Source: Saprospiraceae bacterium (GTDB taxonomy: Bacteria > Bacteroidota > Bacteroidia > Chitinophagales > Saprospiraceae). Taken from it: a stretch of DNA of 64,000 nt. Positions 1 to 64,000 of this stretch are shown here, one piece after another (the first letter of the stretch is position 1; every line of letters begins with the position of its first letter). The translations under genes were made by a program, and so were the position numbers. The notes under the pieces were generated by a model, which was given only the letters and a program-made list of their open reading frames with translations, did no database searches and was not told the origin of the DNA. The stretch covers positions 1 through 64,000 of the forward strand of contig JAHDIE010000007.1 in NCBI GenBank assembly GCA_020630955.1, read 5' to 3'.

Positions 1-236
1 CTAGTTACTTTTAGAAAATAAATACCTTGATCAAACTCGGAAACTCGGAAATGTCAATTCTGTTATTACTAATTTATCTTATGTTCTTTACTTTAAGTCC
101 ACTTTTACAATTTCTATGAACTTTCAATATTTTTGGACATACTTGGACTACTTCATCTTAATTTGGATTTGTAGAATCGACCATCATTCTAGTTTGACGA
201 ATGGTAATATTCCCTAAAAAGATTATTAGCTTATTC
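1..236. other. Intergenic, no gene seen
   Basis: AT-rich sequence at the left edge. I find no open reading frame with recognisable content, no RNA gene and no clear hairpin. It probably holds the 3' flank of the CoA-binding protein gene and the flank of a gene outside the window. Confidence 0.5.
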
Positions 237-605
237 TTAATATTGATCCGTGGCCAACATAACCAAAGTACAGGCTTCAATCACTTCAATTCCCATGGCT
301 TTGGCTCTGAGCGCAAATTCAGGATTTTCTGCTCCTGGATTAAAAATTATTCTCTTTGGCTTTAAACTTAATAGATAATTTTCAGACGCTTTTAGTCTAT
401 CAGCCCCTACATATATTGTTATGGTATGAATGTCTTCAAATGGGATTTCGCCTTTATTGATTTCGACATCTTCTACCTGTCCTTCTCGTAATCCTACAGC
501 TATTGTTTCTATATCGTGATGTCTTAAACGCTTTATAGCTTTATTGGAATATCTTTCTGGTTTAAGAGAAGCTCCAATAACCAAAGTTTTACTTTTATTA
601 TTCAT
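237..605 (-). CDS. CoA-binding domain protein (YccU-like)
   Basis: A 122-residue protein that is a single small Rossmann fold of the CoA_binding_2 family. The N-terminal segment VIGASLKPERYSNKAIKRL (residues 9-27) matches the nucleotide/CoA-binding loop typical of these proteins, and the stretch IIFNPGAENPEF near residues 85-96 is the second conserved block. Length is normal for the family, which has no well-defined reaction; members are thought to bind CoA or a related nucleotide in the cytoplasm. It stands alone, divergent from the M49 peptidase gene. The family assignment is firm, the physiological role unknown. Confidence 0.85.
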   Translation of the reverse strand: MNNKSKTLVIGASLKPERYSNKAIKRLRHHDIETIAVGLREGQVEDVEINKGEIPFEDIHTITIYVGADRLKASENYLLSLKPKRIIFNPGAENPEFALRAKAMGIEVIEACTLVMLATDQY

Positions 606-740
606 GATAGATTAACAAATATTACTATTATTGGTTCTGGCTAATAATGTACATCAATGATTTGATTTATGAATAAATGACCAATTCAGGCACTTTCCTT
701 GCAAATTCGCTAACTTAGTTAGACATTAAAACCATAGCCA

Positions 741-2444
741 ATGAGAAATTTCAGTTTCTTCGTTTTTACCTTTCTGTTACTTTTGACATCTTGTAAGCAC
801 AATACCACTGCGGTCACGGAATCCGATGATGAAAGCAAAGACAATATTAACTTACCTGTCTTATTTTCAGATTATGATTGGTCGGAAGCACCTCGCACTT
901 CAATAGATTCAATGCTCAACAAGTATACTCCTTTTACTTTGGAAGCTGATTTGAGTCACCTCAGCGAAAATCAAAAGATAATTGTTAGTAAGTTGATTGA
1001 TGCTGGAGAGATAATCGAGGACATGTTTTGGATTCAAGCAATTGGGAACAAAGATGAGTTTCTGGCGAAAATTAAAGATCCAAAATTAAAAGCATTTGCC
1101 CGTATTAATTATGGCCCTTATGATAGGCTCAATGGCAATAAGCCATTTATTGATGGCTATACAAAAAAACCTGATGGAGCTAATTACTATCCTGCAGATA
1201 TGACTAAGCTAGAATATGAGTCTTCTAATATCGAGAATAAGAAGAACCTATATTCTTTTGTCAGAAGAGATGAGAATGGCAACTTGTTTGAATTACCTTA
1301 TAGTCAATTCTTTAGTGAGGAATCGAAAAAAATTTCAGATATCTTATTGGAATGCTCTGAACTTACTGAAAATGCAGCATTTAAAAATTATTTGAAACAT
1401 AGGTCTAAGGCCCTGCTTGACGATTATTATAGAGTAAGTGATATGGCATGGCTCGAAATGAAGGACAATGAGATAGATGTTGTCATTGGTCCCATAGAAT
1501 CCTACGAAGATCAATTGTTTGGTACCAAAGCAGCATTCGAATGCTATGTATTGGTGAAAGATATGGAATGGAGCAAGCGATTAGAAAAGTATGCTGCATT
1601 TTTACCAGAACTACAAAAAGGTCTTCCAGTTCCCGACGAATACAAAACGGAAGAACCAGGTAATGAAACAGAACTAAACGCCTACGATGTTATCTATTAT
1701 TCAGGCGATTGCAATGCTGGGAGTAAAACAATTGCTATCAACTTACCCAATGATGAAATTGTTCAACTTAAAAAAGGCACGAGAAGACTCCAGCTTAAAA
1801 ATGCCATGAAAGCGAAATATGAAAAGATCTTAGTGCCAATCTCAAATGAAGTAATTGATCCAAGCCAAAGAAAGCACATCACTTTTGACGCTTTTTTCTC
1901 CAATACAATGTTTCATGAAGTTTCTCATGGATTGGGAATAAAGAATACAATCAATGGAAAGGGCTTGGTTAGAGAAGCACTCAAAGAACATGCTAGTGCT
2001 CTAGAAGAAGGTAAAGCAGATTTGCTTGGACTTTATATGATCAAGCAATTGCACGATCAAGGTGAATTGAAAGCAGACTTGATGGATTATTATGTAACCT
2101 TTATGGCAGGTATATTTAGGTCGGTTCGTTTTGGCGCCTCTTCTGCACATGGTAAAGCCAATATGATTCGTTTCAATTATTTTGATGAAATGAATGCCTT
2201 CACTCGAAATTCTGAAACTGGCTTCTATCATATCAATTTTGAGAATTTTGAAAAAGCCATGAATGGTCTCGGTGAAAAAATATTAAGACTTCAAGGGGAT
2301 GGCGATTATGAAGGTGTTGCGGCACTTGTTAAGGATAAAGGCTTGATTAAAAAGCAGTTACAAGAAGATTTAAATATGCTTTCAGAAAAAGGAATACCTG
2401 TAGATGTTGTTTTCAAGCAAGGAAAAGATGTTTTAGGCTTATAA
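741..2444 (+). CDS. M49 (dipeptidyl-peptidase III-like) lipoprotein
   Basis: A 567-residue zinc metallopeptidase related to dipeptidyl-peptidase III. The N-terminus is a lipoprotein signal ending LLTSC, with Cys18 as the lipidated residue, so it is anchored on the periplasmic or outer-membrane side. The zinc site is H392-E-V-S-H396 followed by EEGKAD (residues 422-427), where E423 would be the third ligand. Classical M49 enzymes have a six-residue HExxGH motif, whereas this one has the five-residue HExxH form. Expected activity is release of dipeptides from peptide N-termini, which fits peptide scavenging together with the S15 peptidase downstream. The leucine-rich-repeat gene follows after 90 bases. 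Family confident; exact specificity inferred. Confidence 0.85.
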   Translation: MRNFSFFVFTFLLLLTSCKHNTTAVTESDDESKDNINLPVLFSDYDWSEAPRTSIDSMLNKYTPFTLEADLSHLSENQKIIVSKLIDAGEIIEDMFWIQAIGNKDEFLAKIKDPKLKAFARINYGPYDRLNGNKPFIDGYTKKPDGANYYPADMTKLEYESSNIENKKNLYSFVRRDENGNLFELPYSQFFSEESKKISDILLECSELTENAAFKNYLKHRSKALLDDYYRVSDMAWLEMKDNEIDVVIGPIESYEDQLFGTKAAFECYVLVKDMEWSKRLEKYAAFLPELQKGLPVPDEYKTEEPGNETELNAYDVIYYSGDCNAGSKTIAINLPNDEIVQLKKGTRRLQLKNAMKAKYEKILVPISNEVIDPSQRKHITFDAFFSNTMFHEVSHGLGIKNTINGKGLVREALKEHASALEEGKADLLGLYMIKQLHDQGELKADLMDYYVTFMAGIFRSVRFGASSAHGKANMIRFNYFDEMNAFTRNSETGFYHINFENFEKAMNGLGEKILRLQGDGDYEGVAALVKDKGLIKKQLQEDLNMLSEKGIPVDVVFKQGKDVLGL

Positions 2445-2534
2445 TTATTGTGTGTTTGCAACGATTATAGTTTACCTTCGTTACATATTAGAAAAATATA
2501 TATAAGATTTAAAGCGATTTCAAACCAAACCTGC

Positions 2535-3497
2535 ATGATAAAACATTTCACCAATATATTAGCCTTAGCATTTGTATGTTCTATTATACTTTCGTCAAAT
2601 GTGTTCTATGCTCAGATTGATAGCAACGCCAACAAATGGTTTACCAATTTAGAAGATGCTTTAAGTGAAGCCGATAGAGTATACAAGCTTGATCTGTCTG
2701 GCCAAGGATTGAAAGAAATTCCAGCAGAATTAAGCGCTTTTACTAATCTTGAAGAACTCCGGATAATGGATAACTTGATTAGCAATGTTGGTACAGAACT
2801 TTCAGAAAACACAAGACTTGAATCTTTAGACCTAAGTGGTAATCAAATAGAATCCATAGATTTCAATAACTTATCCGAAAATGCACTTAATCTCAGAATA
2901 CTTAACCTAAGAGAAAATTCTTTAGAGCGAATCGATGCCTCTATCAATAAATTGAAATTTTTAAGCCATGTAGATTTAGGAGCCAATTTCATTGAAAGTA
3001 TAGATCAAGATATTTTACTCAAGTTTCTAAAAGTATTGGTTTTGGATAACAACAATCTACTGGATGTGCCAACCATGGCGATCAATGCACCTAAACTTAG
3101 AACATTAAATCTTAGCGCCAATCGAATTGAAGTTTTTGATGTTAGGGTTTTCCCAAGCCTTACAGCACTTGACCTCAGCGATAATCCTTTGCTGAAGTTT
3201 AATATTACCATCTCAAAGTTGGAGAAACTTATTTTGGATTGGGTCGATTTCACAAATTTTGAATTGTACCCATTACCAATTACCATGAAAATCCTTTCGC
3301 TCGAAAACTGTAATTTGAAAGCGATTCCAAATTTTGTTTATAAAATGTATAAGCTAGAGGAATTATCGCTAATGCATAATGAAATAACGAACCTGGATGA
3401 AAGGTTGGTTGATTGCAAAAATCTTAACACACTTTGGATCGATGGAGACAAAGTTGAAAAGTCAAATTTAGACAGTTTCAATTTCGAAATTAAGTAG
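2535..3497 (+). CDS. Secreted leucine-rich-repeat protein
   Basis: A 320-residue protein made almost entirely of leucine-rich repeats of about 22-24 residues (for example LRILNLRENSLERIDASINK and LKVLVLDNNNLLDVPTMAIN), roughly nine or ten units. I chose the ATG at 2535 rather than the TTG at 2448 because it gives a clean signal peptide (MIKHFTNILALAFVCSIILS, cleavage near YAQ) immediately after the start. There is no T9SS tail or other catalytic domain, so it is probably a periplasmic or surface protein that binds other proteins. It lies between two secreted peptidase genes and ends 24 bases before the S15 gene, suggesting co-transcription. Binding partner unknown. Confidence 0.85.
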   Translation: MIKHFTNILALAFVCSIILSSNVFYAQIDSNANKWFTNLEDALSEADRVYKLDLSGQGLKEIPAELSAFTNLEELRIMDNLISNVGTELSENTRLESLDLSGNQIESIDFNNLSENALNLRILNLRENSLERIDASINKLKFLSHVDLGANFIESIDQDILLKFLKVLVLDNNNLLDVPTMAINAPKLRTLNLSANRIEVFDVRVFPSLTALDLSDNPLLKFNITISKLEKLILDWVDFTNFELYPLPITMKILSLENCNLKAIPNFVYKMYKLEELSLMHNEITNLDERLVDCKNLNTLWIDGDKVEKSNLDSFNFEIK

Positions 3498-3521
3498 CTA
3501 ATGGCTTAACCATCAGCAAAG

Positions 3522-5351
3522 GTGACTCATTTATCATACAAATGTCTATTGTGGCTATTTATCATTGGTTGTGTTGTTCAATCCTATGGACAGGATGATA
3601 TTCATGTTATTGAAGATGGGCAAGCACAGGTAATTCCAAGTTTTAATGAGCCCAAGCATTGGATTAAGGAAGAAGTTTGGGTGGAAAGTAATTTTGATTC
3701 GGATCAAGATGGAAAACCAGATAGATTGCACGTCTTTATAACAAGACCTTTTCAAACAGAAACCAAAGGACTAAAATTGCCTATTGTATACATGTCAAGT
3801 CCATACTATGGATTGACTTTGGGTAAAATGTTGGGTATAAATGATTCAAAAAAATATATGTGGAATGTTTACCACGAATTGGGTGAAGAAACATTTATGC
3901 ATGATCATCCTAACCACAAAATCAGGAAGAAAAGACCTTTAATTGCATTTATAGAAGATCGAAATTGGGTCAATCGTGGTTTTATTACTGTCTATTCTTC
4001 TTCGCCAGGAACGGGGCTTTCAGATGGAGTTCCCACGATAGGTGGCGAAAATGAAAGCCTTGCCCCCAAGGCCGTGATAGATTGGTTGTGTGGAAGAGCA
4101 AAAGCATATTCCAGCAGGGAGGGCCAAGATGAGATTCAAGCTTATTGGTCTAATGGTAAAGTTGGAATGCTTGGTACTTCCTATGATGGAACATTAGCAC
4201 TTGCAGCTGCAACAACTGGAGTAGAAGGACTAAAGGCAATTATACCTATTGCTGCAGTGTCTTCCTTCTATGATTATTATCGGTCAAATGGTCTTGTGAG
4301 ATCTCCTGGTGGTTATTTGGGCGAAGATGTTGATGTACTTTATGATTTAATCCAAAGTACTAAAAAGTCAAAAAAGATTGATCATAGTAGCTTTATTAGA
4401 GATTCTGTTATCCTAAAAGGGATTGATCGAAAGACTGGAGATTACAATCAATTTTGGGAAGAAAGAAATTATCTGAACAAATTGGATAAGTATACTGCAG
4501 CAACTTTTATAGCTCATGGGTTTAATGATTGGAATGTTATGCCAGAACATAGTTTTAAATTGTTCCAAGCGTTGAAAGAAAAAGCTGTGCCATTACAATT
4601 GTATTTTCATCAAGAAGGACATGCAAGGAGCATACCTTTTGAGTTGCAAAATAAATGGTTTACTAAATTTCTTATAGAAGCAGATTATGCAGATGAATAC
4701 AAAGTTTGGATAGTTCCCAATGGGCTTGAAAATGCCTTAATTCGTGATGACTTCCCAGATCCAGATGCTTCAGAGGTAAAGCTTTTTTTACACCCAACTT
4801 CCAAGAATAATGGCCGACTTGGACTTGAATTTCCTGCCGATTCAATTGCATGCTCATTCATTGACAACAGAAATTTAGATGGCAAAATGCTTACGCAAGA
4901 TATGGGCATCCATAGATTATTATTTTTGAGTCCAATATTAAGAGAAGATATTCATCTTTCTGGAACTCCAACGATCAATATTGAATTGTCATCAAGTAAG
5001 GCCGCTACAAATCTTTCCGTATGGCTTGTTTCATTACCTTGGAATGCTGAAAAGGATGCTAAAATTTATGAAAATGTAATCACAAGATCGTGGGCTGATC
5101 CACAAAACCATAGTTCTTTGATCGGAACTCCTCTCACTCCAGGTAAATTTGTTGAGTTATCTTTCAATCTAAATCCAGATGATCAAATTATTAAGGCAGG
5201 TCAACAAATTGGCCTGATGATTTTTTCTAGCGATCCAGAATTTACAATCTTGCCAAAACCAGGTACTGTCATTACCGTAAATCTCCAAAATACCAATTTA
5301 TTTTTGCCCATAGTGGGAGGTCCAAGTGCATATAAAAAAGCCTTCAAATAG
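3522..5351 (+). CDS. S15 family peptidase (X-Pro dipeptidyl-peptidase)
   Basis: A 609-residue secreted serine peptidase of the CocE/X-Pro dipeptidyl-peptidase family. A signal peptide ends near QSYGQ. The nucleophile lies in G218-T-S220-Y-D-G, and the other triad residues are D336 in GFNDWNV and H367 in HQEGHARS. The C-terminal third (after about residue 430) is the beta-jelly-roll domain usual in the family. The enzyme would cleave X-Pro dipeptides or hydrolyse similar acyl bonds in the periplasm or outside the cell. The start is GTG at 3522; no ATG exists between it and the signal peptide. Co-directional with the M49 and LRR genes, so a peptide-degrading set is plausible. Substrate not determined. 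Confidence 0.88.
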   Translation: MTHLSYKCLLWLFIIGCVVQSYGQDDIHVIEDGQAQVIPSFNEPKHWIKEEVWVESNFDSDQDGKPDRLHVFITRPFQTETKGLKLPIVYMSSPYYGLTLGKMLGINDSKKYMWNVYHELGEETFMHDHPNHKIRKKRPLIAFIEDRNWVNRGFITVYSSSPGTGLSDGVPTIGGENESLAPKAVIDWLCGRAKAYSSREGQDEIQAYWSNGKVGMLGTSYDGTLALAAATTGVEGLKAIIPIAAVSSFYDYYRSNGLVRSPGGYLGEDVDVLYDLIQSTKKSKKIDHSSFIRDSVILKGIDRKTGDYNQFWEERNYLNKLDKYTAATFIAHGFNDWNVMPEHSFKLFQALKEKAVPLQLYFHQEGHARSIPFELQNKWFTKFLIEADYADEYKVWIVPNGLENALIRDDFPDPDASEVKLFLHPTSKNNGRLGLEFPADSIACSFIDNRNLDGKMLTQDMGIHRLLFLSPILREDIHLSGTPTINIELSSSKAATNLSVWLVSLPWNAEKDAKIYENVITRSWADPQNHSSLIGTPLTPGKFVELSFNLNPDDQIIKAGQQIGLMIFSSDPEFTILPKPGTVITVNLQNTNLFLPIVGGPSAYKKAFK

Positions 5352-5479
5352 GCCTTGATTTCATGATGCCATTCTTCAAGGTCTTTAGCGTTTTCTTCAT
5401 TCGTCATTCAATCTCCTTAATTAAATCTCTTCTTCAGAAAGATTTATATGAATACGAATAATGTTAACAAACTCTTAAT

Positions 5480-5495
5480 TACGAAAATATTCGTA
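5480..5495. promoter_or_regulatory. BlaI-type operator O1
   Basis: The 16-base sequence TACGAAAATATTCGTA is an inverted repeat, TACGAA-N4-TTCGTA. It lies 30 bases (about three helical turns) upstream of an identical-arm copy at 5510-5525, just ahead of the BlaI-like repressor gene. A half-site, TACGAA, also occurs at 5453-5458. BlaI/MecI dimers bind dyads with TACA/TGTA arms in other bacteria, so a variant arm is credible. Confidence 0.7.
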
Positions 5496-5501
5496 GAAAG
5501 A

Positions 5502-5533
5502 TTTGTTTATACGAATTCTTTCGTATAACATTG
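5502..5533 (+). promoter_or_regulatory. blaI-like promoter containing operator O2
   Basis: A Bacteroidota-type promoter can be read as TTTG at 5502-5505, a 20-base spacer, and TAACATTG at 5526-5533 (one mismatch from TAnnTTTG). The second operator, TACGAATTCTTTCGTA at 5510-5525, fills the spacer exactly, so a bound repressor would block RNA polymerase. The start codon of the repressor is at 5572. Confidence 0.6.
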
Positions 5534-5571
5534 TGTTGTCAAATGTAATTATGCATTAATGCTAAATAGAT

Positions 5572-5961
5572 ATGAATAATAGTAAAGTGCCACAACCCAC
5601 AGATTCTGAATTAGAAATATTGCAGTTGCTCTGGCAAAATGGAGAATGTACAGTTCGGCAAATTAATGATTTACTGAATGAAAAGAGAGAAGTGGGGTAT
5701 ACAACCACCTTGAAACTTATGCAGATTATGCTTGAAAAGCAATTGGTGAATAGAAATGCGAATCAAAGAACCCATATCTATAGTGCAGCTGTTTCTGAAG
5801 GAGCAACACAAAAAAAATTATTGCAAAAATTTCTCGATTCTACATTTAGAGGGTCTTCGATGAAACTTGTGATGCAAGCTTTGGGCAACCATGAAACTAC
5901 CAAAGAAGAGCTTGAAGAAATTAAAGATTTGATTAAAAAAATTGAAACAGAACAACAATGA
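5572..5961 (+). CDS. BlaI/MecI/CopY family repressor
   Basis: A 129-residue winged-helix repressor. The segment PTDSELEILQLLWQNGECTV near the N-terminus and VGYTTTLKLMQIML in the recognition-helix region are typical of BlaI/MecI proteins. The C-terminal half, rich in charged helices, is the dimerisation part that the partner protease would cleave. Its last four bases overlap the start of the M56 protease gene (ATGA), so the two are translationally coupled. Two dyad operators in the promoter indicate autoregulation. In this phylum such pairs usually control envelope-related or unknown genes rather than a beta-lactamase, and no beta-lactamase is present here. Confidence 0.9.
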   Translation: MNNSKVPQPTDSELEILQLLWQNGECTVRQINDLLNEKREVGYTTTLKLMQIMLEKQLVNRNANQRTHIYSAAVSEGATQKKLLQKFLDSTFRGSSMKLVMQALGNHETTKEELEEIKDLIKKIETEQQ

Positions 5962-8150
5962 ATTCATTATTTCAATTCTTTTCTGAAGAAACCATCTATC
6001 TGCTCACATGGACTATTTTGCACAGTCTTTGGCAGGGCTTATTGATTGCATTGATATTTTCGCTAGTCTATTTTAATCTAAAAGGTAGTTCAGCAAGATT
6101 TAAATATCATTTATCATTTGCCTCATTATTGGCAATAGTAATAGCAGCAATTTCAACATTTTATTACATGGGAAGCAATTCCCCAGCGGACAAATTTGTA
6201 GATTATGCAGTTCCTACTTCAGTCATTACAGATACCAATCCAACATTTAGCACTTTAATAAATAGAGAAGCCTCTTGGTTAGATCTTTCATTAAACTTTT
6301 TAGACAATAATACCAATTTGATTTTCACCATTTGGACCATAGGGCTGGTATTGTTTTTAATTAAGATGTTGGCGGGTGTTTATTTTGTAAACCAAATTAG
6401 ATTCAGTGCTCAAGCAGTCGAGGATAAAAAATGGCAGAAAAGAATAGATAAATATTTAGTCAATCTTGGTTGTAATAAAAGTGTTGAGCTGGCTCAATCT
6501 GCATTGATTAAGGTGCCAATGATGATTGGTTTTTTCAAGCCAATGATATTGTTCCCCATAGGGGTAATCAATAATATGAAAACAGAAGAGGTTGAAGCAA
6601 TCATTGCACATGAATTAAGTCATGTATTAAGGAATGATTATCTCATGAATCTAATCCAAAATATTATCGAAGTCATGTTTTATTTTAATCCTGCTATTTG
6701 GTGGTTGTCTAACATCGTAAGAACCGAAAGGGAAAATTCTTGCGATGATATGGCAATTGAACTAACAAGCTCCAATGTGCATTATGCCAAGGCATTATTA
6801 AATTTGGGATATTATCAACATGAGGCCAACCCGCTTGTAATGACCTTTGGCGGGAAAAGGAAAAAACTCTTAGAAAGAGTGCAAAGAGTATTAAATAACT
6901 CACAATATAAACCACGTGTCATGGAAAAAATTATCACTAGTACGCTACTCCTCGTTCTAATTGTTGGAATATCGATGGGTGCGAATACAAAAGATTCGCC
7001 ATCACACAACGTTGTAAACCCGACAGAGTTTCCTGAATCGATTTTTATTCAAAACGAAAGTACAGATGAAATCAAAGAGTATATTTCTGTCGACACCTTG
7101 CCTAATCAAGACAAATCCTCATGTCAGATTATGTATTACAATGATGATAAAAGAGTTGATATTTGGAAGGAAAATGGAAAAGTAGTAAAGTTATGGGTTG
7201 ATGGAAAACGGATCGATGAGAAAGATTTTAATACCTATCAAGAATATATTCAAGGTGTGCCAGAAATGCCACTTGCACCTGCTCCTCCATCAAATTTGAC
7301 AAGGCCAGCTCCTCCAGTTAGTCCGGCGAATCTTTCAAGTCCAGCACCACCTGCACCACCTGCACCTCCAGCACCACCAGCACCGCCAGCTCTGCCGGAT
7401 AATAAAAAAGGGAAATTCCTCATTACGGATAATGAAGTAATTAGAATTGGTCCTGCTGAAGAAATTTCACAAGAAGAATTAGAAAGATTCCAAAAAGAGC
7501 GAGAGAGAATATTTAAAGAGATGAAGGAAATATCCGAAATAACTTTCATTGATTCTCTGCACCCAACCTTAAAACTTATGGAAACAGAAGATGGTGTATC
7601 AATCATCAGTTTTGAAGACGATCATCTTAGAATTTTCGAAGGAGAATTGGAAGACTTCAGTGAAATGAGTGAAAAACTAACTCAACAAACTTTAGAGTTA
7701 AACAAACACATTAGAAAAGAAGATGCCTATTGGGCAAACAAGATTAAAATAATGGAATCAGAAGAAATGGAAAAAACCATGGCACTCCTAGAAGAAAGTT
7801 TAGCCAATGTTGATCTTCATAGGGTTAAAAGCTTTGAAAATCTAAGGAGTTTGGATCTATACAATGGTTTGAATATAAGTAGAGCTGATAGAAACGAAAG
7901 ATTAAATTCAATGATCTTAGCTGAATTGATGGTTGATGGTTTGATCCAAGATAGAAATGATTACAGCATTAAGTTAAATGATGATTACTTCAAATTGAAT
8001 GGGAAAAGAATGAATAAATCCGTTCATGAAAAGTATCTGAATTTGCTCAAATTAGAATGTAATGCAAGCACAGGTCAAAAAGTGAAATACATTCGAATAG
8101 TTAGTCCTAAGAAAACACAGACATCTGTTGATATCTCGGATCATTCATAA
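5958..8150 (+). CDS. M56 BlaR1-like membrane metallopeptidase
   Basis: A 730-residue signal-transducing protease. The first 340 or so residues form the membrane-embedded M56 domain with several transmembrane segments and the zinc motif H218-E-L-S-H222; the ERENSCDDMA stretch shortly after carries further conserved residues. A transmembrane helix near residues 325-340 precedes a periplasmic tail. That tail is not the penicillin-binding sensor of BlaR1: it has a proline/alanine-rich hinge (about residues 435-480, APP repeats) followed by about 240 residues of charged, helical sequence that I do not recognise. By analogy it would cleave the BlaI-like repressor encoded just upstream when it senses a periplasmic signal. 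Signal unknown. Confidence 0.88.
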   Translation: MNSLFQFFSEETIYLLTWTILHSLWQGLLIALIFSLVYFNLKGSSARFKYHLSFASLLAIVIAAISTFYYMGSNSPADKFVDYAVPTSVITDTNPTFSTLINREASWLDLSLNFLDNNTNLIFTIWTIGLVLFLIKMLAGVYFVNQIRFSAQAVEDKKWQKRIDKYLVNLGCNKSVELAQSALIKVPMMIGFFKPMILFPIGVINNMKTEEVEAIIAHELSHVLRNDYLMNLIQNIIEVMFYFNPAIWWLSNIVRTERENSCDDMAIELTSSNVHYAKALLNLGYYQHEANPLVMTFGGKRKKLLERVQRVLNNSQYKPRVMEKIITSTLLLVLIVGISMGANTKDSPSHNVVNPTEFPESIFIQNESTDEIKEYISVDTLPNQDKSSCQIMYYNDDKRVDIWKENGKVVKLWVDGKRIDEKDFNTYQEYIQGVPEMPLAPAPPSNLTRPAPPVSPANLSSPAPPAPPAPPAPPAPPALPDNKKGKFLITDNEVIRIGPAEEISQEELERFQKERERIFKEMKEISEITFIDSLHPTLKLMETEDGVSIISFEDDHLRIFEGELEDFSEMSEKLTQQTLELNKHIRKEDAYWANKIKIMESEEMEKTMALLEESLANVDLHRVKSFENLRSLDLYNGLNISRADRNERLNSMILAELMVDGLIQDRNDYSIKLNDDYFKLNGKRMNKSVHEKYLNLLKLECNASTGQKVKYIRIVSPKKTQTSVDISDHS

Positions 8151-8186
8151 AATAATAATTATCAAGATAAACAATTAGACGAGGAT

Positions 8187-8217
8187 GAGAGGTCTGCTCA
8201 AGGAGCAGGCCTTCTCT
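8187..8217. terminator. Bidirectional terminator between convergent genes
   Basis: GGTCTGCTC (8191-8199) pairs with GAGCAGGCC (8203-8211) around a three-base loop, with GA-rich and TC-rich flanks that extend the stem. It sits between the ends of the convergent M56 protease and HipA-like genes. Confidence 0.65.
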
Positions 8218-9481
8218 ATTTTATGGCTTTAATTTTTGCAAACATTTTTGTAATCACTTGCTCGCTAACTTCATGTTCTTTTAATTTTCTTCTCAAAAAT
8301 GGAATGGCATCCTGAACTTCTTCTATAATTCCCTTCGGGTTTTTAATAGTATATTCATTTGCAATCTTTAAGATATCATCAAGGTTGATGTCTATTCGTT
8401 TTCTATTAATAGCCAAGGCTCTTATGTTTTTTTTAAAAACCAACAAGGGATTGGTAGAGTAAGTGAGATCATAGGCAGGTGATAATTTCCACCTGTCCTT
8501 TTTCTTGTTGTAGATAAAAGAATGATTCTTAAGATGATCATCATTGTTCTGAAAGATTACGTTGAAGACCATTCTCTTAAATAGCTCCTCCGTTTGTGTA
8601 TGTTTGATTTTTAAAAATGAACTAAGCTTAAATAATCTTTCATAATTGGAATTTGTTGAGCTTCTAAAATCCCACCCTGTAATCCCTGTTGCTGTAAGGC
8701 AATGTTGTTTTTCTCCCAATTGTCGATCATATCTTAAGGTAGCAAAATGTCGATTCTCAATCAGTTTGGAATCCATTACTTCGATGCCAATTTCTGCAGC
8801 GGTTAGATTGTAACAATACTCCACGATCTCACGAGGATAAACAGCTTCTTCATCCAATGCTAGTTTTATAATGTAGTGGTGATAGTTATCAGAGTATTCT
8901 AAATCTCCAGGAATTATTTCTCCACTCTTTTTGTGTTCTGAAATCAATATCTTAGGATTGACACCTCCTGCTGAAGTTCCAATTTTAAAGATATTAATGA
9001 GAGACTTACTACTAAGTGATATTTCTTTATGAGATCGCTTATCTTCCACTACTGATTTTAAAACATCTATGATCTCCTCTAAATCAATGCTTGCGTTTTT
9101 GGGTAATTGATTGCCAGGGTGATATTCAATGGCACCCATGCCTCTGTTTGCCACATAGGCTAATTGTTCAAGTATGGTGATGTCATTTTCGTTTTTTGAT
9201 TCTAACCAGATTTTAAAAAGTAGATTGCCAAATTTATCTGGTAATGAATCTGCGAATTGTGGAGGAAGACCATGAAATGTTTTTCCTCCAAATGAATTGA
9301 ATACTTGTGCCTGAGGTACTCTTTTTAAAATTCCTGTATTGGGAAAAATATTGAGATACTTACTACTTGCCAAAAATGTAGGGTGGTATTGAAAAGAAGT
9401 TCTTCCTTCATTTTCGTCTAAACCGATTCGCCCAATCTCTTCTCCAAAAAGATGTACATCGATGATGTTGTTTTTTGCCAT
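8216..9481 (-). CDS. hipA: HipA-like toxin kinase
   Basis: A 421-residue HipA-family serine/threonine kinase, the toxin of a type II toxin-antitoxin pair. Residues 1-110 match the HipA N-terminal subdomain. The GTSAGGVNPKILI stretch is the nucleotide-binding loop (compare GxSxGGARPK in HipA). The catalytic and metal-binding blocks are NNDDHLKNHSF and SPAYDLTYS in the C-terminal third. HipA of E. coli phosphorylates glutamyl-tRNA synthetase and causes dormancy; the target here is inferred only by family. Length is usual and all key motifs are intact. The start codon overlaps the antitoxin stop codon (TAATG), indicating coupled translation. Confidence 0.9.
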   Translation of the reverse strand: MAKNNIIDVHLFGEEIGRIGLDENEGRTSFQYHPTFLASSKYLNIFPNTGILKRVPQAQVFNSFGGKTFHGLPPQFADSLPDKFGNLLFKIWLESKNENDITILEQLAYVANRGMGAIEYHPGNQLPKNASIDLEEIIDVLKSVVEDKRSHKEISLSSKSLINIFKIGTSAGGVNPKILISEHKKSGEIIPGDLEYSDNYHHYIIKLALDEEAVYPREIVEYCYNLTAAEIGIEVMDSKLIENRHFATLRYDRQLGEKQHCLTATGITGWDFRSSTNSNYERLFKLSSFLKIKHTQTEELFKRMVFNVIFQNNDDHLKNHSFIYNKKKDRWKLSPAYDLTYSTNPLLVFKKNIRALAINRKRIDINLDDILKIANEYTIKNPKGIIEEVQDAIPFLRRKLKEHEVSEQVITKMFAKIKAIK

Positions 9482-9747
9482 TAATAAAGAGATTTAGATT
9501 CAGTCATTTGTTCTTGGTAGCCAATCAATTGACGATTGATATCTTCCAATAAATCAAATTCCTTCAATAACTTTAATAAATTATCGATGGTAAAATTTTT
9601 CCCATTTTCAATATTCTGAAGTGTTGTCTTAGATATATCTAAAGCCTCTGACAACTCAATTCTAGATATTTTTCTTTGCTTCCGAATTGCCTTTAAGGTC
9701 ACTCCAACTCTTTCTTTCACATCCTTAATTTCTACAGTTTCAAACAT
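9481..9747 (-). CDS. hipB: HipB-like XRE-family antitoxin
   Basis: An 88-residue helix-turn-helix protein that would bind and restrain the HipA-like toxin and repress the operon. The XRE domain includes LKAIRKQRKISRIELSEALD and TTLQNIENGKNFTIDNLLKL. I prefer the ATG at 9747 (MFETVEIKDV) to an upstream ATG at 9786, because the extra 13 residues (rich in Tyr, His and Ile) fall in the presumed operator region and do not look like part of the domain. The stop codon overlaps the toxin start. Palindromes directly upstream fit autorepression. Confidence 0.87.
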   Translation of the reverse strand: MFETVEIKDVKERVGVTLKAIRKQRKISRIELSEALDISKTTLQNIENGKNFTIDNLLKLLKEFDLLEDINRQLIGYQEQMTESKSLY

Positions 9748-9752
9748 AATGA

Positions 9753-9893
9753 CATTATAATGGTAAAATATTAAATAAATATGCAATAAATACCAATATA
9801 GTACTATTTATTAATAATTGCTTTGAATATTTATAAAAATACCAATATATTGTCAATATATCTTAAATTATATCTTAAATAACCATTATAATG
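9753..9893. promoter_or_regulatory. Putative HipB operator region
   Basis: The perfect ten-base palindrome CATTATAATG occurs at 9753-9762 and again at 9884-9893, within ACCATTATAATG in opposite orientations. Between them a 13-base direct repeat, AAATACCAATATA, occurs at 9788-9800 and 9837-9849, and CAATATATTG at 9843-9852 is another palindrome. These are the sort of repeated sites expected for an autoregulated toxin-antitoxin operon. The DNA is very AT-rich, so part of this may be chance. The rest of the gap to 10142 contains no gene that I can see. Confidence 0.5.
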
Positions 9894-10142
9894 CCATAAA
9901 TGATTTTCAGGTTTTACTCTTTGGAGTTTAAGATTTACAGACAATCAGTCCATCTGACCTTCCGGCCTCACAAATACCTGACCCACTAACCCGAGACCCT
10001 CAAACCTTCATCAATCTTAAAACAATCTTAATTCCGCAACTTTCTGGTTAAGAAACTCATAAAGAGACTAATCAATGTAACTATTCGCTGCTCAAACGTG
10101 ACTTGGTTATAAGAAACATTTATTCATTTTAAATCATCAGCT

Positions 10143-11315
10143 ATGAAACGGATACTTTACACATTGAGCACAATCATCTTCCTCAGTAGCTGCCAGTCAA
10201 TTAACAAGGCAGTCGAGCGTGGTGATTATGAAACAGCAATAAGCATTGCAAAAAAGAGAATTGAAGGAGATAAGAAAAAATCAACAAAACATATCAAAAT
10301 TTTGGAGGAAGCTTATCACAAGGCTCTTAAACGCGATCTGGATAAGGTGAAATTTTTAACAGATGAAAACCGCCCGGAAAACTATGATAGAATATTTGAG
10401 ATTTACTCAGATGTAAAATACAGACAAGATGCATTAAGGCCATTGTTACCTCTTGTTGGTAAAGATGGATACCGTGCAGAGTTTAAATTTATAAAAGTTG
10501 AAGGATTACTCAAAGAAACATCCAAACAAGCAGCTGCATACCATTATAGAACTGCAGGTAGTTATTTAGCGAAAGCGGAAAAAGGAGACAAATGGGCAGC
10601 CAGAAAAGCATATGACGAACTTGGTCTCGTTCACAGGCACTATAGGCACTATAATGATATTGAAGAATTGAAAGAAAGAGCACTGTTCTTAGGAACAAAT
10701 AGGGTTTTGGTTAGAACCGAAAACAGATCTCTTGTGGCTATGCCAATTGGATTTGAAGAAGCATTATTGGCAATGGACATAAAAGGTCTGAATGATAGAT
10801 GGACTGAATTTTTTACAATAAAGCCAAGCTATGCCAATATTGATATGATTGCAGAAATGGAAGTTACAAGATTTGATGTTAGTCCTGAAAGAGAACATGT
10901 TAGAGAATATAGAGATAGTAAAGAGATTGAAGATGGGTGGGACTACTTTTATGACGAAAATGGAAATGTTGCTAAGGATACGCTAGGAAACGACATTAAG
11001 AAGCCTAGAAAAGTCTGGATTCATGCCGATATACTTGAGATCAAAAGAACCAAATTTGCAACAGTCGGAGGAATAGTCAAATTCTATGATGCAAGAACAA
11101 CCGAATTATTAAATAGCAAAACCTTTGATGTAACATCTAACTATAGCGATTTTGCTTGTTCTTACAAAGGTGACAGAAGGGCTTTGTCTTCAAATACAAG
11201 AAGTCGATTGAGCAATGTTCCAGCTCCTTTCCCTACCGATGAAAGCATGGCTTTAAGGGCAGCTTCAAAATTGAAAGGAATTGTAGTCGCTGAAATCAAG
11301 AGATTTATAATATAA
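10143..11315 (+). CDS. Lipoprotein of unknown function
   Basis: A 390-residue protein with a lipoprotein signal ending LSSC (Cys17). Residues 20-190 are helical and TPR-like (SINKAVERGDYETAISIAKK, then paired helices rich in Lys, Arg and Tyr). The C-terminal half is of mixed strand character, with many charged residues, and ends in a strand-rich segment (VVAEIKRFII). I do not recognise a family with certainty. It would be anchored in the periplasm or outer membrane. It is a single gene followed by a strong terminator. The large number of basic and aromatic residues may suggest binding to another envelope component, but no function is shown. Confidence 0.75.
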   Translation: MKRILYTLSTIIFLSSCQSINKAVERGDYETAISIAKKRIEGDKKKSTKHIKILEEAYHKALKRDLDKVKFLTDENRPENYDRIFEIYSDVKYRQDALRPLLPLVGKDGYRAEFKFIKVEGLLKETSKQAAAYHYRTAGSYLAKAEKGDKWAARKAYDELGLVHRHYRHYNDIEELKERALFLGTNRVLVRTENRSLVAMPIGFEEALLAMDIKGLNDRWTEFFTIKPSYANIDMIAEMEVTRFDVSPEREHVREYRDSKEIEDGWDYFYDENGNVAKDTLGNDIKKPRKVWIHADILEIKRTKFATVGGIVKFYDARTTELLNSKTFDVTSNYSDFACSYKGDRRALSSNTRSRLSNVPAPFPTDESMALRAASKLKGIVVAEIKRFII

Positions 11316-11336
11316 TAATACAAACAGTTGGAAATG

Positions 11337-11367
11337 AAAGGTGTGTCCTCTTGGGCGCACCTTTTTT
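11337..11367 (+). terminator. Rho-independent terminator
   Basis: AAAGGTGTG pairs with CGCACCTTT (nine pairs, one G-U) around a ten-base loop and runs into six T residues. It ends the preceding lipoprotein gene. Confidence 0.85.
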
Positions 11368-11572
11368 GTTGTTTACATATTAAATATTATCTTTATGCGT
11401 AATTTACATATAACCAATTGGTTGTAGGGCTTGAAAGCGTATATTTTCAGGCGGATTAAGGCTTCCTTTCCCAAAACGGTAGTTGATATACAATGTTAAA
11501 AGGATTTTAACACACCTCTTAACTATCGCTATTTCTAATTTATTTATTGAATAATACCGAGATACTTAACGT

Positions 11573-14500
11573 ATGAGTCTCAAATCACGACACACTTTAT
11601 TTGCGCTAATGATGTTGTTAAGCGCCAATTTTATTTTCGCAGGAAATCCATCATTTATCCACTGGGATATGGAATCATGTGTTTCACATCCTGATTTTGG
11701 TACAAACCAGAATTACGATGAATTTATCCCACACGTATTTAATGCTGAAGGATGCACGCAATTACAAATGTTGAATCCTACATTATATCGCGAGGATCCT
11801 TCTGATAATACACACTCATGTGCTCCAGGAATCGATGGAGGTATCGCTATGTGTATTAATTCATATGCTGGTTGCTTTTATGAGCCGGGTCAATCAGAAG
11901 CACTAAAATTTGATGTTCAGGTAATTCCTGACCCTGCAACTGGCGAAGGAAGGATTTCAACATTGTCATTTTATGAACTGGCTCCAGAACAATTTAGTTA
12001 TATCGATGGTATCTCAGGTCCAAATAATTATCCTACAAGATATGCTATCACCATTTTTAAAAATGGAGTAGAGGTTTACCATCAAGCAGATATTCCTACA
12101 ACTCAAGAATGGACTTTAGAAGAGTATGACTTTGCAAATAATCCTGCTTTTACAGTAAATGAAGTTTCTGATTTTAGTTTTCACATACTACCGTATTGTT
12201 ATATTGGAAATGGATACGGTGTTAAAGCTTGGGATATTGATGAAATCAAAGTTACTTCGGAATGTGGCGATGGTATTACCATAGCAGGACAATTGACAAC
12301 ATACCAAGGTGCAGAAGAGATAGAACTTTGTGTCAATAGTGTTGGCGGAGCATCTGTTTCTTTTCAAAGTACTGGAACCATTGCTCAACAAAGCACATAT
12401 ATATTTACTGATTCTTTAGGAACAATTATCGCTTTACCAGGTCTTGGTCCAACCTTTGATTTTACAAATGCTGGTGCAGGAGTATGTTATGTTTACCTTG
12501 TTGCTTACGAAGGAGCATTGATAGGAGCAGAGTTGGATTCAAATATTGCTGATTTAGCTGGTTGTTTTGATCTTTCCAATCCTGTGATAGTGACAAGAAA
12601 TATGGCCATGTCAGGATCAATTTCAGTAAATGGTGAAACAGATGTTCAATTCTGCGGAGATGCGACTAATTTTGTTGTAAATCCTACAGTGGAAGGTAAT
12701 GAAGGAGCTTTTAATTACTGGATTTTAACCGATGGAGCTTACCATGTAATTAGTATCAATGCTGGACTTCCATATGATTTTAGCAGCTTAAATAGCACTA
12801 ACTTTATTTACCACCTAAGTACTTCTGATGCAACCATTGTTCCTGAAGTTGGAGACAACCTATTTACCATGAGTGGATGCTATGGCTTATCCAATGCCAT
12901 TTCCATAAATGTCTACAATACATCTCCAAGCACGATATCCATCAATGGACAAACAGATATTGAACTGTGTGGCGATCAAACAGCCGCATTAGATGTTACC
13001 GTGACCGGTGGAGTAGGCGGAGCAGTATATTTAATAACAGATACACAAGGAGTGATTTTAGAATCCCAACCTAGCAATACTTTGGATTTGACGGGAATAG
13101 ATTTTACAAATTGTTCAATATATGTGATTAGAACAGCAGGTAATCTTCAAAACTTTGGTATCGGTCAATCAATTTTTGATATCCAAGGCTGCTATTCGCT
13201 TTCTAATCCAATCAATGTTACAAAAGCAGATGTTGCTGCATCTTCAATTTCAACAAATGGCGCCACTTCGGTTGAGCTTTGCCTTACACCAGGAGATTCA
13301 TTTTTAGTAGACATACAATCTACAGGTGGAGCAGGGCAAAACGCAATGTGGATAATTACTGATGAGCAAGGAAATATCTTGGATACTCCAGCTGGGAATC
13401 CTCCTTTTGATTTTGCCAATGCTGGTACTGGCGTATGTTTGGTATATCAATATTATTTTGATGAAAGTATTCAAGGAGCTGTAATAGGTGGCAATATATC
13501 AACCATATCAGGATGCTATGCAAGGTCAAATGGAATCACTGTGAGAAGAAATGAGGTAGCGGCCGGTACCATTTCTACAGAAGATGGAACGGGGACTTAT
13601 ACGGTTTGTGCAGGTGAAACTACAGCGTTTTCACCGATCTTAACAGGAAATTCAGGTTCAACATCACAATGGCTGATCACTGATTCGGAAGGCAATCTAT
13701 TGGAAGTGTACAATACAACGCCATTAATTTTTGCTAATATTCAACTTCCTGTGTGCTATGTTTATCATTTAAGTTCACATGGCTCTCCTGGACTTGCCAT
13801 TGGTGAACCAGTAACAAATTTGACAGGATGTAGTGATTTATCAAACCCAATTTTAATAGATAAAACTTCTGTGCAATCACAAGGGATTAGTATCGACGGT
13901 CAAACGACAATAACGGTTTGTCTAGGATCTAATAATGCTGTATATGATGTTGTGCCATCAGGCGAATTATTTGGAACTTCTGTTCTTTATTTAATCACAG
14001 ATGCGGAGGGTAATATTCTAGAAACACAAGAAGAAACTTCATTTAATTTTAACAATGCAGGAGCAGGGACTTGCCAGATTTGGCAGTTGGTTTCTACGGG
14101 ATCTTTGGCTGGAGCTATAGCAGGAAATAATGTATCAGATTTAGAAGGCTGTTATGATTTATCTAATCCAATTACAATCGTAAGAGAAAATGTTGATGGT
14201 GGTGTCTTATCAAGCCCAACTCCAGCTATTTGCTTAGATTCAGATCAATCAACTTCAGTTAGTTTTTCTGTTACCGGAGTAATTGGCGCACAATCGAATT
14301 TTGTTTTGGTAGGGAGTAATAATACAATACTTCAAGTATCAGCTTCTCCTACTTTCGATTTTGCGAATTACGGTTTAGGAACTTATTCGATTTATCACAT
14401 ATCTTCGAATGGTACTGTGAGTGGACTAATTGTAGGTTCAAGCATTAATACTCTTTCTGGCTGTTATAGTCTATCCAATGCTGTACAGGTTTCTGTAGAT

Positions 14501-17500
14501 GATTTAAATCCTGGAGTTATTAGTTCAGCCCTAGGTTCTGAAATTCATATCTGTGGTGACGATAATAGTGATAGTTCTGTAACAGTTACCGTTAGCGAAA
14601 ATACAGGTGCTAATAATATTTGGATGATTACTGATATCAATGGAGTTATCTTAGAGCTTTCTCCAACTTCTACCTTTAATTTTGAAAATTCACCTGTTGG
14701 AACCTGTGTAATTTGGCATTTGACATATGAAGATGGAATAAGCGGAGCCAATATAGGTGATAATGCAAATGAATTACAGGGTTGTTTTGCGCTATCAAAT
14801 CCAATATCGGTTTTCAAAAATGAGGTTGATGCGGGTTTGATAATTTTGGATGATAATACTTTTCAGGTAGACATTTGTGGAAACGATGTAAATGAAAATA
14901 TAGTCAATGTGAATTTAGAGAATGGCACGGCAAGTTCTACCTGGCTGATTACTGATTTGAGTGGAAATATTCTTGATCTTCCGATAGGTCCTCCTTTTGA
15001 TTTCTCAAACTATCCGTCTGGCACCTGCCAAATTTTTCATTTAAGTTATGCTGGTTCAATTACGGGAGCAATAATAGGATCAAATACAGACGATATTCAA
15101 GGTTGTTATGATTTGTCTAATCAAATCATTGTTAATAAAAATGCAGTTGATGGTGGAGCGATAACCACCTCACTTGGAACTACCATTGATATATGTATCA
15201 ATGAAGATTTCAATAGTGCGGTTAATGTAGATCTATCTGGGGAATTTGGGCCAAATTCACAATGGATGATAACAGACGCAGAAGGTGTTATTTTGGATTT
15301 GACCAGTCAACCACCATTTGGTTTTGCAAATGCAGGTATTGGAACTTGTCTAATTTGGCATGTCTCATATGAAGATGGTTTGATTGGATTTGGAATTGGT
15401 GAAAATGCAAGTCAATTAAATGGTTGCTATGACCTTTCAAATCCAATTACAATAAATCGTATAGAGTCTGAAGGAGGAGTCATAGTATTGGCAGATGGCA
15501 CAAACGAAGCAACATTTTGTACCAGCGATGGATTATCAGATTCTTTTGAGGTATCCCTTTCTGGAAGTGTTGGAAATTCGATTTGGATAGTTTCGGATAC
15601 TTTAGGAAATATTCTTGATATTCCTTCAGGAAATGTTTTTGATTTTGAAGGAACAACTGGTGCATGTCAAATTAGAAACTTGTCATATTCTGGGTTTATA
15701 TCAGGCGCGGTAATAGGTTCAAATATTTCTAATATTTCAGGCTGCTATGATTTTTCAAATGCTATAAGCATTTATAAAAATGGAACGGAAGCAGGAGTAA
15801 TATCAGGACCAACCGGAACTACTTATTATGCTTGCGTGGGAGATGGGGAATCAGATCTTGTAGAAGTCACTCATGTTGATTTCTTTGGGCCATACACCCA
15901 ATGTGTTGTTACTGATATTGAAGGGAATATCCTTGATATTCCATCAGATAATGTCGTTGATTTCGAAGGCGCTGATGCTGGTATTTGCAATATATATTGT
16001 ATCACCTATCAATTTGGTTTGGCTGGAGTTATTGTAGGAAATAATCTTACAGACTTGAATGGTTGTTATGCTATTTCAAATGCGATTACAGTAATTAGAT
16101 CTCAATCAGTAGGTGGCACTTTAACAACAGATGATGGTGCTACAGAAGTAGATCTTTGTATGATAGACGGCGAAGAATATACAATAAATGTTTCGTTGAC
16201 TGGAAATAGTGGAGAGAATTGTGCTTGGGTAATCACAGATGAAAATGGCTATATTACCAGTCTTCCTTCAGGGCCTCCATTTGTTTTGACAGGTTCAGGT
16301 ACATCTGACATGACGGGTTCTGGTACTTCTTCATCAACTTGTTACATCTATAATATTTGTTATGGAGATGGATTGGCCGGTCTTGCTATTGATTGGCCAT
16401 TGAGCTCGTTGCAAGGATGTTACGAACTATCTAATCCAATTGAGGTAAATAAGAATGTTTCAGATGCAGGAACGATTACCACTGAAAACGGTAGCAATAT
16501 TACATTATGTACAAGTGATGGAGTGTCAGATATTGTCACTGTGATCAATTCAACATCTTATGGTCAATTTACTGAGTATATTTTGACAGATAGTGAAGGA
16601 AATATCTTAGAAGTAACAGATAGTAATGTATTTGATTTTGAAGGTGCACCATTGGGTGTTTGTTACATTTACTTTGTTGCTTGGCATGGTCCACTTGATG
16701 GAGATTTTGTAGGAAGTCATTTGGATAATTTGGCTGGATGTTATGACATATCAAATAGTGTCGCAGTAAATAGGGTAGCCATAGATGGTGGCACCTTAAC
16801 AACAGATTTTGGAGTAACAACTTTTACCATTTGTAGTGGCGATGGAATTGCAGATCCATTTACGACGACATTCTCCGGTAACTCAATGGGTTATTTAGAG
16901 ACTTGGATGGTAACCGACGAGACGGGGATGATCTTAGATTTCCCAGATGGACCAACTTTTGATTTTGAAGGATATGGACCTTTATCATGTCATTTGTATA
17001 GAATGACTTATGCACCCGGACTTTTAGGTTTAGAGATTGGGGAGAACAAAGTAAACCTTGAAGGATGTTATGGTTTATCTAACCCAATTGAAGTATTCAA
17101 AGATTATGTGGATGGTGGTATGTTGGAACTAGAAACTGGAGGTACTGCTTTAACTGTTTGTTCTACAGATGGACTTTCTGATCCTGTTGGGTTTGTTGTT
17201 ACGGATTCTGCAGGAACTACCTGTGATTTGGTGGTTACAAATATGGCGGGAGACATCCTCAATATTACAACAAATGGGAGTATCATCGATTTTGAAGGAT
17301 CAGGAGAAGAAGATTGTTTGGTATACAGTGTATGTTATACTGAAGATATCAATAACTATGCTGTTGGTTTTAATATCAGTAAATGGTCGACCTGCCATGC
17401 CTTGTCGAATCCTGTTGTCATCACAAAAACTTGTTTTGCACCTGAAGATGGATTGGTTTCATTTGCTATGTTTCCTAACCCAGCCATAGACGTCCTCAAT

Positions 17501-17704
17501 ATAGATATCAAATCCATTCCTGAAGGACATGGCGGATTTATATTAATTCAAAATATGGTGGGCCAAGAAATAGAGAGAGTCGCTATTGAGGCAGATCAAA
17601 AGGTATTACAGATTGATTTGTCTAATTATGATGCAGGGACCTATATGATTTTAATGGGATCTAAAAAGTCAGAAGAAATCAAGCGATTTATAAAAATAAA
17701 ATAA
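11573..17704 (+). CDS. Giant T9SS-secreted protein with 16 tandem repeats
   Basis: A 2043-residue surface or secreted protein. A signal peptide (cleavage after FIFAG) is followed by a roughly 200-residue N-terminal domain with jelly-roll character. Residues 230-1955 hold 16 imperfect repeats averaging 107 residues. Each has a cysteine in a DLC-type segment, a WIITDxxGNIL block, an FDFxNAGxGxC block, and ends in GCYDLSNPIxV. The two or three cysteines per unit suggest internal disulfides. The end (about 1963-2043, starting MFPNPAIDVLNI) is a type A T9SS sorting domain. Role is unknown; adhesin or stalk-like structures are typical of such repeat proteins. Transcribed alone, between two terminators. 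Confidence 0.88.
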   Translation: MSLKSRHTLFALMMLLSANFIFAGNPSFIHWDMESCVSHPDFGTNQNYDEFIPHVFNAEGCTQLQMLNPTLYREDPSDNTHSCAPGIDGGIAMCINSYAGCFYEPGQSEALKFDVQVIPDPATGEGRISTLSFYELAPEQFSYIDGISGPNNYPTRYAITIFKNGVEVYHQADIPTTQEWTLEEYDFANNPAFTVNEVSDFSFHILPYCYIGNGYGVKAWDIDEIKVTSECGDGITIAGQLTTYQGAEEIELCVNSVGGASVSFQSTGTIAQQSTYIFTDSLGTIIALPGLGPTFDFTNAGAGVCYVYLVAYEGALIGAELDSNIADLAGCFDLSNPVIVTRNMAMSGSISVNGETDVQFCGDATNFVVNPTVEGNEGAFNYWILTDGAYHVISINAGLPYDFSSLNSTNFIYHLSTSDATIVPEVGDNLFTMSGCYGLSNAISINVYNTSPSTISINGQTDIELCGDQTAALDVTVTGGVGGAVYLITDTQGVILESQPSNTLDLTGIDFTNCSIYVIRTAGNLQNFGIGQSIFDIQGCYSLSNPINVTKADVAASSISTNGATSVELCLTPGDSFLVDIQSTGGAGQNAMWIITDEQGNILDTPAGNPPFDFANAGTGVCLVYQYYFDESIQGAVIGGNISTISGCYARSNGITVRRNEVAAGTISTEDGTGTYTVCAGETTAFSPILTGNSGSTSQWLITDSEGNLLEVYNTTPLIFANIQLPVCYVYHLSSHGSPGLAIGEPVTNLTGCSDLSNPILIDKTSVQSQGISIDGQTTITVCLGSNNAVYDVVPSGELFGTSVLYLITDAEGNILETQEETSFNFNNAGAGTCQIWQLVSTGSLAGAIAGNNVSDLEGCYDLSNPITIVRENVDGGVLSSPTPAICLDSDQSTSVSFSVTGVIGAQSNFVLVGSNNTILQVSASPTFDFANYGLGTYSIYHISSNGTVSGLIVGSSINTLSGCYSLSNAVQVSVDDLNPGVISSALGSEIHICGDDNSDSSVTVTVSENTGANNIWMITDINGVILELSPTSTFNFENSPVGTCVIWHLTYEDGISGANIGDNANELQGCFALSNPISVFKNEVDAGLIILDDNTFQVDICGNDVNENIVNVNLENGTASSTWLITDLSGNILDLPIGPPFDFSNYPSGTCQIFHLSYAGSITGAIIGSNTDDIQGCYDLSNQIIVNKNAVDGGAITTSLGTTIDICINEDFNSAVNVDLSGEFGPNSQWMITDAEGVILDLTSQPPFGFANAGIGTCLIWHVSYEDGLIGFGIGENASQLNGCYDLSNPITINRIESEGGVIVLADGTNEATFCTSDGLSDSFEVSLSGSVGNSIWIVSDTLGNILDIPSGNVFDFEGTTGACQIRNLSYSGFISGAVIGSNISNISGCYDFSNAISIYKNGTEAGVISGPTGTTYYACVGDGESDLVEVTHVDFFGPYTQCVVTDIEGNILDIPSDNVVDFEGADAGICNIYCITYQFGLAGVIVGNNLTDLNGCYAISNAITVIRSQSVGGTLTTDDGATEVDLCMIDGEEYTINVSLTGNSGENCAWVITDENGYITSLPSGPPFVLTGSGTSDMTGSGTSSSTCYIYNICYGDGLAGLAIDWPLSSLQGCYELSNPIEVNKNVSDAGTITTENGSNITLCTSDGVSDIVTVINSTSYGQFTEYILTDSEGNILEVTDSNVFDFEGAPLGVCYIYFVAWHGPLDGDFVGSHLDNLAGCYDISNSVAVNRVAIDGGTLTTDFGVTTFTICSGDGIADPFTTTFSGNSMGYLETWMVTDETGMILDFPDGPTFDFEGYGPLSCHLYRMTYAPGLLGLEIGENKVNLEGCYGLSNPIEVFKDYVDGGMLELETGGTALTVCSTDGLSDPVGFVVTDSAGTTCDLVVTNMAGDILNITTNGSIIDFEGSGEEDCLVYSVCYTEDINNYAVGFNISKWSTCHALSNPVVITKTCFAPEDGLVSFAMFPNPAIDVLNIDIKSIPEGHGGFILIQNMVGQEIERVAIEADQKVLQIDLSNYDAGTYMILMGSKKSEEIKRFIKIK
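12240..17430 (+). repeat. Sixteen-unit coding tandem repeat (~320 bp units)
   Basis: Repeats within the giant T9SS protein gene, marked at the protein level by the motif GC[YF]xxSN at 16 sites, beginning with LAGCFDLSNP and ending with WSTCHALSNP. Mean spacing is about 107 codons. The DNA copies have diverged considerably, so the expansion is not recent. Confidence 0.8.
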
Positions 17705-17732
17705 GAGACAAAGCAAAACAAAGCAACTATTT

Positions 17733-17763
17733 AAGGCTCGGCACAATTTGTCGAGCCTTTTTT
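17733..17763 (+). terminator. Rho-independent terminator
   Basis: AAGGCTCG pairs with CGAGCCTT around an eleven-base loop, followed by a T run. It closes the giant repeat-protein gene. Confidence 0.88.
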
Positions 17764-17827
17764 ATGTTCAGGGACTATAACTTGATCGAAAAAAAATGCC
17801 ATTTTTGCGCGACGTAAACATATAAAC

Positions 17828-18277
17828 ATGAAGAAAATTACTTTATTCTTATTCGCTCTAATACTTTGTTCCTCTTGTAAAGATGAGTCAGCTGAGGATG
17901 CGTTTCAAAGAAATATTGAAGAAATTGAAGCTTATTTAGCTGATAATAACCTGGAAGCAGAACAAACAGACAGTGGTTTGTATTATATAATTAACGAGCC
18001 TGGTGGAGAAGCCAAGCCAGGGCCTACAACAGTTGTTACAGTAAATTATAAAGGAACCTTGCTTAACGGCTCTCAGTTCGATGCAAACGATGATATTAGT
18101 TTTGGACTCAACCAAGTTATAGAAGGATGGACCGAAGGACTACAGTTGATAGGAAAAGATGGAGACATAGATTTGTTAATTCCAGCCAGACTAGCATACG
18201 GAAGCAACCCTCCGCCTGGTTCTATCATAGGAGTTAATGATGCTTTATTCTTTAATGTCGAATTGTTAGATTTTTAA
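17828..18277 (+). CDS. FKBP-type peptidyl-prolyl isomerase lipoprotein
   Basis: A 149-residue lipoprotein (signal peptide with LCSSC, Cys17) with one FKBP domain in residues 45-149. Recognisable elements are VTVNYKGTLLNGSQFDAN, VIEGWTEGLQLIGKDGD and LIPARLAYGS, the usual active-site strands and the AYG loop. It would catalyse cis-trans isomerisation of Xaa-Pro bonds in exported proteins. The MsrA gene starts ten bases downstream, so the two form an operon of envelope protein folding and repair. Confidence 0.92.
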   Translation: MKKITLFLFALILCSSCKDESAEDAFQRNIEEIEAYLADNNLEAEQTDSGLYYIINEPGGEAKPGPTTVVTVNYKGTLLNGSQFDANDDISFGLNQVIEGWTEGLQLIGKDGDIDLLIPARLAYGSNPPPGSIIGVNDALFFNVELLDF

Positions 18278-18287
18278 AATATAAAAA

Positions 18288-18962
18288 ATGAAAATGTTGA
18301 TATCTGCAATACTTGTAATTTTCTTTCTTGTAAGTGAATCTTGTGAACAAGCGATAAATACTCCACAAAATAAGAAGCAAGAAAATGAAATTGTAGATAT
18401 CAACACTTACCTCAATGGTAAGGATTTTACTGGAATGGAAACTGCAATCGTTGCTGGTGGATGTTTCTGGTGTGTTGAAGCAGCTTTTCAGCAAATAGAA
18501 GGGATCGTTGAAGCAATTAGTGGTTATGCAGGTGGTCATACTAAAAATCCAACCTACAAGGAAGTTTGTACCCATACAACTGGTCATACGGAGGCTGTAT
18601 ATCTAATTTATAATCCCTCAATAATCAATTTAGAAACTTTGCTGGATATCTTTTTTGTAGCACATGATCCAACGACCCTTAATCGACAAGGACCTGATGT
18701 AGGTGAGTCTTATAGATCTGCTTTGTTTTATGATTCGGAAAAGCAGAAAATGATCATAGATGCTAAAATAAAAGAATACAACGAATCTACTTTTAATAAT
18801 AAGATCGTCACAGAGCTGATCCCTTATGATGTATTCTGGGTAGCAGAAGAGTATCATCAGGACTTTTATTGGGATAACCCTAATCAAGGATACGTCCAAG
18901 CCGTAAGCAAGCCAAAAGTCGAAAAAGTCGCCAAAGTGTTCAAACACCTTCTAAAGAAGTAA
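18288..18962 (+). CDS. msrA: Exported peptide-methionine (S)-S-oxide reductase
   Basis: A 224-residue MsrA. The catalytic motif GGCFWCVE has its nucleophilic cysteine at residue 59; EEYHQDFY near residue 190 is the second conserved block. An N-terminal hydrophobic segment ending ESC (Cys19) suggests export, probably as a lipoprotein, although the lipobox is not canonical. It reduces methionine sulfoxide in damaged envelope proteins, using thioredoxin-type reductants. It follows the FKBP gene by ten bases. There is no fused MsrB domain. Confidence 0.93.
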   Translation: MKMLISAILVIFFLVSESCEQAINTPQNKKQENEIVDINTYLNGKDFTGMETAIVAGGCFWCVEAAFQQIEGIVEAISGYAGGHTKNPTYKEVCTHTTGHTEAVYLIYNPSIINLETLLDIFFVAHDPTTLNRQGPDVGESYRSALFYDSEKQKMIIDAKIKEYNESTFNNKIVTELIPYDVFWVAEEYHQDFYWDNPNQGYVQAVSKPKVEKVAKVFKHLLKK

Positions 18963-19070
18963 AACCTCCGTATTTATTGCTCTTAGCCTTTCGGCAAATG
19001 ATAATTCTAATATAGAATAAGGATTGTTTTTAATTTGAAATCAAATTATCTGACAAAAAATGTCGGAAAA

Positions 19071-19102
19071 TTTGACAATCTAAAAATCTCGGCCTATATT
19101 TG
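19071..19102 (+). promoter_or_regulatory. Bacteroidota-type promoter
   Basis: TTTG at 19071-19074, a 20-base spacer and TATATTTG at 19095-19102 match the TTTG / TAnnTTTG consensus. A short inverted repeat, GACA-N5-TGTC, lies upstream at 19052-19064. It serves the radical SAM gene starting at 19143. Confidence 0.7.
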
Positions 19103-19142
19103 ACGAGTAATTCGACATTAGTTGATCATAATAGAATCTAAA

Positions 19143-20195
19143 ATGAATACTCTAAAAACCATAAAAGGCAGAGGGGCACAATGCAATCCCTCTGGAAGAT
19201 TTGACAAACTTTTAAATGATACAATCATTGATTTTGGACCGGGTCCCTCACCAAAAACAAAATTCCAAAACAGTAAGGCCAAGTCGATTATAAATAAGGT
19301 CGAAAGTCCAGATATTCCAGGTGAATATTCAATGAATCCGTATCAAGGTTGCGAGCATGGGTGTACTTATTGTTATGCTCGTAACACACATCCTTATTGG
19401 GGCTTCGGCCCTGGTTTGGATTTTGAATCACAAATTGTTGTTAAAGAGAATGCAGCTGAACTATTGCGTAAGAAGCTTTCAAGTGCTTCCTGGAAAGTAT
19501 CCCCAATTATACTTTCAGGAAACACTGATTGCTATCAACCCATCGAAAAGAAACTTGAGATTACCCGAGAAATGCTGGAGGTGCTTTGGGAGTTCAGGCA
19601 TCCTGTCAATATCATTACAAAAAATGCATTGATCCTTAGAGATTTAGATATTCTCAAAAAAATGGCCATACATAATTTAGTAAGGGTAACCATATCATTA
19701 AATACTTTAGATGATAGACTTCGTCAAAAAATGGAGCCAAGAGCTTCTTCAGTTTTTGCCAGATTAAGAACAATCAAACATCTTGCAAGTGAAGGAATTC
19801 CAGTAAATGTACTTGCAGCTCCCATTATTCCAGGACTTAATGACCACGAAATTATGCCACTCGTTCGTACAGTCGCAAGTCATGGCGCTCATGATATCAA
19901 TCACATTGTCATCAGATTAAATGGAGAATCAGAAGATGTGTTTAGAGATTGGTTGCAAAAAACTTATCCTAATAAATATGATAAAGTTATGAATCAAATA
20001 ACCAGTCTGCATAAAGGTAAAACAGGTAGCAATCAGTTTGGTAAAAGAATGCTAGGTACAGGCACCTTTGCTGAATCTATAAGAGATCAAATGAGGCTGG
20101 CTAAAAGAGTCTACTTCAATGAAATAAAAAAGGTCGAATTAGACACTGAATTATTTGAATCCATTAAAAATCCGCAATTGACTTTGTTCGGATAG
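19143..20195 (+). CDS. Spore-photolyase-like radical SAM protein (PA0069 family)
   Basis: A 350-residue radical SAM protein of the SPL-related, PA0069-like group. The iron-sulfur motif is C-E-H-G-C-T-Y-C (CX3CX2C) in the segment NPYQGCEHGCTYCYARN, followed by conserved blocks such as ILSGNTDCYQPIEK and ITKNALILRDLDIL. Family members are related to enzymes that repair spore photoproduct, but this branch occurs in non-sporulating bacteria and its substrate is not established. I use the ATG at 19143 instead of a TTG at 19122, since a good promoter ends at 19102. Single-gene unit, closed by a terminator at 20263-20293. Confidence 0.9.
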   Translation: MNTLKTIKGRGAQCNPSGRFDKLLNDTIIDFGPGPSPKTKFQNSKAKSIINKVESPDIPGEYSMNPYQGCEHGCTYCYARNTHPYWGFGPGLDFESQIVVKENAAELLRKKLSSASWKVSPIILSGNTDCYQPIEKKLEITREMLEVLWEFRHPVNIITKNALILRDLDILKKMAIHNLVRVTISLNTLDDRLRQKMEPRASSVFARLRTIKHLASEGIPVNVLAAPIIPGLNDHEIMPLVRTVASHGAHDINHIVIRLNGESEDVFRDWLQKTYPNKYDKVMNQITSLHKGKTGSNQFGKRMLGTGTFAESIRDQMRLAKRVYFNEIKKVELDTELFESIKNPQLTLFG

Positions 20196-20262
20196 ACAAT
20201 GGACTTGAGATAGTTAATCGGTTTTTGTCAGGTGAAGATAATTTGTCGTCCTCACGTTTAGT

Positions 20263-20293
20263 AAAAGGTTCAGTCGTTGACTGGACCTTTTCT
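20263..20293. terminator. Strong terminator hairpin, probably bidirectional
   Basis: AAAAGGTTCAGTC pairs with GACTGGACCTTTT (13 pairs, one G-U) around GTT. A-runs and T-runs on both sides allow it to work for the radical SAM gene on one strand and the thioredoxin gene on the other. Confidence 0.85.
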
Positions 20294-20470
20294 TCGTAAT
20301 TTAGTTTCAGCATATCCAAGTTAAAATTACTTTTATCAGGCTTGAACATTTCTCAAGACCTATACTCCTCATAAAAGAATTTCTAATCAAAAATAATAGT
20401 GTCAAAATACCAAAGATTTGCACATACAAAAAATATGTTTGTGCAAATCTAAGGTTACAAATTTTAATCT

Positions 20471-20794
20471 TTATACTTCGACCAAATGATCTTTCATTTT
20501 AGTTTCTAAAACAAATTCAGGTTGTACACCGGCAAGTCTCTCTGTTATCTTTCCATCTTTGATAAAGAACAAAGCAGGTATACTTCTTACTGAAAAATGG
20601 CGGGCAAGTTCTTGATTTTGGTCGACATTGATCTTTGCAACGACAAAATCGTCTTTGTATTTTTCTGATAACTTTTCAACCTTTGGTAAAAGAACCTGGC
20701 AAGGTCCGCACCAGTCAGCGTAAAAATCCAACAATATAGGTTTGTCAGTTTTAATTAATGCTTTAAACTCTTGGGTATTATTAATTGATTTCAT
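20471..20794 (-). CDS. trxA: Thioredoxin
   Basis: A 107-residue cytoplasmic thioredoxin with the active site WCGPC and the cis-proline block RSIPALFFIKDG. Length is standard and there is no signal peptide. It transfers electrons from thioredoxin reductase to protein disulfides and could supply electrons to methionine sulfoxide reduction. Single gene with a TAAATTTG promoter element about 28 bases upstream of the start. Confidence 0.95.
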   Translation of the reverse strand: MKSINNTQEFKALIKTDKPILLDFYADWCGPCQVLLPKVEKLSEKYKDDFVVAKINVDQNQELARHFSVRSIPALFFIKDGKITERLAGVQPEFVLETKMKDHLVEV

Positions 20795-20822
20795 GATTTA
20801 AATTTTTTATTTAATGATAATG

Positions 20823-20830
20823 CAAATTTA
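20823..20830 (-). promoter_or_regulatory. trxA promoter -7 element
   Basis: On the minus strand the sequence reads TAAATTTG, matching TAnnTTTG. I cannot place a TTTG upstream element at the usual distance. Confidence 0.45.
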
Positions 20831-21006
20831 AACCTTGGTCATTCCGATTGAATTATCAATACTTCCCGAATAATTGTACATATTTCATAGGGTAGAAGCT
20901 CTATCGTTGATAAGTTGTAATAAAATTTGACCGTAGAATACCAAAGATGCAATCCTGAATTAATCCATATGTCTTGGAAGCCTAATTGCAGTGTTCAGTT
21001 TTACAG

Positions 21007-22938
21007 TCAATGTGAAAGTTCAATTTCGTAGATTGATCCTTCGTTAGGATTTGATATGATATCAATTTTACCATTTAGATAATTAACCCTTGATTTTATA
21101 TTCTTTAAACCTATTCCTTCATGAGTTGCTGTTGGATTGAAGCCAATTCCATCATCTTCTATTGTTAGATTGATGGCCTTATCGTTGGAGGTAATCTGGA
21201 TTAGCATTTTTTCAGCTTTTGCATGTTTAATGGTATTGGCTATCGCTTCTTGAATAATTCGATAGATGATGGATTGCTTGCCCTTGTCAATATTGGAATC
21301 TGTACTAGTGCAGTATGTTTGTATTTTTAATTTCCCTAGTTGATTTATTTGCATGGCTAAATCTTCGATTGCAGCAAACAAACCAAAGTCTACCAAAGCT
21401 CCAGGCATCATATCATGGGAGATTCTTCTTACTTCTTGGTAGGCCTTATCGATTAGATTCTCAGCCTTGTTGAATAGCGATAAATTTTGTATTTCTTTTC
21501 CTTCTTGTTTGATATTTTTCATTTGGATCTTAGCGGATGACAGAAATCCTCCCAGTCCATCATGCAAATCCTGAGCAATTCTTTTTCTCTCTTCCTCTTG
21601 TCCTTGGATCATGTAATCAATCGCCAATAATTTCTTTTCCTTTTTTAATAATTCTAACTTTTGTTTGTCTATTTTTTGTTTGTTTTTAAAACGGTAATAA
21701 AGAAAGAATGGGATTAAACCAAGAATAATGAGTCCTCCAATCAACTTATTTTGTTGGACACTCTTTAAAGCTATTTCTGCTTTTTGTTCGGCTATCTTTT
21801 GATTTTTTTGCGCAGTGTCATACTTTATTGAAAGATCTTGGAGGAGGTCATTGTTTTTTAGTTGATCCATTTTGTTTAAGCCTTCAACATATAGTTTGTG
21901 ATTAGCTAAAGCCTTATCAAACTGGTTGGCTTCTTCATATATTTCTGACAGAATACCATAACCTTTGGTGATCAAAGAAGCATCATCTATTTCTTTAGAA
22001 ATATCGATGGCTTTATTTGCAGTTGATACAGCATCGTGAATTTTCTTGTTTTTAAATAATGCCTTGCTAAGGATGTAATAAGCATCTGTCATTAGTATTT
22101 TTTCAGGGTACTGTTTGTAAAGAGCTACTGACCTTAACCCGGCTTCTTCGGCTAAATCATATTCTTGATTCATGTAATACGCTTCGGCTTGCAGCCATTC
22201 GCTATAAGCAAGTCCTCTTGGGTTGTTGATTTCCTTGTTAAGTCTGTGGCAAATCGTAGAATATTTAAGTAGACTATCAGCTATCCCCTGAACCATAAAT
22301 ATTTCTGCCATGTTGCCAGCTGGAATTGATTCGTTTTCTTTGTTTGCAGCAATTTTAATTGCCTTCCTATAGTAAAGCAATGCATTTTCATATTCTTTCA
22401 TCCTTCCATAAATAAGTCCCATCGAATTATAACTATTTGAAAGTCGTGGGTTTCTATTATGGTCAGTTGCTTTTTCATCAAAGTTGACTGCTTCGATATT
22501 TATTTCTAAAGCTTTATCTAAAATTCCTTGATCGATATAGACACCTGCAATTTCTGATATACTTACAGCATAAAGAGAAAAGTATTCACTCTCTAATCCA
22601 TATTTTTTGGACTCTTGATAATGATGAATAGCTTTTTCATATTCATTTAATTTTCTATAATAGAAGCCATAATAATAGTCTGCAATACCTTTGTATTTTT
22701 CATTATCAGTCTTTTTATATAAGTTATAAATGCTATCTGTATACTGCTTGGTTTTATCTAGATTGTTAAATTTAAACTGTCTGACTAAAGTGAAGAATTG
22801 AAGATATTTAATGGAATCATCTGTAGTTGTTTTGATGATTTGTAGAATACTATCTTCATTTGGTTGGGCATAGCTATTCTGTTGAATAGTTAAGCAAAAC
22901 AAAATTAGAATTGTTATAAACTTGGGGTTTATGTTCAT
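21007..22938 (-). CDS. TPR-domain sensor histidine kinase
   Basis: A 643-residue kinase. Signal peptide (cleavage near SYAQ), then roughly seven tetratricopeptide repeats in residues 40-350, a coiled segment to 395, one transmembrane helix at 399-415, and a cytoplasmic HisKA_3 dimerisation domain with the phospho-acceptor H459 in AQDLHDGLGGFL. An HATPase domain follows (about 540-643), with IIQEAIANTIKHAKA, EDDGIGF and GIGLKNI as its N, G1 and G2 boxes. It belongs to the NarX/LiaS-like group that normally pairs with a LuxR-type response regulator. None is next to it here, so it is an orphan in this window. Confidence 0.9.
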   Translation of the reverse strand: MNINPKFITILILFCLTIQQNSYAQPNEDSILQIIKTTTDDSIKYLQFFTLVRQFKFNNLDKTKQYTDSIYNLYKKTDNEKYKGIADYYYGFYYRKLNEYEKAIHHYQESKKYGLESEYFSLYAVSISEIAGVYIDQGILDKALEINIEAVNFDEKATDHNRNPRLSNSYNSMGLIYGRMKEYENALLYYRKAIKIAANKENESIPAGNMAEIFMVQGIADSLLKYSTICHRLNKEINNPRGLAYSEWLQAEAYYMNQEYDLAEEAGLRSVALYKQYPEKILMTDAYYILSKALFKNKKIHDAVSTANKAIDISKEIDDASLITKGYGILSEIYEEANQFDKALANHKLYVEGLNKMDQLKNNDLLQDLSIKYDTAQKNQKIAEQKAEIALKSVQQNKLIGGLIILGLIPFFLYYRFKNKQKIDKQKLELLKKEKKLLAIDYMIQGQEEERKRIAQDLHDGLGGFLSSAKIQMKNIKQEGKEIQNLSLFNKAENLIDKAYQEVRRISHDMMPGALVDFGLFAAIEDLAMQINQLGKLKIQTYCTSTDSNIDKGKQSIIYRIIQEAIANTIKHAKAEKMLIQITSNDKAINLTIEDDGIGFNPTATHEGIGLKNIKSRVNYLNGKIDIISNPNEGSIYEIELSH

Positions 22939-23144
22939 GACTAAAAGTTGAATTGATCAATATTCTAAAGCTATAAAAAATATTGTGCATTATTTATAAC
23001 TTTTGTAATCACATTCGAAATGTGGTTTTGGGATAATATTTTGAAAGAGAATTCAATTGTTGTTTAACTTCAAAGTATCAGCGAGAAAAAATATATGAAA
23101 GTCGGAAATTTTAAACTTTCAGTTAATCTCTTTATTTTTCGCAA

Positions 23145-23840
23145 ATGGCAAAACTATACATGGTTCCGTGTGTGATTTCTGACACACAAATAGGCGCGAT
23201 ACCTAAATCAACTATCGAGATTATTCAAACACTTAAATATTATGTTGCTGAAAGAGCCCGCACAGCGCGAAGATTTCTAAAACATTGCAATTTGCCATTC
23301 CCAATTCAAGATATTGTAATTATTGAAATGGACAAAAGAGAAATATTGGCAGGTCAAGACCAAGTACTTAATTGGTTAAAAAATGGATTTGATGTAGGTG
23401 TAATTAGTGAATCCGGTATGCCTGGTATTGCTGATCCAGGGAAAGAATTTGCTTCACTTGCTCATCAAAATCATTTTGAAGTAATTGCACTCACAGGTCC
23501 TTCCTCTATTATGTTGGCAATAAGCGCATCTGGACTAAATGGTCAGAACTTTTGTTTTCAAGGTTATTTACCAATAAAAGATCATGAATTAAAAAATAAA
23601 CTCAACGAAATTCAAAAATTTGCTTTAAAAGGTCAAACACAAATCTTTATTGAAACTCCCTACCGAAACGAAAGATTGTTTGATCAAATCATAAAAAATA
23701 TTGATCCAAATCTTAAGTTATGTCTAGCCATCGATCTGACGGGACCAAGTCAATCGATTAAAACTCAAAGATTAGCACAATGGAAGTCTACGAAACCCAA
23801 TTTTCATAAGATTCCTACCGTTTTTCTAATAGGGAAATAA
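23145..23840 (+). CDS. RsmI-like SAM-dependent methyltransferase
   Basis: A 231-residue protein of the tetrapyrrole methylase fold, similar to RsmI, which 2'-O-methylates C1402 of 16S rRNA. Conserved parts are SESGMPGIADPG and LTGPSSIMLAISASGL. The N-terminus (MAKLYMVPCVISDTQIGAIP) differs from typical RsmI (which begins LYVVATPIGNLxD), and the protein is about 40 residues shorter, lacking the usual C-terminal HTH-like part. In Bacteroidota a second, shorter paralogue of this kind is common; its target is not certain. Single gene. Confidence 0.82.
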   Translation: MAKLYMVPCVISDTQIGAIPKSTIEIIQTLKYYVAERARTARRFLKHCNLPFPIQDIVIIEMDKREILAGQDQVLNWLKNGFDVGVISESGMPGIADPGKEFASLAHQNHFEVIALTGPSSIMLAISASGLNGQNFCFQGYLPIKDHELKNKLNEIQKFALKGQTQIFIETPYRNERLFDQIIKNIDPNLKLCLAIDLTGPSQSIKTQRLAQWKSTKPNFHKIPTVFLIGK

Positions 23841-23924
23841 GTCAATATCTGAAAGAAGGCAGTTATCCTTTAAAGTCTTATATATATTACATATTTTTGT
23901 AATATGTTTTGATTGTTTCTTATC

Positions 23925-25898
23925 ATGAAATCTAAAGTAGGTCAATTGCAAAATACGGTTCTATCATTAATTACTGTTTTATATCTATGTGTAAATGCAT
24001 ATGGCCAGCTGCCATACATAGTTGCCTACGAAGATATACAGGAGGAATTAAAGGAGATATGGCATGATAAAAAGAATAACCAATCCTTTTTAATAACCGT
24101 AGATAGGCTTTGTATACTCGAGGAAGGAGATCTTCGATGTCGAGAATTAGGAGTTGGAAAAAATATGCTCTTTCATAATCAAACCTATGATAGGTTTAAT
24201 CCACATCCTATATTTCTTGGCAACTATGGTGGATTCTTTGACCTCCAAGAAAACACAATAAAATCATTCAATATTTCTGAAAAGTATCCCAATTCAGCCA
24301 TCTATAAAGATGGTGAAGATCTTTGGATTGCAGGCTATGAGATTTATAAACATAGCAAAGGAATAATAGATACGATTCCAGTTATCATGAATAGTGAGAT
24401 TCCATTTTGGGACATTAGAAAACAAAGTAATGGGAATCTCTGGTTTGTGAATTATGCAAGTGGAGCCTACAGGATTAATAAATCAAATAACCAATTACGA
24501 AGAGTTTCTAACCTTAATGGTTTGCCAACAAATAATTTAACATCGATTCATATTACTTCTAAAGACGAAATTTTTATTGGTTACAAAGGTGGATTAGCTC
24601 AAATTGATGATCAATTAAAAATTGAAAATTTTGATCTAAGAAATTTTGTTGGCAATGAACCAATCAAGGAAATTGAATCAGATAACCTTGGAAATCTTTG
24701 GTTTCTTACGGACAAGAACCTTGGGATGCTTAACATCAATTCTAAGGAAGTTAAATTGATTCCAACCAATCCATCTGATGATTTTATTATTCATACAATA
24801 GAATATAATTCCAACAAGGATCTTATGTTGATCGGGACATCAAAAGGACTTTATCTTTCAAGTACACAAGGAGTATATTTTCATGGTGAAAAAATCTACG
24901 CTGATGGTCCTCTTTACTACTTTGGAGACGAACTATTGCTTTCAGGAAAAGACCAAGTGCAAAAATTTAATTCTCTGAAAGGTCACTTTGAAAAAAGTAA
25001 TTATAGGCCAATTCAACAATCATTTCCTTGCAATAATGGAGATTATTGGATTACGGATACAAGAAATGTGTTGCTATTGGATAAAGAAAAACAAGAAGTT
25101 TCAAACTCTTTTAGAAAACCTACCAAGAGATTTAACCAAATAGTAGAAATTAAAAATGAAATTTATCTCTGTCATGATGAAGGTATTTATCTCAGAAAAA
25201 ATGGAAAAACATCCAGCTTGGTACACGGTGATGAAGCATTCTATAATGTATTGAGTTGTGGAGATAAAAAATATGCAGTGAGCGAGCAGGGAATATATCT
25301 TATTGGCAAAGGAGAATTAGATCACCAAAATGAAATTGAAGGAAGTGAAAAAATGTTAAAGTCCAATAAACAATTTTTTATAGATGAAGAATCCATGTTA
25401 ATTCCATCAGAGAGAGCTATCATCATGGTAAAATGTTCTAAAAATGAAATGGATTTTCAATTCTTTCCTTCTTTGGATAAAGTTTTAGATTTCCATGTTA
25501 GGGAAAATGAGATTTATATTTTACACCATGATAGGTTAATGATGTACCAGAGAGATGAGTATACCAAGAATCCATATAATGCCTATTGCGCTATTCCTGT
25601 AAATGCAGATAAAGACTCAAGACTTTTTGTTGATGACCAAGAAAAAATTTGGTTGCAAAACTCCTCCGGGTTGGCTTATGTTCAAAGAAATCACAATAAA
25701 ATTTGTAATATCCTTAAAGTAGGGAACGGAGAAAAAGCGGAGCTTCGGAAAGAGGTAAGAGCCGAAAATAATATCCTAGTTAATGAAGATAAGTCTTCTT
25801 TTATGGACAAACTTAACTGGCCAATACTTGCTACTCTTGGTTTAATTGCTTTACTTTTGATGGTGCTTAGTTTGACAAGAAGCACTAAGAAAGTATAA
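23925..25898 (+). CDS. Two-component-type propeller protein with C-terminal membrane anchor
   Basis: A 657-residue protein. The signal peptide ends near AYGQ. Residues 30-600 contain strand-rich repeats typical of regulator propellers (for example GNLWFVNYASG, GLPTNNLTSIHI, GNLWFLTDKNL), and one transmembrane helix lies at about 632-650. The chain ends a few basic residues later. In hybrid two-component sensors such propellers are followed by a Y_Y_Y domain and a kinase; neither is present. I take the ATG at 23925, not a TTG at 23913. The next gene starts six bases after the stop, so it is operonic with the DUF6702-like and YidD genes. Ligand and output unknown. Confidence 0.8.
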   Translation: MKSKVGQLQNTVLSLITVLYLCVNAYGQLPYIVAYEDIQEELKEIWHDKKNNQSFLITVDRLCILEEGDLRCRELGVGKNMLFHNQTYDRFNPHPIFLGNYGGFFDLQENTIKSFNISEKYPNSAIYKDGEDLWIAGYEIYKHSKGIIDTIPVIMNSEIPFWDIRKQSNGNLWFVNYASGAYRINKSNNQLRRVSNLNGLPTNNLTSIHITSKDEIFIGYKGGLAQIDDQLKIENFDLRNFVGNEPIKEIESDNLGNLWFLTDKNLGMLNINSKEVKLIPTNPSDDFIIHTIEYNSNKDLMLIGTSKGLYLSSTQGVYFHGEKIYADGPLYYFGDELLLSGKDQVQKFNSLKGHFEKSNYRPIQQSFPCNNGDYWITDTRNVLLLDKEKQEVSNSFRKPTKRFNQIVEIKNEIYLCHDEGIYLRKNGKTSSLVHGDEAFYNVLSCGDKKYAVSEQGIYLIGKGELDHQNEIEGSEKMLKSNKQFFIDEESMLIPSERAIIMVKCSKNEMDFQFFPSLDKVLDFHVRENEIYILHHDRLMMYQRDEYTKNPYNAYCAIPVNADKDSRLFVDDQEKIWLQNSSGLAYVQRNHNKICNILKVGNGEKAELRKEVRAENNILVNEDKSSFMDKLNWPILATLGLIALLLMVLSLTRSTKKV

Positions 25899-25904
25899 AC
25901 CTAA

Positions 25905-26426
25905 ATGATTAAAACAATCCTTTTTATTTTATCCATCGCATCTATTCATTTTCACTTTAATGTTGAGGAGGAAAAACATGATTTTCATCTTTCCAATAGC
26001 AGCTTGAAATATAAGGCAGCTGATAATGTCCTTCAGTTGAGCATCAGAGTCTTCATTGATGATTTAGAATCAGCACTCAAACTAAAAGGAATCGATAGTC
26101 TTTATATTGGTACGGAGAAAGAAGCTCAATCATCAAATGATTACATTGCTCAATATTTACAACAAACTTTTCAAATAGAATCTGAAGAAAATAAATTACA
26201 ATCTTTTTTTCTTGGTAAAGAACTTTCCGAGGATCTTTCAGCGGTATGGTGTTATGTTCAATTTAATAATGTCTCAGGTTGTTCTTCCTTAAAAGTAACC
26301 AATACCATTCTTACAGAGCTCTTTGATGACCAAAAAAATATATTTACATTTTCTACGGATGAAGGGCGCAAAGACTATTTTACATTCGATACCAGAGACA
26401 AAGTCAAAACCTTTAGTTGTGAGTAA
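25905..26426 (+). CDS. DUF6702-like small exported protein
   Basis: A 173-residue protein with a short N-terminal hydrophobic segment. The segment LQLSIRVFIDDLESALKLKG is typical of the DUF6702 group found in Bacteroidota next to metallopeptidase or yidD genes. Function is not known; its beta-rich sequence suggests a periplasmic domain. It lies six bases after the propeller gene, and its end overlaps the likely start of yidD. Confidence 0.7.
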   Translation: MIKTILFILSIASIHFHFNVEEEKHDFHLSNSSLKYKAADNVLQLSIRVFIDDLESALKLKGIDSLYIGTEKEAQSSNDYIAQYLQQTFQIESEENKLQSFFLGKELSEDLSAVWCYVQFNNVSGCSSLKVTNTILTELFDDQKNIFTFSTDEGRKDYFTFDTRDKVKTFSCE

Positions 26427-26661
26427 ACTTATTCAGTCCTTATTTATTTTTCCCATAAAGCTGTATCAGAAATTAATTTCCCCTATACTTGGTCCTACCT
26501 GTAGATATGCACCAAGCTGTTCTAATTATATGATCATTGCAATAAAAGAATGGGGAGCATTAAAAGGACTTTATTTAGGATTGAGAAGAATTGGGAGATG
26601 CCATCCATGGGGTAGTATGGGGCCCGATCCCGTTCCTAAAAACCCAAAAAAGAAAAACTAA
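26419..26661 (+). CDS. yidD: Membrane protein insertion efficiency factor YidD
   Basis: An 80-residue YidD protein. Landmarks are IKLYQKLISPILGPTCRY, APSCSNYMI and GRCHPWGSMG, with the three conserved cysteines. I choose the GTG at 26419, which gives the usual YidD length and overlaps the preceding gene by eight bases. ATGs at 26323, 26326 and 26359 are in frame, but would add 20-32 residues that do not belong to the family. YidD assists YidC-mediated insertion of inner-membrane proteins. It is usually beside rnpA and yidC, which is not the case here. Confidence 0.88.
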   Translation: MSKLIQSLFIFPIKLYQKLISPILGPTCRYAPSCSNYMIIAIKEWGALKGLYLGLRRIGRCHPWGSMGPDPVPKNPKKKN

Positions 26662-26685
26662 ATTAAATCTGCTCTCAATTAATCA

Positions 26686-28095
26686 CTATTTGATTTTTGA
26701 AAAAGTCCTTGTTATTTGCCCCTTTGAATTTGAGCATCTAACAAAATAATTTCCAATCGGTAACTGGTGAATATTTAATTCTTGCTTAGATGAATAAATT
26801 TTTCCAAGGAATACAACGTCACCTTTGTACGAAATTACTTCAAGAGAAGACCCAAGTAATTCTTCATTACATTCTAGTACTATGATATTTTCAGCTGGGT
26901 TCGGATTAATATTTAATTCTGTCAAAAGACTTTTATCATCGGTAGAAGTGGTAAAGTCTAAGTTGGTATACTCAATAATTTGATTGGGTCCATACCCTGG
27001 ATAAGTTTGTCCATTGGTCGCGAAATAAACAGATCCAGTATGTGGATTAATACAGACATCTCTTATCCTCCCAAAATTTTCAAAGAATAATTCCTCAGCT
27101 GTTATTTCTGTACCCTCTTCATTTAGACTCATAACTGATATTCTTGGTTCTGTAATAAATCCAACTCCTCCTAAAATTGATACCAATAATTTACCTTTCC
27201 ATTCAGGAATTGCATTGTGATCATAATATACTAAGTCACTAACCCCGATACATGGAGACCAATCATAGATAGGTTCTATAACATTATTGGCATTACAAAA
27301 ATCAATTTCCACATTGGTATCGCAATAGCCTAATACATTTGCCCAACCATAATTGCCTCCTGATTCTAATATGCTTATTTCATCCGAAACATTGGTGCCG
27401 TGCTCCGTGATGTATAATTTGCCTCCGGGACCATAGCTAATACCTTGTGAGTTCCTGTGTCCAAAGGTGTAAATGTAACTATTAGGAAAAGGATTGTCTT
27501 CAGGTATGCTTCCATCTAAATTGATCCGTAGAAACTTTCCATTTAAGCTACCCATATTTTGTCCATTTTGAGGAATGGTTAAATCACCAGTGGACATTAG
27601 TATTTTCTCATCCATCGTCATCAATAATCTTGATCCGTTATGATATACGCCGCCAGGCAATTCATCTAAAAGTATTTTTTCATTTATGAGTTGATCACCA
27701 TTCCATTCAAAGCTAACCAAACGCTCTTTGATGTTACCATAATTATAGACCACATACAATAATGGATGGTTCTCAAAGTCAGGGTGAAAACACATACCCA
27801 ACATGCCATATTCACTTCCATCTCCTTCATCATCTTCATTGGTTACAATAGAGCGGAAGTCAAGAATTTCTTTTGTATTGCCAGAGTTTGGATTAGTTCT
27901 ATAGATCATACCATTTCTTTGTGTAAACCAAAGATGATCATCTGGCCCCCATGTTAGTTCCCAAGGAATTTGGATGCCGGTTACAAGCTCTTTCTTAGTG
28001 AGTGTTGTACTATCTAGACTTAGCGTATTTTGTCCTATGAGTATGCTTGCAATAATTAAAAGCAGCCCAGTTAACGCAATTTTATTTGGTGTCAT
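26686..28095 (-). CDS. T9SS-secreted PQQ-type sugar dehydrogenase-like protein
   Basis: A 469-residue protein of the glucose/sorbosone dehydrogenase (GSDH) family. A signal peptide (cleavage near LIGQ) precedes a six-bladed propeller in residues 35-375, with family landmarks such as PWELTWGPDDHLWFTQRNG, MLGMCFHPDF, GHRNSQGIS and ITEHGTNVSDEI. The tail (about 388-469, starting NINPNPAENIIVLE) is a type A T9SS sorting domain. Members oxidise sugars with pyrroloquinoline quinone, although many homologues have no proven activity. It overlaps the lysyl-oxidase-like gene upstream by 14 bases, so the two are made from one message and exported by the same route. Confidence 0.88.
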   Translation of the reverse strand: MTPNKIALTGLLLIIASILIGQNTLSLDSTTLTKKELVTGIQIPWELTWGPDDHLWFTQRNGMIYRTNPNSGNTKEILDFRSIVTNEDDEGDGSEYGMLGMCFHPDFENHPLLYVVYNYGNIKERLVSFEWNGDQLINEKILLDELPGGVYHNGSRLLMTMDEKILMSTGDLTIPQNGQNMGSLNGKFLRINLDGSIPEDNPFPNSYIYTFGHRNSQGISYGPGGKLYITEHGTNVSDEISILESGGNYGWANVLGYCDTNVEIDFCNANNVIEPIYDWSPCIGVSDLVYYDHNAIPEWKGKLLVSILGGVGFITEPRISVMSLNEEGTEITAEELFFENFGRIRDVCINPHTGSVYFATNGQTYPGYGPNQIIEYTNLDFTTSTDDKSLLTELNINPNPAENIIVLECNEELLGSSLEVISYKGDVVFLGKIYSSKQELNIHQLPIGNYFVRCSNSKGQITRTFSKIK

Positions 28096-30475
28096 TTACA
28101 ATAAACTTCTTGATGAGTTGCTTGTCACGTCCTGTAACAATGACAAAATACATTCCTTCCTTCCAATCTTTAACATTTACAGAAATTCTTTTTTCAATGG
28201 TCTCTTTGGACAGCATTAATTTTCCATCAGAAGTAAAGAAGCTTATATTTTTTGTTTTAAATTCTTCATTGGTAATGTCTACATTTAAAACCGATCTCGT
28301 TGGGTTAGGGTATACATCGATTGAAGATTCATTGCTGATCTGCTCCAGTGAGGAATAAGGTGTGGCGTAACATGATGTTTCCATCTTAACGGCTACTTTT
28401 TGTAAATTTGCCGCTACTAATACTGGATTTTCAATGACACAAAGCATGGTGTCATTAGGCGTAACTTTAATTTTAATCAATCCTTGCTCATAATTAGATC
28501 TTTCGAGAAAATTGTTTTCAATTGGAATTCCAATAATCTTTCCATTTTCTTGATTAAATCTTATATCAAAAATTTGATCAATCACATCAGTATTTTGATA
28601 TACATCTTCAATATTGGCTCCTTGAATAATGAATTCAAAACCAATCAATGGATCTTGTGGATTAATGATATCTATATAGACGTATTCTGGGTCATTCATC
28701 ATATCATATTTAACATTACATGTCATCGTATCAATGAAGTTATATAACCCACTTGGAAAATAACAATGATCATGTGCACTTGTTCCACCTTCATGTTCAT
28801 GCTCATTGCCATAACTTACACAATTATGAAGTAATGTGGCATCATAGACATCAATCCGATCGTCAACATATAGATCAATACATTGATTGGCGGATTCATC
28901 ATTCAAAATCCCATCGACATAAGAAATAACGTCCTCCACTGAGTAAATCTGATCTAAATTTCTATCTCCTCTTTTTCTTGTCCCGTCGCATATTCCTTGA
29001 CAGTCTTGAAGTGCACTTCCATAAATTTCGCCATTGCAATCTGTGTATGCTTCGCAATTCTCATCTTTAGTCACGATAATTTCTCCTGAAGTTCTATCGA
29101 TATTAATGCAGACTTGCGCAAAATTATTTAAGGTATCTTTTTCAGCTCGACCAAGTGCATCCTTTGCCAAATCAACATTTACTATTGCTACAAAAACATA
29201 ATCTCCATCAGGAATATCAGTGATATCTAACCATTGACAATCTAATCCGGCATCATAAATGTCCGCGCAGCCAGCAGTGATACCCATGTAATTACAGCTA
29301 TATTTTGGTGATACAGAAGATGGACATTCTAAATCCAAGACACAAAATCCATTTTTGTATCCAATCGGGATATACTGTCCATAAGTGTCATAAAGACTGT
29401 ATTGTGCATATCCATCATAGTGATAGTGATTATGACAATTATCATAAGTAAATTGATCTGGCTGTTCTTGAGGATCACCAATGAAGTAATCTTGTGTTCC
29501 AACATTTTCTATCCTAGTTGAAAACCGTATGATATCTCTTTGTCCTACACCTTTAATGCAACCTTCATTAATAAGACACTCATTTGAATTGTAAATGGTT
29601 GTGACATACATAGAGTTATATAATACGAAAGGATTTAACCTAAGGTCAGGACCCTCTGGGCAGTCCGGATCTGAAAAAGATATACAGGATCCATCATCAA
29701 TCGTAGCAAGTGGATTATAATTGCATGATTCTGGGTCAGTACAACCTTCTATAGGACCCAAGTATTCTATTTTAATTTTGGTTTCAGGTCCACAATCCCC
29801 TTCACTTCTAACTCTCAATATATACTCCACATCTTTATTTAAATTGCTAACTGCTTTCGCAAGTTCTCCGCATTCCTCATTGTAATCATTATAGAAACTT
29901 GTCCCTTCTACCGTATTCTCTATTACCTCAGGGCACTCAAGGTAAACGTAGATGGTTGTATTACAGCTTTCTGCATTTTCACAAGTGGATATCAGATATT
30001 GACCTGCCTCATCGACGGTAAAATTAAACCATGCATCAGAAAGGTTAGTAGTAAAATCATTATCTCCAAGAGCAATGGCTCCATCACAATCGAAACCAGG
30101 AGGGCAATTAAAATATGATGATGAAGAAAATCCAAAATCTTCGAAATAATCAACTACTTGACCATTTACAATTAATCTAGCAAAACCATTGGATGTAAAT
30201 CCATCTCCGTAACTATCACTTAACCTAAACTCTGTGCATTCTCCTTCCAAAAAACAAAACTTAAACTCGTGATATGTAGTATCCATCATTTCCGGTGATG
30301 AAACAATGGTGTCCCCATTTATGGAAATAAATGCCCAAGATGTTTCATAGGCATAATAATCAGTTCTTAGCTCCAAAATAATTGAAAGCTCGTTGGGTTC
30401 GCAATCTTGTGCTTGACTTTTAGTATTAAAGCAGAAAAAGACACAAATAAGGATTAGAATGTAATTTTTGTACAT
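28082..30475 (-). CDS. T9SS-secreted lysyl-oxidase-domain protein with dockerin-like segment
   Basis: A 797-residue secreted protein. Order: signal peptide (to about 22); strand domain with DSYGDGF (24-125); pre-peptidase-like domain (126-240); a GCTDPxxCNYNPxAxxDDGSC module (244-264); lysyl oxidase domain (274-460); dockerin-like segment (490-552); cohesin-like domain (about 596-695); type A T9SS tail (718-797). The oxidase domain keeps the copper histidines H348, H350 and H352 in CHNHYH, and K374 (GYKNGFC) and Y407 (CADIYDAGLDCQW), which correspond to the human LOX residues forming lysine tyrosylquinone, plus the QWLDITDIPDGDY block. It should oxidise primary amines of lysines outside the cell. 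Overlaps the sugar-dehydrogenase-like gene. Confidence 0.9.
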   Translation of the reverse strand: MYKNYILILICVFFCFNTKSQAQDCEPNELSIILELRTDYYAYETSWAFISINGDTIVSSPEMMDTTYHEFKFCFLEGECTEFRLSDSYGDGFTSNGFARLIVNGQVVDYFEDFGFSSSSYFNCPPGFDCDGAIALGDNDFTTNLSDAWFNFTVDEAGQYLISTCENAESCNTTIYVYLECPEVIENTVEGTSFYNDYNEECGELAKAVSNLNKDVEYILRVRSEGDCGPETKIKIEYLGPIEGCTDPESCNYNPLATIDDGSCISFSDPDCPEGPDLRLNPFVLYNSMYVTTIYNSNECLINEGCIKGVGQRDIIRFSTRIENVGTQDYFIGDPQEQPDQFTYDNCHNHYHYDGYAQYSLYDTYGQYIPIGYKNGFCVLDLECPSSVSPKYSCNYMGITAGCADIYDAGLDCQWLDITDIPDGDYVFVAIVNVDLAKDALGRAEKDTLNNFAQVCINIDRTSGEIIVTKDENCEAYTDCNGEIYGSALQDCQGICDGTRKRGDRNLDQIYSVEDVISYVDGILNDESANQCIDLYVDDRIDVYDATLLHNCVSYGNEHEHEGGTSAHDHCYFPSGLYNFIDTMTCNVKYDMMNDPEYVYIDIINPQDPLIGFEFIIQGANIEDVYQNTDVIDQIFDIRFNQENGKIIGIPIENNFLERSNYEQGLIKIKVTPNDTMLCVIENPVLVAANLQKVAVKMETSCYATPYSSLEQISNESSIDVYPNPTRSVLNVDITNEEFKTKNISFFTSDGKLMLSKETIEKRISVNVKDWKEGMYFVIVTGRDKQLIKKFIVNDTK

Positions 30476-30551
30476 AGTATATTATAATTTCTATCGTCCA
30501 AAAGGTTATATGCAAAAATTCAGCTAAGGTGAAACCAAAAATGTCAGATAG

Positions 30552-30598
30552 TTGACGATTGGGTGTTGTCAATTAAATTATTTGACCAAAATAGTCAA
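30552..30598. repeat. Alternating TTGAC / GTCAA inverted repeats
   Basis: TTGAC (30552), GTCAA (30568), TTGAC (30582) and GTCAA (30594) alternate in 47 bases. The right-hand pair extends to AATTATTTGAC / GTCAATAATT with one bulged base. They lie upstream of the lysyl-oxidase-like gene and after the ABC ATPase gene. A regulator binding site is possible; there is no T run, so a terminator is less likely. Confidence 0.45.
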
Positions 30599-30651
30599 TA
30601 ATTGAGAGTCATTCTGTCTGCTGAGTCATTTTATTGCTCTATTTATGATCT

Positions 30652-31395
30652 TTAAGCTTTGATTTGTTGTAAAATGGTAAGCTGCGAACGATATGTTTCT
30701 GCGATATTTTTGTTTGTAAAAACTAAATCAGTATCTCCATAATTAATCAATCTCTGATTCAGGAGGATTACTTTGTCAAAATATTCTTTAACTGTAGAGA
30801 GATCATGGTGGACAACCAATAATGTTTTTCCCTTTAGAGCCAGTTTTCTCATGATTTCAATAATTCTATTTTCTGTTGTAATATCAATTCCAACAAAAGG
30901 TTCATCTAGGAAAAATAAGTCTGCTTTTTGTGCTAATGCTCGCGCAATAAATACCCTTTGTTGTTGCCCTCCAGATAATGCGCCAATCTGTCTATCTTTA
31001 AGATCTTCAATCCCCATCTCTTTCAGAGCATTATTGGCAATTTCTTTGTCCTCTTTATTGATTCTAGAAAAGAGTTTTTTGTAAGGATAGCGGCCCATTA
31101 AAACAATGTCATTAACAGTTGCTGGAAATCTCCAATCAATTTCATCTTTTTGAGGCACATAGGCTATCTTTTTCCTTACCTCTTCAATTTGGTTGTTGTA
31201 AACTGTGATCTTCCCAGAATTATATTCAATAAGTCCTAAGATGGATTTGAAAAGGGTAGACTTACCGGCTCCGTTAGGTCCAATCACTCCATATATATGT
31301 CCTGCTTCAATGTCCATATGTATGTTGGTAAGGACTCTTTTGTTACCGTAGTTTATAGATAGTCCATCTATTTCAATGACATGCTTTTTTGACAT
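30652..31395 (-). CDS. Metal (Mn/Zn-type) ABC transporter ATPase
   Basis: A 247-residue ABC ATPase of the MntB/ZnuC type. Walker A is GPNGAGKST, the signature LSGGQQQR, and Walker B LFFLDEPFVG, with the switch histidine in LLVVHHDLS. It would power metal import across the inner membrane. It begins at the last base of the metal-binding protein gene, so it belongs to the regulator / binding protein / ATPase operon. The permease normally encoded next is absent; the following gene is the lysyl-oxidase-like gene. Confidence 0.93.
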   Translation of the reverse strand: MSKKHVIEIDGLSINYGNKRVLTNIHMDIEAGHIYGVIGPNGAGKSTLFKSILGLIEYNSGKITVYNNQIEEVRKKIAYVPQKDEIDWRFPATVNDIVLMGRYPYKKLFSRINKEDKEIANNALKEMGIEDLKDRQIGALSGGQQQRVFIARALAQKADLFFLDEPFVGIDITTENRIIEIMRKLALKGKTLLVVHHDLSTVKEYFDKVILLNQRLINYGDTDLVFTNKNIAETYRSQLTILQQIKA

Positions 31396-32384
31396 CAGTT
31401 TTTCATTTTGATGATTCCAAGAATGAGCAATAAAACCAGGATGATCCCAAGAATTATAAATGTACTTGGATGGGATTCTTTGTCTTTTTTAATTTTAGTT
31501 TCTGCAAATTTGCTTATTGCAAGAGCATTCACAATGATATCTGTGTTGTGTTTGATCATACCGATATATGTTCCTGCCTCAGATTCTTTTTCACCTAATG
31601 AATCAGCGAATAATTCTCCTCCAATTGGAACTTGATTATCATCTGCAAGTCTTTTGATCATTTTAGGATTGATGGTGCTTTCAATGAAAATTGCAGGAAC
31701 ATTTCTTTCTTTAATGACCTTACTTACTCGCATGATATCTGAGCTACGGGCATCAGCCTCTGTCGAAATTCCAAGTATAGCCTCTACATCGATTCCGTAA
31801 GCTTGACCGTAATATGCAAATGCATCGTGCGAAGTAACCAAAATTCTTTGTTGCTCAGGAATGCTTTTAATTTGATCTTGAACATACTTATGTAAATCAG
31901 TTAATTTATTTAAATAATTTGTACAGGCAAGCTCATAAATTTCTTTGTGTTCAGGAAATGTTGAAACCAATGCATCTCTCATATTCTTAACATAAATCAT
32001 GACATTGGCCACATTCATCCAAGCATGAGGGTCAAAGGAATTCTTATATTTTTGAGATCCCAATGTATTGACTCCTTTAGATACAATAATAGATGGGGCA
32101 TCTGATCCTGAATTTGCTATTAATTCACTAATCCAACCTTCAAAGTTTAGTCCATTGATAAAAAAGAGATCCGCAGATTGTACCAATTGAGCATCCCTAG
32201 GTGTGGCTTCATAAATGTGAGGATCACCACCAATGGGCACAATTGTTCTTACATTTACAGTTTCTCCAACCAAATTGTTTGCAATGTCCGCGAGAATTGA
32301 AACGGTACAAACAACTACTGGTTTATCATTTGCCGTCAGGCTAAAATGACAGAGTATAAATAAAAATGCTATAAATTTTCTCAT
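31395..32384 (-). CDS. Metal ABC transporter substrate-binding protein
   Basis: A 329-residue cluster A-I (ZnuA/MntA/PsaA-type) metal-binding protein. The signal peptide ends near SLTA. Likely ligands are the His in GGDPHIYE, the His in DPHAWMN, the Glu in GISTEAD and the Asp in LFADSLG: the His-His-Glu-Asp set usual for manganese or iron binders. There is no His-rich loop of zinc-specific ZnuA. Unusually, it ends in a hydrophobic helix (about 306-326) followed by KMKN, which could anchor it in the inner membrane. It overlaps the MntR-like gene by four bases (ATGA). Confidence 0.9.
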   Translation of the reverse strand: MRKFIAFLFILCHFSLTANDKPVVVCTVSILADIANNLVGETVNVRTIVPIGGDPHIYEATPRDAQLVQSADLFFINGLNFEGWISELIANSGSDAPSIIVSKGVNTLGSQKYKNSFDPHAWMNVANVMIYVKNMRDALVSTFPEHKEIYELACTNYLNKLTDLHKYVQDQIKSIPEQQRILVTSHDAFAYYGQAYGIDVEAILGISTEADARSSDIMRVSKVIKERNVPAIFIESTINPKMIKRLADDNQVPIGGELFADSLGEKESEAGTYIGMIKHNTDIIVNALAISKFAETKIKKDKESHPSTFIILGIILVLLLILGIIKMKN

Positions 32385-33046
32385 TTTATTTTCTTTAAAA
32401 ATATGTTTTCACAGACCTTAGAAGTCAGCAAGGCTTCCTCTTTATTGTTGACCAATAACTTGATGGATTGATCATAGCTGTATTTATGTATTAGTTTTAT
32501 TTCTGTTCCGATGTTAATTCCTACCTGATTCAAATGGTGTAGGAAATCTTTGTCGTGCTTCTTAACACCAACAACAATTCCTACAGATTCATCCTCCATA
32601 GTAGACAGAACTATTTGATTTCGAATGGTGATGGTTCCATGGGGGTCTGGAATTGGATCACCATGAGGATCAAATTTGGGATAGCCAAGATATTTGTCTA
32701 GTCGATCTACCAATTCTAAGGATTGAATGTGCTCCAATTGCTCAGCAATATCGTGCACTTCATCCCAGGCAAAACCCAATTTTTCAACCAAAAAACTTTC
32801 CCATAAACGATGCTTACGCAATAATGACATTGCTTTGGCTGTGCCCGACGGAGATAATTTGACGCCTTTATATTTTTCATAGAGAATCATTTCTTTATTA
32901 CTTAGCTTTCTGAGCATATCAGTTACCGATGCAGCAGTCGTCGACATCTGTTCCGCTATTTGATTGGTTCCCACTAATTCGCGCTTTCCACTCTGAGAAA
33001 TATTAAAGATTGCTTTGATGTAATCCTCTTCGGTTGAAGTAATCAT
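32381..33046 (-). CDS. MntR/DtxR-family metalloregulator
   Basis: A 221-residue regulator. The N-terminal winged helix (STEEDYIKAIFNISQ, MSTTAASVTDMLRKLSN), a metal-binding dimerisation domain (HRLWESFLVEKLGFAWDEVH, AEQLEHIQS) and a C-terminal FeoA/SH3-like domain (about 150-221) are visible. I use the ATG at 33046, where the family's conserved N-terminus begins, rather than the one at 33091. With the metal bound it would repress the operon it heads. A dyad over the promoter's -7 element supports this. Confidence 0.92.
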   Translation of the reverse strand: MITSTEEDYIKAIFNISQSGKRELVGTNQIAEQMSTTAASVTDMLRKLSNKEMILYEKYKGVKLSPSGTAKAMSLLRKHRLWESFLVEKLGFAWDEVHDIAEQLEHIQSLELVDRLDKYLGYPKFDPHGDPIPDPHGTITIRNQIVLSTMEDESVGIVVGVKKHDKDFLHHLNQVGINIGTEIKLIHKYSYDQSIKLLVNNKEEALLTSKVCENIFLKKIK

Positions 33047-33055
33047 AAAAATAAA

Positions 33056-33092
33056 TTTAGACAAATCTAAAAATAATTTAGCAAAGTACAAA
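33056..33092 (-). promoter_or_regulatory. MntR-type operator overlapping promoter
   Basis: On the minus strand TTTG (33092-33089), a 19-base spacer and TAGATTTG (33069-33062) make a good Bacteroidota promoter. The dyad TTTAGACAAATCTAAA (33056-33071, TTTAGA-N4-TCTAAA) covers the -7 element, about ten bases before the start codon of the regulator. This position would give direct autorepression. Confidence 0.7.
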
Positions 33093-33156
33093 AATTGTTT
33101 TAGATATGCATTTTAACAATATCTAGAGAATTGGTATATAAAATCGGATGAAGCCT

Positions 33157-33164
33157 TATATTTG
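33157..33164 (+). promoter_or_regulatory. hppA promoter -7 element
   Basis: TATATTTG fits TAnnTTTG exactly and lies 46 bases before the pyrophosphatase start. The upstream TTG at 33131 is further away than usual. Confidence 0.5.
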
Positions 33165-33209
33165 CGCCTTTGAAGAACAATTATAAAAACTAACAAAACG
33201 ACAATTTAG

Positions 33210-35390
33210 ATGAGTGATTTAATAATGTACGGAGTTCCTGCCATGGGAATCGTTGCACTACTTTTTACGCTTTGGAAGTCATCATGGGTCGGAAGACAGG
33301 AGATTGGTGGTGAAAAAATGGGTAGAATAGCAAAGAATATCTCTGATGGAGCAATGGCTTTCCTAAAGGCTGAATACAAAGTCCTTTCAATTTTTGTTAT
33401 TGCCGTTGCTGTTCTCATGTTTTTTAATGGAAAATCAGGAGGAGATACCTCTTCGCCACTGGTTGCACTTTCATTTGTACTAGGAGCCATGTGCTCAGCT
33501 TTGGCTGGCTACTTGGGAATGAAGGTCGCTACAAAAGCAAATGTTAGAACGACAAATGCAGCGAGAACTAGCTTAGGAAAAGCATTAGGAGTTGCTTTTG
33601 CAGGTGGATCAGTAATGGGTATGGGTGTTGTTGGCCTTGGCGTACTTGGCTTAGGCGGTTTATTTGCTATCTATGCTAAAATGTTTGGTGTTGGAGATGC
33701 TGCTGCGGTTACCAAAGTGATCACAGTGTTAACTGGATTTTCATTTGGAGCCTCTTCAATAGCATTATTTGCAAGAGTTGGTGGTGGAATATACACCAAA
33801 GCTGCTGACGTCGGAGCGGACCTCGTAGGAAAAGTTGAAGCCGGAATACCAGAAGATCACCCTTTGAATCCAGCAACCATTGCAGATAATGTAGGAGATA
33901 ACGTTGGAGATGTAGCAGGTATGGGTGCTGACCTCTTTGAATCTTACGTAGGGTCAATCATTGGAACCATGGTTTTAGGAGCAACCTTTATTGGAGGAAC
34001 TGGCTTTTTAGCCAACAATGACTTTGGAGGAATGAATGCGGTATTATTACCATTGGTGTTAGCGGCAGTTGGTATATTGACATCTATTATTGGAACTTTC
34101 TTCGTAAAGGTGAAAGAGGGTGGTAACCCACATACTGCTTTAAATATCGGAGAATTACTTTCTGCTGGTCTCATGCTAGTAGCTACTTTCTTAATCGTCA
34201 ATTGGATGTTACCAGGCGAATGGATGGCTGGAGGAAGAGAATACTCTTCCATGGGTGTTTTTTGGGCTATTTTATTCGGTTTGGCATCGGGATTAGGTAT
34301 AGGTAAAATTACTGAATATTATACAGGTACTGGTACCAAACCTGTTAAGTCAATTGTAGACCAATCTTTAACCGGCTCAGCAACAAACATTATTGCTGGT
34401 TTGGGAGTAGGAATGCAATCAACAGCGATTCCTACCTTGATATTAGCAGCAGCTATTATTGGTGCTCATCATTTTGCTGGATTGTATGGTATCGCCATTG
34501 CCGCTGTTGGAATGCTATCTAATACAGGTATTCAATTGGCTGTTGATGCTTATGGTCCAATCTCTGATAATGCCGGGGGTATTGCTGAAATGGCAGAATT
34601 ACCAAAAGAAGTTAGACAAAGAACTGACAAATTAGATGCGGTAGGTAACACAACTGCAGCAATTGGTAAAGGATTCGCAATAGGGTCTGCGGCTTTGACA
34701 GCTTTAGCATTATTTGCTGCTTTTATGGCAACTGCAGGTATTAATTCTATTAATATAGCCAATCCGAAAGTAATGGCTGGTCTATTAGTTGGGGGTATGT
34801 TGCCTTTCCTTTTCTCCGCATTATCAATGAATGCAGTAGGAAGAGCGGCTATGGATATGATTACTGAGGTAAGAAGACAGTTTAACTCAATTCCAGAGCT
34901 TAAAGCGGCATTAGCGATCATGAAAAAGAATGATGGTACCGATATGAAAGATTGGAGCGATGCTGATAAGGCTACCTTTGACGCTGCTGATGGTAAAGCT
35001 GAATATGACAAATGTGTAGAAATATCCACTAAAGCATCAATTAGAGAAATGATCTTACCTGGCCTTATTGCCGTTGTAACTCCAGCTTTAGTTGGATTTG
35101 GCGGTGGTGCAGAAATGTTGGGTGGATTATTAGCAGGTGTAACCGTATGTGGTGTTTTAATGGCTATCTTCCAGTCAAATGCTGGTGGAGCTTGGGATAA
35201 TGCTAAAAAAATGTTTGAAGAAGGTGTTGAAATCAACGGTAAAATGTATTACAAAGGCTCAGAACCCCATAAAGCAACTGTTGTTGGTGATACTGTAGGT
35301 GACCCATTTAAGGATACTTCAGGACCATCATTGAACATATTATTGAAATTAATGTCTGTTGTAGCGCTAGTTATAGCACCATTATTATAA
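33210..35390 (+). CDS. hppA: K+-dependent membrane pyrophosphatase (H+ or Na+ pump)
   Basis: A 726-residue ion-translocating pyrophosphatase with about 16 membrane helices. The substrate site is in the segment [20 protein letters not shown] and then [20 protein letters not shown]. The potassium determinant is [10 protein letters not shown] (residues 479-488): Ala483 and Gly486 stand where potassium-independent enzymes have Lys and Thr, so this one should need K+. It couples pyrophosphate hydrolysis to proton or sodium export. Which ion is pumped cannot be told by eye. Stand-alone gene with a strong terminator. Confidence 0.95.
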
Positions 35391-35489
35391 TAATTGAAAA
35401 AAACTTTGAAAATTAAGTGACAATCCTTTGGTATTTAGTTCACTTTTTTGATATTTGTAGTAGATAACTCAATTACGTATAGCAACGGG

Positions 35490-35519
35490 GGCGGTCAAAT
35501 TTTTTGGTCGCCTTTTTTT
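35490..35519 (+). terminator. Rho-independent terminator
   Basis: GGCGGTCAAA pairs with TTTGGTCGCC (ten pairs, two G-U) and leads into seven T residues, after the pyrophosphatase gene. Confidence 0.8.
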
Positions 35520-35595
35520 ATGCCCTTAACTGAGTATTAACAGGCTATTTATCATAAATGAGAACCTCAAGCGTTATTTAATTGTAATAAGTAAT

Positions 35596-36111
35596 ATGAG
35601 TTCAAATATTCTCCTTTCTCTAGTCTTTTTCTTCTGCCTTGGTCAAATAAAGGCACAACCTCCCCAAAAGGTTATTGATAGGGTTGTCACTACAATCAAT
35701 GAAATTAGAAACGATGGATGTAAGTGTGGCAAGAAGTATATGCAACCTGTTGGACCCATTACCTGGAGTGATCATCTATATTATACTGCTTCTTCACATG
35801 CTGAAGACATGCTTGAGAATAATTACTTTGGCCATATTTCAAAGGACGGAAGGGATGTTGGCGATCGGTTCGATGATCTTGGGTACAATTGGCAATATGC
35901 TGGTGAAAACCTAGGAGAAGGTCAAGATAGCTTTGAAGAGGTCGTCAGGGACTGGTTACAAAGTCCAAGCCATTGTAAGATGATAATGAATGCTGATATG
36001 AAAGAAATGGGACTTTCCAAGCGAGGACGTTTCTGGGTCCAACATTTTGGAACTACCATGCCCCCCAATTATCGCCGCACAAAAACTAGGTATTCTGAAG
36101 GCAATGAATAA
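35596..36111 (+). CDS. Secreted CAP (SCP/PR1) domain protein
   Basis: A 171-residue exported protein (signal peptide, cleavage near IKAQ) with one CAP domain. Landmarks: ASSHAEDMLENNYFGHIS, YAGENLGEG and the closing WVQHFG block, with the His/Glu residues of the CAP cavity. Bacterial members are extracellular and poorly understood; some bind lipid or metal. Single gene between the pyrophosphatase and the large T9SS protein. Confidence 0.9.
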   Translation: MSSNILLSLVFFFCLGQIKAQPPQKVIDRVVTTINEIRNDGCKCGKKYMQPVGPITWSDHLYYTASSHAEDMLENNYFGHISKDGRDVGDRFDDLGYNWQYAGENLGEGQDSFEEVVRDWLQSPSHCKMIMNADMKEMGLSKRGRFWVQHFGTTMPPNYRRTKTRYSEGNE

Positions 36112-36354
36112 CTGAAGACTTCTTGTTTGGCTGATGTGATCTACCGATCATATTATTTTTTCCTTTTATCTGTAAAATAAAAATGTAAAAATTACCATGG
36201 CTTCGCTAGACAACTTAGTGAGTTATTGATTTACATTTGGACCAGAGGAATTCAGTTGAACCCGATCACTGAATAAGTTCTCACTTTCTCATTTCTGAAC
36301 AGTCGTCAATTCTGTCGACACTCATATTTATTTTATTAACCAAAACTCGTTCCC

Positions 36355-39300
36355 ATGTTTAGAACCGATAAAGCTAAGCGGTTTTGTATACCCATCTGGT
36401 GTACATTATTATTTATGCTTTTGATTGTCGGGAAATCAAAAGCTCAGACAAGCTGGATGGCCTGTAATAATCAGGTCAATATATCGATGGATGATGACTG
36501 TACAGTTACAGTAACACCCGATATGATTTTGGTAGGTGAGGCAACTTATCCACCACCATATAATGATCTCTCAAATTTTGAGATTCAAATTAGCCCTAAT
36601 GTACCTAACTCCGGCTCAGGAACCGGAATTGTTATTCATTCACCTGGACTTTATTCTGTTACGATTACAGAAACTGTATCAGGATATGCTAACAATTGTT
36701 GGGGCACCTTATTGGTTGAGGACAAATTACCACCAGAAATATTGGATTGCCCATGTCCTGTAGGTAATAATGATCCTGATTGCACATTGAAAGCAACTTG
36801 TGCAGAGATGGAAGAAATGTTAGAAGGCTATGATGAAGTCCTAGTCCCTTCATATACAGATTGTTCTACTACCTATCTTGGATTTCATGATGAAATTATC
36901 GAAAATGGACCATGTTACCCAGCAAAAGTGCATAGAACTTACGTTGTAACTGATGCCTATGGAAATAAGTCTACTTCATGTATCATGGAATATACTGTAG
37001 AACCAATCAACTTATATACTGATATCCACGATCCCCACAGTCCTGTTGAACTTCCTTGTACAAGCGGATACTCAACTACGGATGTATTTAACCATTATTA
37101 CCAGTTGAAACTTGAAGAGCTATTAGCTATTGCAACAACTGAAGAAGAAGAGGAAGAGGCTGAATACCTTGCTACTTTGTATGGTAACAAGTACGCATAT
37201 CCTTCAATAAATGGTACACCAATTACTACCACTGTCTGCAACCTTGCTGTAACAAAATCAGATCTTATTGTTCCAGCTTGCGAAGCATGTCCAGATATTA
37301 AGAAAGTCATTAGAAAATGGACTTATTTAGATTGGTGTAGCGGAGATTCTCATGAATACACTCAATTAATTGTAAATGGTAGCACAGACGGTCCAACCAT
37401 TGTTGCAAATAATGTAACAGCCTCTGTAGACCCTTGGGGATGCTATGCATCTATATTAATGCCACCACCTGAACATCTAAATGATAATTGTTCAGATGCT
37501 GTTAGCTATGATATAACCGGACCTTATGGTGTGATTATCACGGAAACAGAAAGTGGCCAATTCCATGTATCTAATGCTCCTAAAGGTGTACATACCTTCT
37601 ATTATAATGCATATGATTGTTGTGGTCAAGTTAACGCTGTTCCAGTTACAGTGACTGTAGTGGACGCAACACCTCCTGTAGCTATTGCAACCGAAAATAT
37701 CGTTGTCTCATTGACAACTGCAGTGGGAGGTACTGGAATCGCAAAACTTTATGCTGAATCTATTGATAAAGGTTCTCATGATGGATGCGGTCCTGTCAAA
37801 CTTGAAATTAGAAGAGAGGATCAAAATTGTGATATCGTTGGAAATACAACGTTCAACGATGATGAAGATCACAGTTATGATGATGAAGATGATTATGATA
37901 ATGGAGAATTTGTTAAATTCTGTTGTGCAGATTTAGATGCTAATGGCATTGATGAAGATGGAGATGGAATCATCGATTATTCTCAATATAAAGTTTGGTT
38001 GAGAGTATGGGATGATGGTGATATGGATGGATACTATGGATCTGAAGGAGACCATTATAATGAAGCATGGGCTTGGGTTAGATTAGAGAACAAAGTACCA
38101 CCTTCATTGTTATGTCCAGCTGATATTACAGTTGACTGTGAAGTAGATATACATGATTTATCAATTGTCGGTAGTGGTGCTGGTTACAACGCATGTGGTT
38201 CAGAAGGTGTAGATTACACCGATGAGTATCAAGATGGTGGTGCTTGTGGGTATGGAACCATTCATAGAAAATGGTATATTACTGAAAACCCAAGTGCGTA
38301 CTGTGTTCAAGTTATTGAAAGATTAGGACCAGATTATGATACAGACATCACCATAACTTTCCCTGAAGATTTGATTATCAATTGTATGACTGATACCATG
38401 CAAATGCCATACTGGGATGCCCCAGCTTGTAACTTGCTCGCATATAGTTTAGATAGTGATACTTTCTACTTTACAGAAGGGGCATGTCTAAAGATCAGAA
38501 ATGAATGGACAGTTATTGATTGGTGTACTTATAACCCAAATAGCCCATACACTGAGGGTATTTGGGAACACACACAAATCGTGAAAGTTATTGATGAAAC
38601 TGCTCCAGACTTGGCTTCATGTGATCCAATCATGCTAGAAGCTGATGAGGCAACTTGTGAAAACAATGCAGTAATGCTTACTCAGATCGCAGATGACTCA
38701 GGTTCGTGTGGCAGTAATAGAGTAAATTGGACAATTCAAGTAGACCTCTATGGTGATTGGAATTATGACTACACTTTTAGAAGCACTGTTCCGCCTGATC
38801 ATCCAGACTATGTTGCACCAACTACCTCAGGAGGTGAGGTGAAAATAACTTTACCAGATCCTGTAGTAGGAAGTATGGCTACACATAAAGTAAAATGGAC
38901 CGCAACAGATGGTTGTGGAAACGTAAGATCATGTACACAAGATTTTATGGTGGTGGATAAAAAAGCACCCACTCCATATTGTGTAAATGTTAGTTCAGCC
39001 TTAATGGATGATGGAGAAATTGAATTGTGGGCATGTGACTTTGACCTAGGAAGTTTTGACAATTGTTCTAGCAATGAAAACTTGAGATTTACATTCTCAG
39101 ATGTCAATCCTGCAGATGATCCTTTTTATAATGAATCAAGCAGATGTTCAGCAAGAACATTTACATGTGATGATGCACTAAATGATGCTGGCCAGACATC
39201 CCCCGTTGAGGTTTCAGTATATGTATGGGATGAAAAAGATAATTATGATTTCTGTACAGTATACTTAACCCTAGTTGACAATAATGGTGTTTGTGGCGAT

Positions 39301-40515
39301 AGCCTTGCTAATGCAAGAATTGGCGGCCAAATTGTAACCGAGTCCGGAGAAGAACTAACTCAAATTTCTGTAGAGCTTATGAGCTCAATTCCTGAATATC
39401 CTCTAGTAAATAATACAAATGAAAATGGTGAATTTTCATTTTACAATCTTCCAATGTTTATTGATTACGAAGTCACTACAGCAAAGAATGATGGCGCTTT
39501 GAATGGTGTTACAACACTCGATCTAGTGTTAATACAGAAGCATATACTTGACACAAAACCTTTGGATAGTCCATACAAAATGATTGCTGCGGATGCTAAC
39601 AATGACACTAAAATTTCAGCAGTTGATTTGATTCAGCTAAGGAAATTGATATTAGGAATCTATCAAGATTTCCCTAATAACAATAGTTGGAGATTCCCTA
39701 TTAAGGATCAGATTATGGCATTTGATAACCCATGGCCATTTACGGAAGTGATCAATATTGAAGCACTTGCCGAACCTATGATGGACAATGACTTTGTTGG
39801 GGTTAAAATTGGTGACGTAAATGGAACAGCAACGGCAAATCTACTTGGAGATGATACATCTTTTAGATCAGCTGAGAAATTGCAATTATACTTTGAAGAT
39901 TTGATAAGTAATATTGAGTCAGTCAGTGTTCCAGTAAAAATCAATTCCAATGAGTTGTTGAATGGAATGCAGATTACGCTTGAACATCCAGGTGCGGAAT
40001 TGCTACGGATAGAAGGCGCCTCGCTAGATATTTCAGATAACAATTATGTAACAACAGGCTCTTCTACAAGCTTTAGCTGGAGTAGTGGAAAAGCGGTTTC
40101 ATTAAACAATGGAGAGGTGTTATTTACCTTAGTGTTTAAAGGAGATGTTGTTAAAAATATTTTTGGTTCTGATAATAACCTTATTTCAGAGGCATATGTA
40201 GGTGAAAATTTGGAAATAATGGATGTTGAATTTGGACAAAACAAGGATGCATTCGTTAATGAATTGTATCAAAATAGTCCTAACCCTTTTAGTGAATCTA
40301 CAACGATTAGATTTTCATTGGTAAAAGATGGGGACGTTATGGTTAAATTCTACGATGTTTCTGGGAAAATGGTAAAAACAGTTTCAGGAAACTATAAAGC
40401 CGGTATGAATCAATTGACAATCGGTGCAAAAGAACTTGAAGGTTCGGGAGTATTGTATTATCAAATGGAAACAGAAGGCTTTACAGCGACCCGAAAAATG
40501 ATAATTATTGAATAA
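36355..40515 (+). CDS. T9SS-secreted multidomain protein with dockerin and cohesin-like domains
   Basis: A 1386-residue surface protein. A signal peptide (to about SKAQ) is followed by several HYR/Ig-like beta domains (30-980) with many Cys, for example in CPADITVDC and VVDKKAPTPYC. A very acidic, probably calcium-binding stretch lies at about 500-580 (DDEDHSYDDED and GIDEDGDGIIDYSQ). A carboxypeptidase-like beta module (about 985-1040) precedes a dockerin type I pair (1049-1105; VTTLDLVLIQKHIL and DANNDTKISAVDLIQLRKLI). A cohesin-like domain (1175-1292) and a type A T9SS tail (1302-1386, SPNPFSESTTI) follow. Possibly structural or adhesive; no catalytic residues seen. Monocistronic with a terminator. 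Confidence 0.88.
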   Translation: MFRTDKAKRFCIPIWCTLLFMLLIVGKSKAQTSWMACNNQVNISMDDDCTVTVTPDMILVGEATYPPPYNDLSNFEIQISPNVPNSGSGTGIVIHSPGLYSVTITETVSGYANNCWGTLLVEDKLPPEILDCPCPVGNNDPDCTLKATCAEMEEMLEGYDEVLVPSYTDCSTTYLGFHDEIIENGPCYPAKVHRTYVVTDAYGNKSTSCIMEYTVEPINLYTDIHDPHSPVELPCTSGYSTTDVFNHYYQLKLEELLAIATTEEEEEEAEYLATLYGNKYAYPSINGTPITTTVCNLAVTKSDLIVPACEACPDIKKVIRKWTYLDWCSGDSHEYTQLIVNGSTDGPTIVANNVTASVDPWGCYASILMPPPEHLNDNCSDAVSYDITGPYGVIITETESGQFHVSNAPKGVHTFYYNAYDCCGQVNAVPVTVTVVDATPPVAIATENIVVSLTTAVGGTGIAKLYAESIDKGSHDGCGPVKLEIRREDQNCDIVGNTTFNDDEDHSYDDEDDYDNGEFVKFCCADLDANGIDEDGDGIIDYSQYKVWLRVWDDGDMDGYYGSEGDHYNEAWAWVRLENKVPPSLLCPADITVDCEVDIHDLSIVGSGAGYNACGSEGVDYTDEYQDGGACGYGTIHRKWYITENPSAYCVQVIERLGPDYDTDITITFPEDLIINCMTDTMQMPYWDAPACNLLAYSLDSDTFYFTEGACLKIRNEWTVIDWCTYNPNSPYTEGIWEHTQIVKVIDETAPDLASCDPIMLEADEATCENNAVMLTQIADDSGSCGSNRVNWTIQVDLYGDWNYDYTFRSTVPPDHPDYVAPTTSGGEVKITLPDPVVGSMATHKVKWTATDGCGNVRSCTQDFMVVDKKAPTPYCVNVSSALMDDGEIELWACDFDLGSFDNCSSNENLRFTFSDVNPADDPFYNESSRCSARTFTCDDALNDAGQTSPVEVSVYVWDEKDNYDFCTVYLTLVDNNGVCGDSLANARIGGQIVTESGEELTQISVELMSSIPEYPLVNNTNENGEFSFYNLPMFIDYEVTTAKNDGALNGVTTLDLVLIQKHILDTKPLDSPYKMIAADANNDTKISAVDLIQLRKLILGIYQDFPNNNSWRFPIKDQIMAFDNPWPFTEVINIEALAEPMMDNDFVGVKIGDVNGTATANLLGDDTSFRSAEKLQLYFEDLISNIESVSVPVKINSNELLNGMQITLEHPGAELLRIEGASLDISDNNYVTTGSSTSFSWSSGKAVSLNNGEVLFTLVFKGDVVKNIFGSDNNLISEAYVGENLEIMDVEFGQNKDAFVNELYQNSPNPFSESTTIRFSLVKDGDVMVKFYDVSGKMVKTVSGNYKAGMNQLTIGAKELEGSGVLYYQMETEGFTATRKMIIIE

Positions 40516-40540
40516 AAGAGGAATTTAGATAGAATGAATG

Positions 40541-40573
40541 GGGTCCTTTATATGTAAAGGGCCCTATTTTTTT
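40541..40573 (+). terminator. Rho-independent terminator
   Basis: GGGTCCTTTA pairs with TAAAGGGCCC around TATG, followed by a T run. It ends the 1386-residue T9SS protein gene. Confidence 0.85.
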
Positions 40574-40604
40574 GCCTTATTCTAAAAAATAAATAAGAAA
40601 GAAA

Positions 40605-40612
40605 TAACTTTG
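40605..40612 (+). promoter_or_regulatory. Promoter -7 element of DUF6089-like gene
   Basis: TAACTTTG fits TAnnTTTG and lies 17 bases before the start codon at 40629. I cannot find a well-placed TTTG upstream. Confidence 0.4.
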
Positions 40613-40628
40613 TGCGTTATTAGCAAAG

Positions 40629-41453
40629 ATGATTAAACAAGTACTTTATTCATTATTATCCTTCTCAATTTGTATATCCCTAACGATACAGGAAGCAAAT
40701 GCTCAACGTGGTCAAGAGTTAGGAGGTTATATTGGTCTAGGTCATTATTTCGGTGATTTAAACACAGATTATAGCGTTAATGATCCGGGACTAGCCTTTG
40801 GTCTTGTAGCTAGAAGGAATTTTAACGATCGAGTATGTCTTGAAGGTAGCTTTAATTACGCACGCTTGAGTGCTTCCGACCATGACTCCCAAAATAGCTA
40901 TGAGAGAACTAGAAACTTATCATTCTTCTCAAATACTTTTGATGCCTCGCTTTCTCTTGAGTTTAATTTCTTTACATACATCCATGGCGATAGAAGATAT
41001 TTCTATACCCCATATGCCTCTATTGGTATTGCAGCTAGCAAATTTAATCCTCGAACAGAGCTCAATGGAACCAAATACAATTTAAAAGATTTTGGAACTG
41101 AAGGTCAAGATGGTTATGGAACGATTAGCCCAGGCTTGGCATTTGCGATTGGCTTTAAATGGGATCTCAACTACAGGTGGAGTTTTAATGCTGGACTTAA
41201 AGCTCGAAGATTAACCACAGATTATCTAGATGACGTTAGTACAGTTTATCCTGAGATAAATTCACTTCAAGGTGGACCTACAGGAATTGCTGCTCAACTT
41301 TCAGATAGAAGTGGAGTTGAAGGCTTTGCTACCTCTGGCAAACAAAGGGGTAATAGTATGAACAATGATACCTACGCTATTCTTCATATTAGCATTGTGA
41401 GATTTTTCTCACAACTAGAATGTCCCAAAGTGTCAAAGATTGATCCATTCTAA
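40629..41453 (+). CDS. DUF6089/PorG-like outer-membrane beta-barrel protein
   Basis: A 274-residue predicted outer-membrane protein: signal peptide (cleavage after EANAQ), then LGGYIGLGHYFGDLN, alternating amphipathic strands, and the family's landmark YFYTPYASIGIAA and NYRWSFNAGLKARRLTTDYLDDVS. DUF6089 proteins include PorG, an outer-membrane part of the type IX secretion machine, and many relatives. That would suit the many T9SS cargo genes in this window, but whether this copy is PorG itself cannot be decided by eye. Its stop codon overlaps the yjbQ start (TAATG). Confidence 0.82.
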   Translation: MIKQVLYSLLSFSICISLTIQEANAQRGQELGGYIGLGHYFGDLNTDYSVNDPGLAFGLVARRNFNDRVCLEGSFNYARLSASDHDSQNSYERTRNLSFFSNTFDASLSLEFNFFTYIHGDRRYFYTPYASIGIAASKFNPRTELNGTKYNLKDFGTEGQDGYGTISPGLAFAIGFKWDLNYRWSFNAGLKARRLTTDYLDDVSTVYPEINSLQGGPTGIAAQLSDRSGVEGFATSGKQRGNSMNNDTYAILHISIVRFFSQLECPKVSKIDPF

Positions 41454-41863
41454 TGATTGATCATCATACTTTTGCATTGACAGCGAAGCCTCGAGGTTAT
41501 CATATCATTACAGAGGAAATAATGCAAAACATTGACATATTACCAGATAATGGTCTTTTGAATTTGTTCATCCATCATACCTCAGCAGCAATTACAATTA
41601 ATGAAGCGGCTGACCCTGATGTATTGGAGGATTTTGAATCTATCTTTAATTTCATTATCCCAGAAAATCTTCCATTCTTGAAACACACCATCGAAGGGCC
41701 AGATGATATGCCTGCGCATATAAAAGCTGCCATGATAGGGCATTCAGTTCAAATTCCTATCATCAATGGTAAACTAGGTTTAGGCACTTGGCAAGGGATA
41801 TATCTTTGTGAATTCAGAAATAGGGGTGGGAGTAGAAAGATAACTGCTACGGTTTTTCAATAG
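41453..41863 (+). CDS. yjbQ: YjbQ family protein
   Basis: A 136-residue UPF0047 protein, the full length of the family. Signature segments are LFIHHTSAAITINEAADPDV and GTWQGIYLCEFRNRGG. Members have weak thiamine-phosphate synthase activity when overproduced, but the natural reaction is not settled. It is translated together with the outer-membrane protein gene through a one-base overlap, though no functional link is apparent. Confidence 0.93.
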   Translation: MIDHHTFALTAKPRGYHIITEEIMQNIDILPDNGLLNLFIHHTSAAITINEAADPDVLEDFESIFNFIIPENLPFLKHTIEGPDDMPAHIKAAMIGHSVQIPIINGKLGLGTWQGIYLCEFRNRGGSRKITATVFQ

Positions 41864-41884
41864 TAATCAAATATGAGTACTTTA

Positions 41885-42643
41885 TTAATGAACATTAACA
41901 CCGTAACCAGAGATATTCAATAAGTTGACAACACAACTGTTCATATCTCCAATGGTTAAAACCATTTCCTGTTGTACACTTGTTCCATCTTCAAGTCTAG
42001 CTGGAATCATGTTTGGCATATTACAAATTGATTCAATCAAGATTTGGTCAGTAGCTTCGTCGCCGGAACTTTGGAAAACAAAAGGATCTATAATAACACC
42101 CGTTTCCGTTACTTGAAACTTGATTGCCGTTAATTGGTGTTGATTAAAAACACTATGGTCAATTTTTGACAGTAGAGCAATGTCTAGATATTTTTCTAAG
42201 GCTTCTTTCCCACCATGAAACTGGGCGTCTTTTTGGGGCCTTGTCTTGATAGAAAAATTGATTTCCTGTTCCTTATTATTGCTTAGCTTATTCTTGGGGA
42301 TATACATCACAGATATTTCAATAGCCGCTTCATCATCTGCTGAAATAATTAAACCTAGTTGGTTTTGTGTGAGAATGGAATCCAATCCTAGTTCTTTTCT
42401 TAATTGTCCATTTACCAATGTTTTAATTTCTACAGAATTATATTGGGCTACCCATGAAGGTTTATAATGTCGATTTAATCCAGATAATGTTCTTGCTTTG
42501 CGCAAATTTTCTTTAGAAATGGAAAGGAAGGGGTGGTTAGCATGGATGGCACAACTAAATTCAAAGTCACTTTTTTGCGCACTTGCAGAATTGGAGTGAA
42601 CCATAAAAAATGAGGATATTAATATGAAAAAGAAATTGTGCAC
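41885..42643 (-). CDS. Exported protein with TonB-C-like domain
   Basis: A 252-residue protein with a signal peptide (cleavage near SASAQ). The C-terminal part, TAIKFQVTETGVIIDPFVFQ and SSGDEATDQILIESICNMPN, is like the TonB C-terminal domain, including the sequence of a strand followed by helix and MPxxxPA. No N-terminal membrane anchor or proline-rich region is present, so it does not work as an ordinary TonB. The N-terminal half is not recognised. Many such free TonB-C-like periplasmic proteins exist in Bacteroidota, role unknown. Confidence 0.65.
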   Translation of the reverse strand: MHNFFFILISSFFMVHSNSASAQKSDFEFSCAIHANHPFLSISKENLRKARTLSGLNRHYKPSWVAQYNSVEIKTLVNGQLRKELGLDSILTQNQLGLIISADDEAAIEISVMYIPKNKLSNNKEQEINFSIKTRPQKDAQFHGGKEALEKYLDIALLSKIDHSVFNQHQLTAIKFQVTETGVIIDPFVFQSSGDEATDQILIESICNMPNMIPARLEDGTSVQQEMVLTIGDMNSCVVNLLNISGYGVNVH

Positions 42644-42741
42644 AAATTAAAGTTAGAAATATTTTGTTTCAAGAAGAGCTAAGTTGTTGAAAGAGGAATT
42701 TTTTTAACATCAAATTGACAACTTTTGCCGAAAGGCAGATT

Positions 42742-43365
42742 CTAAATGAAGCGATATACAATCAAGCCGATACCAAAAATAATCAAAAACACTCCAGCGA
42801 TATTGGTTGCAAAATCTATATGCTTAAGTTTTAGGCTATTTCGAATATAACTGGCAGCTGCTATTTTAAGCAAGTCGGAAGCTATGATCACGAACATGAT
42901 TGTGCCAAGAAAAATAATGGTATTCGTAATGCTTATTCCTCTTGCAAATACTTGTGTCGCAATCACGCCTAGCCAAAATATATAGGTAAAAGGATTCAAT
43001 GTGTTGACCAGAAATCCTTTTGTCCAAAAGCCAAAATAATTTTTTGCTGAATAGGTCTTCCCATCGAAATTGACTGATGCTTTGTGCTTGAGCATGTAGA
43101 TACCAAAAAGAATCATAACAATTCCTCCAGCAATCGCCATATAAAGATTAAAAGTTTCATTGGCGACCAATTCCTTGACCAAGGAAACAAGGCCAAGCAT
43201 GGTCCCAATGATTAGCATATCACTACTCCAGATTCCAATTCCTACAGTCATTCCTGGCTTCAGACCTTTTTCAAGAGAAGTCTGAACCAAAGCAACAAAA
43301 ATAGGGCCCATTGAAAGCGTTAGAATCAGCCCAAAACCCAAACCTTCAAGAATATACTGCATCAT
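42742..43365 (-). CDS. LysE family translocator
   Basis: A 207-residue inner-membrane protein with six predicted helices, belonging to the LysE/RhtB family of amino-acid exporters. The N-terminal segment GLILTLSMGPIFVALVQTSL and FLVNTLNPFTYIFWLGV (with the NPF motif) are diagnostic. The exported substrate is not determinable from sequence. Transcribed alone. Confidence 0.9.
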   Translation of the reverse strand: MMQYILEGLGFGLILTLSMGPIFVALVQTSLEKGLKPGMTVGIGIWSSDMLIIGTMLGLVSLVKELVANETFNLYMAIAGGIVMILFGIYMLKHKASVNFDGKTYSAKNYFGFWTKGFLVNTLNPFTYIFWLGVIATQVFARGISITNTIIFLGTIMFVIIASDLLKIAAASYIRNSLKLKHIDFATNIAGVFLIIFGIGLIVYRFI

Positions 43366-43434
43366 TGATTTCTAGGATCACAATATAAAAATACCTACTC
43401 AATTTTGACGAAGATAATCTTCTTGGTAACCCAG

Positions 43435-43469
43435 AAAAAAAGCCTCAACAGAAATGTTGAGGCTTTTTT
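43435..43469. terminator. Terminator of the tail-specific protease gene
   Basis: AAAAAAGCCTCAACA pairs with TGTTGAGGCTTTTTT around GAAA: a near-perfect 15-base stem with A and T runs on both sides. It lies just past the stop codon of the minus-strand protease gene. Confidence 0.9.
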
Positions 43470-43471
43470 GG

Positions 43472-45565
43472 TTAATTATGGGAGATTAAATCACTCATAA
43501 TATGCATGACTTCTGTGAGATAAAAGTCCTTTTGGACACCTTTTAACCACTCATCATTTCTAGCTTTTTTAGATTCATCAGATTCAAGACTTGCAAGATC
43601 TTGTTCAAGATTATGAATTTTTAAATTTTCAATATCTATATCATACAAATCTTTAAATTTATCTGAAGCCTCTTTGCGTTCATCCATTTTTTCTACGTAA
43701 CTATTATAATCAAGAGGGTAGCTGCTATCATCTCTAATTTCTTTAAGGCGTTTAGCATTTTCTAAAACCAATTGAAAGTTTTCATCATCAGCTATTCTGG
43801 CAGCACTTCTAGAGACATAATAATCCATATCATTGATATTATAAGTGCTCTGGCTATATTCTACTTCGTCAATTTCAGACCAATCCATTGCATAATCATA
43901 ATCTTTTTCACCAGTCTCAATGTAGTGGTAATTATCTGGCAAGATAATATCAGGAACTACTCCTTTTAATTGAGTAGATCCACCATTGACTCTATAAAAT
44001 TTCTGCATACTGATCTTCAGGTTGCCAAGCGGTTTAAATTTGTCATCTCCTCTGAATGCTTCATCTAGATCAACAAATCGCTGCACTGTTCCTTTGCCAA
44101 AAGTAGATTTACTACCAACCACAATAGCTCGGTTGTAGTCTTGAACAGCGGCCGCTAAAATTTCTGAGGCAGAAGCAGAAAATTGATTGACCATGACAAT
44201 GAGTGGTCCAGTATATTGTACCTCATCATCTTGATCTTTGTATAAATAGGCCTTTTTGTTTCTAGGTTTTACTTGAACAATAGGTCCATCTTCAATAAAT
44301 AATCCTGACATGGTTACAACATCACGTAAAGAGCCACCACCATTGTTCCTTAGGTCTAGGATTATACCATTGACATTGTTTTCTTTGAGCTTTTCGATTT
44401 CAGCTGCAACATCTTTGGCGCAACTGTTACCGACCTTGCCTTCAAAACTATCATAGAATCTAGGTAATTTTATGTAGCCAATATTTTCGGAGACCTCTGG
44501 AAAATCTAAGATGAGTGACTTTGCAAAACCTTCATCTATAATTACTTCGTCCCTTTCTATTTCGATAACTTTCACTTCTCCATCAGTGCTTTTTACTGTT
44601 AAGAATACGACAGTGCCTGGTTCTCCTCGGATGTAGGTAACCACTTCATCCACTCGCATACCTTGTATGTTTATGGCTTCTTCTTCACCTTTTTGTCTAA
44701 CCTTCATGATAAGATCATTGGCTTGAAGTTCTTTTCCTTTCCAAGCTGGACCCCCGGGGATTATTTCGGTAACCTTTGTGTATTCTCCATCAGCGACCAA
44801 TCTTGCACCAATTCCCTTTAATTTACCACCCATTCTAATATCAAAATCTTCTTTTTCTTTTGGATTGAAGTAATCGGAATGAGGATCATATACATGAGTT
44901 AAAGTGTTTACGTAAGTTTCAAAATAATCTGACCTCTTTGTTTTGTCTAAACGTGTAAACCAATCTTCATAAGATTCTTTCATTTCCTCTGTAGCCTTTA
45001 CTTTTAACTCGTCAAAACTCAGTTTTTCCAGGCTATCTTTTTGGTTCTCTTGCTTTTCTTTGATTCTATCAATAAGGTCATAGCTTAGCATATCTAACCA
45101 AAATTGTTCGAGCTCTTTTTCATCTTTTACAAAACTTCTTTTTTCAGAATCCATCTCAATGTTTCTTTGAGAAGAAAGTGGTATGTCTGTTTCTATTAGT
45201 TTGCTAAATATTAATTTTGCACGTTCGTGACCATATTCTAGTTTTTCCATCGATAGATCGAAGAATCCAGTAGTTCTTAAGTTTACCTGATCATCGATTT
45301 GTGTTTTAAACGCGTCCAACTCTTTGATCTCAAGTTCGGTTAAAAACCTTTTGCCATTGTCAATATAATCAAGGTATAATTCATAAGTTTTTTCTGAAAA
45401 ATCGTCGTCAATCGTTTTTGGAGAGAAGTGATAGGCATCCAAAAACCGAACAACAGCGTCAAGAATCATGCTTTCTTTTTCGGCAAAATCTACCTGTGGG
45501 TACCAAGCTGCAAACATCCCACTGATGGCAAAAAGACCTATTAATATTAAACTCTTCATATTCAT
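43472..45565 (-). CDS. prc: Tail-specific (carboxy-terminal processing) protease, S41
   Basis: A 697-residue periplasmic protease of the Prc/Tsp type. Signal peptide at the N-terminus, helical N-terminal domain (to about 230), PDZ domain (about 240-330, GIGARLVADGEYTKV...), and S41 catalytic core with GIILDLRNNGGGSL, the serine in SASASEILAAA and the lysine in KSTFGKGT. The C-terminal helical DUF3340-like part completes the chain. It degrades or trims envelope proteins from their C-termini. Normal length. Transcribed alone with a strong terminator. Confidence 0.93.
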   Translation of the reverse strand: MNMKSLILIGLFAISGMFAAWYPQVDFAEKESMILDAVVRFLDAYHFSPKTIDDDFSEKTYELYLDYIDNGKRFLTELEIKELDAFKTQIDDQVNLRTTGFFDLSMEKLEYGHERAKLIFSKLIETDIPLSSQRNIEMDSEKRSFVKDEKELEQFWLDMLSYDLIDRIKEKQENQKDSLEKLSFDELKVKATEEMKESYEDWFTRLDKTKRSDYFETYVNTLTHVYDPHSDYFNPKEKEDFDIRMGGKLKGIGARLVADGEYTKVTEIIPGGPAWKGKELQANDLIMKVRQKGEEEAINIQGMRVDEVVTYIRGEPGTVVFLTVKSTDGEVKVIEIERDEVIIDEGFAKSLILDFPEVSENIGYIKLPRFYDSFEGKVGNSCAKDVAAEIEKLKENNVNGIILDLRNNGGGSLRDVVTMSGLFIEDGPIVQVKPRNKKAYLYKDQDDEVQYTGPLIVMVNQFSASASEILAAAVQDYNRAIVVGSKSTFGKGTVQRFVDLDEAFRGDDKFKPLGNLKISMQKFYRVNGGSTQLKGVVPDIILPDNYHYIETGEKDYDYAMDWSEIDEVEYSQSTYNINDMDYYVSRSAARIADDENFQLVLENAKRLKEIRDDSSYPLDYNSYVEKMDERKEASDKFKDLYDIDIENLKIHNLEQDLASLESDESKKARNDEWLKGVQKDFYLTEVMHIMSDLISHN

Positions 45566-45879
45566 TATGTTATTTCTAATTCAATCACTTTCTAAATTTA
45601 GGCATTTTTCGCTTTAGAATCATATCGAAAAAGTCCTTAATACAACATTAACGCTCGTCTGAGGGGCGAATGTTTTGTATATCTAGATACAAATATAATA
45701 TGATGTATTTATTTAATGTGTAATTAATTGATAACCAAATATTATGCCCACTTATGTAAATGTTTTTTTCGACGAAATGAACCAATGCATGTAGAACTGA
45801 TTTTCTATTTATGAAAAAAATAAGACTTTACTAAGTTTTAGCAAGGCTTATAAAATATATTTGCAGCAAATTCTTAAAA
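45566..45879. other. Intergenic region between prc and yebC
   Basis: A 314-base gap between divergent genes. It contains an inverted repeat TTTGTAT-N6-ATACAAA at 45674-45693, AT-rich filler, and the yebC promoter element at its right end. I see no gene, tRNA or conserved RNA. Confidence 0.5.
45856..45863 (+). promoter_or_regulatory. yebC promoter -7 element
   Basis: TATATTTG matches TAnnTTTG and lies 17 bases before the start codon, so the leader would be very short. A T-rich stretch about 17 bases upstream could stand in for the TTTG element. Confidence 0.5.
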
Positions 45880-46602
45880 ATGGGACGATTATTTGAAGTA
45901 AGAAAATCAAGCATGTTTGCCAGATATGATAGGATGGCAAAACAGTTTACAAGAGTTGGGAAAGAGATTGTAATTGCGGTTAAAGCTGGTGGTCCTGACC
46001 CTGATAACAATCCTGCCTTGAGAAGAGCCATTCAAAATGGGCGATCTGTGAATATGCCAAAGGATAAGATTGAGCAAGCAATCAAAAGGGCTTTGGGTAA
46101 GGATACCTCAAATTATGATGAGGTTATGTTTGAAGGGTATGCACCTCATGGCATAGCAGTAATTGCAGAATGTGCAACTGACAACAATACCAGAACTGTT
46201 GCCAATGTAAGGGCATGTTTTAACAAGGCAAAAGGTTCTTTGGGTACAACAGGCAGCGTAAGCTTTCAATTTACCAAATATGCAGTCTTTCAATTAAATC
46301 CCGAAGGTCTTGATATGGATGAGCTTGAATTAGAGCTAATTGATCATGGCCTAGAAGAATTGGGTGAAGGGAAAAGTGAGAACGATGAAGATGTTGTAGT
46401 AATTAGAGCCACCTTTACTGAATTTGGAACGATGCAAAAAGCTTTAGAAGAAAAAGGCATGAAAGTGGTTTCTTCAGGAACGGAATGGGTTCCTTCAAAT
46501 TTATTAGAATTGAGTGAAGATCAAGCTGCTGATGTTTTGAAAATGATTGCAAAGCTTGAGGAAGATGAAGATGTAAACAGAGTCTTTCATAATCTGAAAT
46601 AG
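45880..46602 (+). CDS. yebC: YebC/PmpR family protein
   Basis: A 240-residue YebC/TACO1-family protein. Landmarks: KQFTRVGKEIVIAVKAGGPD, NPALRRAIQNGRSVNMPKD and FEGYAPHGIAVIAECATDN. Family members act in translation (relief of stalling at proline stretches) or as DNA-binding regulators; recent work favours a ribosomal role for many. The N-terminus MGRLFEVRKSSMFARYDRMA differs from the usual MAGHSKWANIKHRK and lacks its basic residues, as seen in a Bacteroidota-specific subgroup. Length normal. Confidence 0.93.
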   Translation: MGRLFEVRKSSMFARYDRMAKQFTRVGKEIVIAVKAGGPDPDNNPALRRAIQNGRSVNMPKDKIEQAIKRALGKDTSNYDEVMFEGYAPHGIAVIAECATDNNTRTVANVRACFNKAKGSLGTTGSVSFQFTKYAVFQLNPEGLDMDELELELIDHGLEELGEGKSENDEDVVVIRATFTEFGTMQKALEEKGMKVVSSGTEWVPSNLLELSEDQAADVLKMIAKLEEDEDVNRVFHNLK

Positions 46603-46669
46603 AAATACAAAATTTATTGTTTAAAAAGCGTTGAAATCATTTTGCAGGCCTCATTTTATTGTCATTATT

Positions 46670-49006
46670 TTAATGCTCCACCACAATGGGTTTTGAGATA
46701 ATGCCTTTTGTCGTATTAAATTGAATATTGTATAAGCCAGGTATTATATCCCTAAGATCTATCATTTGATTGGAACTGACGTTTTTGATGCTTTTGATTT
46801 GCTTTCCTCCTTGGTCCATGAAATTTATTTCAATAACCTCTGAAATGGATTCGATATTGATATTCAAGTTATTTATTGCAGGATTTGGAAAAATTGTAAT
46901 TCCCAATTCTCGAAAGGTTTCCGCTGTGTTAGAAATAGTAACATTAACCGGAACTCTTTCGCTTGAGCAGATGTCACCATTTTCTGTAGATAATATATTT
47001 GCAGCATAATAAGTTACATCCATACTTAAGAATGGGGTAGTGAATTCGTTGCCAGCACCAATTACATTTCCGCCTTCTGCCGAATTAAACCACACAACAT
47101 TTTCTCCTTCAGCAAAAAGTGTAACACTTGTTCCTCCTTGAATTTGCACATCTGTTACGATTGGAACCGGGACTTGGAATATAGATACCATTACGGTGTC
47201 TGAAAAGACAGGCTCATTACTACAAACTCCTGTAGTTTCAACGAAGAAAAATCCAGTTTCAGAAACTTCAAGGCTTTGATTTGATGTACCATTATTCCAG
47301 TTAAAATCTTCTTGAACAACACTGGCTGTTAGTGTTATTGTATCGCCATTACAAATAGTAATTTCTCCATTGGGAAATATTGTTGGTATCGCTTCTTGAA
47401 TAAGTTCAACATATATTGGATCTGATTGGACAAAACAACCTTGTGCATCTTGCATGGTCGCAAAATAAAACCCTGTCTCGTCGATAACTATATTGGCATC
47501 AGTAGATCCAGTACTCCATTCAATATTGCTATACCCATTAGGTACTTGCAGCGAGATTTGCTCCCCTTCACAAAAACTAATGTACGAATTAGCGGATAAG
47601 GCGATATTTGTTGAAATGCATTCATATTCATGAATAAGATGAAAGCTATTAATGGTAGGATTAACCTTTGTGGATCGAAGGCCAGAAGGCCATTTGACAA
47701 CAATACTGTCGATGTTGATTGAAGTCCCAATACCGAAATGAGTGTTTAATGTGCTCATGGTACTAAAACTATGTCCAGCTCTAACTTCTCTTGATTGCAT
47801 TCCCCAATCGCCATAAATTTCCACTCTAGCACCAATTCCATTTGGGTTACTTTCCAATCCTTTCGTGCTGATCTTCACCCAGTTATTTTCATTTCCCTGG
47901 TTGAACCAAACGTTGTTGCCAACAATCATGTCTATAAAACCATCATTGTTTAGATCACCCATCCCTCCATTAAACCACATGTTCATTGGAGTTATAACAT
48001 CTGTAAAACTTAGGTTTCCATTGTTGAGCCACATTTTTCTTTTCGAGTCAGAGATAAGATCTACAAAACCATTGTTGTCAAAATCATAGGCATAGGATTC
48101 CAATGAACCAATATCGGTTGAATCGATACCTGTACTGTCAATGACATCAGTAAAAGTGCCATCTCCATTGTTTAACATAAACCGATTGGCGAAATCATGG
48201 TTGGAGATGAATGCATCAAAGTCACCATCATTATCAAAATCTTCCATGTTGCAAACCCAGGATTGAGCATTGTCGTTCATATTTATTTCTGCTCCTACTT
48301 CCGTATATGTTCCATCCCCATTGTTCCGATAAAAAAGATTTATTCTTTCTGGGTCGTTTACATTAGTAGTGGCAACATAGCATTTGGAAATTTGTAAATC
48401 TTGATCTCCATCGTTGTCATAGTCTGACCAAATGTGAGAATAATTTCCTGCCAAATCTACGGTTGGTAACATGCTGATATTAGCAACCATTTCACCATCC
48501 CCAATATTTTCATAAACTTGATTAATGGCGTTGTCATTACAACTAAAGATATCTAGATCTCCGTCGAGGTCTAAGTCTATAGCGCTGGTTCTTTGTACAA
48601 AGTAATTTTCAGGAAGTTTTTTAACTTCAAATGTTTCTTGGAATTCTGTGGAAAGCAGCATTTTTAGCTCTTCATTGTTGCCTATGACAATATCCATTTT
48701 CCCGTCATTATTAAAATCGGATCCCAAGGCATTCCATTGTGCATTCAAAAATTCTGGAGCCAGATGAAAATATTTTTCTGTAAATGTATTATTTGGGTTT
48801 TGGTAATAGACATAAATTCCTTCTGAAACGATGAGCACGATATCATCTAAATAGTCCCCATTCATATCTACAACCATATCTTTTTGACTAAGTAGTTGCC
48901 CGGTATAAATTTCGACGGGAGCAATTTGGAATTCAATTTGAGCATTAAGCTGAAAGCCAGAAAAGATAAATAATAAAGAACAGAACAATATGATCACTGA
49001 TCTCAT
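46670..49006 (-). CDS. T9SS-secreted FG-GAP/ASPIC-UnbV protein
   Basis: A 778-residue secreted protein. Signal peptide (cleavage near QLNAQ), then seven or so FG-GAP/VCBS propeller blades (20-380) with calcium-type loops such as DFDNDGDFDAF and DLDLDGDLDIF. An ASPIC/UnbV module (about 385-460, VRAGHSFSTMSTLNTHFGIG) follows, then Ig-like domains (465-690), and a type A T9SS tail (about 697-778, ITIFPNPAINNLNI). Proteins of this make-up (CRTAC1-like) are probably adhesive or calcium-binding; no enzyme activity is known. Single gene. Confidence 0.92.
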   Translation of the reverse strand: MRSVIILFCSLLFIFSGFQLNAQIEFQIAPVEIYTGQLLSQKDMVVDMNGDYLDDIVLIVSEGIYVYYQNPNNTFTEKYFHLAPEFLNAQWNALGSDFNNDGKMDIVIGNNEELKMLLSTEFQETFEVKKLPENYFVQRTSAIDLDLDGDLDIFSCNDNAINQVYENIGDGEMVANISMLPTVDLAGNYSHIWSDYDNDGDQDLQISKCYVATTNVNDPERINLFYRNNGDGTYTEVGAEINMNDNAQSWVCNMEDFDNDGDFDAFISNHDFANRFMLNNGDGTFTDVIDSTGIDSTDIGSLESYAYDFDNNGFVDLISDSKRKMWLNNGNLSFTDVITPMNMWFNGGMGDLNNDGFIDMIVGNNVWFNQGNENNWVKISTKGLESNPNGIGARVEIYGDWGMQSREVRAGHSFSTMSTLNTHFGIGTSINIDSIVVKWPSGLRSTKVNPTINSFHLIHEYECISTNIALSANSYISFCEGEQISLQVPNGYSNIEWSTGSTDANIVIDETGFYFATMQDAQGCFVQSDPIYVELIQEAIPTIFPNGEITICNGDTITLTASVVQEDFNWNNGTSNQSLEVSETGFFFVETTGVCSNEPVFSDTVMVSIFQVPVPIVTDVQIQGGTSVTLFAEGENVVWFNSAEGGNVIGAGNEFTTPFLSMDVTYYAANILSTENGDICSSERVPVNVTISNTAETFRELGITIFPNPAINNLNINIESISEVIEINFMDQGGKQIKSIKNVSSNQMIDLRDIIPGLYNIQFNTTKGIISKPIVVEH

Positions 49007-49113
49007 AGATGATAATTTTCAATGAAAATAACCAATTATATTATGACCAAGCAAGCTTGTAAAGACATTATGTCTTTATGAAGATTGTTAATTTATCAAA
49101 TGAAGTAAAATGC

Positions 49114-50886
49114 TTAGTTGCCCCATTTGATTTTCCTCATACGAATGCTTTCGGGTGTGATTTCTAGATATTCATCCTTTTTGATGTATTCCATCGCTTC
49201 TTCCAATGAGAAAATGATTGGAGGTGCAAGTTTGGCTGCATCATCTGCTCCGGAAGATCTCATATTGGTAAGTTTTTTTCCTTTGATGACATTGACATCC
49301 ATATCATTGGCTCTTGAGTTTTCTCCAAGCACTTGACCTTTGTAAACTTTATCACCTGGTTTAATAAAGAACTTTCCTCTATCTTGGAGTCTGTCCAAGG
49401 CGAAAGCCAGTGCCTGACCAGCTTCCATGGATACCATTGAGCCTTTTGATCTCTCAGGCATTTCACCGAGGAATGGTCTATACTCTTTGAATCGGTGTGT
49501 CATTACAGCCTCTCCTGCGGTGGCTGTCAACATATTGTTTCTAAGACCAATCAATCCTCTTGAAGGAATATCAAATTCTAAGTGTTGAACATCGCCTTTA
49601 GGCTCCATTACATTGAGTTGCCCTTTCTTTTGAGTAACCAATTCAATGGCTTTTCCTGAGTAGGCTTCAGGTACGTCAATTACGAGGTGTTCGAAAGGTT
49701 CATTTTTTACACCATCGATTTCTTTGATAATTACTTCAGGTTTTCCAATCTGAAGTTCGTATCCTTCTCTTCTCATGGTTTCTATTAATACAGAAAGATG
49801 GAGAATTCCTCTACCATACACATTAAATTTGTCTTCTGTGTCGGTATCTTCAACTTTAAGGGCTAGATTTTTCTCAGTTTCCTTATACAATCTTTCACGA
49901 AGGTGTCTAGATGTCACAAACTTCCCTTCTTTACCAAAGAATGGAGAGGTGTTGATAGTGAACAACATACTCATTGTAGGTTCATCAACTTCAATTCTAG
50001 TCAAGGGTTCCGGATTCTCAAGATCCGCAATTGTGTCTCCAATATCAAAATCTTCCAATCCAATAACAGCACACAAATCACCAGATCTTACCCTTTCTAC
50101 TTTCTCCCTAGCTAGACCAACAAAAACAAATAGTTCTTTGATTCGTACTTTTTTCATTACACCATCTGCCTTGCAAAGCATATAGTCTTGACCTTCATGT
50201 AAGTCTCCTCTAGAGACTCTTCCTATAGCTATCCTTCCGGTAAATTTGGAAAAGTCTAAAGAAGTAATTTGCATTTGTGGAGTACCTTCCGCATAGGGGG
50301 CTTCAGGAATATTCTCAATTACGGCATTCAACAATGGTTGGATATTGTTGGTTCTTTGATTATGGTCAAAACTCATCCAACCTTCTTTTGAAGATCCAAA
50401 CAAAGTGACGAAATCTAATTGTTCTTCTGTAGCTTCTAAGTTAAACATCAGATCAAATACTTCGCCTTGCACATCTTCGGGTCTGCAATTTTCTTTATCT
50501 ACTTTATTGACAACTACAATTGGTTTAAGACCAAGTGCAATTGCCTTACTCAATACAAATCTTGTTTGTGGCATAGCACCTTCAAAAGCATCAACCAAAA
50601 GAAGAACACCATCTGCCATTTTTAGTACCCGCTCTACTTCTCCGCCAAAATCAGCGTGACCAGGGGTATCCAAAATGTTAATTTTTACTCCTTGATAATT
50701 GACAGAAACGTTTTTAGAGAGAATGGTAATTCCTCTTTCTCTTTCTAAATCATTGTTATCTAAGATCAGTTCACCTGTGTCTTTTCTTGTGTCCAAAGTC
50801 TGACATTCGTGAATGATTTTGTCTACCAGTGTTGTTTTACCATGATCTACGTGGGCGATGATGGCAATATTTCTTATTGACTGCAT
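49114..50886 (-). CDS. typA: Ribosome-associated GTPase TypA/BipA
   Basis: A 590-residue translational GTPase of normal length. G motifs: AHVDHGKTT (residues 10-18), DTPGHADFGGEV, and NKVDKE. The C-terminal domain with RGLIGLRN and the segment GSMVSMEAGQALAFALDRLQ is typical of TypA. It binds the ribosome and helps growth at low temperature or under stress by assisting 50S assembly. Single gene with its own promoter. Confidence 0.97.
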   Translation of the reverse strand: MQSIRNIAIIAHVDHGKTTLVDKIIHECQTLDTRKDTGELILDNNDLERERGITILSKNVSVNYQGVKINILDTPGHADFGGEVERVLKMADGVLLLVDAFEGAMPQTRFVLSKAIALGLKPIVVVNKVDKENCRPEDVQGEVFDLMFNLEATEEQLDFVTLFGSSKEGWMSFDHNQRTNNIQPLLNAVIENIPEAPYAEGTPQMQITSLDFSKFTGRIAIGRVSRGDLHEGQDYMLCKADGVMKKVRIKELFVFVGLAREKVERVRSGDLCAVIGLEDFDIGDTIADLENPEPLTRIEVDEPTMSMLFTINTSPFFGKEGKFVTSRHLRERLYKETEKNLALKVEDTDTEDKFNVYGRGILHLSVLIETMRREGYELQIGKPEVIIKEIDGVKNEPFEHLVIDVPEAYSGKAIELVTQKKGQLNVMEPKGDVQHLEFDIPSRGLIGLRNNMLTATAGEAVMTHRFKEYRPFLGEMPERSKGSMVSMEAGQALAFALDRLQDRGKFFIKPGDKVYKGQVLGENSRANDMDVNVIKGKKLTNMRSSGADDAAKLAPPIIFSLEEAMEYIKKDEYLEITPESIRMRKIKWGN

Positions 50887-50903
50887 ATTGATATTTGAGC
50901 GCG

Positions 50904-50911
50904 CAAAGATA
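50904..50911 (-). promoter_or_regulatory. typA promoter -7 element
   Basis: On the minus strand TATCTTTG fits TAnnTTTG and lies 17 bases before the start codon. No upstream TTTG at the ideal distance. Confidence 0.45.
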
Positions 50912-50972
50912 TAAAGTTAGTGGTAGCGATGCAGGCAATTGGGAATTAATTGTTGATGTAAATGTTAATTAA

Positions 50973-53900
50973 TTACCTTACCAATGTTACATCTCCTATT
51001 ATAATTTCTGAAGAACCATCGGTGTATGAAATCTGAAGCATGTAACTATAGACTCCAGGAAGAGCATCTCCTGAAAGTATTGAGCCATCCCAACCTGCCA
51101 ATGGATCATTGGGTAGAAAATTTGAATTGGTGAAAACTCGATTTCCCCACCGATCATAAATGTAGAATTTGTCTACTTGAGTAATATGTTGTTCGGTAGA
51201 AAATGGAAAGAACAAATTATTATCTTGATTGTCGGGTGTAAAGACATTCGGTATAAACACCGAAATAAATTTAATCACTTCAATTCTGATTTCAACCAAA
51301 TCTTCGCATCCATTTTTATCAACTACAAGTACTTGGTAAATTTGATCTTCTTCTAGGTTTACTACAGGGTTTAAACAATCATCACACGATAACCCGGTAG
51401 CAGGTGTCCATTCAATAAAATCAATATCTTCAAGCGGTTTGTTTATTGTCAATTGAAGGGTCGTATCTGTTGCCCAATTTATAAGAATATTGCTTTGAAT
51501 ATTTACTTCAACAGGTTCCGGAATATCCAAATAAATAAGGGAGTCTAAAATGCATCCATTGGAGTCTTGTATTTGTATCAAGTTTTGCCCTAGAGATAAT
51601 AATTGCTCGACTTCTAAAGGAGACCAATTTGGATTGGGATCTTGGGTTGAATATTGATAAGGGCCAATGCCACCCGATATTGAAAAGCCTTCAATGTAAA
51701 AATCTTCTTCCCCGCATGGAGGGGCTACGATTTCAAAATTAAAATCTATAGGAATATTTGATTCCGATTGAATTTCAATTTCTTCAACGCTACTGCATTT
51801 ATTATTGAGATTGGTAGCAATAACAGTATAGTTGCCCAATTGATCAGAAAACAAATAATGATCTGCTGATATAAATTCATTTTGGAATTGCCATTGATAT
51901 TCAATGGAATCAATGGGGTTGATGATTGAAATTTCTGATTCTGGCTGGTTGCAGGTAATTAAGCTCGAAGTCAATGATAAGCTTGGGCTAATAGTATCAA
52001 TCATAACCATAGCTGAAGTAAAACCAACGCATCCATTGGATGCAGTTTCAACAAGGGTTATGGTTGCTTCTGGTGTCGGATAATAAATTTCATCAAAAGT
52101 GGTATTTCCTTCTTCATCGATCCATTCAAATGATGAAGCAGGATCTGAATTTAATATTTCTAAGAAACCTACACTGTTAACGCAATCAATATTTTGAACC
52201 TTGACTTGGGGGTTAGGGCTTATGGTATCTGCTAATATCTCAAAACTTATGGAGTTTGTACAACCACCTGGTGCGGTTACTTGGACTGTCCATGCTCCAG
52301 CTTGATCCGTAACCAAATCCCCACTTCCAAAATTAAAAGAATTTCCTCCGAATATTCCAATGTATCCTCCTAGTAACTCATCAGATTCAATCTGGATTGT
52401 TGTTGTTTTATTAAGGCAAGTAATAGGAGGGGGCTGAAGTACCTCAAATTGTGGGATATCTAAGTTTCCTTCTACATCTATGAAGTAGGTATTTTTGCAT
52501 CCATTCTGACCTGTTATCTTTAAAATATATTCACCGGTATCCTTGGCGATTAGATTCATTCCACTAAAGGTATCTAAACTGGGTAGTGTCCATTCATAAT
52601 TATAATTCCCATCGGGGAAGAGTTGGATCTCAGCTTCTTGATTGAGGCAGGTTAGGAGAGGAGCTTGATAATTAAGTGTTGGTTTTAATGTATCAATTAC
52701 AATTTCAGTTGTAAATTGATTTGTGCATCCGTTTGTTAAATCAGTAACATATAGAGAAACATCACCTGCTAGATTTGTAGTAAAAGTATTGTCGTTTCCT
52801 GTTGTGTTCAGATTTGACCATTCATAAAATTCCGATGATTGGGGGTTTGTTATTGCCAATTGTGCAATATCTGTGTTGCAATCAATATTATTATTTATAA
52901 TAATTGGATTTGGTTTTATGGTGTCGATTGGGATGTAGAAATTGAAACTGTCAATGCAACCATTGCTGCCATGAAATTCCAATTGATATGCTCCGGGCTT
53001 TTGAATGACTAAGGAATCATCTAGAGCCATTCCCAATTCATTTTTGAGAACAATGGAGTCAATCTGGCTTAAAATTTCAAGATCTATATTGATCTGTGAA
53101 TTTTGACAATCAATGGTGTCAAGTCCTGAGACTTCAAATAATGGTAGTTCTTGATCTGCTTCGACCAAAATGTTGCTTTCGGTGTAGCAAGTATTTTCTG
53201 CGCTGATGGTTACTTGGTAATTGCCTGAAAGCTCAACGGCAATGGTGTCAGATAGGCTAGCAGTTCCATCAGGAAGTATCCATTGATAGTTATAGTTGTC
53301 ATCCAAACTATTGAAAAGCATATCAGTGACATCTTCACAATTGATCGTGGGGGCATCGAAATTTATAACAGGTGCTATGGTGTCTACGTTTAAATAAATT
53401 GAATCGAGGACATCACAACCTCCTCCATTATCAGCATAAGCATAATACCAACCTTCATCGGAAACATTGAGATTAGATATTGTCCCATTATTATCAGACC
53501 ATTCTAAGGAGATATAATTGCCTGTTGCCTCTAAGCTTGATTGAAGGTTGTTGCACGTAATTGGATCTACAGAAAGTGAAACTTCAGGTAAGTTTCCTGA
53601 AGATTGAATTTCTATTAATTCCTCATCTGTGCATCCATTCTGAGCAGTTGCTAGCAAAGAATATAGACCTGGTGTGGAAACATTGATCATTTGACCTGTT
53701 TCAGTAGAATTATTTACTAGGGTCCAAACATAATTAATATTAGGATCAAAGTTGGTGATAGTGATAGGAATGCTTTCAATATCACAATCAAGTTGCCCGT
53801 ATGGGGCTATCGTTATGTTAGGTTCTTGCAGGTCAGCCAATATTTCAATTTCGATGGTAAGAGAGCATCCTGTAGCATTTGACAAATTTGCGGTATATAT

Positions 53901-55598
53901 CCCCGGAAAATCAACGAGCAAATCGTTTCCAGAAGCAGAAAACATATTTGGCCCCGACCATTCTAAAATTAAATTACCAGTATAATTGAGTGATAAAATA
54001 CTTTGAGGGTTGGCACAACTTATCGGTGTGGGTTCCATAACTTCTACTTGCGGATCAAATATATTTTCTGGTAGATTTAAAAAATCATCTGTAATACATC
54101 CGTTTTCAGCCACTACGGTGACTGAATAAAATCCACCTTCAGATACTATGGTGCTTGCCAAAGGATTTCCTTCTTCGTCAAACCATTCAATTTCTGATAA
54201 ATTATCTGTTGTTTCAATGCTTAATTCAGCTGTTGGATTATTACAGTCAATTTCGTTACTATAGATGGCATCAATGGAAGGTATATCCATATCCGTTCCT
54301 ATAGTAACATTGCTGGTTGATGTACATCCATTGGTTTCGTCTGTAACGGTTAATTCATAGACGCCAGGATTGGTTGCTTGTAAAATATTATCATCACTAA
54401 AAAATACACCTTCCCATTCCCAATAATATTCATAGTCTGCGTCATCTTCTTCATTGAAAATATTTATAAAGCTATCATCACATTGAAGAATTGCGTCAAT
54501 TGGGTCTAAAATAATTTCTGGCACTGTTAAGTTTTCTTCCACATCAAAATAATGTTCGATCTCACACCCCAGTTGATCGATAACGGTAACGATGTAGGTG
54601 CCAGGTAAAAATATTACTGCATTGCCGTTGTTATCTTCATTAATGATGTTAAAGTCTTCATTGTACCATTCGAACTCAAAGGGACCAAATGAACCGTCAG
54701 GATTAAGTGATAACTCTAAGTCCAAGGTATTGCAGTTAAATTCTTCTGGAAATTCTGGATCTATGCTTAAGTCGCCAACAATAACTTCAAGCTCTTTTTG
54801 GTCGCTACATAATTCTCCAAAGAAAATATCATCAATAGCAAAATCATTGCCACCAGCGGCAGTGTTTTGATTTAGTACACAGATTTCTACATCGCCTGTG
54901 GTGTTGGCTATCCAGTATTCTTGTACTTGTACCCAATCGCAGGTAGTTGAAGAGGGCCCCAAGATATCTCCTATTGGATCATCGTCGATTGAGAATTGCA
55001 AAAGTGCAGGTGAACCAGGATTAACAGATTGTGCCCAGGCGCTAAATTCATATTTTTTACCAAGTTCTACTGGTACATCTTGACACCAGATTTGTTGTAA
55101 ACTTGCGGCTCCATTAACAACCATTTGTAAACTTCCCATTGGTGGGCATGGGTCAAAATTTGTATGACCTGTTGACGGATCATCCATGATCTCATAAACT
55201 CCTTCGCATCCAAGGAAGCCAGCACCATGAAAACAATTGCTTGTTGCTTGTAGATAATCTGTGCTAAATGAGCCATCATCCCCAGATTCAAAATCACCAT
55301 TAGTAATGAGATTAAGTCCAGGAATAGAACCAAAGGCAGTAAAAGTAAAAGTGGTGTTTATGTCAACAAAAACATTTGGATCAATGTCTGAATCATTAAA
55401 ATAACCATGATTTGAAGTCCAAGTAAAACATGATTCAGAGCCATTGATGTTACCTTCCAAACTTACATCATCCTCAGTGCAGATGGTAAGATCATCTGGA
55501 ACCTCCACCGTTACATCACATTGAGCCTTAATTAAAAGTGGAGCGCAATGCATAGCGATGAAGACAATAATTCTTGGGTTGTAAAACGAAAATGTCAT
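50973..55598 (-). CDS. T9SS type B (gliding-motility-associated C-terminus) giant protein
   Basis: A 1541-residue secreted protein. Signal peptide (near LIKAQ), one Ig-like domain (25-90), a carbohydrate-binding-like jelly-roll (about 92-270, with LITNGDFESGDDGSF), then some 14-15 strand-rich PKD/SprB-like repeats of about 75-85 residues (275-1440), each with one or two Cys and motifs such as CDxxLEITNG or NGC. The last 95 residues (from FIPNVFTPDNQDNN, with YIYDRWGNRVF and WDG) form the CHU_C/type B sorting domain. SprB is a gliding adhesin exported this way; the role here is not shown. Divergent from the BNR protein, with a shared 73-base gap. Confidence 0.9.
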   Translation of the reverse strand: MTFSFYNPRIIVFIAMHCAPLLIKAQCDVTVEVPDDLTICTEDDVSLEGNINGSESCFTWTSNHGYFNDSDIDPNVFVDINTTFTFTAFGSIPGLNLITNGDFESGDDGSFSTDYLQATSNCFHGAGFLGCEGVYEIMDDPSTGHTNFDPCPPMGSLQMVVNGAASLQQIWCQDVPVELGKKYEFSAWAQSVNPGSPALLQFSIDDDPIGDILGPSSTTCDWVQVQEYWIANTTGDVEICVLNQNTAAGGNDFAIDDIFFGELCSDQKELEVIVGDLSIDPEFPEEFNCNTLDLELSLNPDGSFGPFEFEWYNEDFNIINEDNNGNAVIFLPGTYIVTVIDQLGCEIEHYFDVEENLTVPEIILDPIDAILQCDDSFINIFNEEDDADYEYYWEWEGVFFSDDNILQATNPGVYELTVTDETNGCTSTSNVTIGTDMDIPSIDAIYSNEIDCNNPTAELSIETTDNLSEIEWFDEEGNPLASTIVSEGGFYSVTVVAENGCITDDFLNLPENIFDPQVEVMEPTPISCANPQSILSLNYTGNLILEWSGPNMFSASGNDLLVDFPGIYTANLSNATGCSLTIEIEILADLQEPNITIAPYGQLDCDIESIPITITNFDPNINYVWTLVNNSTETGQMINVSTPGLYSLLATAQNGCTDEELIEIQSSGNLPEVSLSVDPITCNNLQSSLEATGNYISLEWSDNNGTISNLNVSDEGWYYAYADNGGGCDVLDSIYLNVDTIAPVINFDAPTINCEDVTDMLFNSLDDNYNYQWILPDGTASLSDTIAVELSGNYQVTISAENTCYTESNILVEADQELPLFEVSGLDTIDCQNSQINIDLEILSQIDSIVLKNELGMALDDSLVIQKPGAYQLEFHGSNGCIDSFNFYIPIDTIKPNPIIINNNIDCNTDIAQLAITNPQSSEFYEWSNLNTTGNDNTFTTNLAGDVSLYVTDLTNGCTNQFTTEIVIDTLKPTLNYQAPLLTCLNQEAEIQLFPDGNYNYEWTLPSLDTFSGMNLIAKDTGEYILKITGQNGCKNTYFIDVEGNLDIPQFEVLQPPPITCLNKTTTIQIESDELLGGYIGIFGGNSFNFGSGDLVTDQAGAWTVQVTAPGGCTNSISFEILADTISPNPQVKVQNIDCVNSVGFLEILNSDPASSFEWIDEEGNTTFDEIYYPTPEATITLVETASNGCVGFTSAMVMIDTISPSLSLTSSLITCNQPESEISIINPIDSIEYQWQFQNEFISADHYLFSDQLGNYTVIATNLNNKCSSVEEIEIQSESNIPIDFNFEIVAPPCGEEDFYIEGFSISGGIGPYQYSTQDPNPNWSPLEVEQLLSLGQNLIQIQDSNGCILDSLIYLDIPEPVEVNIQSNILINWATDTTLQLTINKPLEDIDFIEWTPATGLSCDDCLNPVVNLEEDQIYQVLVVDKNGCEDLVEIRIEVIKFISVFIPNVFTPDNQDNNLFFPFSTEQHITQVDKFYIYDRWGNRVFTNSNFLPNDPLAGWDGSILSGDALPGVYSYMLQISYTDGSSEIIIGDVTLVR

Positions 55599-55671
55599 TT
55601 ATCTCCTTTAAAATAAGAAGTTTAATTAAATTGAGGAATAAATTGAATAATTATTAACCAAGAACTTTAAA

Positions 55672-58600
55672 ATGAAAAAGCCCATTTTCTTTCTTTTACT
55701 TTTTTTCTTTTCAATTGTTGAATTTTTCGCACAAATCGATTTGGAAAAATTTGATGCATTGGATTTTAGATGTATTGGACCTGCAGGGATGAGTGGTAGA
55801 ATTACTGCTATAGACGCTGTGCATTCTAATAGTAATATAATATATATAGGCTCTGCTTCAGGAGGTGTTTGGAAATCTACCAATGGAGGAATTACTTGGG
55901 ATCCAATTTTTGATGATCAAAAAACGCTCTCGATAGGTGCGGTAAAAATTAATCAGAATAATCCAGATGAAATTTGGGTAGGAACAGGGGAGGGCAATCC
56001 TAGAAATTCCCATAACAGTGGTCGCGGTGTATTTAAATCAATAGATGGAGGGAAAAGCTGGACTGACATGGGTCTTGAAAACACAAGAGTCATTCATAGA
56101 ATTGTCATCAATCCACAAAATTCTAAAGAAGTGTATGTGGGTGCTACAGGCTCAGCATGGGGACCCAGTAAGGATCGTGGCGTGTACAAAACAACCGATG
56201 GAGGAAAAACTTGGGAGAATGTACTCTATGTAAATGATAGAACTGGCGTTGCAGATATGGTGCAAGATCCTAATAATCCAAATAAATTAATTGTAGCCAT
56301 GTGGGAATTTGGTAGAACACCTTGGGATTTTAATTCTGGTGGTGAGGGGTCTGGAATGTACGTGACTTATGATGGTGGTGAAAACTGGAAACGAATGGGT
56401 ACGGATGAAGGAATGCCAGAAGGAATACTTGGAAGAATTGGGGTCGCCATTGCACCATCAAAATCTAATATTGTTTATGCCTTAATTGAAGCAGAAGAAA
56501 ATGGTTTCTATAAATCTACAGATGGAGGGGAGAATTGGGCGTTGATTTCAACAGAAGATATTGGAAACCGTCCTTTTTATTACTCTGAGATTTATGTCGA
56601 TCCAAGTAATGAAAATAGAATTTTTAATCTATGGAGTTATGTGTCAAAATCCGAAGATGGTGGTAAAACTTTTGAGACCATTATGGATTATGGTAATTCA
56701 GTGCATCCAGATCATCACGCTTTTTGGATAGACCCTAATGATCCAACTTATATGATAAATGGAAATGATGGAGGATTGAATATTTCAAGAGACGGTGGTG
56801 AGAATTGGAGATTTGTTCACAATATTCCTGTTGGACAATTTTATCATGTTGCTGTTGATAACGATTTCCCATACAACGTATATGGTGGAATGCAGGATAA
56901 TGGAAGCTGGGTAGGTCCTGGCTTTGCATTAAAATCTGGCGGAGTAAGCGAGGCTGATTGGCAAGAACTTTATTTTGGTGACGGTTTTGATGTAGCAGCT
57001 CTACCTCATAATAATCGATATGGCTATGCAATGTCCCAAGGAGGAAACATTGGTAAGTGGGACAAAGAAACTGGACATACTGAATTTATTAAACCCAATG
57101 TGCCAGATTCAATGAATCAGAGATTTAATTGGAATGCTCCTTTGGCCTTGGATCCGTTTAATAGTAGTGGACTTTATTATGGATCTCAATATGTGCATTA
57201 TAGTGCTGATGAAGGTAAGTCATGGAAAACCATGTCAGGAGATCTTACCACAAATAACCCAGACAAATTGCATCAAGATAAGTCGGGAGGATTGACAATT
57301 GATGCTACAAATGCAGAAAATCATTGTACATTGATTGCCATTGCACCCTGTCCTCATGATCAAAATGTGGTTTGGACGGGTAGTGATGATGGTCGTCTGC
57401 ACATCACACAAAATGGGGGAGCATCTTGGGAGGAGCTTACCAGTAAATTACCAGGAGCACCAAAAGAAGCTTGGATCCCTCAAATCGAAGTTTCAAAAAT
57501 AAACAAAGGGGAAGCCTTTGTTGTTCTTAATAATTTTAGAAAAGATGATTGGAGTGCTTATTTGTATTATACGAATAATTATGGAGCTACATTTACAAGG
57601 ATCGTTAATGATAACCAAGTAGAATCATTTGTCTGTAGTGTAGTTCAGGATCCTAAAGAAGAAAATCTACTTTTTTTAGGAACCGATGGAGGGCTTTACA
57701 TCTCTTTTGACAAAGGTAAAAATTGGCAAATGTGGAAAGATGATTTACCTAGAGTGCAAATAAGAGATATGAAAATTCAGGAAGGTTTTGACGACCTTGT
57801 GCTGGGTACCTTTGGAAGGGCATTCTGGGTGCTTGATGATATCAGCCCTTTGCGAAGTATCGCATCTCAATCGTCATTGTTGGATAAAGACCTTGTATTA
57901 TTTGATCCCCCAATTGCTTATAAAAGTTATAGGAAGTCCTACCAAGGAGTTAGATTCTATGCTCAAGCCACTTTTCAAGGAGAGAGTAAGCCATACGGAT
58001 CAGAAGTAAGGTATTGGAAAAAACCTGCAAAAAAAGAGGAGAAAGAAAAAGATATTGAAGAAAAAGTGAAGAATAAGAAAAGTAAAAAGAATTCAGAAAA
58101 AGTCTCAAATGAAACTGAAGTTGAAAAGCCTAAAAAGGATAAAAAGAAGCAAAAACCAACTTTCTACGTAATGAATATCAAAGGTGATACCATCAGAACA
58201 TTGAAGCCCAAGCTTAAAGAAGGTTTGAATTCAATAAGCTGGTATCTGGATCAAAAAGGAGTAAACACTCCCTCGAGAAGAGATCGAAATGAAGACAGGG
58301 AACCGGGGAACGTACCTGTCGCTCCTGGGAAATATAAAATGGTTTTGATAGATGGAGCATTCAAAGACTCATGTATGGTAGAAGTGAAACGTGATCCAAG
58401 GGTTGAATTGGATGATGTTCAAGTACAAAGTGGGATTGCGGCCTATAATGATTTTAACGAAGTGATTGGAAAAGCTTCTGATGCTTTTGAGCAACTGAAG
58501 AAATCAAAGGAGACAATCAGCTTAGTGAAAAAACTAATCAAAACTCAAGAGGATACTATACAAGATGAATTTAAAACATTGACCAAGGATCTTTCTTCAC

Positions 58601-58890
58601 AAATAGATAGTTTGATGAATCTTTATATGGATCCTCCTGGCTTAAAAGGAATTCAACGAAACCCAAAGACGCTAACTGGAAGACTTTGGAGAGCTAGAAG
58701 TTATCTGCGGGCGACAGAGGGTCCGCCTTCTCCAAATGGAAGAATCGTTATCGAAGAGGTGACAGAACTTGCCAAAGAAATTATTGAAGGAGGAAATGAA
58801 TTTTTCAAAAATGATTGGCTTGATTTTAAAGCTAGATTTGAAGCTTTGGAATTGAAAATATTTGAAGATATCGAACCTGTAAAGTTTTAA
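55672..58890 (+). CDS. Secreted BNR/sortilin-like (VPS10-type) propeller protein
   Basis: A 1072-residue exported protein. Signal peptide (near EFFAQ), then WD40/YVTN/BNR-type blades (25-740) with repeated STDGGENWxxxG-type Asp boxes (SNTNGG, STNGGITWDP, TTDGGKTWENV), typical of sortilin/sialidase-like ten-bladed propellers. A very Lys/Glu-rich linker (about 780-828) follows, then a beta domain and a C-terminal helical part (about 930-1072). No T9SS tail is present, in contrast to the other large proteins. Related proteins are widespread in Bacteroidota, with peptide or glycan binding suspected but unproved. Ends with a strong terminator. Confidence 0.88.
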   Translation: MKKPIFFLLLFFFSIVEFFAQIDLEKFDALDFRCIGPAGMSGRITAIDAVHSNSNIIYIGSASGGVWKSTNGGITWDPIFDDQKTLSIGAVKINQNNPDEIWVGTGEGNPRNSHNSGRGVFKSIDGGKSWTDMGLENTRVIHRIVINPQNSKEVYVGATGSAWGPSKDRGVYKTTDGGKTWENVLYVNDRTGVADMVQDPNNPNKLIVAMWEFGRTPWDFNSGGEGSGMYVTYDGGENWKRMGTDEGMPEGILGRIGVAIAPSKSNIVYALIEAEENGFYKSTDGGENWALISTEDIGNRPFYYSEIYVDPSNENRIFNLWSYVSKSEDGGKTFETIMDYGNSVHPDHHAFWIDPNDPTYMINGNDGGLNISRDGGENWRFVHNIPVGQFYHVAVDNDFPYNVYGGMQDNGSWVGPGFALKSGGVSEADWQELYFGDGFDVAALPHNNRYGYAMSQGGNIGKWDKETGHTEFIKPNVPDSMNQRFNWNAPLALDPFNSSGLYYGSQYVHYSADEGKSWKTMSGDLTTNNPDKLHQDKSGGLTIDATNAENHCTLIAIAPCPHDQNVVWTGSDDGRLHITQNGGASWEELTSKLPGAPKEAWIPQIEVSKINKGEAFVVLNNFRKDDWSAYLYYTNNYGATFTRIVNDNQVESFVCSVVQDPKEENLLFLGTDGGLYISFDKGKNWQMWKDDLPRVQIRDMKIQEGFDDLVLGTFGRAFWVLDDISPLRSIASQSSLLDKDLVLFDPPIAYKSYRKSYQGVRFYAQATFQGESKPYGSEVRYWKKPAKKEEKEKDIEEKVKNKKSKKNSEKVSNETEVEKPKKDKKKQKPTFYVMNIKGDTIRTLKPKLKEGLNSISWYLDQKGVNTPSRRDRNEDREPGNVPVAPGKYKMVLIDGAFKDSCMVEVKRDPRVELDDVQVQSGIAAYNDFNEVIGKASDAFEQLKKSKETISLVKKLIKTQEDTIQDEFKTLTKDLSSQIDSLMNLYMDPPGLKGIQRNPKTLTGRLWRARSYLRATEGPPSPNGRIVIEEVTELAKEIIEGGNEFFKNDWLDFKARFEALELKIFEDIEPVKF

Positions 58891-58893
58891 AAT

Positions 58894-58924
58894 AAAAACG
58901 CTCACAGATAATGTGGGCGTTTTT
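58894..58924 (+). terminator. Rho-independent terminator
   Basis: AAAAACGCTCACA pairs with TGTGGGCGTTTTT (13 pairs, one G-U-type mismatch) around GATAA. It ends the BNR-protein gene and may also act on the minus strand. Confidence 0.85.
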
Positions 58925-58966
58925 ATTATAACCATGTTTAGAAATTATTCGAAGCTTAGAATATTT

Positions 58967-59377
58967 TTATTGAGCTATAAACATCTTGGATTCCATAACC
59001 TCAGCAATTCCTTCTTTATGGCCCCATACTTTTGCAGAAAGTTTTAATTGGGTGCCCGGCGGAACATTTGGAACAAAGTCGTCATGATATTCATAATGGC
59101 CTGAATCCTCATGTATATGCGCAACCGATGGCTCATTGTATAGAACATCCCCCGATTCCGTTGTTATTTGAACATTTATATGATGAATAGTCAGTTCATT
59201 TTCCTCATCAAAGTCAATATGAATAAGAAAACTTTCATTAAATGGTAGTGAGTCCAAAGATGGTGAATGAATACTTATAGAATAAATTGGTAATTCATTT
59301 CCAGTTGGTTCTATATCGTTGCAACTATATATGGTAAAAAGTAAGAGTCCAACGATAAGAAATATGAATATCCTCAT
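58967..59377 (-). CDS. Small lipoprotein of unknown function
   Basis: A 136-residue lipoprotein (signal ending IYSC, Cys19). The mature part is a beta-sandwich-like sequence with clustered histidines (ENELTIHHINV, VAHIHEDSGHYEYHDDF), which could bind metal. I do not recognise the family for certain; some DUF4625-like lipoproteins have this make-up. It lies next to, and on the same strand as, the amidohydrolase gene, 62 bases downstream of its stop. Confidence 0.6.
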   Translation of the reverse strand: MRIFIFLIVGLLLFTIYSCNDIEPTGNELPIYSISIHSPSLDSLPFNESFLIHIDFDEENELTIHHINVQITTESGDVLYNEPSVAHIHEDSGHYEYHDDFVPNVPPGTQLKLSAKVWGHKEGIAEVMESKMFIAQ

Positions 59378-59438
59378 TTGCGCTTGCTTATTAAATAGGT
59401 TCTAACTAATAAACTTCATGTTTTGTTTTGAAAATAGC

Positions 59439-61160
59439 TTATTCTTTAGAGTAGCGTATCTTCCCTGCGACAATGGTATAAAGCACATTAATGTTTTCAA
59501 TTTCCTCTTCAGGGCAAGTCAGAATGTTTTTGTCCAGGACCACGAAATCGGCATATTTCCCTATTTCTATACTGCCCTTATTGTTCTCTTCAAAGCCAGC
59601 AAAGGCAGGTGCCATGGTATAGGAGTATAAAGCTTCTTCTCGTGTCATTCTTTGTTCCGGAATAAATTCCATTTCTGGATTTTTTCTCTTTCTGGTTACT
59701 GATGCATAAATGCTCGCTAGGGGATTTACATCCTCGACGGGTGCATCGGTACCGTTAACTACAACAGCGCCAGCATCCAAAAGTGATCTCCATGCATAAG
59801 CTCCTTCTGAAGCCCGTTCATGACCAAGTCTAGTTTCCACAAATGGGGCGTCTGAAGTACAATGAATGCCTTGCATTGAGGCAATGGCTCCAATTTCTTT
59901 AAATCTTGGGATGTCATCTAAGTGTAAATGCTGTGCATGTTCAACTCTCCATCTTAGGTCTGCAGATTTGTCTTTGTTTTTATAAGCTTCAAAGATATCT
60001 AAAGTTGCTCTATTGGCTTTATCTCCAATGGCATGAACACACAATTGCATATTGTTATCATAAGCCATTTGAGCAATTTTTTCAACTTCGGAAACTTCCG
60101 TTGTATTTTGACCATAAAAGTCTTTTTTGTCGTCATATGGTTGCAATAGCCAGGCTCCATGTGCCCCCAAGGCACCATCCAATTCTGATTTTACGGCACG
60201 GCAAGTATAGAAACCATCACCCACGTCGATCATTCTTAGTTCTGAAAGTTTGCCATCCATTTCTTCAGCACTATGTCTAACCATAACCCAAAGTCTGATG
60301 TTTGATTCTTTATTGCGTGCCATTTCTTCGTACCATTCTAATTCATGAAACTTGGATCCAGCATCTTGAAAAGAGCTTATTCCTTTGGCCAAACATTCCT
60401 CTTCGGCAAATTTTATAGCATCTTTCCAAATTTCTTTTCTCTTTGCTTCAGGCATTTCATTTAGGTATTGTTGATATGCTTGTCGAATGGGGCCCATTGC
60501 TCTTTCTTCAAAAATTCCAATGGCTTCACCATCGCTATCTCTAATGATTTTACCTCCTGCTGGGTCCGGCATTTCTTTGTTGATACCAGCAATTTCCATT
60601 GCTTTTTCATTGGCAAATAAGGAATGTCCAGAGGCATGAATTAAAATGATTGGATTGTCTTTGGATAGCTCACTGATGGATGTATGTGTAGGATATTTAC
60701 CTATGGCTTCTTCCGGTACCTGCGTAAATTTTTCTTGGTGCCAACCACGGCCATATATCCATTCTCCTTTGTCAACGGTTTTAATTTTGTCGGTTACTTT
60801 GGCAGTTATTTGTTGCCAGGAAGTATCAGAAAGGAAGTTTAAATTTTGTAAACTTTTTCCTAGTCCTGAATAATGTCCATGTCCTTCAATAAATCCAGGC
60901 ATTAAAAACTCACCTTGCATATCAAGAATCTCAGTATTGTCATCTATTTCTTCATTGAGGATTTCATCGGACATCCCTAAAATGCTGATTTTCCCATCTT
61001 TAATTCCAATAGCATCATATTTGGCCATGGGTTCTGTGACCGGGTAGATTATTGCATTGGTGATTAAAGTGTCAAGTTTGCTATCTTGTTCTTCGCAGGA
61101 AATAAAATGTAAAATTCCAAAAAGCAGTAATAATTGGTAGGACTTGGCAATTGATTTCAT
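59439..61160 (-). CDS. Amidohydrolase family lipoprotein (YtcJ-like)
   Basis: A 573-residue metal-dependent hydrolase. I prefer the ATG at 61160, which begins a lipoprotein signal (FISC, Cys22), over the one at 61223 that would overlap the divergent gene. Metal and catalytic blocks: GFIEGHGHYSG (HxH), HAIGDKANRATLD, EHAQHLHLDDIPR and NGTDAPVEDVNP (Asp). The family is related to YtcJ/AepA-type hydrolases acting on amides or related bonds; the substrate is not known. Its position in the envelope as a lipoprotein suggests extracytoplasmic substrate. Confidence 0.88.
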   Translation of the reverse strand: MKSIAKSYQLLLLFGILHFISCEEQDSKLDTLITNAIIYPVTEPMAKYDAIGIKDGKISILGMSDEILNEEIDDNTEILDMQGEFLMPGFIEGHGHYSGLGKSLQNLNFLSDTSWQQITAKVTDKIKTVDKGEWIYGRGWHQEKFTQVPEEAIGKYPTHTSISELSKDNPIILIHASGHSLFANEKAMEIAGINKEMPDPAGGKIIRDSDGEAIGIFEERAMGPIRQAYQQYLNEMPEAKRKEIWKDAIKFAEEECLAKGISSFQDAGSKFHELEWYEEMARNKESNIRLWVMVRHSAEEMDGKLSELRMIDVGDGFYTCRAVKSELDGALGAHGAWLLQPYDDKKDFYGQNTTEVSEVEKIAQMAYDNNMQLCVHAIGDKANRATLDIFEAYKNKDKSADLRWRVEHAQHLHLDDIPRFKEIGAIASMQGIHCTSDAPFVETRLGHERASEGAYAWRSLLDAGAVVVNGTDAPVEDVNPLASIYASVTRKRKNPEMEFIPEQRMTREEALYSYTMAPAFAGFEENNKGSIEIGKYADFVVLDKNILTCPEEEIENINVLYTIVAGKIRYSKE

Positions 61161-61196
61161 TTTATAAAATATCTTTGATACAAGATAATCATCAAA

Positions 61197-62177
61197 ATGG
61201 CAAAAAGTATTTCTGAGTTGCAAAAGTTTTATGCTACTTCTTTAGAAAAAGTAATATTACCCAATCATACTCCAAATCTATACGAACCAGTTTCATATTT
61301 ATTGGGGCTTGGTGGTAAAAGAATTAGACCTGTTTTGGTGTTGGCTGCTTGTGATCTTTACGGCAAAGAAATTGGTGGTGCTTTAGCTGCTGCTCATGCA
61401 ATTGAATTTTTTCACAACTTTTCATTGATGCATGATGATATTATGGATCAAGCAAATTTGAGACGAGGCCACGAAACGGTACACATTAAATATGATCTCA
61501 ATACTGCAATATTGTCTGGAGATGTTATGCTTATTAAAGCTTATGAGTTTTTAGAAGCTTATCCTTTGGAATTACAAGTTCAACTTTTCAAATTATTTAA
61601 TTCCACTTCCGTAAAAATTTGTGAGGGGCAACAAATGGATGTTGATTTTGAATCAAGGAGTGATGTAAGTATAGATGAGTATTTGAATATGATTACCAAT
61701 AAAACAGCTGTGCTTTTAGGTGCGGGAATGAAGATGGGAGGATTGATAGGAGGAGCAAGTAATGTAGATGCGGATCATTTGTATCAATTTGCAAAAAATA
61801 TGGGGATCGCGTTTCAAATTCAAGATGACATCCTAGATGTATTTGCAGATTCTGCGGATTCTGGAAAGAAAGAAGGCGGTGACATACTTCAAAAGAAAAA
61901 AACTTATTTGTACATAAAATCATTGGAGTTGCTGTCTCAAACAGATGCACAAAGATTATCTTTTCTTTATTCTGACCAAACAGAAGTAGTCGGAGATAAA
62001 TTGGTAAAAGAAGCAAGAAACTTAATGCTAGATTGCCACGTCAAAGTGTATGCTCAAGAATTGAAAGAAAACTATCAACAATTATCATTTTCACATTTAA
62101 GCGCTATAAAAGTTGATGATGATCATAAGAAGGTTTTAAAGGAATATGCTCAAGCCTTACTTAACAGGAATTCTTAA
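61197..62177 (+). CDS. Polyprenyl diphosphate synthase
   Basis: A 326-residue trans-prenyltransferase. First Asp-rich motif D80-D81-I-M-D84 and second D210-D211-I-L-D214, with LGLGGKRIRPVLVLA and the typical RRGHETVH block after the first motif. It condenses isopentenyl diphosphate onto an allylic diphosphate for quinone or other isoprenoids. Phe at the fifth position before the first motif suggests a medium chain, but product length cannot be fixed. The stop codon overlaps that of the convergent lipoprotein gene by four bases. Divergent from the amidohydrolase, with only 36 bases between. Confidence 0.92.
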   Translation: MAKSISELQKFYATSLEKVILPNHTPNLYEPVSYLLGLGGKRIRPVLVLAACDLYGKEIGGALAAAHAIEFFHNFSLMHDDIMDQANLRRGHETVHIKYDLNTAILSGDVMLIKAYEFLEAYPLELQVQLFKLFNSTSVKICEGQQMDVDFESRSDVSIDEYLNMITNKTAVLLGAGMKMGGLIGGASNVDADHLYQFAKNMGIAFQIQDDILDVFADSADSGKKEGGDILQKKKTYLYIKSLELLSQTDAQRLSFLYSDQTEVVGDKLVKEARNLMLDCHVKVYAQELKENYQQLSFSHLSAIKVDDDHKKVLKEYAQALLNRNS

Positions 62178-62650
62178 AAGTCAAATAATTCATCAAGTAA
62201 GGATGCACGAGTAGTTTCATTATAATTGCTCATGCATAATTCTCCAGTCCCAGGTTCCATTATGCTCAGGCAAGTATTATTTGAATCTGATTCCGAGGTA
62301 TGAGAACGATTTAAAACGCAATGACCCAATTCATGAAACATTACATATTCTCTTTCTAATTCGGAAGCTAATTTCCAATAGATGGGATCTACTGCAATAC
62401 CAAGATTTTCTCCCGTCTCACTTCTTAAACACCTTCCTATCACGGATGGATCTGCAATATTTTCGAACTTTACTTCAATATCAATTGATTCAATGGTGAT
62501 AGGATAATCTCTTTCATTGGCTTCAAAAACAAAGCTTTCTATATAAGGAAGTAAATCAGGATCAATGGTTTCCTCAGGCTCTTCTTGGCAAGAAAAAACA
62601 GTTAAAACAATTAAAGGAAGAAAATATAAAAAATAGCGAAATTTTGTCAT
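62174..62650 (-). CDS. Lipoprotein zinc metallopeptidase, HExxH type
   Basis: A 158-residue lipoprotein (signal ending VFSC, Cys21). The active site is H106-E-L-G-H110, with a further His at 117 (HELGHCVLNRSH) and a Met in CLSIMEPG at residue 131, resembling a metzincin Met-turn. Spacing of the third His is one residue longer than the metzincin HExxHxxGxxH. The chain is very short, so it contains just a minimal catalytic core. Probable role is trimming of envelope or extracellular peptides; the substrate is unknown. Confidence 0.75.
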   Translation of the reverse strand: MTKFRYFLYFLPLIVLTVFSCQEEPEETIDPDLLPYIESFVFEANERDYPITIESIDIEVKFENIADPSVIGRCLRSETGENLGIAVDPIYWKLASELEREYVMFHELGHCVLNRSHTSESDSNNTCLSIMEPGTGELCMSNYNETTRASLLDELFDF

Positions 62651-62697
62651 TTATTAATACTTATATGCTACCAACGCAAAAATTCATTAAATAGTTG

Positions 62698-63072
62698 TTA
62701 ATCTGCCTTATCAAATCTATGAAGAAAATACCCAATAGTCAAAATTATAAAGACTGTCAAGTGGGCATAAAAGGCTCCTTTGTGCGACAAATAGTTTGAA
62801 TTTAATAAACTATAGCATTGAAACGTCAAAAATAATTGGAAACCCATTGCTAAAAGATAAAATTGTAATATCAATTTGGTATTCGGACTGGAAGTTCTTA
62901 TGAGAAAAATGTAGGCGATTGCGAAAGAAACTGCCAAAATACCATACATTTTGATGATAGGATAAGCTTGAGTTTGTTCAATTCCTTTATAAAAAAGCAA
63001 CCTGGGATATAAAAATAGAAGGATTCCACCTAGTCCTTCCAAGACAATATGGGCCCAAAGAAATTTCTTCAT
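62698..63072 (-). CDS. Small four-helix membrane protein
   Basis: A 124-residue protein with four predicted transmembrane helices, similar in general design to DoxX/DUF4345-type small membrane proteins, but I cannot place it in a family. It lies head-to-head with the TetR gene, 46 bases apart, and could be its target. Confidence 0.65.
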   Translation of the reverse strand: MKKFLWAHIVLEGLGGILLFLYPRLLFYKGIEQTQAYPIIKMYGILAVSFAIAYIFLIRTSSPNTKLILQFYLLAMGFQLFLTFQCYSLLNSNYLSHKGAFYAHLTVFIILTIGYFLHRFDKAD

Positions 63073-63097
63073 GCTACAAAGTAAAGATTAGCTCATA

Positions 63098-63115
63098 ATA
63101 AAATTGTAATTTTAT
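63098..63115. promoter_or_regulatory. Possible TetR operator
   Basis: ATAAAATTGTAATTTTAT is an inverted repeat (ATAAAAT-N4-ATTTTAT) in the gap between the divergent membrane-protein and TetR genes, three bases before the TetR start codon. The DNA is AT-rich, so chance is possible. Confidence 0.4.
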
Positions 63116-63118
63116 CTT

Positions 63119-63790
63119 ATGAATTCTCAAAAGAGGCAAGAAAAGGAGAGAGCAATCATAGATGCGGCAGAATCAGTATTTCGTTCTGTTGGATTTAAGA
63201 ATGCAAAAATGGATGATATTGCAAAAGTAGCAGGTATAACCAAGGTAACTTTATATTCTTATTTTCAAAGCAAAGAAAATTTGTATCTAAGTATTACTTG
63301 GAGAGCCACGAATGAATTGACAAAAACTTTTAGTGATATCGTCAAAAGAAATCCCGAAAAACCACGCTTAGAAGTAATCTTGTTAATTGTAGAATCCTTT
63401 ATGGATTTCTGCGCCCAGAATTTTTTATACTCTGAAGCCTTACTGGATTATTTTGAAATGAATCGATCAAGTAATTCTGGGCAAGATACTTCAAGATTGA
63501 CAGAGGCTGTATTGCAGAGTAATTATTACAAAAAAATCCAAGTCATACAAAATCAACCATTTAAGATTTTAGCAAGAGAAGTTGCCAGAGGACAGGAAGA
63601 AGGTAGTGTCAAAATGACCATCGACCCCATGTTGTATACATTACATGCTTGGACTGCTTCCTTAGGTTACATCAAGGTTATTAACTCCAACGGGTCTCCA
63701 ACAATTTTCAATATTGATTTTAGTAAGCTGAAGTTGATGAATTTAAAATTGGCTGAGCAAATTTTGTTGGGTGATCTTGATTTGAGTTAG
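63119..63790 (+). CDS. TetR/AcrR family transcriptional regulator
   Basis: A 223-residue regulator. The N-terminal helix-turn-helix (AIIDAAESVFRSVGFKNAKM, DDIAKVAGITKVTLYSYFQS) is typical of TetR proteins, and the helical remainder is the ligand-binding and dimer domain. It is divergent from a small membrane protein gene and probably controls it and itself. Ligand unknown. Confidence 0.93.
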   Translation: MNSQKRQEKERAIIDAAESVFRSVGFKNAKMDDIAKVAGITKVTLYSYFQSKENLYLSITWRATNELTKTFSDIVKRNPEKPRLEVILLIVESFMDFCAQNFLYSEALLDYFEMNRSSNSGQDTSRLTEAVLQSNYYKKIQVIQNQPFKILAREVARGQEEGSVKMTIDPMLYTLHAWTASLGYIKVINSNGSPTIFNIDFSKLKLMNLKLAEQILLGDLDLS

Positions 63791-63820
63791 CTCTCTTTAA
63801 ACAGAAATTCAATTTCTCAG

Positions 63821-64000
63821 CTATGTATCCTTCCCAACATGCTTAGGAACAATCTGATTTACAAAATTCTTTACTTCAGTAAGTTCAATACCAATTCCAT
63901 TCTCAACTTGAAGTGGAATTGTTTTTCTTTGAATTTGCCTCGTGGCATTGGCTGTATTAACTCCTACAACATTTCCATTAAGATCAAAGATGGGGCCTCC
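63821..64000 (-). CDS. HtrA/trypsin-like serine protease, C-terminal end (partial)
   Basis: The last 59 codons of a gene that enters from the right. The translation starts GGPIFDLNGNVVGVNTA, which is the strand just after the active-site serine of HtrA/DegP-type and related S1 proteases (GNSGGPxxDxxGxVVGVNT); the Ser itself lies outside. No PDZ domain follows, so the protein ends soon after the protease domain. Confidence 0.8.
   Translation of the reverse strand, partial: GGPIFDLNGNVVGVNTANATRQIQRKTIPLQVENGIGIELTEVKNFVNQIVPKHVGKDT

What the first reader, a model, noticed from the sequence alone, without database searches (positions are those of the whole stretch)
28082..30475. Complete lysyl oxidase domain in a T9SS-exported bacterial protein
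Cu ligands (H348, H350, H352) and the two residues that make the lysine tyrosylquinone cofactor in animals (K374, Y407) are all in place, with the QWLDITDIPDGDY block. Lysyl oxidases crosslink collagen and elastin in animals; a T9SS-exported form with dockerin-like and cohesin-like segments could crosslink the cell's own surface proteins or attack host matrix.
Basis: partly seen in the sequence, partly recalled or inferred. Interest (0 to 1): 0.8.

Follow-up and report, generated by a model that had tools for sequence, protein, structure and literature searches.

The report
Exported bacterial lysyl oxidase with accessories
A bacterium related to the Saprospiraceae encodes a real relative of the animal enzyme that crosslinks collagen, built to be shipped out of the cell and carrying conserved add-on parts; this kind of enzyme was already known in bacteria, but the export route and add-on parts make it a distinct and untested variant.

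Summary
The 797-aa ORF (28082-30475, minus) has a lysyl oxidase (LOX) domain (PF01186, E 1.9e-33), a T9SS type A tail, a dockerin pair and a cohesin fold. H348/H350/H352, K374 and Y407 align with the copper histidines and cofactor pair of human LOXL2 and are kept in 109 of 109 LOX rows. LOX in Bacteroidetes has been in print since 2015, so the domain alone is not new. Beyond that: (1) 67 of 77 class-A proteins end in a T9SS tail; (2) the block after LOX (dockerin pair, H-x-H...H-x-H-C loop, cohesin) was found only in LOX ORFs: 19 of 19 matches in 60 genomes, in 19 of 21 class-A ORFs; (3) residues 124-239 fold like collagenase collagen-binding (PPC) domains; (4) a GSDH-family gene directly follows LOX in 9 of 81 loci; (5) a second, divergent LOX class keeps the residues in 15 of 15, and in 12 of 15 the 'first histidine' reported missing from bacteria. 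Best reading: an exported copper/LTQ amine oxidase acting on the bacterium's own matrix. Substrate unknown; host attack unsupported.

The parts
28082..30475 (-). LOX protein, 797 aa
   Evidence: ORF, Pfam, model
30410..30475 (-). signal peptide, about residues 1-22
   Evidence: hydrophobic start read by eye; helix 2-16 in model; no signal-peptide program run
30110..30403 (-). module 1, residues about 25-122 (DSYGDG beta-sandwich), shared with many other proteins of these genomes; weak fold match to CBM60
   Evidence: 2xfd Z 7.7
29759..30106 (-). module 2, residues 124-239, PPC / collagenase collagen-binding-domain fold
   Evidence: top seven rows all collagenase domains, Z 10.1-11.9
29678..29746 (-). 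GCTDPESCNYNPLATIDDGSC linker, residues 244-266
   Evidence: read from sequence; conserved in 62 relatives
29081..29656 (-). lysyl oxidase catalytic domain, residues 274-465
29420..29434 (-). copper ligand positions H348, H350, H352 (HNHYH)
   Evidence: 109 of 109 rows (rows were cut out with an HxHxH motif)
29354..29356 (-). K374, LTQ lysine position
   Evidence: 109 of 109 rows
29255..29257 (-). Y407, LTQ tyrosine position
   Evidence: 109 of 109 rows
28820..28969 (-). dockerin pair, residues 503-552
   Evidence: helices 513-524 and 543-555 in model
28763..28822 (-). Cys-bounded four-histidine loop C552-C571 (H559, H561, H568, H570)
28352..28732 (-). cohesin fold, residues 582-708
   Evidence: Z 10-11 to many cohesins
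28091..28324 (-). T9SS type A sorting domain, residues 718-795
   Evidence: 8gl8_D Z 9.7
26686..28095 (-). downstream GSDH-family (PQQ glucose/sorbosone dehydrogenase) protein with T9SS tail; its start overlaps the LOX end by 14 bases
30652..33091 (-). upstream metal-uptake genes: DtxR-family regulator, ZnuA-type binding protein, ABC ATPase
   Evidence: Pfam for the window; same three genes in order in L055, L057, L070, and the last two in L056 up to its contig end

Best explanation
The gene encodes a copper- and lysine-tyrosylquinone-dependent amine oxidase of the LOX family, exported by the type IX system and displayed on or shed from the outer membrane. SHOWN by sequence and model: LOX domain, five catalytic positions, T9SS tail, PPC-fold module before LOX, dockerin pair, four-histidine loop and cohesin after it. 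INFERRED: copper binds H348/H350/H352, K374 and Y407 crosslink autocatalytically into LTQ, primary amines (most likely lysine side chains of extracellular proteins, presented by the binding modules) become aldehydes with release of ammonia and hydrogen peroxide, and the aldehydes crosslink the cell's own extracellular matrix. The dockerin/His-loop/cohesin block, found here only on LOX, probably serves the enzyme itself (metal loading, cofactor maturation or domain locking) rather than a cellulosome.
For: PF01186 at 1.9e-33; LOXL2 fold match Z 21.3; H,H,H,K,D,Y kept in 109 of 109 rows from two Bacteroidota classes, Streptomyces, Gemmatirosa, a viral contig and human LOXL2 (rows were cut out with an HxHxH motif, so K, D and Y are the independent part); T9SS type A tail in 67 of 77 class-A proteins, window included (66 of 77 by Pfam); block after LOX only in LOX ORFs, 19 of 19 matches at E up to 1e-5; a refolded archaeal LOX is an active, 3-aminopropionitrile-sensitive oxidase of lysine polymers (PMC6452851, abstract); PPC fold of the collagenase type before LOX.
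Against: No activity, copper or quinone was measured. No substrate was found: collagen-like proteins (E up to 0.001) occur in 9 of 18 class-A-bearing genomes and 20 of 42 others (counted), and the one own collagen-like ORF that I read has 0 lysines in its Gly-X-Y part. The archaeal enzyme has relaxed specificity and its host showed no detectable activity. The gene is not universal: PF01186 in 3 of 394 other genomes of an even draw of the phylum, two of these weak.
Confidence: 0.5

Rival explanations
1. A secreted amine oxidase for nutrition or competition: it deaminates amines, peptides or antibiotics outside the cell to win ammonia or make hydrogen peroxide, with no crosslinking role.
For: The archaeal LOX oxidises many small amines and some antibiotics, and its authors propose a modest role in nitrogen supply. 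The neighbour in 9 of 81 loci is a GSDH-family protein, which fits a pair of exported oxidoreductases.
Against: Binding-type modules (PPC fold, DSYGDG module, dockerin/cohesin) and a surface-sorting tail fit a fixed macromolecular target better than free amines; this is an argument from anatomy only.
Confidence: 0.25
2. A structural adhesin or metal-binding surface protein in which the LOX domain is catalytically silent.
For: Several add-on binding modules; a conserved extra histidine loop.
Against: K374 and Y407 are kept over very distant rows, which a dead enzyme would not need.
Confidence: 0.12
3. A host-matrix enzyme that attacks or remodels animal collagen or elastin.
For: Module 2 has the fold of clostridial collagenase collagen-binding domains.
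Against: The PPC fold is common and not specific for collagen (recalled); the profile finds no collagenase in the PDB sequences (best rows HA-70 at E 0.031); none of 80 record titles names an animal host.
Confidence: 0.04

Closest known systems
Human LOXL2 (PDB 5ze3)
   Same: LOX catalytic domain: 191 residues aligned, 32% identity, Z 21.3; copper histidines and K/Y pair in register
   Different: LOXL2 has SRCR domains (recalled) and the first histidine; here PPC fold, dockerin, His loop, cohesin and T9SS tail, and D345 in place of that histidine
Haloterrigena turkmenica LOX (HTU-LOX, PMC6452851)
   Same: prokaryotic LOX, active and inhibitor-sensitive after refolding (abstract, introduction and part of methods, discussion read)
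   Different: no binding modules named in what I read; not compared by sequence here
Bacteroidetes LOX of Grau-Bove 2015 (PMC4448552)
   Same: LOX in Bacteroidetes; copper and LTQ residues widely conserved (passages)
   Different: says most prokaryotic forms (all but three) hold just the LOX domain, and that the first histidine is absent from bacteria; the passages and the discussion part read do not mention T9SS, dockerin, cohesin or a His loop
Streptomyces LOX on plasmids (L166, L167, L168)
   Same: H,H,H,K,D,Y kept; a His/Gly-rich stretch lies outside the catalytic domain, before it
   Different: separate clade (SH-aLRT 99) and other layout; no T9SS-like end seen by eye
ColG/ColH collagen-binding domains (PPC fold)
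   Same: fold of module 2, Z 10.3-11.9 over about 90-103 residues
   Different: 18-19% identity, no profile match by sequence; collagen binding untested

Membership tests
Lysyl oxidase family (PF01186) | domain above curated score | tested here: met
   116 bits vs 20.4
Lysyl oxidase family (PF01186) | three copper histidines | tested here: met
   H348, H350, H352; 62 of 62 full-length rows
Lysyl oxidase family (PF01186) | LTQ lysine and tyrosine in register | tested here: met
   K374, Y407; 109 of 109 rows; aligned with LOXL2
Lysyl oxidase family (PF01186) | LOX fold | tested here: met
   predicted model vs 5ze3 Z 21.3
Lysyl oxidase family (PF01186) | copper content, quinone and inhibitor-sensitive amine oxidase activity | not testable with these tools
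   needs purified protein
Animal-type LOX copper motif | first histidine (human H289) | tested here: not met
   D345 here; 0 of 88 class-A rows have it, 12 of 15 class-B rows do; reported as not needed for copper or activity
T9SS type A cargo | C-terminal sorting domain at the very end | tested here: met
   721-793, E 9.5e-14; TIGR04183
T9SS type A cargo | signal peptide | tested here: inconclusive
   judged by eye only
T9SS type A cargo | secretion in vivo | not testable with these tools
   needs an experiment
Cellulosome-type dockerin/cohesin | dockerin module | tested here: met
   12 of 22 rows match Dockerin_1 at E up to 0.1, window row none; profile vs clostridial dockerins E 0.006
Cellulosome-type dockerin/cohesin | cohesin fold | tested here: met
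   Z 10-11 to many cohesins; fold only, no Pfam match
Cellulosome-type dockerin/cohesin | dockerin-cohesin binding between proteins | not testable with these tools
   needs an experiment
Collagen-binding PPC domain | PPC fold | tested here: met
   seven collagenase rows on top
Collagen-binding PPC domain | family profile match / collagen-contact residues | tested here: inconclusive
   PF04151 not among the matches of module 1-2 rows at E up to 0.1, no collagenase in the profile search; contact residues not compared

The most novel reading that the evidence does not exclude
Bacteroidota evolved a self-sufficient extracellular crosslinking enzyme: a LOX that brings its own copper-capture or cofactor-maturation block (a Cys-bounded H-x-H...H-x-H-C loop between a dockerin pair and a cohesin), found only on LOX proteins in the genomes searched, so that copper loading and LTQ formation can finish outside the cell without an animal-type secretory pathway, and that stiffens a protein matrix independently of collagen. 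The His/Gly-rich stretch on Streptomyces LOX would be a parallel solution.
Probability: 0.25. Interest if true: 0.75.

Novelty: new variant of a known kind. Interest (0 to 1): 0.5.

Why it matters
The two papers on prokaryotic LOX that I read leave its function in the cell open. A conserved exported form with accessory modules found only on LOX gives a concrete, testable system: it could show that enzymatic lysine crosslinking of an extracellular matrix exists in bacteria without collagen, and how a copper/LTQ enzyme is matured outside the cell. It would bear on how the animal matrix enzyme arose and offer new crosslinking biocatalysts.

Tried and rejected
Collagen as general substrate: rejected as a rule, since collagen-like proteins (E up to 0.001) are no commoner with class-A LOX (9 of 18 genomes) than without (20 of 42; counted), and the one own collagen-like ORF that I read (L172, cut by a contig end) has 0 lysines in its Gly-X-Y part and 7 after it. 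LOX and collagen-like matches do occur together in all six genomes of the window's genus, so a genus-level link is not excluded. Other own collagen-like matches (8 in all) were not read.

Block after LOX as a general mobile module: rejected; 19 of 19 matches at E up to 1e-5 in 60 genomes (own included) lie in LOX ORFs. The best other own-genome match to the window's block has E 0.089. The His-loop pattern hit 1 of 661 neighbour ORFs, and that one is a tandem second LOX. Module 1 IS a general module.

The loop has low model confidence (561-567 under 50), so its place relative to the copper site could not be judged.

GSDH as a universal partner: rejected; direct neighbour in 9 of 81 loci (69 of the 80 fetched loci hold at least 1.5 kb downstream), and a 27.5% relative 1.15 kb away in one more.

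Promoter-like and terminator-like sites were not above the shuffled means. Pfam on modules 1-2 gave only weak matches, chiefly GBD_T9SS_assoc (9 of 22, best 0.0013); the PDB profile search gave HA-70 (E 0.031) and an unrelated NDUFS5 (0.032).

Papers: seven searches. One search (lysyl oxidase + type IX secretion) listed one review on another topic; searches found none; one search found 34, 20 listed; one search found 100 with three of four terms, 20 listed, of which one holds 'lysyl oxidase' once and was not opened. This covers only the held open-licence library.
Full report
WHAT IS THERE. The window lies in a 3.97-Mb, 95-contig genome, 95.6% complete; its nearest named relatives are Saprospiraceae MAGs. 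On the minus strand, 28082-30475 encodes 797 aa. Pfam sees a lysyl oxidase domain (309-460, E 1.9e-33) and a T9SS sorting domain (721-793, E 9.5e-14). It is the only PF01186 match in the genome at E up to 0.001.

CATALYTIC RESIDUES. By single-sequence and profile alignment they face the copper histidines and the LTQ pair of LOXL2. In 62 full-length class-A rows, window included, all five are invariant. In a wider set of 109 rows (window, 87 other class A, 15 class B, one viral, one Gemmatirosa, three Streptomyces, human LOXL2) H,H,H,K,D,Y are kept in 109 of 109. The rows were cut out by an HxHxH motif, so for distant rows the histidines are partly a selection effect; K, D and Y are not. The AlphaFold model (pLDDT 84.6, pTM 0.56) matches 5ze3 over 274-484 at Z 21.3. 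I could not measure the K374-Y407 distance, as coordinates are not returned.

SPREAD. PF01186 is in 23 of 60 genomes nearest the window, own included, and in all six of its genus, but in only 4 of 395 (own included) in an even draw of the phylum. Of these 80 titles 76 name Bacteroidota groups, three Sphingomonadales and one just 'bacterium'. With the window's domain as query there was no match in the phage collection and one in plasmids (Gemmatirosa); with the viral LOX as query, eight plasmid records, seven of them Streptomyces.

TWO CLASSES. Of the 36 matches, 21 are strong (class A, with the window) and 15 weak (class B, E 1.9e-8 to 2.6e-5, 25.6 to 34.7 bits, all over the cut-off of 20.4). 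All 15 keep HxHxH, K and D-x-Y. Two were scanned and both end in a T9SS tail; one of the two also has a P-domain and a PKD domain. Class B holds a surprise: the histidine three places before the copper triad (human H289), which the 2015 survey reports as absent from bacteria, is present in 12 of 15 class-B rows and in 0 of 88 class-A rows. On a quick tree of 74 rows class A (53) and class B (15) each sit on one side of a branch (SH-aLRT 92 and 93, neither starred), human LOXL2 outside both. So there is no sign of a recent gift from animals; long branches limit this, and no archaeal LOX was in the tree.

ARCHITECTURE. Residues 25-122: a DSYGDG beta-sandwich that is a shared module (48 of 60 genomes match the profile of residues 22-243; most listed matches outside LOX cover only about its first 105-140 positions), with weak resemblance to CBM60 (Z 7.7). 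Residues 124-239: PPC fold; the top seven rows are all bacterial collagenase domains, Z 10.1-11.9, the next row 9.4. Matches over the whole profile appear only in LOX ORFs among the rows listed (list cut). Then a GCTD linker, LOX, a Cys-rich linker, a dockerin pair, a loop C552-x6-H-x-H-x6-H-x-H-C571, a cohesin fold (Z 10-11) and the T9SS tail. A T9SS type A tail ends 67 of 77 class-A proteins whose end is in hand, window included (66 of 77 by Pfam); four of the 80 loci cut at the 3' end were left out.

A BLOCK FOUND ONLY ON LOX. A profile of residues 470-712 from 22 rows (chosen among 62; all 22 have the four His) was run on 60 genomes: 19 matches at E up to 1e-5, all in LOX ORFs. Of the 21 class-A ORFs, 19 carry it; the two without are G016:C192 and G037:C112. 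The four histidines are kept in 45 to 48 of 62 rows each and as a strict pattern in 60 of 101 rows; the pattern is in 0 of the 659 neighbour ORFs that are not themselves LOX. I read this as a metal or maturation site serving the enzyme; that step is inference. Three of three Streptomyces LOX proteins read have a His/Gly-rich stretch before their LOX domain, a loose parallel.

NEIGHBOURS. Downstream, a GSDH-family protein with its own T9SS tail starts 14 bases inside the end of the LOX gene. Close relatives (48-65% identity) follow LOX directly in 9 of 81 loci, the window included: five of its genus, L058, L062, L064 and L083. Upstream, a DtxR-family regulator, a ZnuA-type binding protein and an ABC ATPase keep the same order in L055, L057 and L070; L056 shows the last two up to its contig end. 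The only PF00950 permease match in the genome lies on another contig.

HOW IT LIKELY WORKS. Shown: domain, residues, predicted fold, tail, modules, joint occurrence. Inferred from established LOX biochemistry: copper binding, self-made LTQ, oxidation of primary amines to aldehydes with peroxide. Inferred with less confidence: peptidyl-lysine substrates in the cell's own matrix. The strongest argument is the export tail plus binding modules; the weakest point is the missing substrate. Collagen is not it in general.

WHAT IS KNOWN. Grau-Bove 2015 (PMC4448552; passages and part 1 of 2 of the discussion read) reports LOX in Bacteroidetes and four other bacterial clades with copper and LTQ residues widely conserved, mostly with simple layouts. 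HTU-LOX (PMC6452851; abstract, introduction with part of the methods, discussion read) shows that a prokaryotic LOX can be active. A red alga secretes a LOX-like protein at pH 6 (PMC6508830; abstract and discussion read). I found no paper on T9SS-exported LOX and 95 of the held library; subscription papers and preprints were not searched.

VERDICT. A real, probably active LOX in an unusual, conserved export and accessory setting: new variant of a known kind.

Noticed in passing
L135:4818-5447 (IMGVR_UViG_3300022562_001652, 113,815-base viral contig): A 209-aa minimal LOX (PF01186, E 4.6e-28) with all six key residues and a lipobox-like start (by eye) sits among phage-type genes (SbcC-like, RusA, UDG superfamily; a weak terminase hit). 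Possibly a phage-borne LOX; no relative found in the phage collection, and only itself in viral contigs.
   Followed up: partly
L021-L034: A divergent second class of LOX in these genomes: 15 of 15 keep HxHxH, K and D-x-Y, and 12 of 15 have the first histidine (human H289 position) that a 2015 survey reports as absent from bacteria.
   Followed up: partly
L090:4510-6915 and L120:3501-5930: Tandem second copies of class-A LOX beside the first.
   Followed up: no
L109, L120, L125: MAGs titled Sphingomonadales carry Bacteroidota-type LOX loci that share neighbour genes with Bacteroidota MAGs such as L098 and L107; probably mislabelled.
   Followed up: no
window 30652-33091: Metal-uptake genes with DtxR-family regulator, binding protein and ATPase but no permease beside them; the genome's one ABC-3 permease match is on contig C41.
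   Followed up: partly
L172 (G000:C4, contig end): Collagen-like Gly-X-Y protein with no lysine in the repeats, in the same genome.
   Followed up: partly
window 36355-40515: 1386-aa T9SS protein with a Pfam dockerin and, by eye, a cohesin-like stretch before its sorting domain, so this tail layout is not confined to LOX, although the LOX block's sequence seems to be.
   Followed up: no
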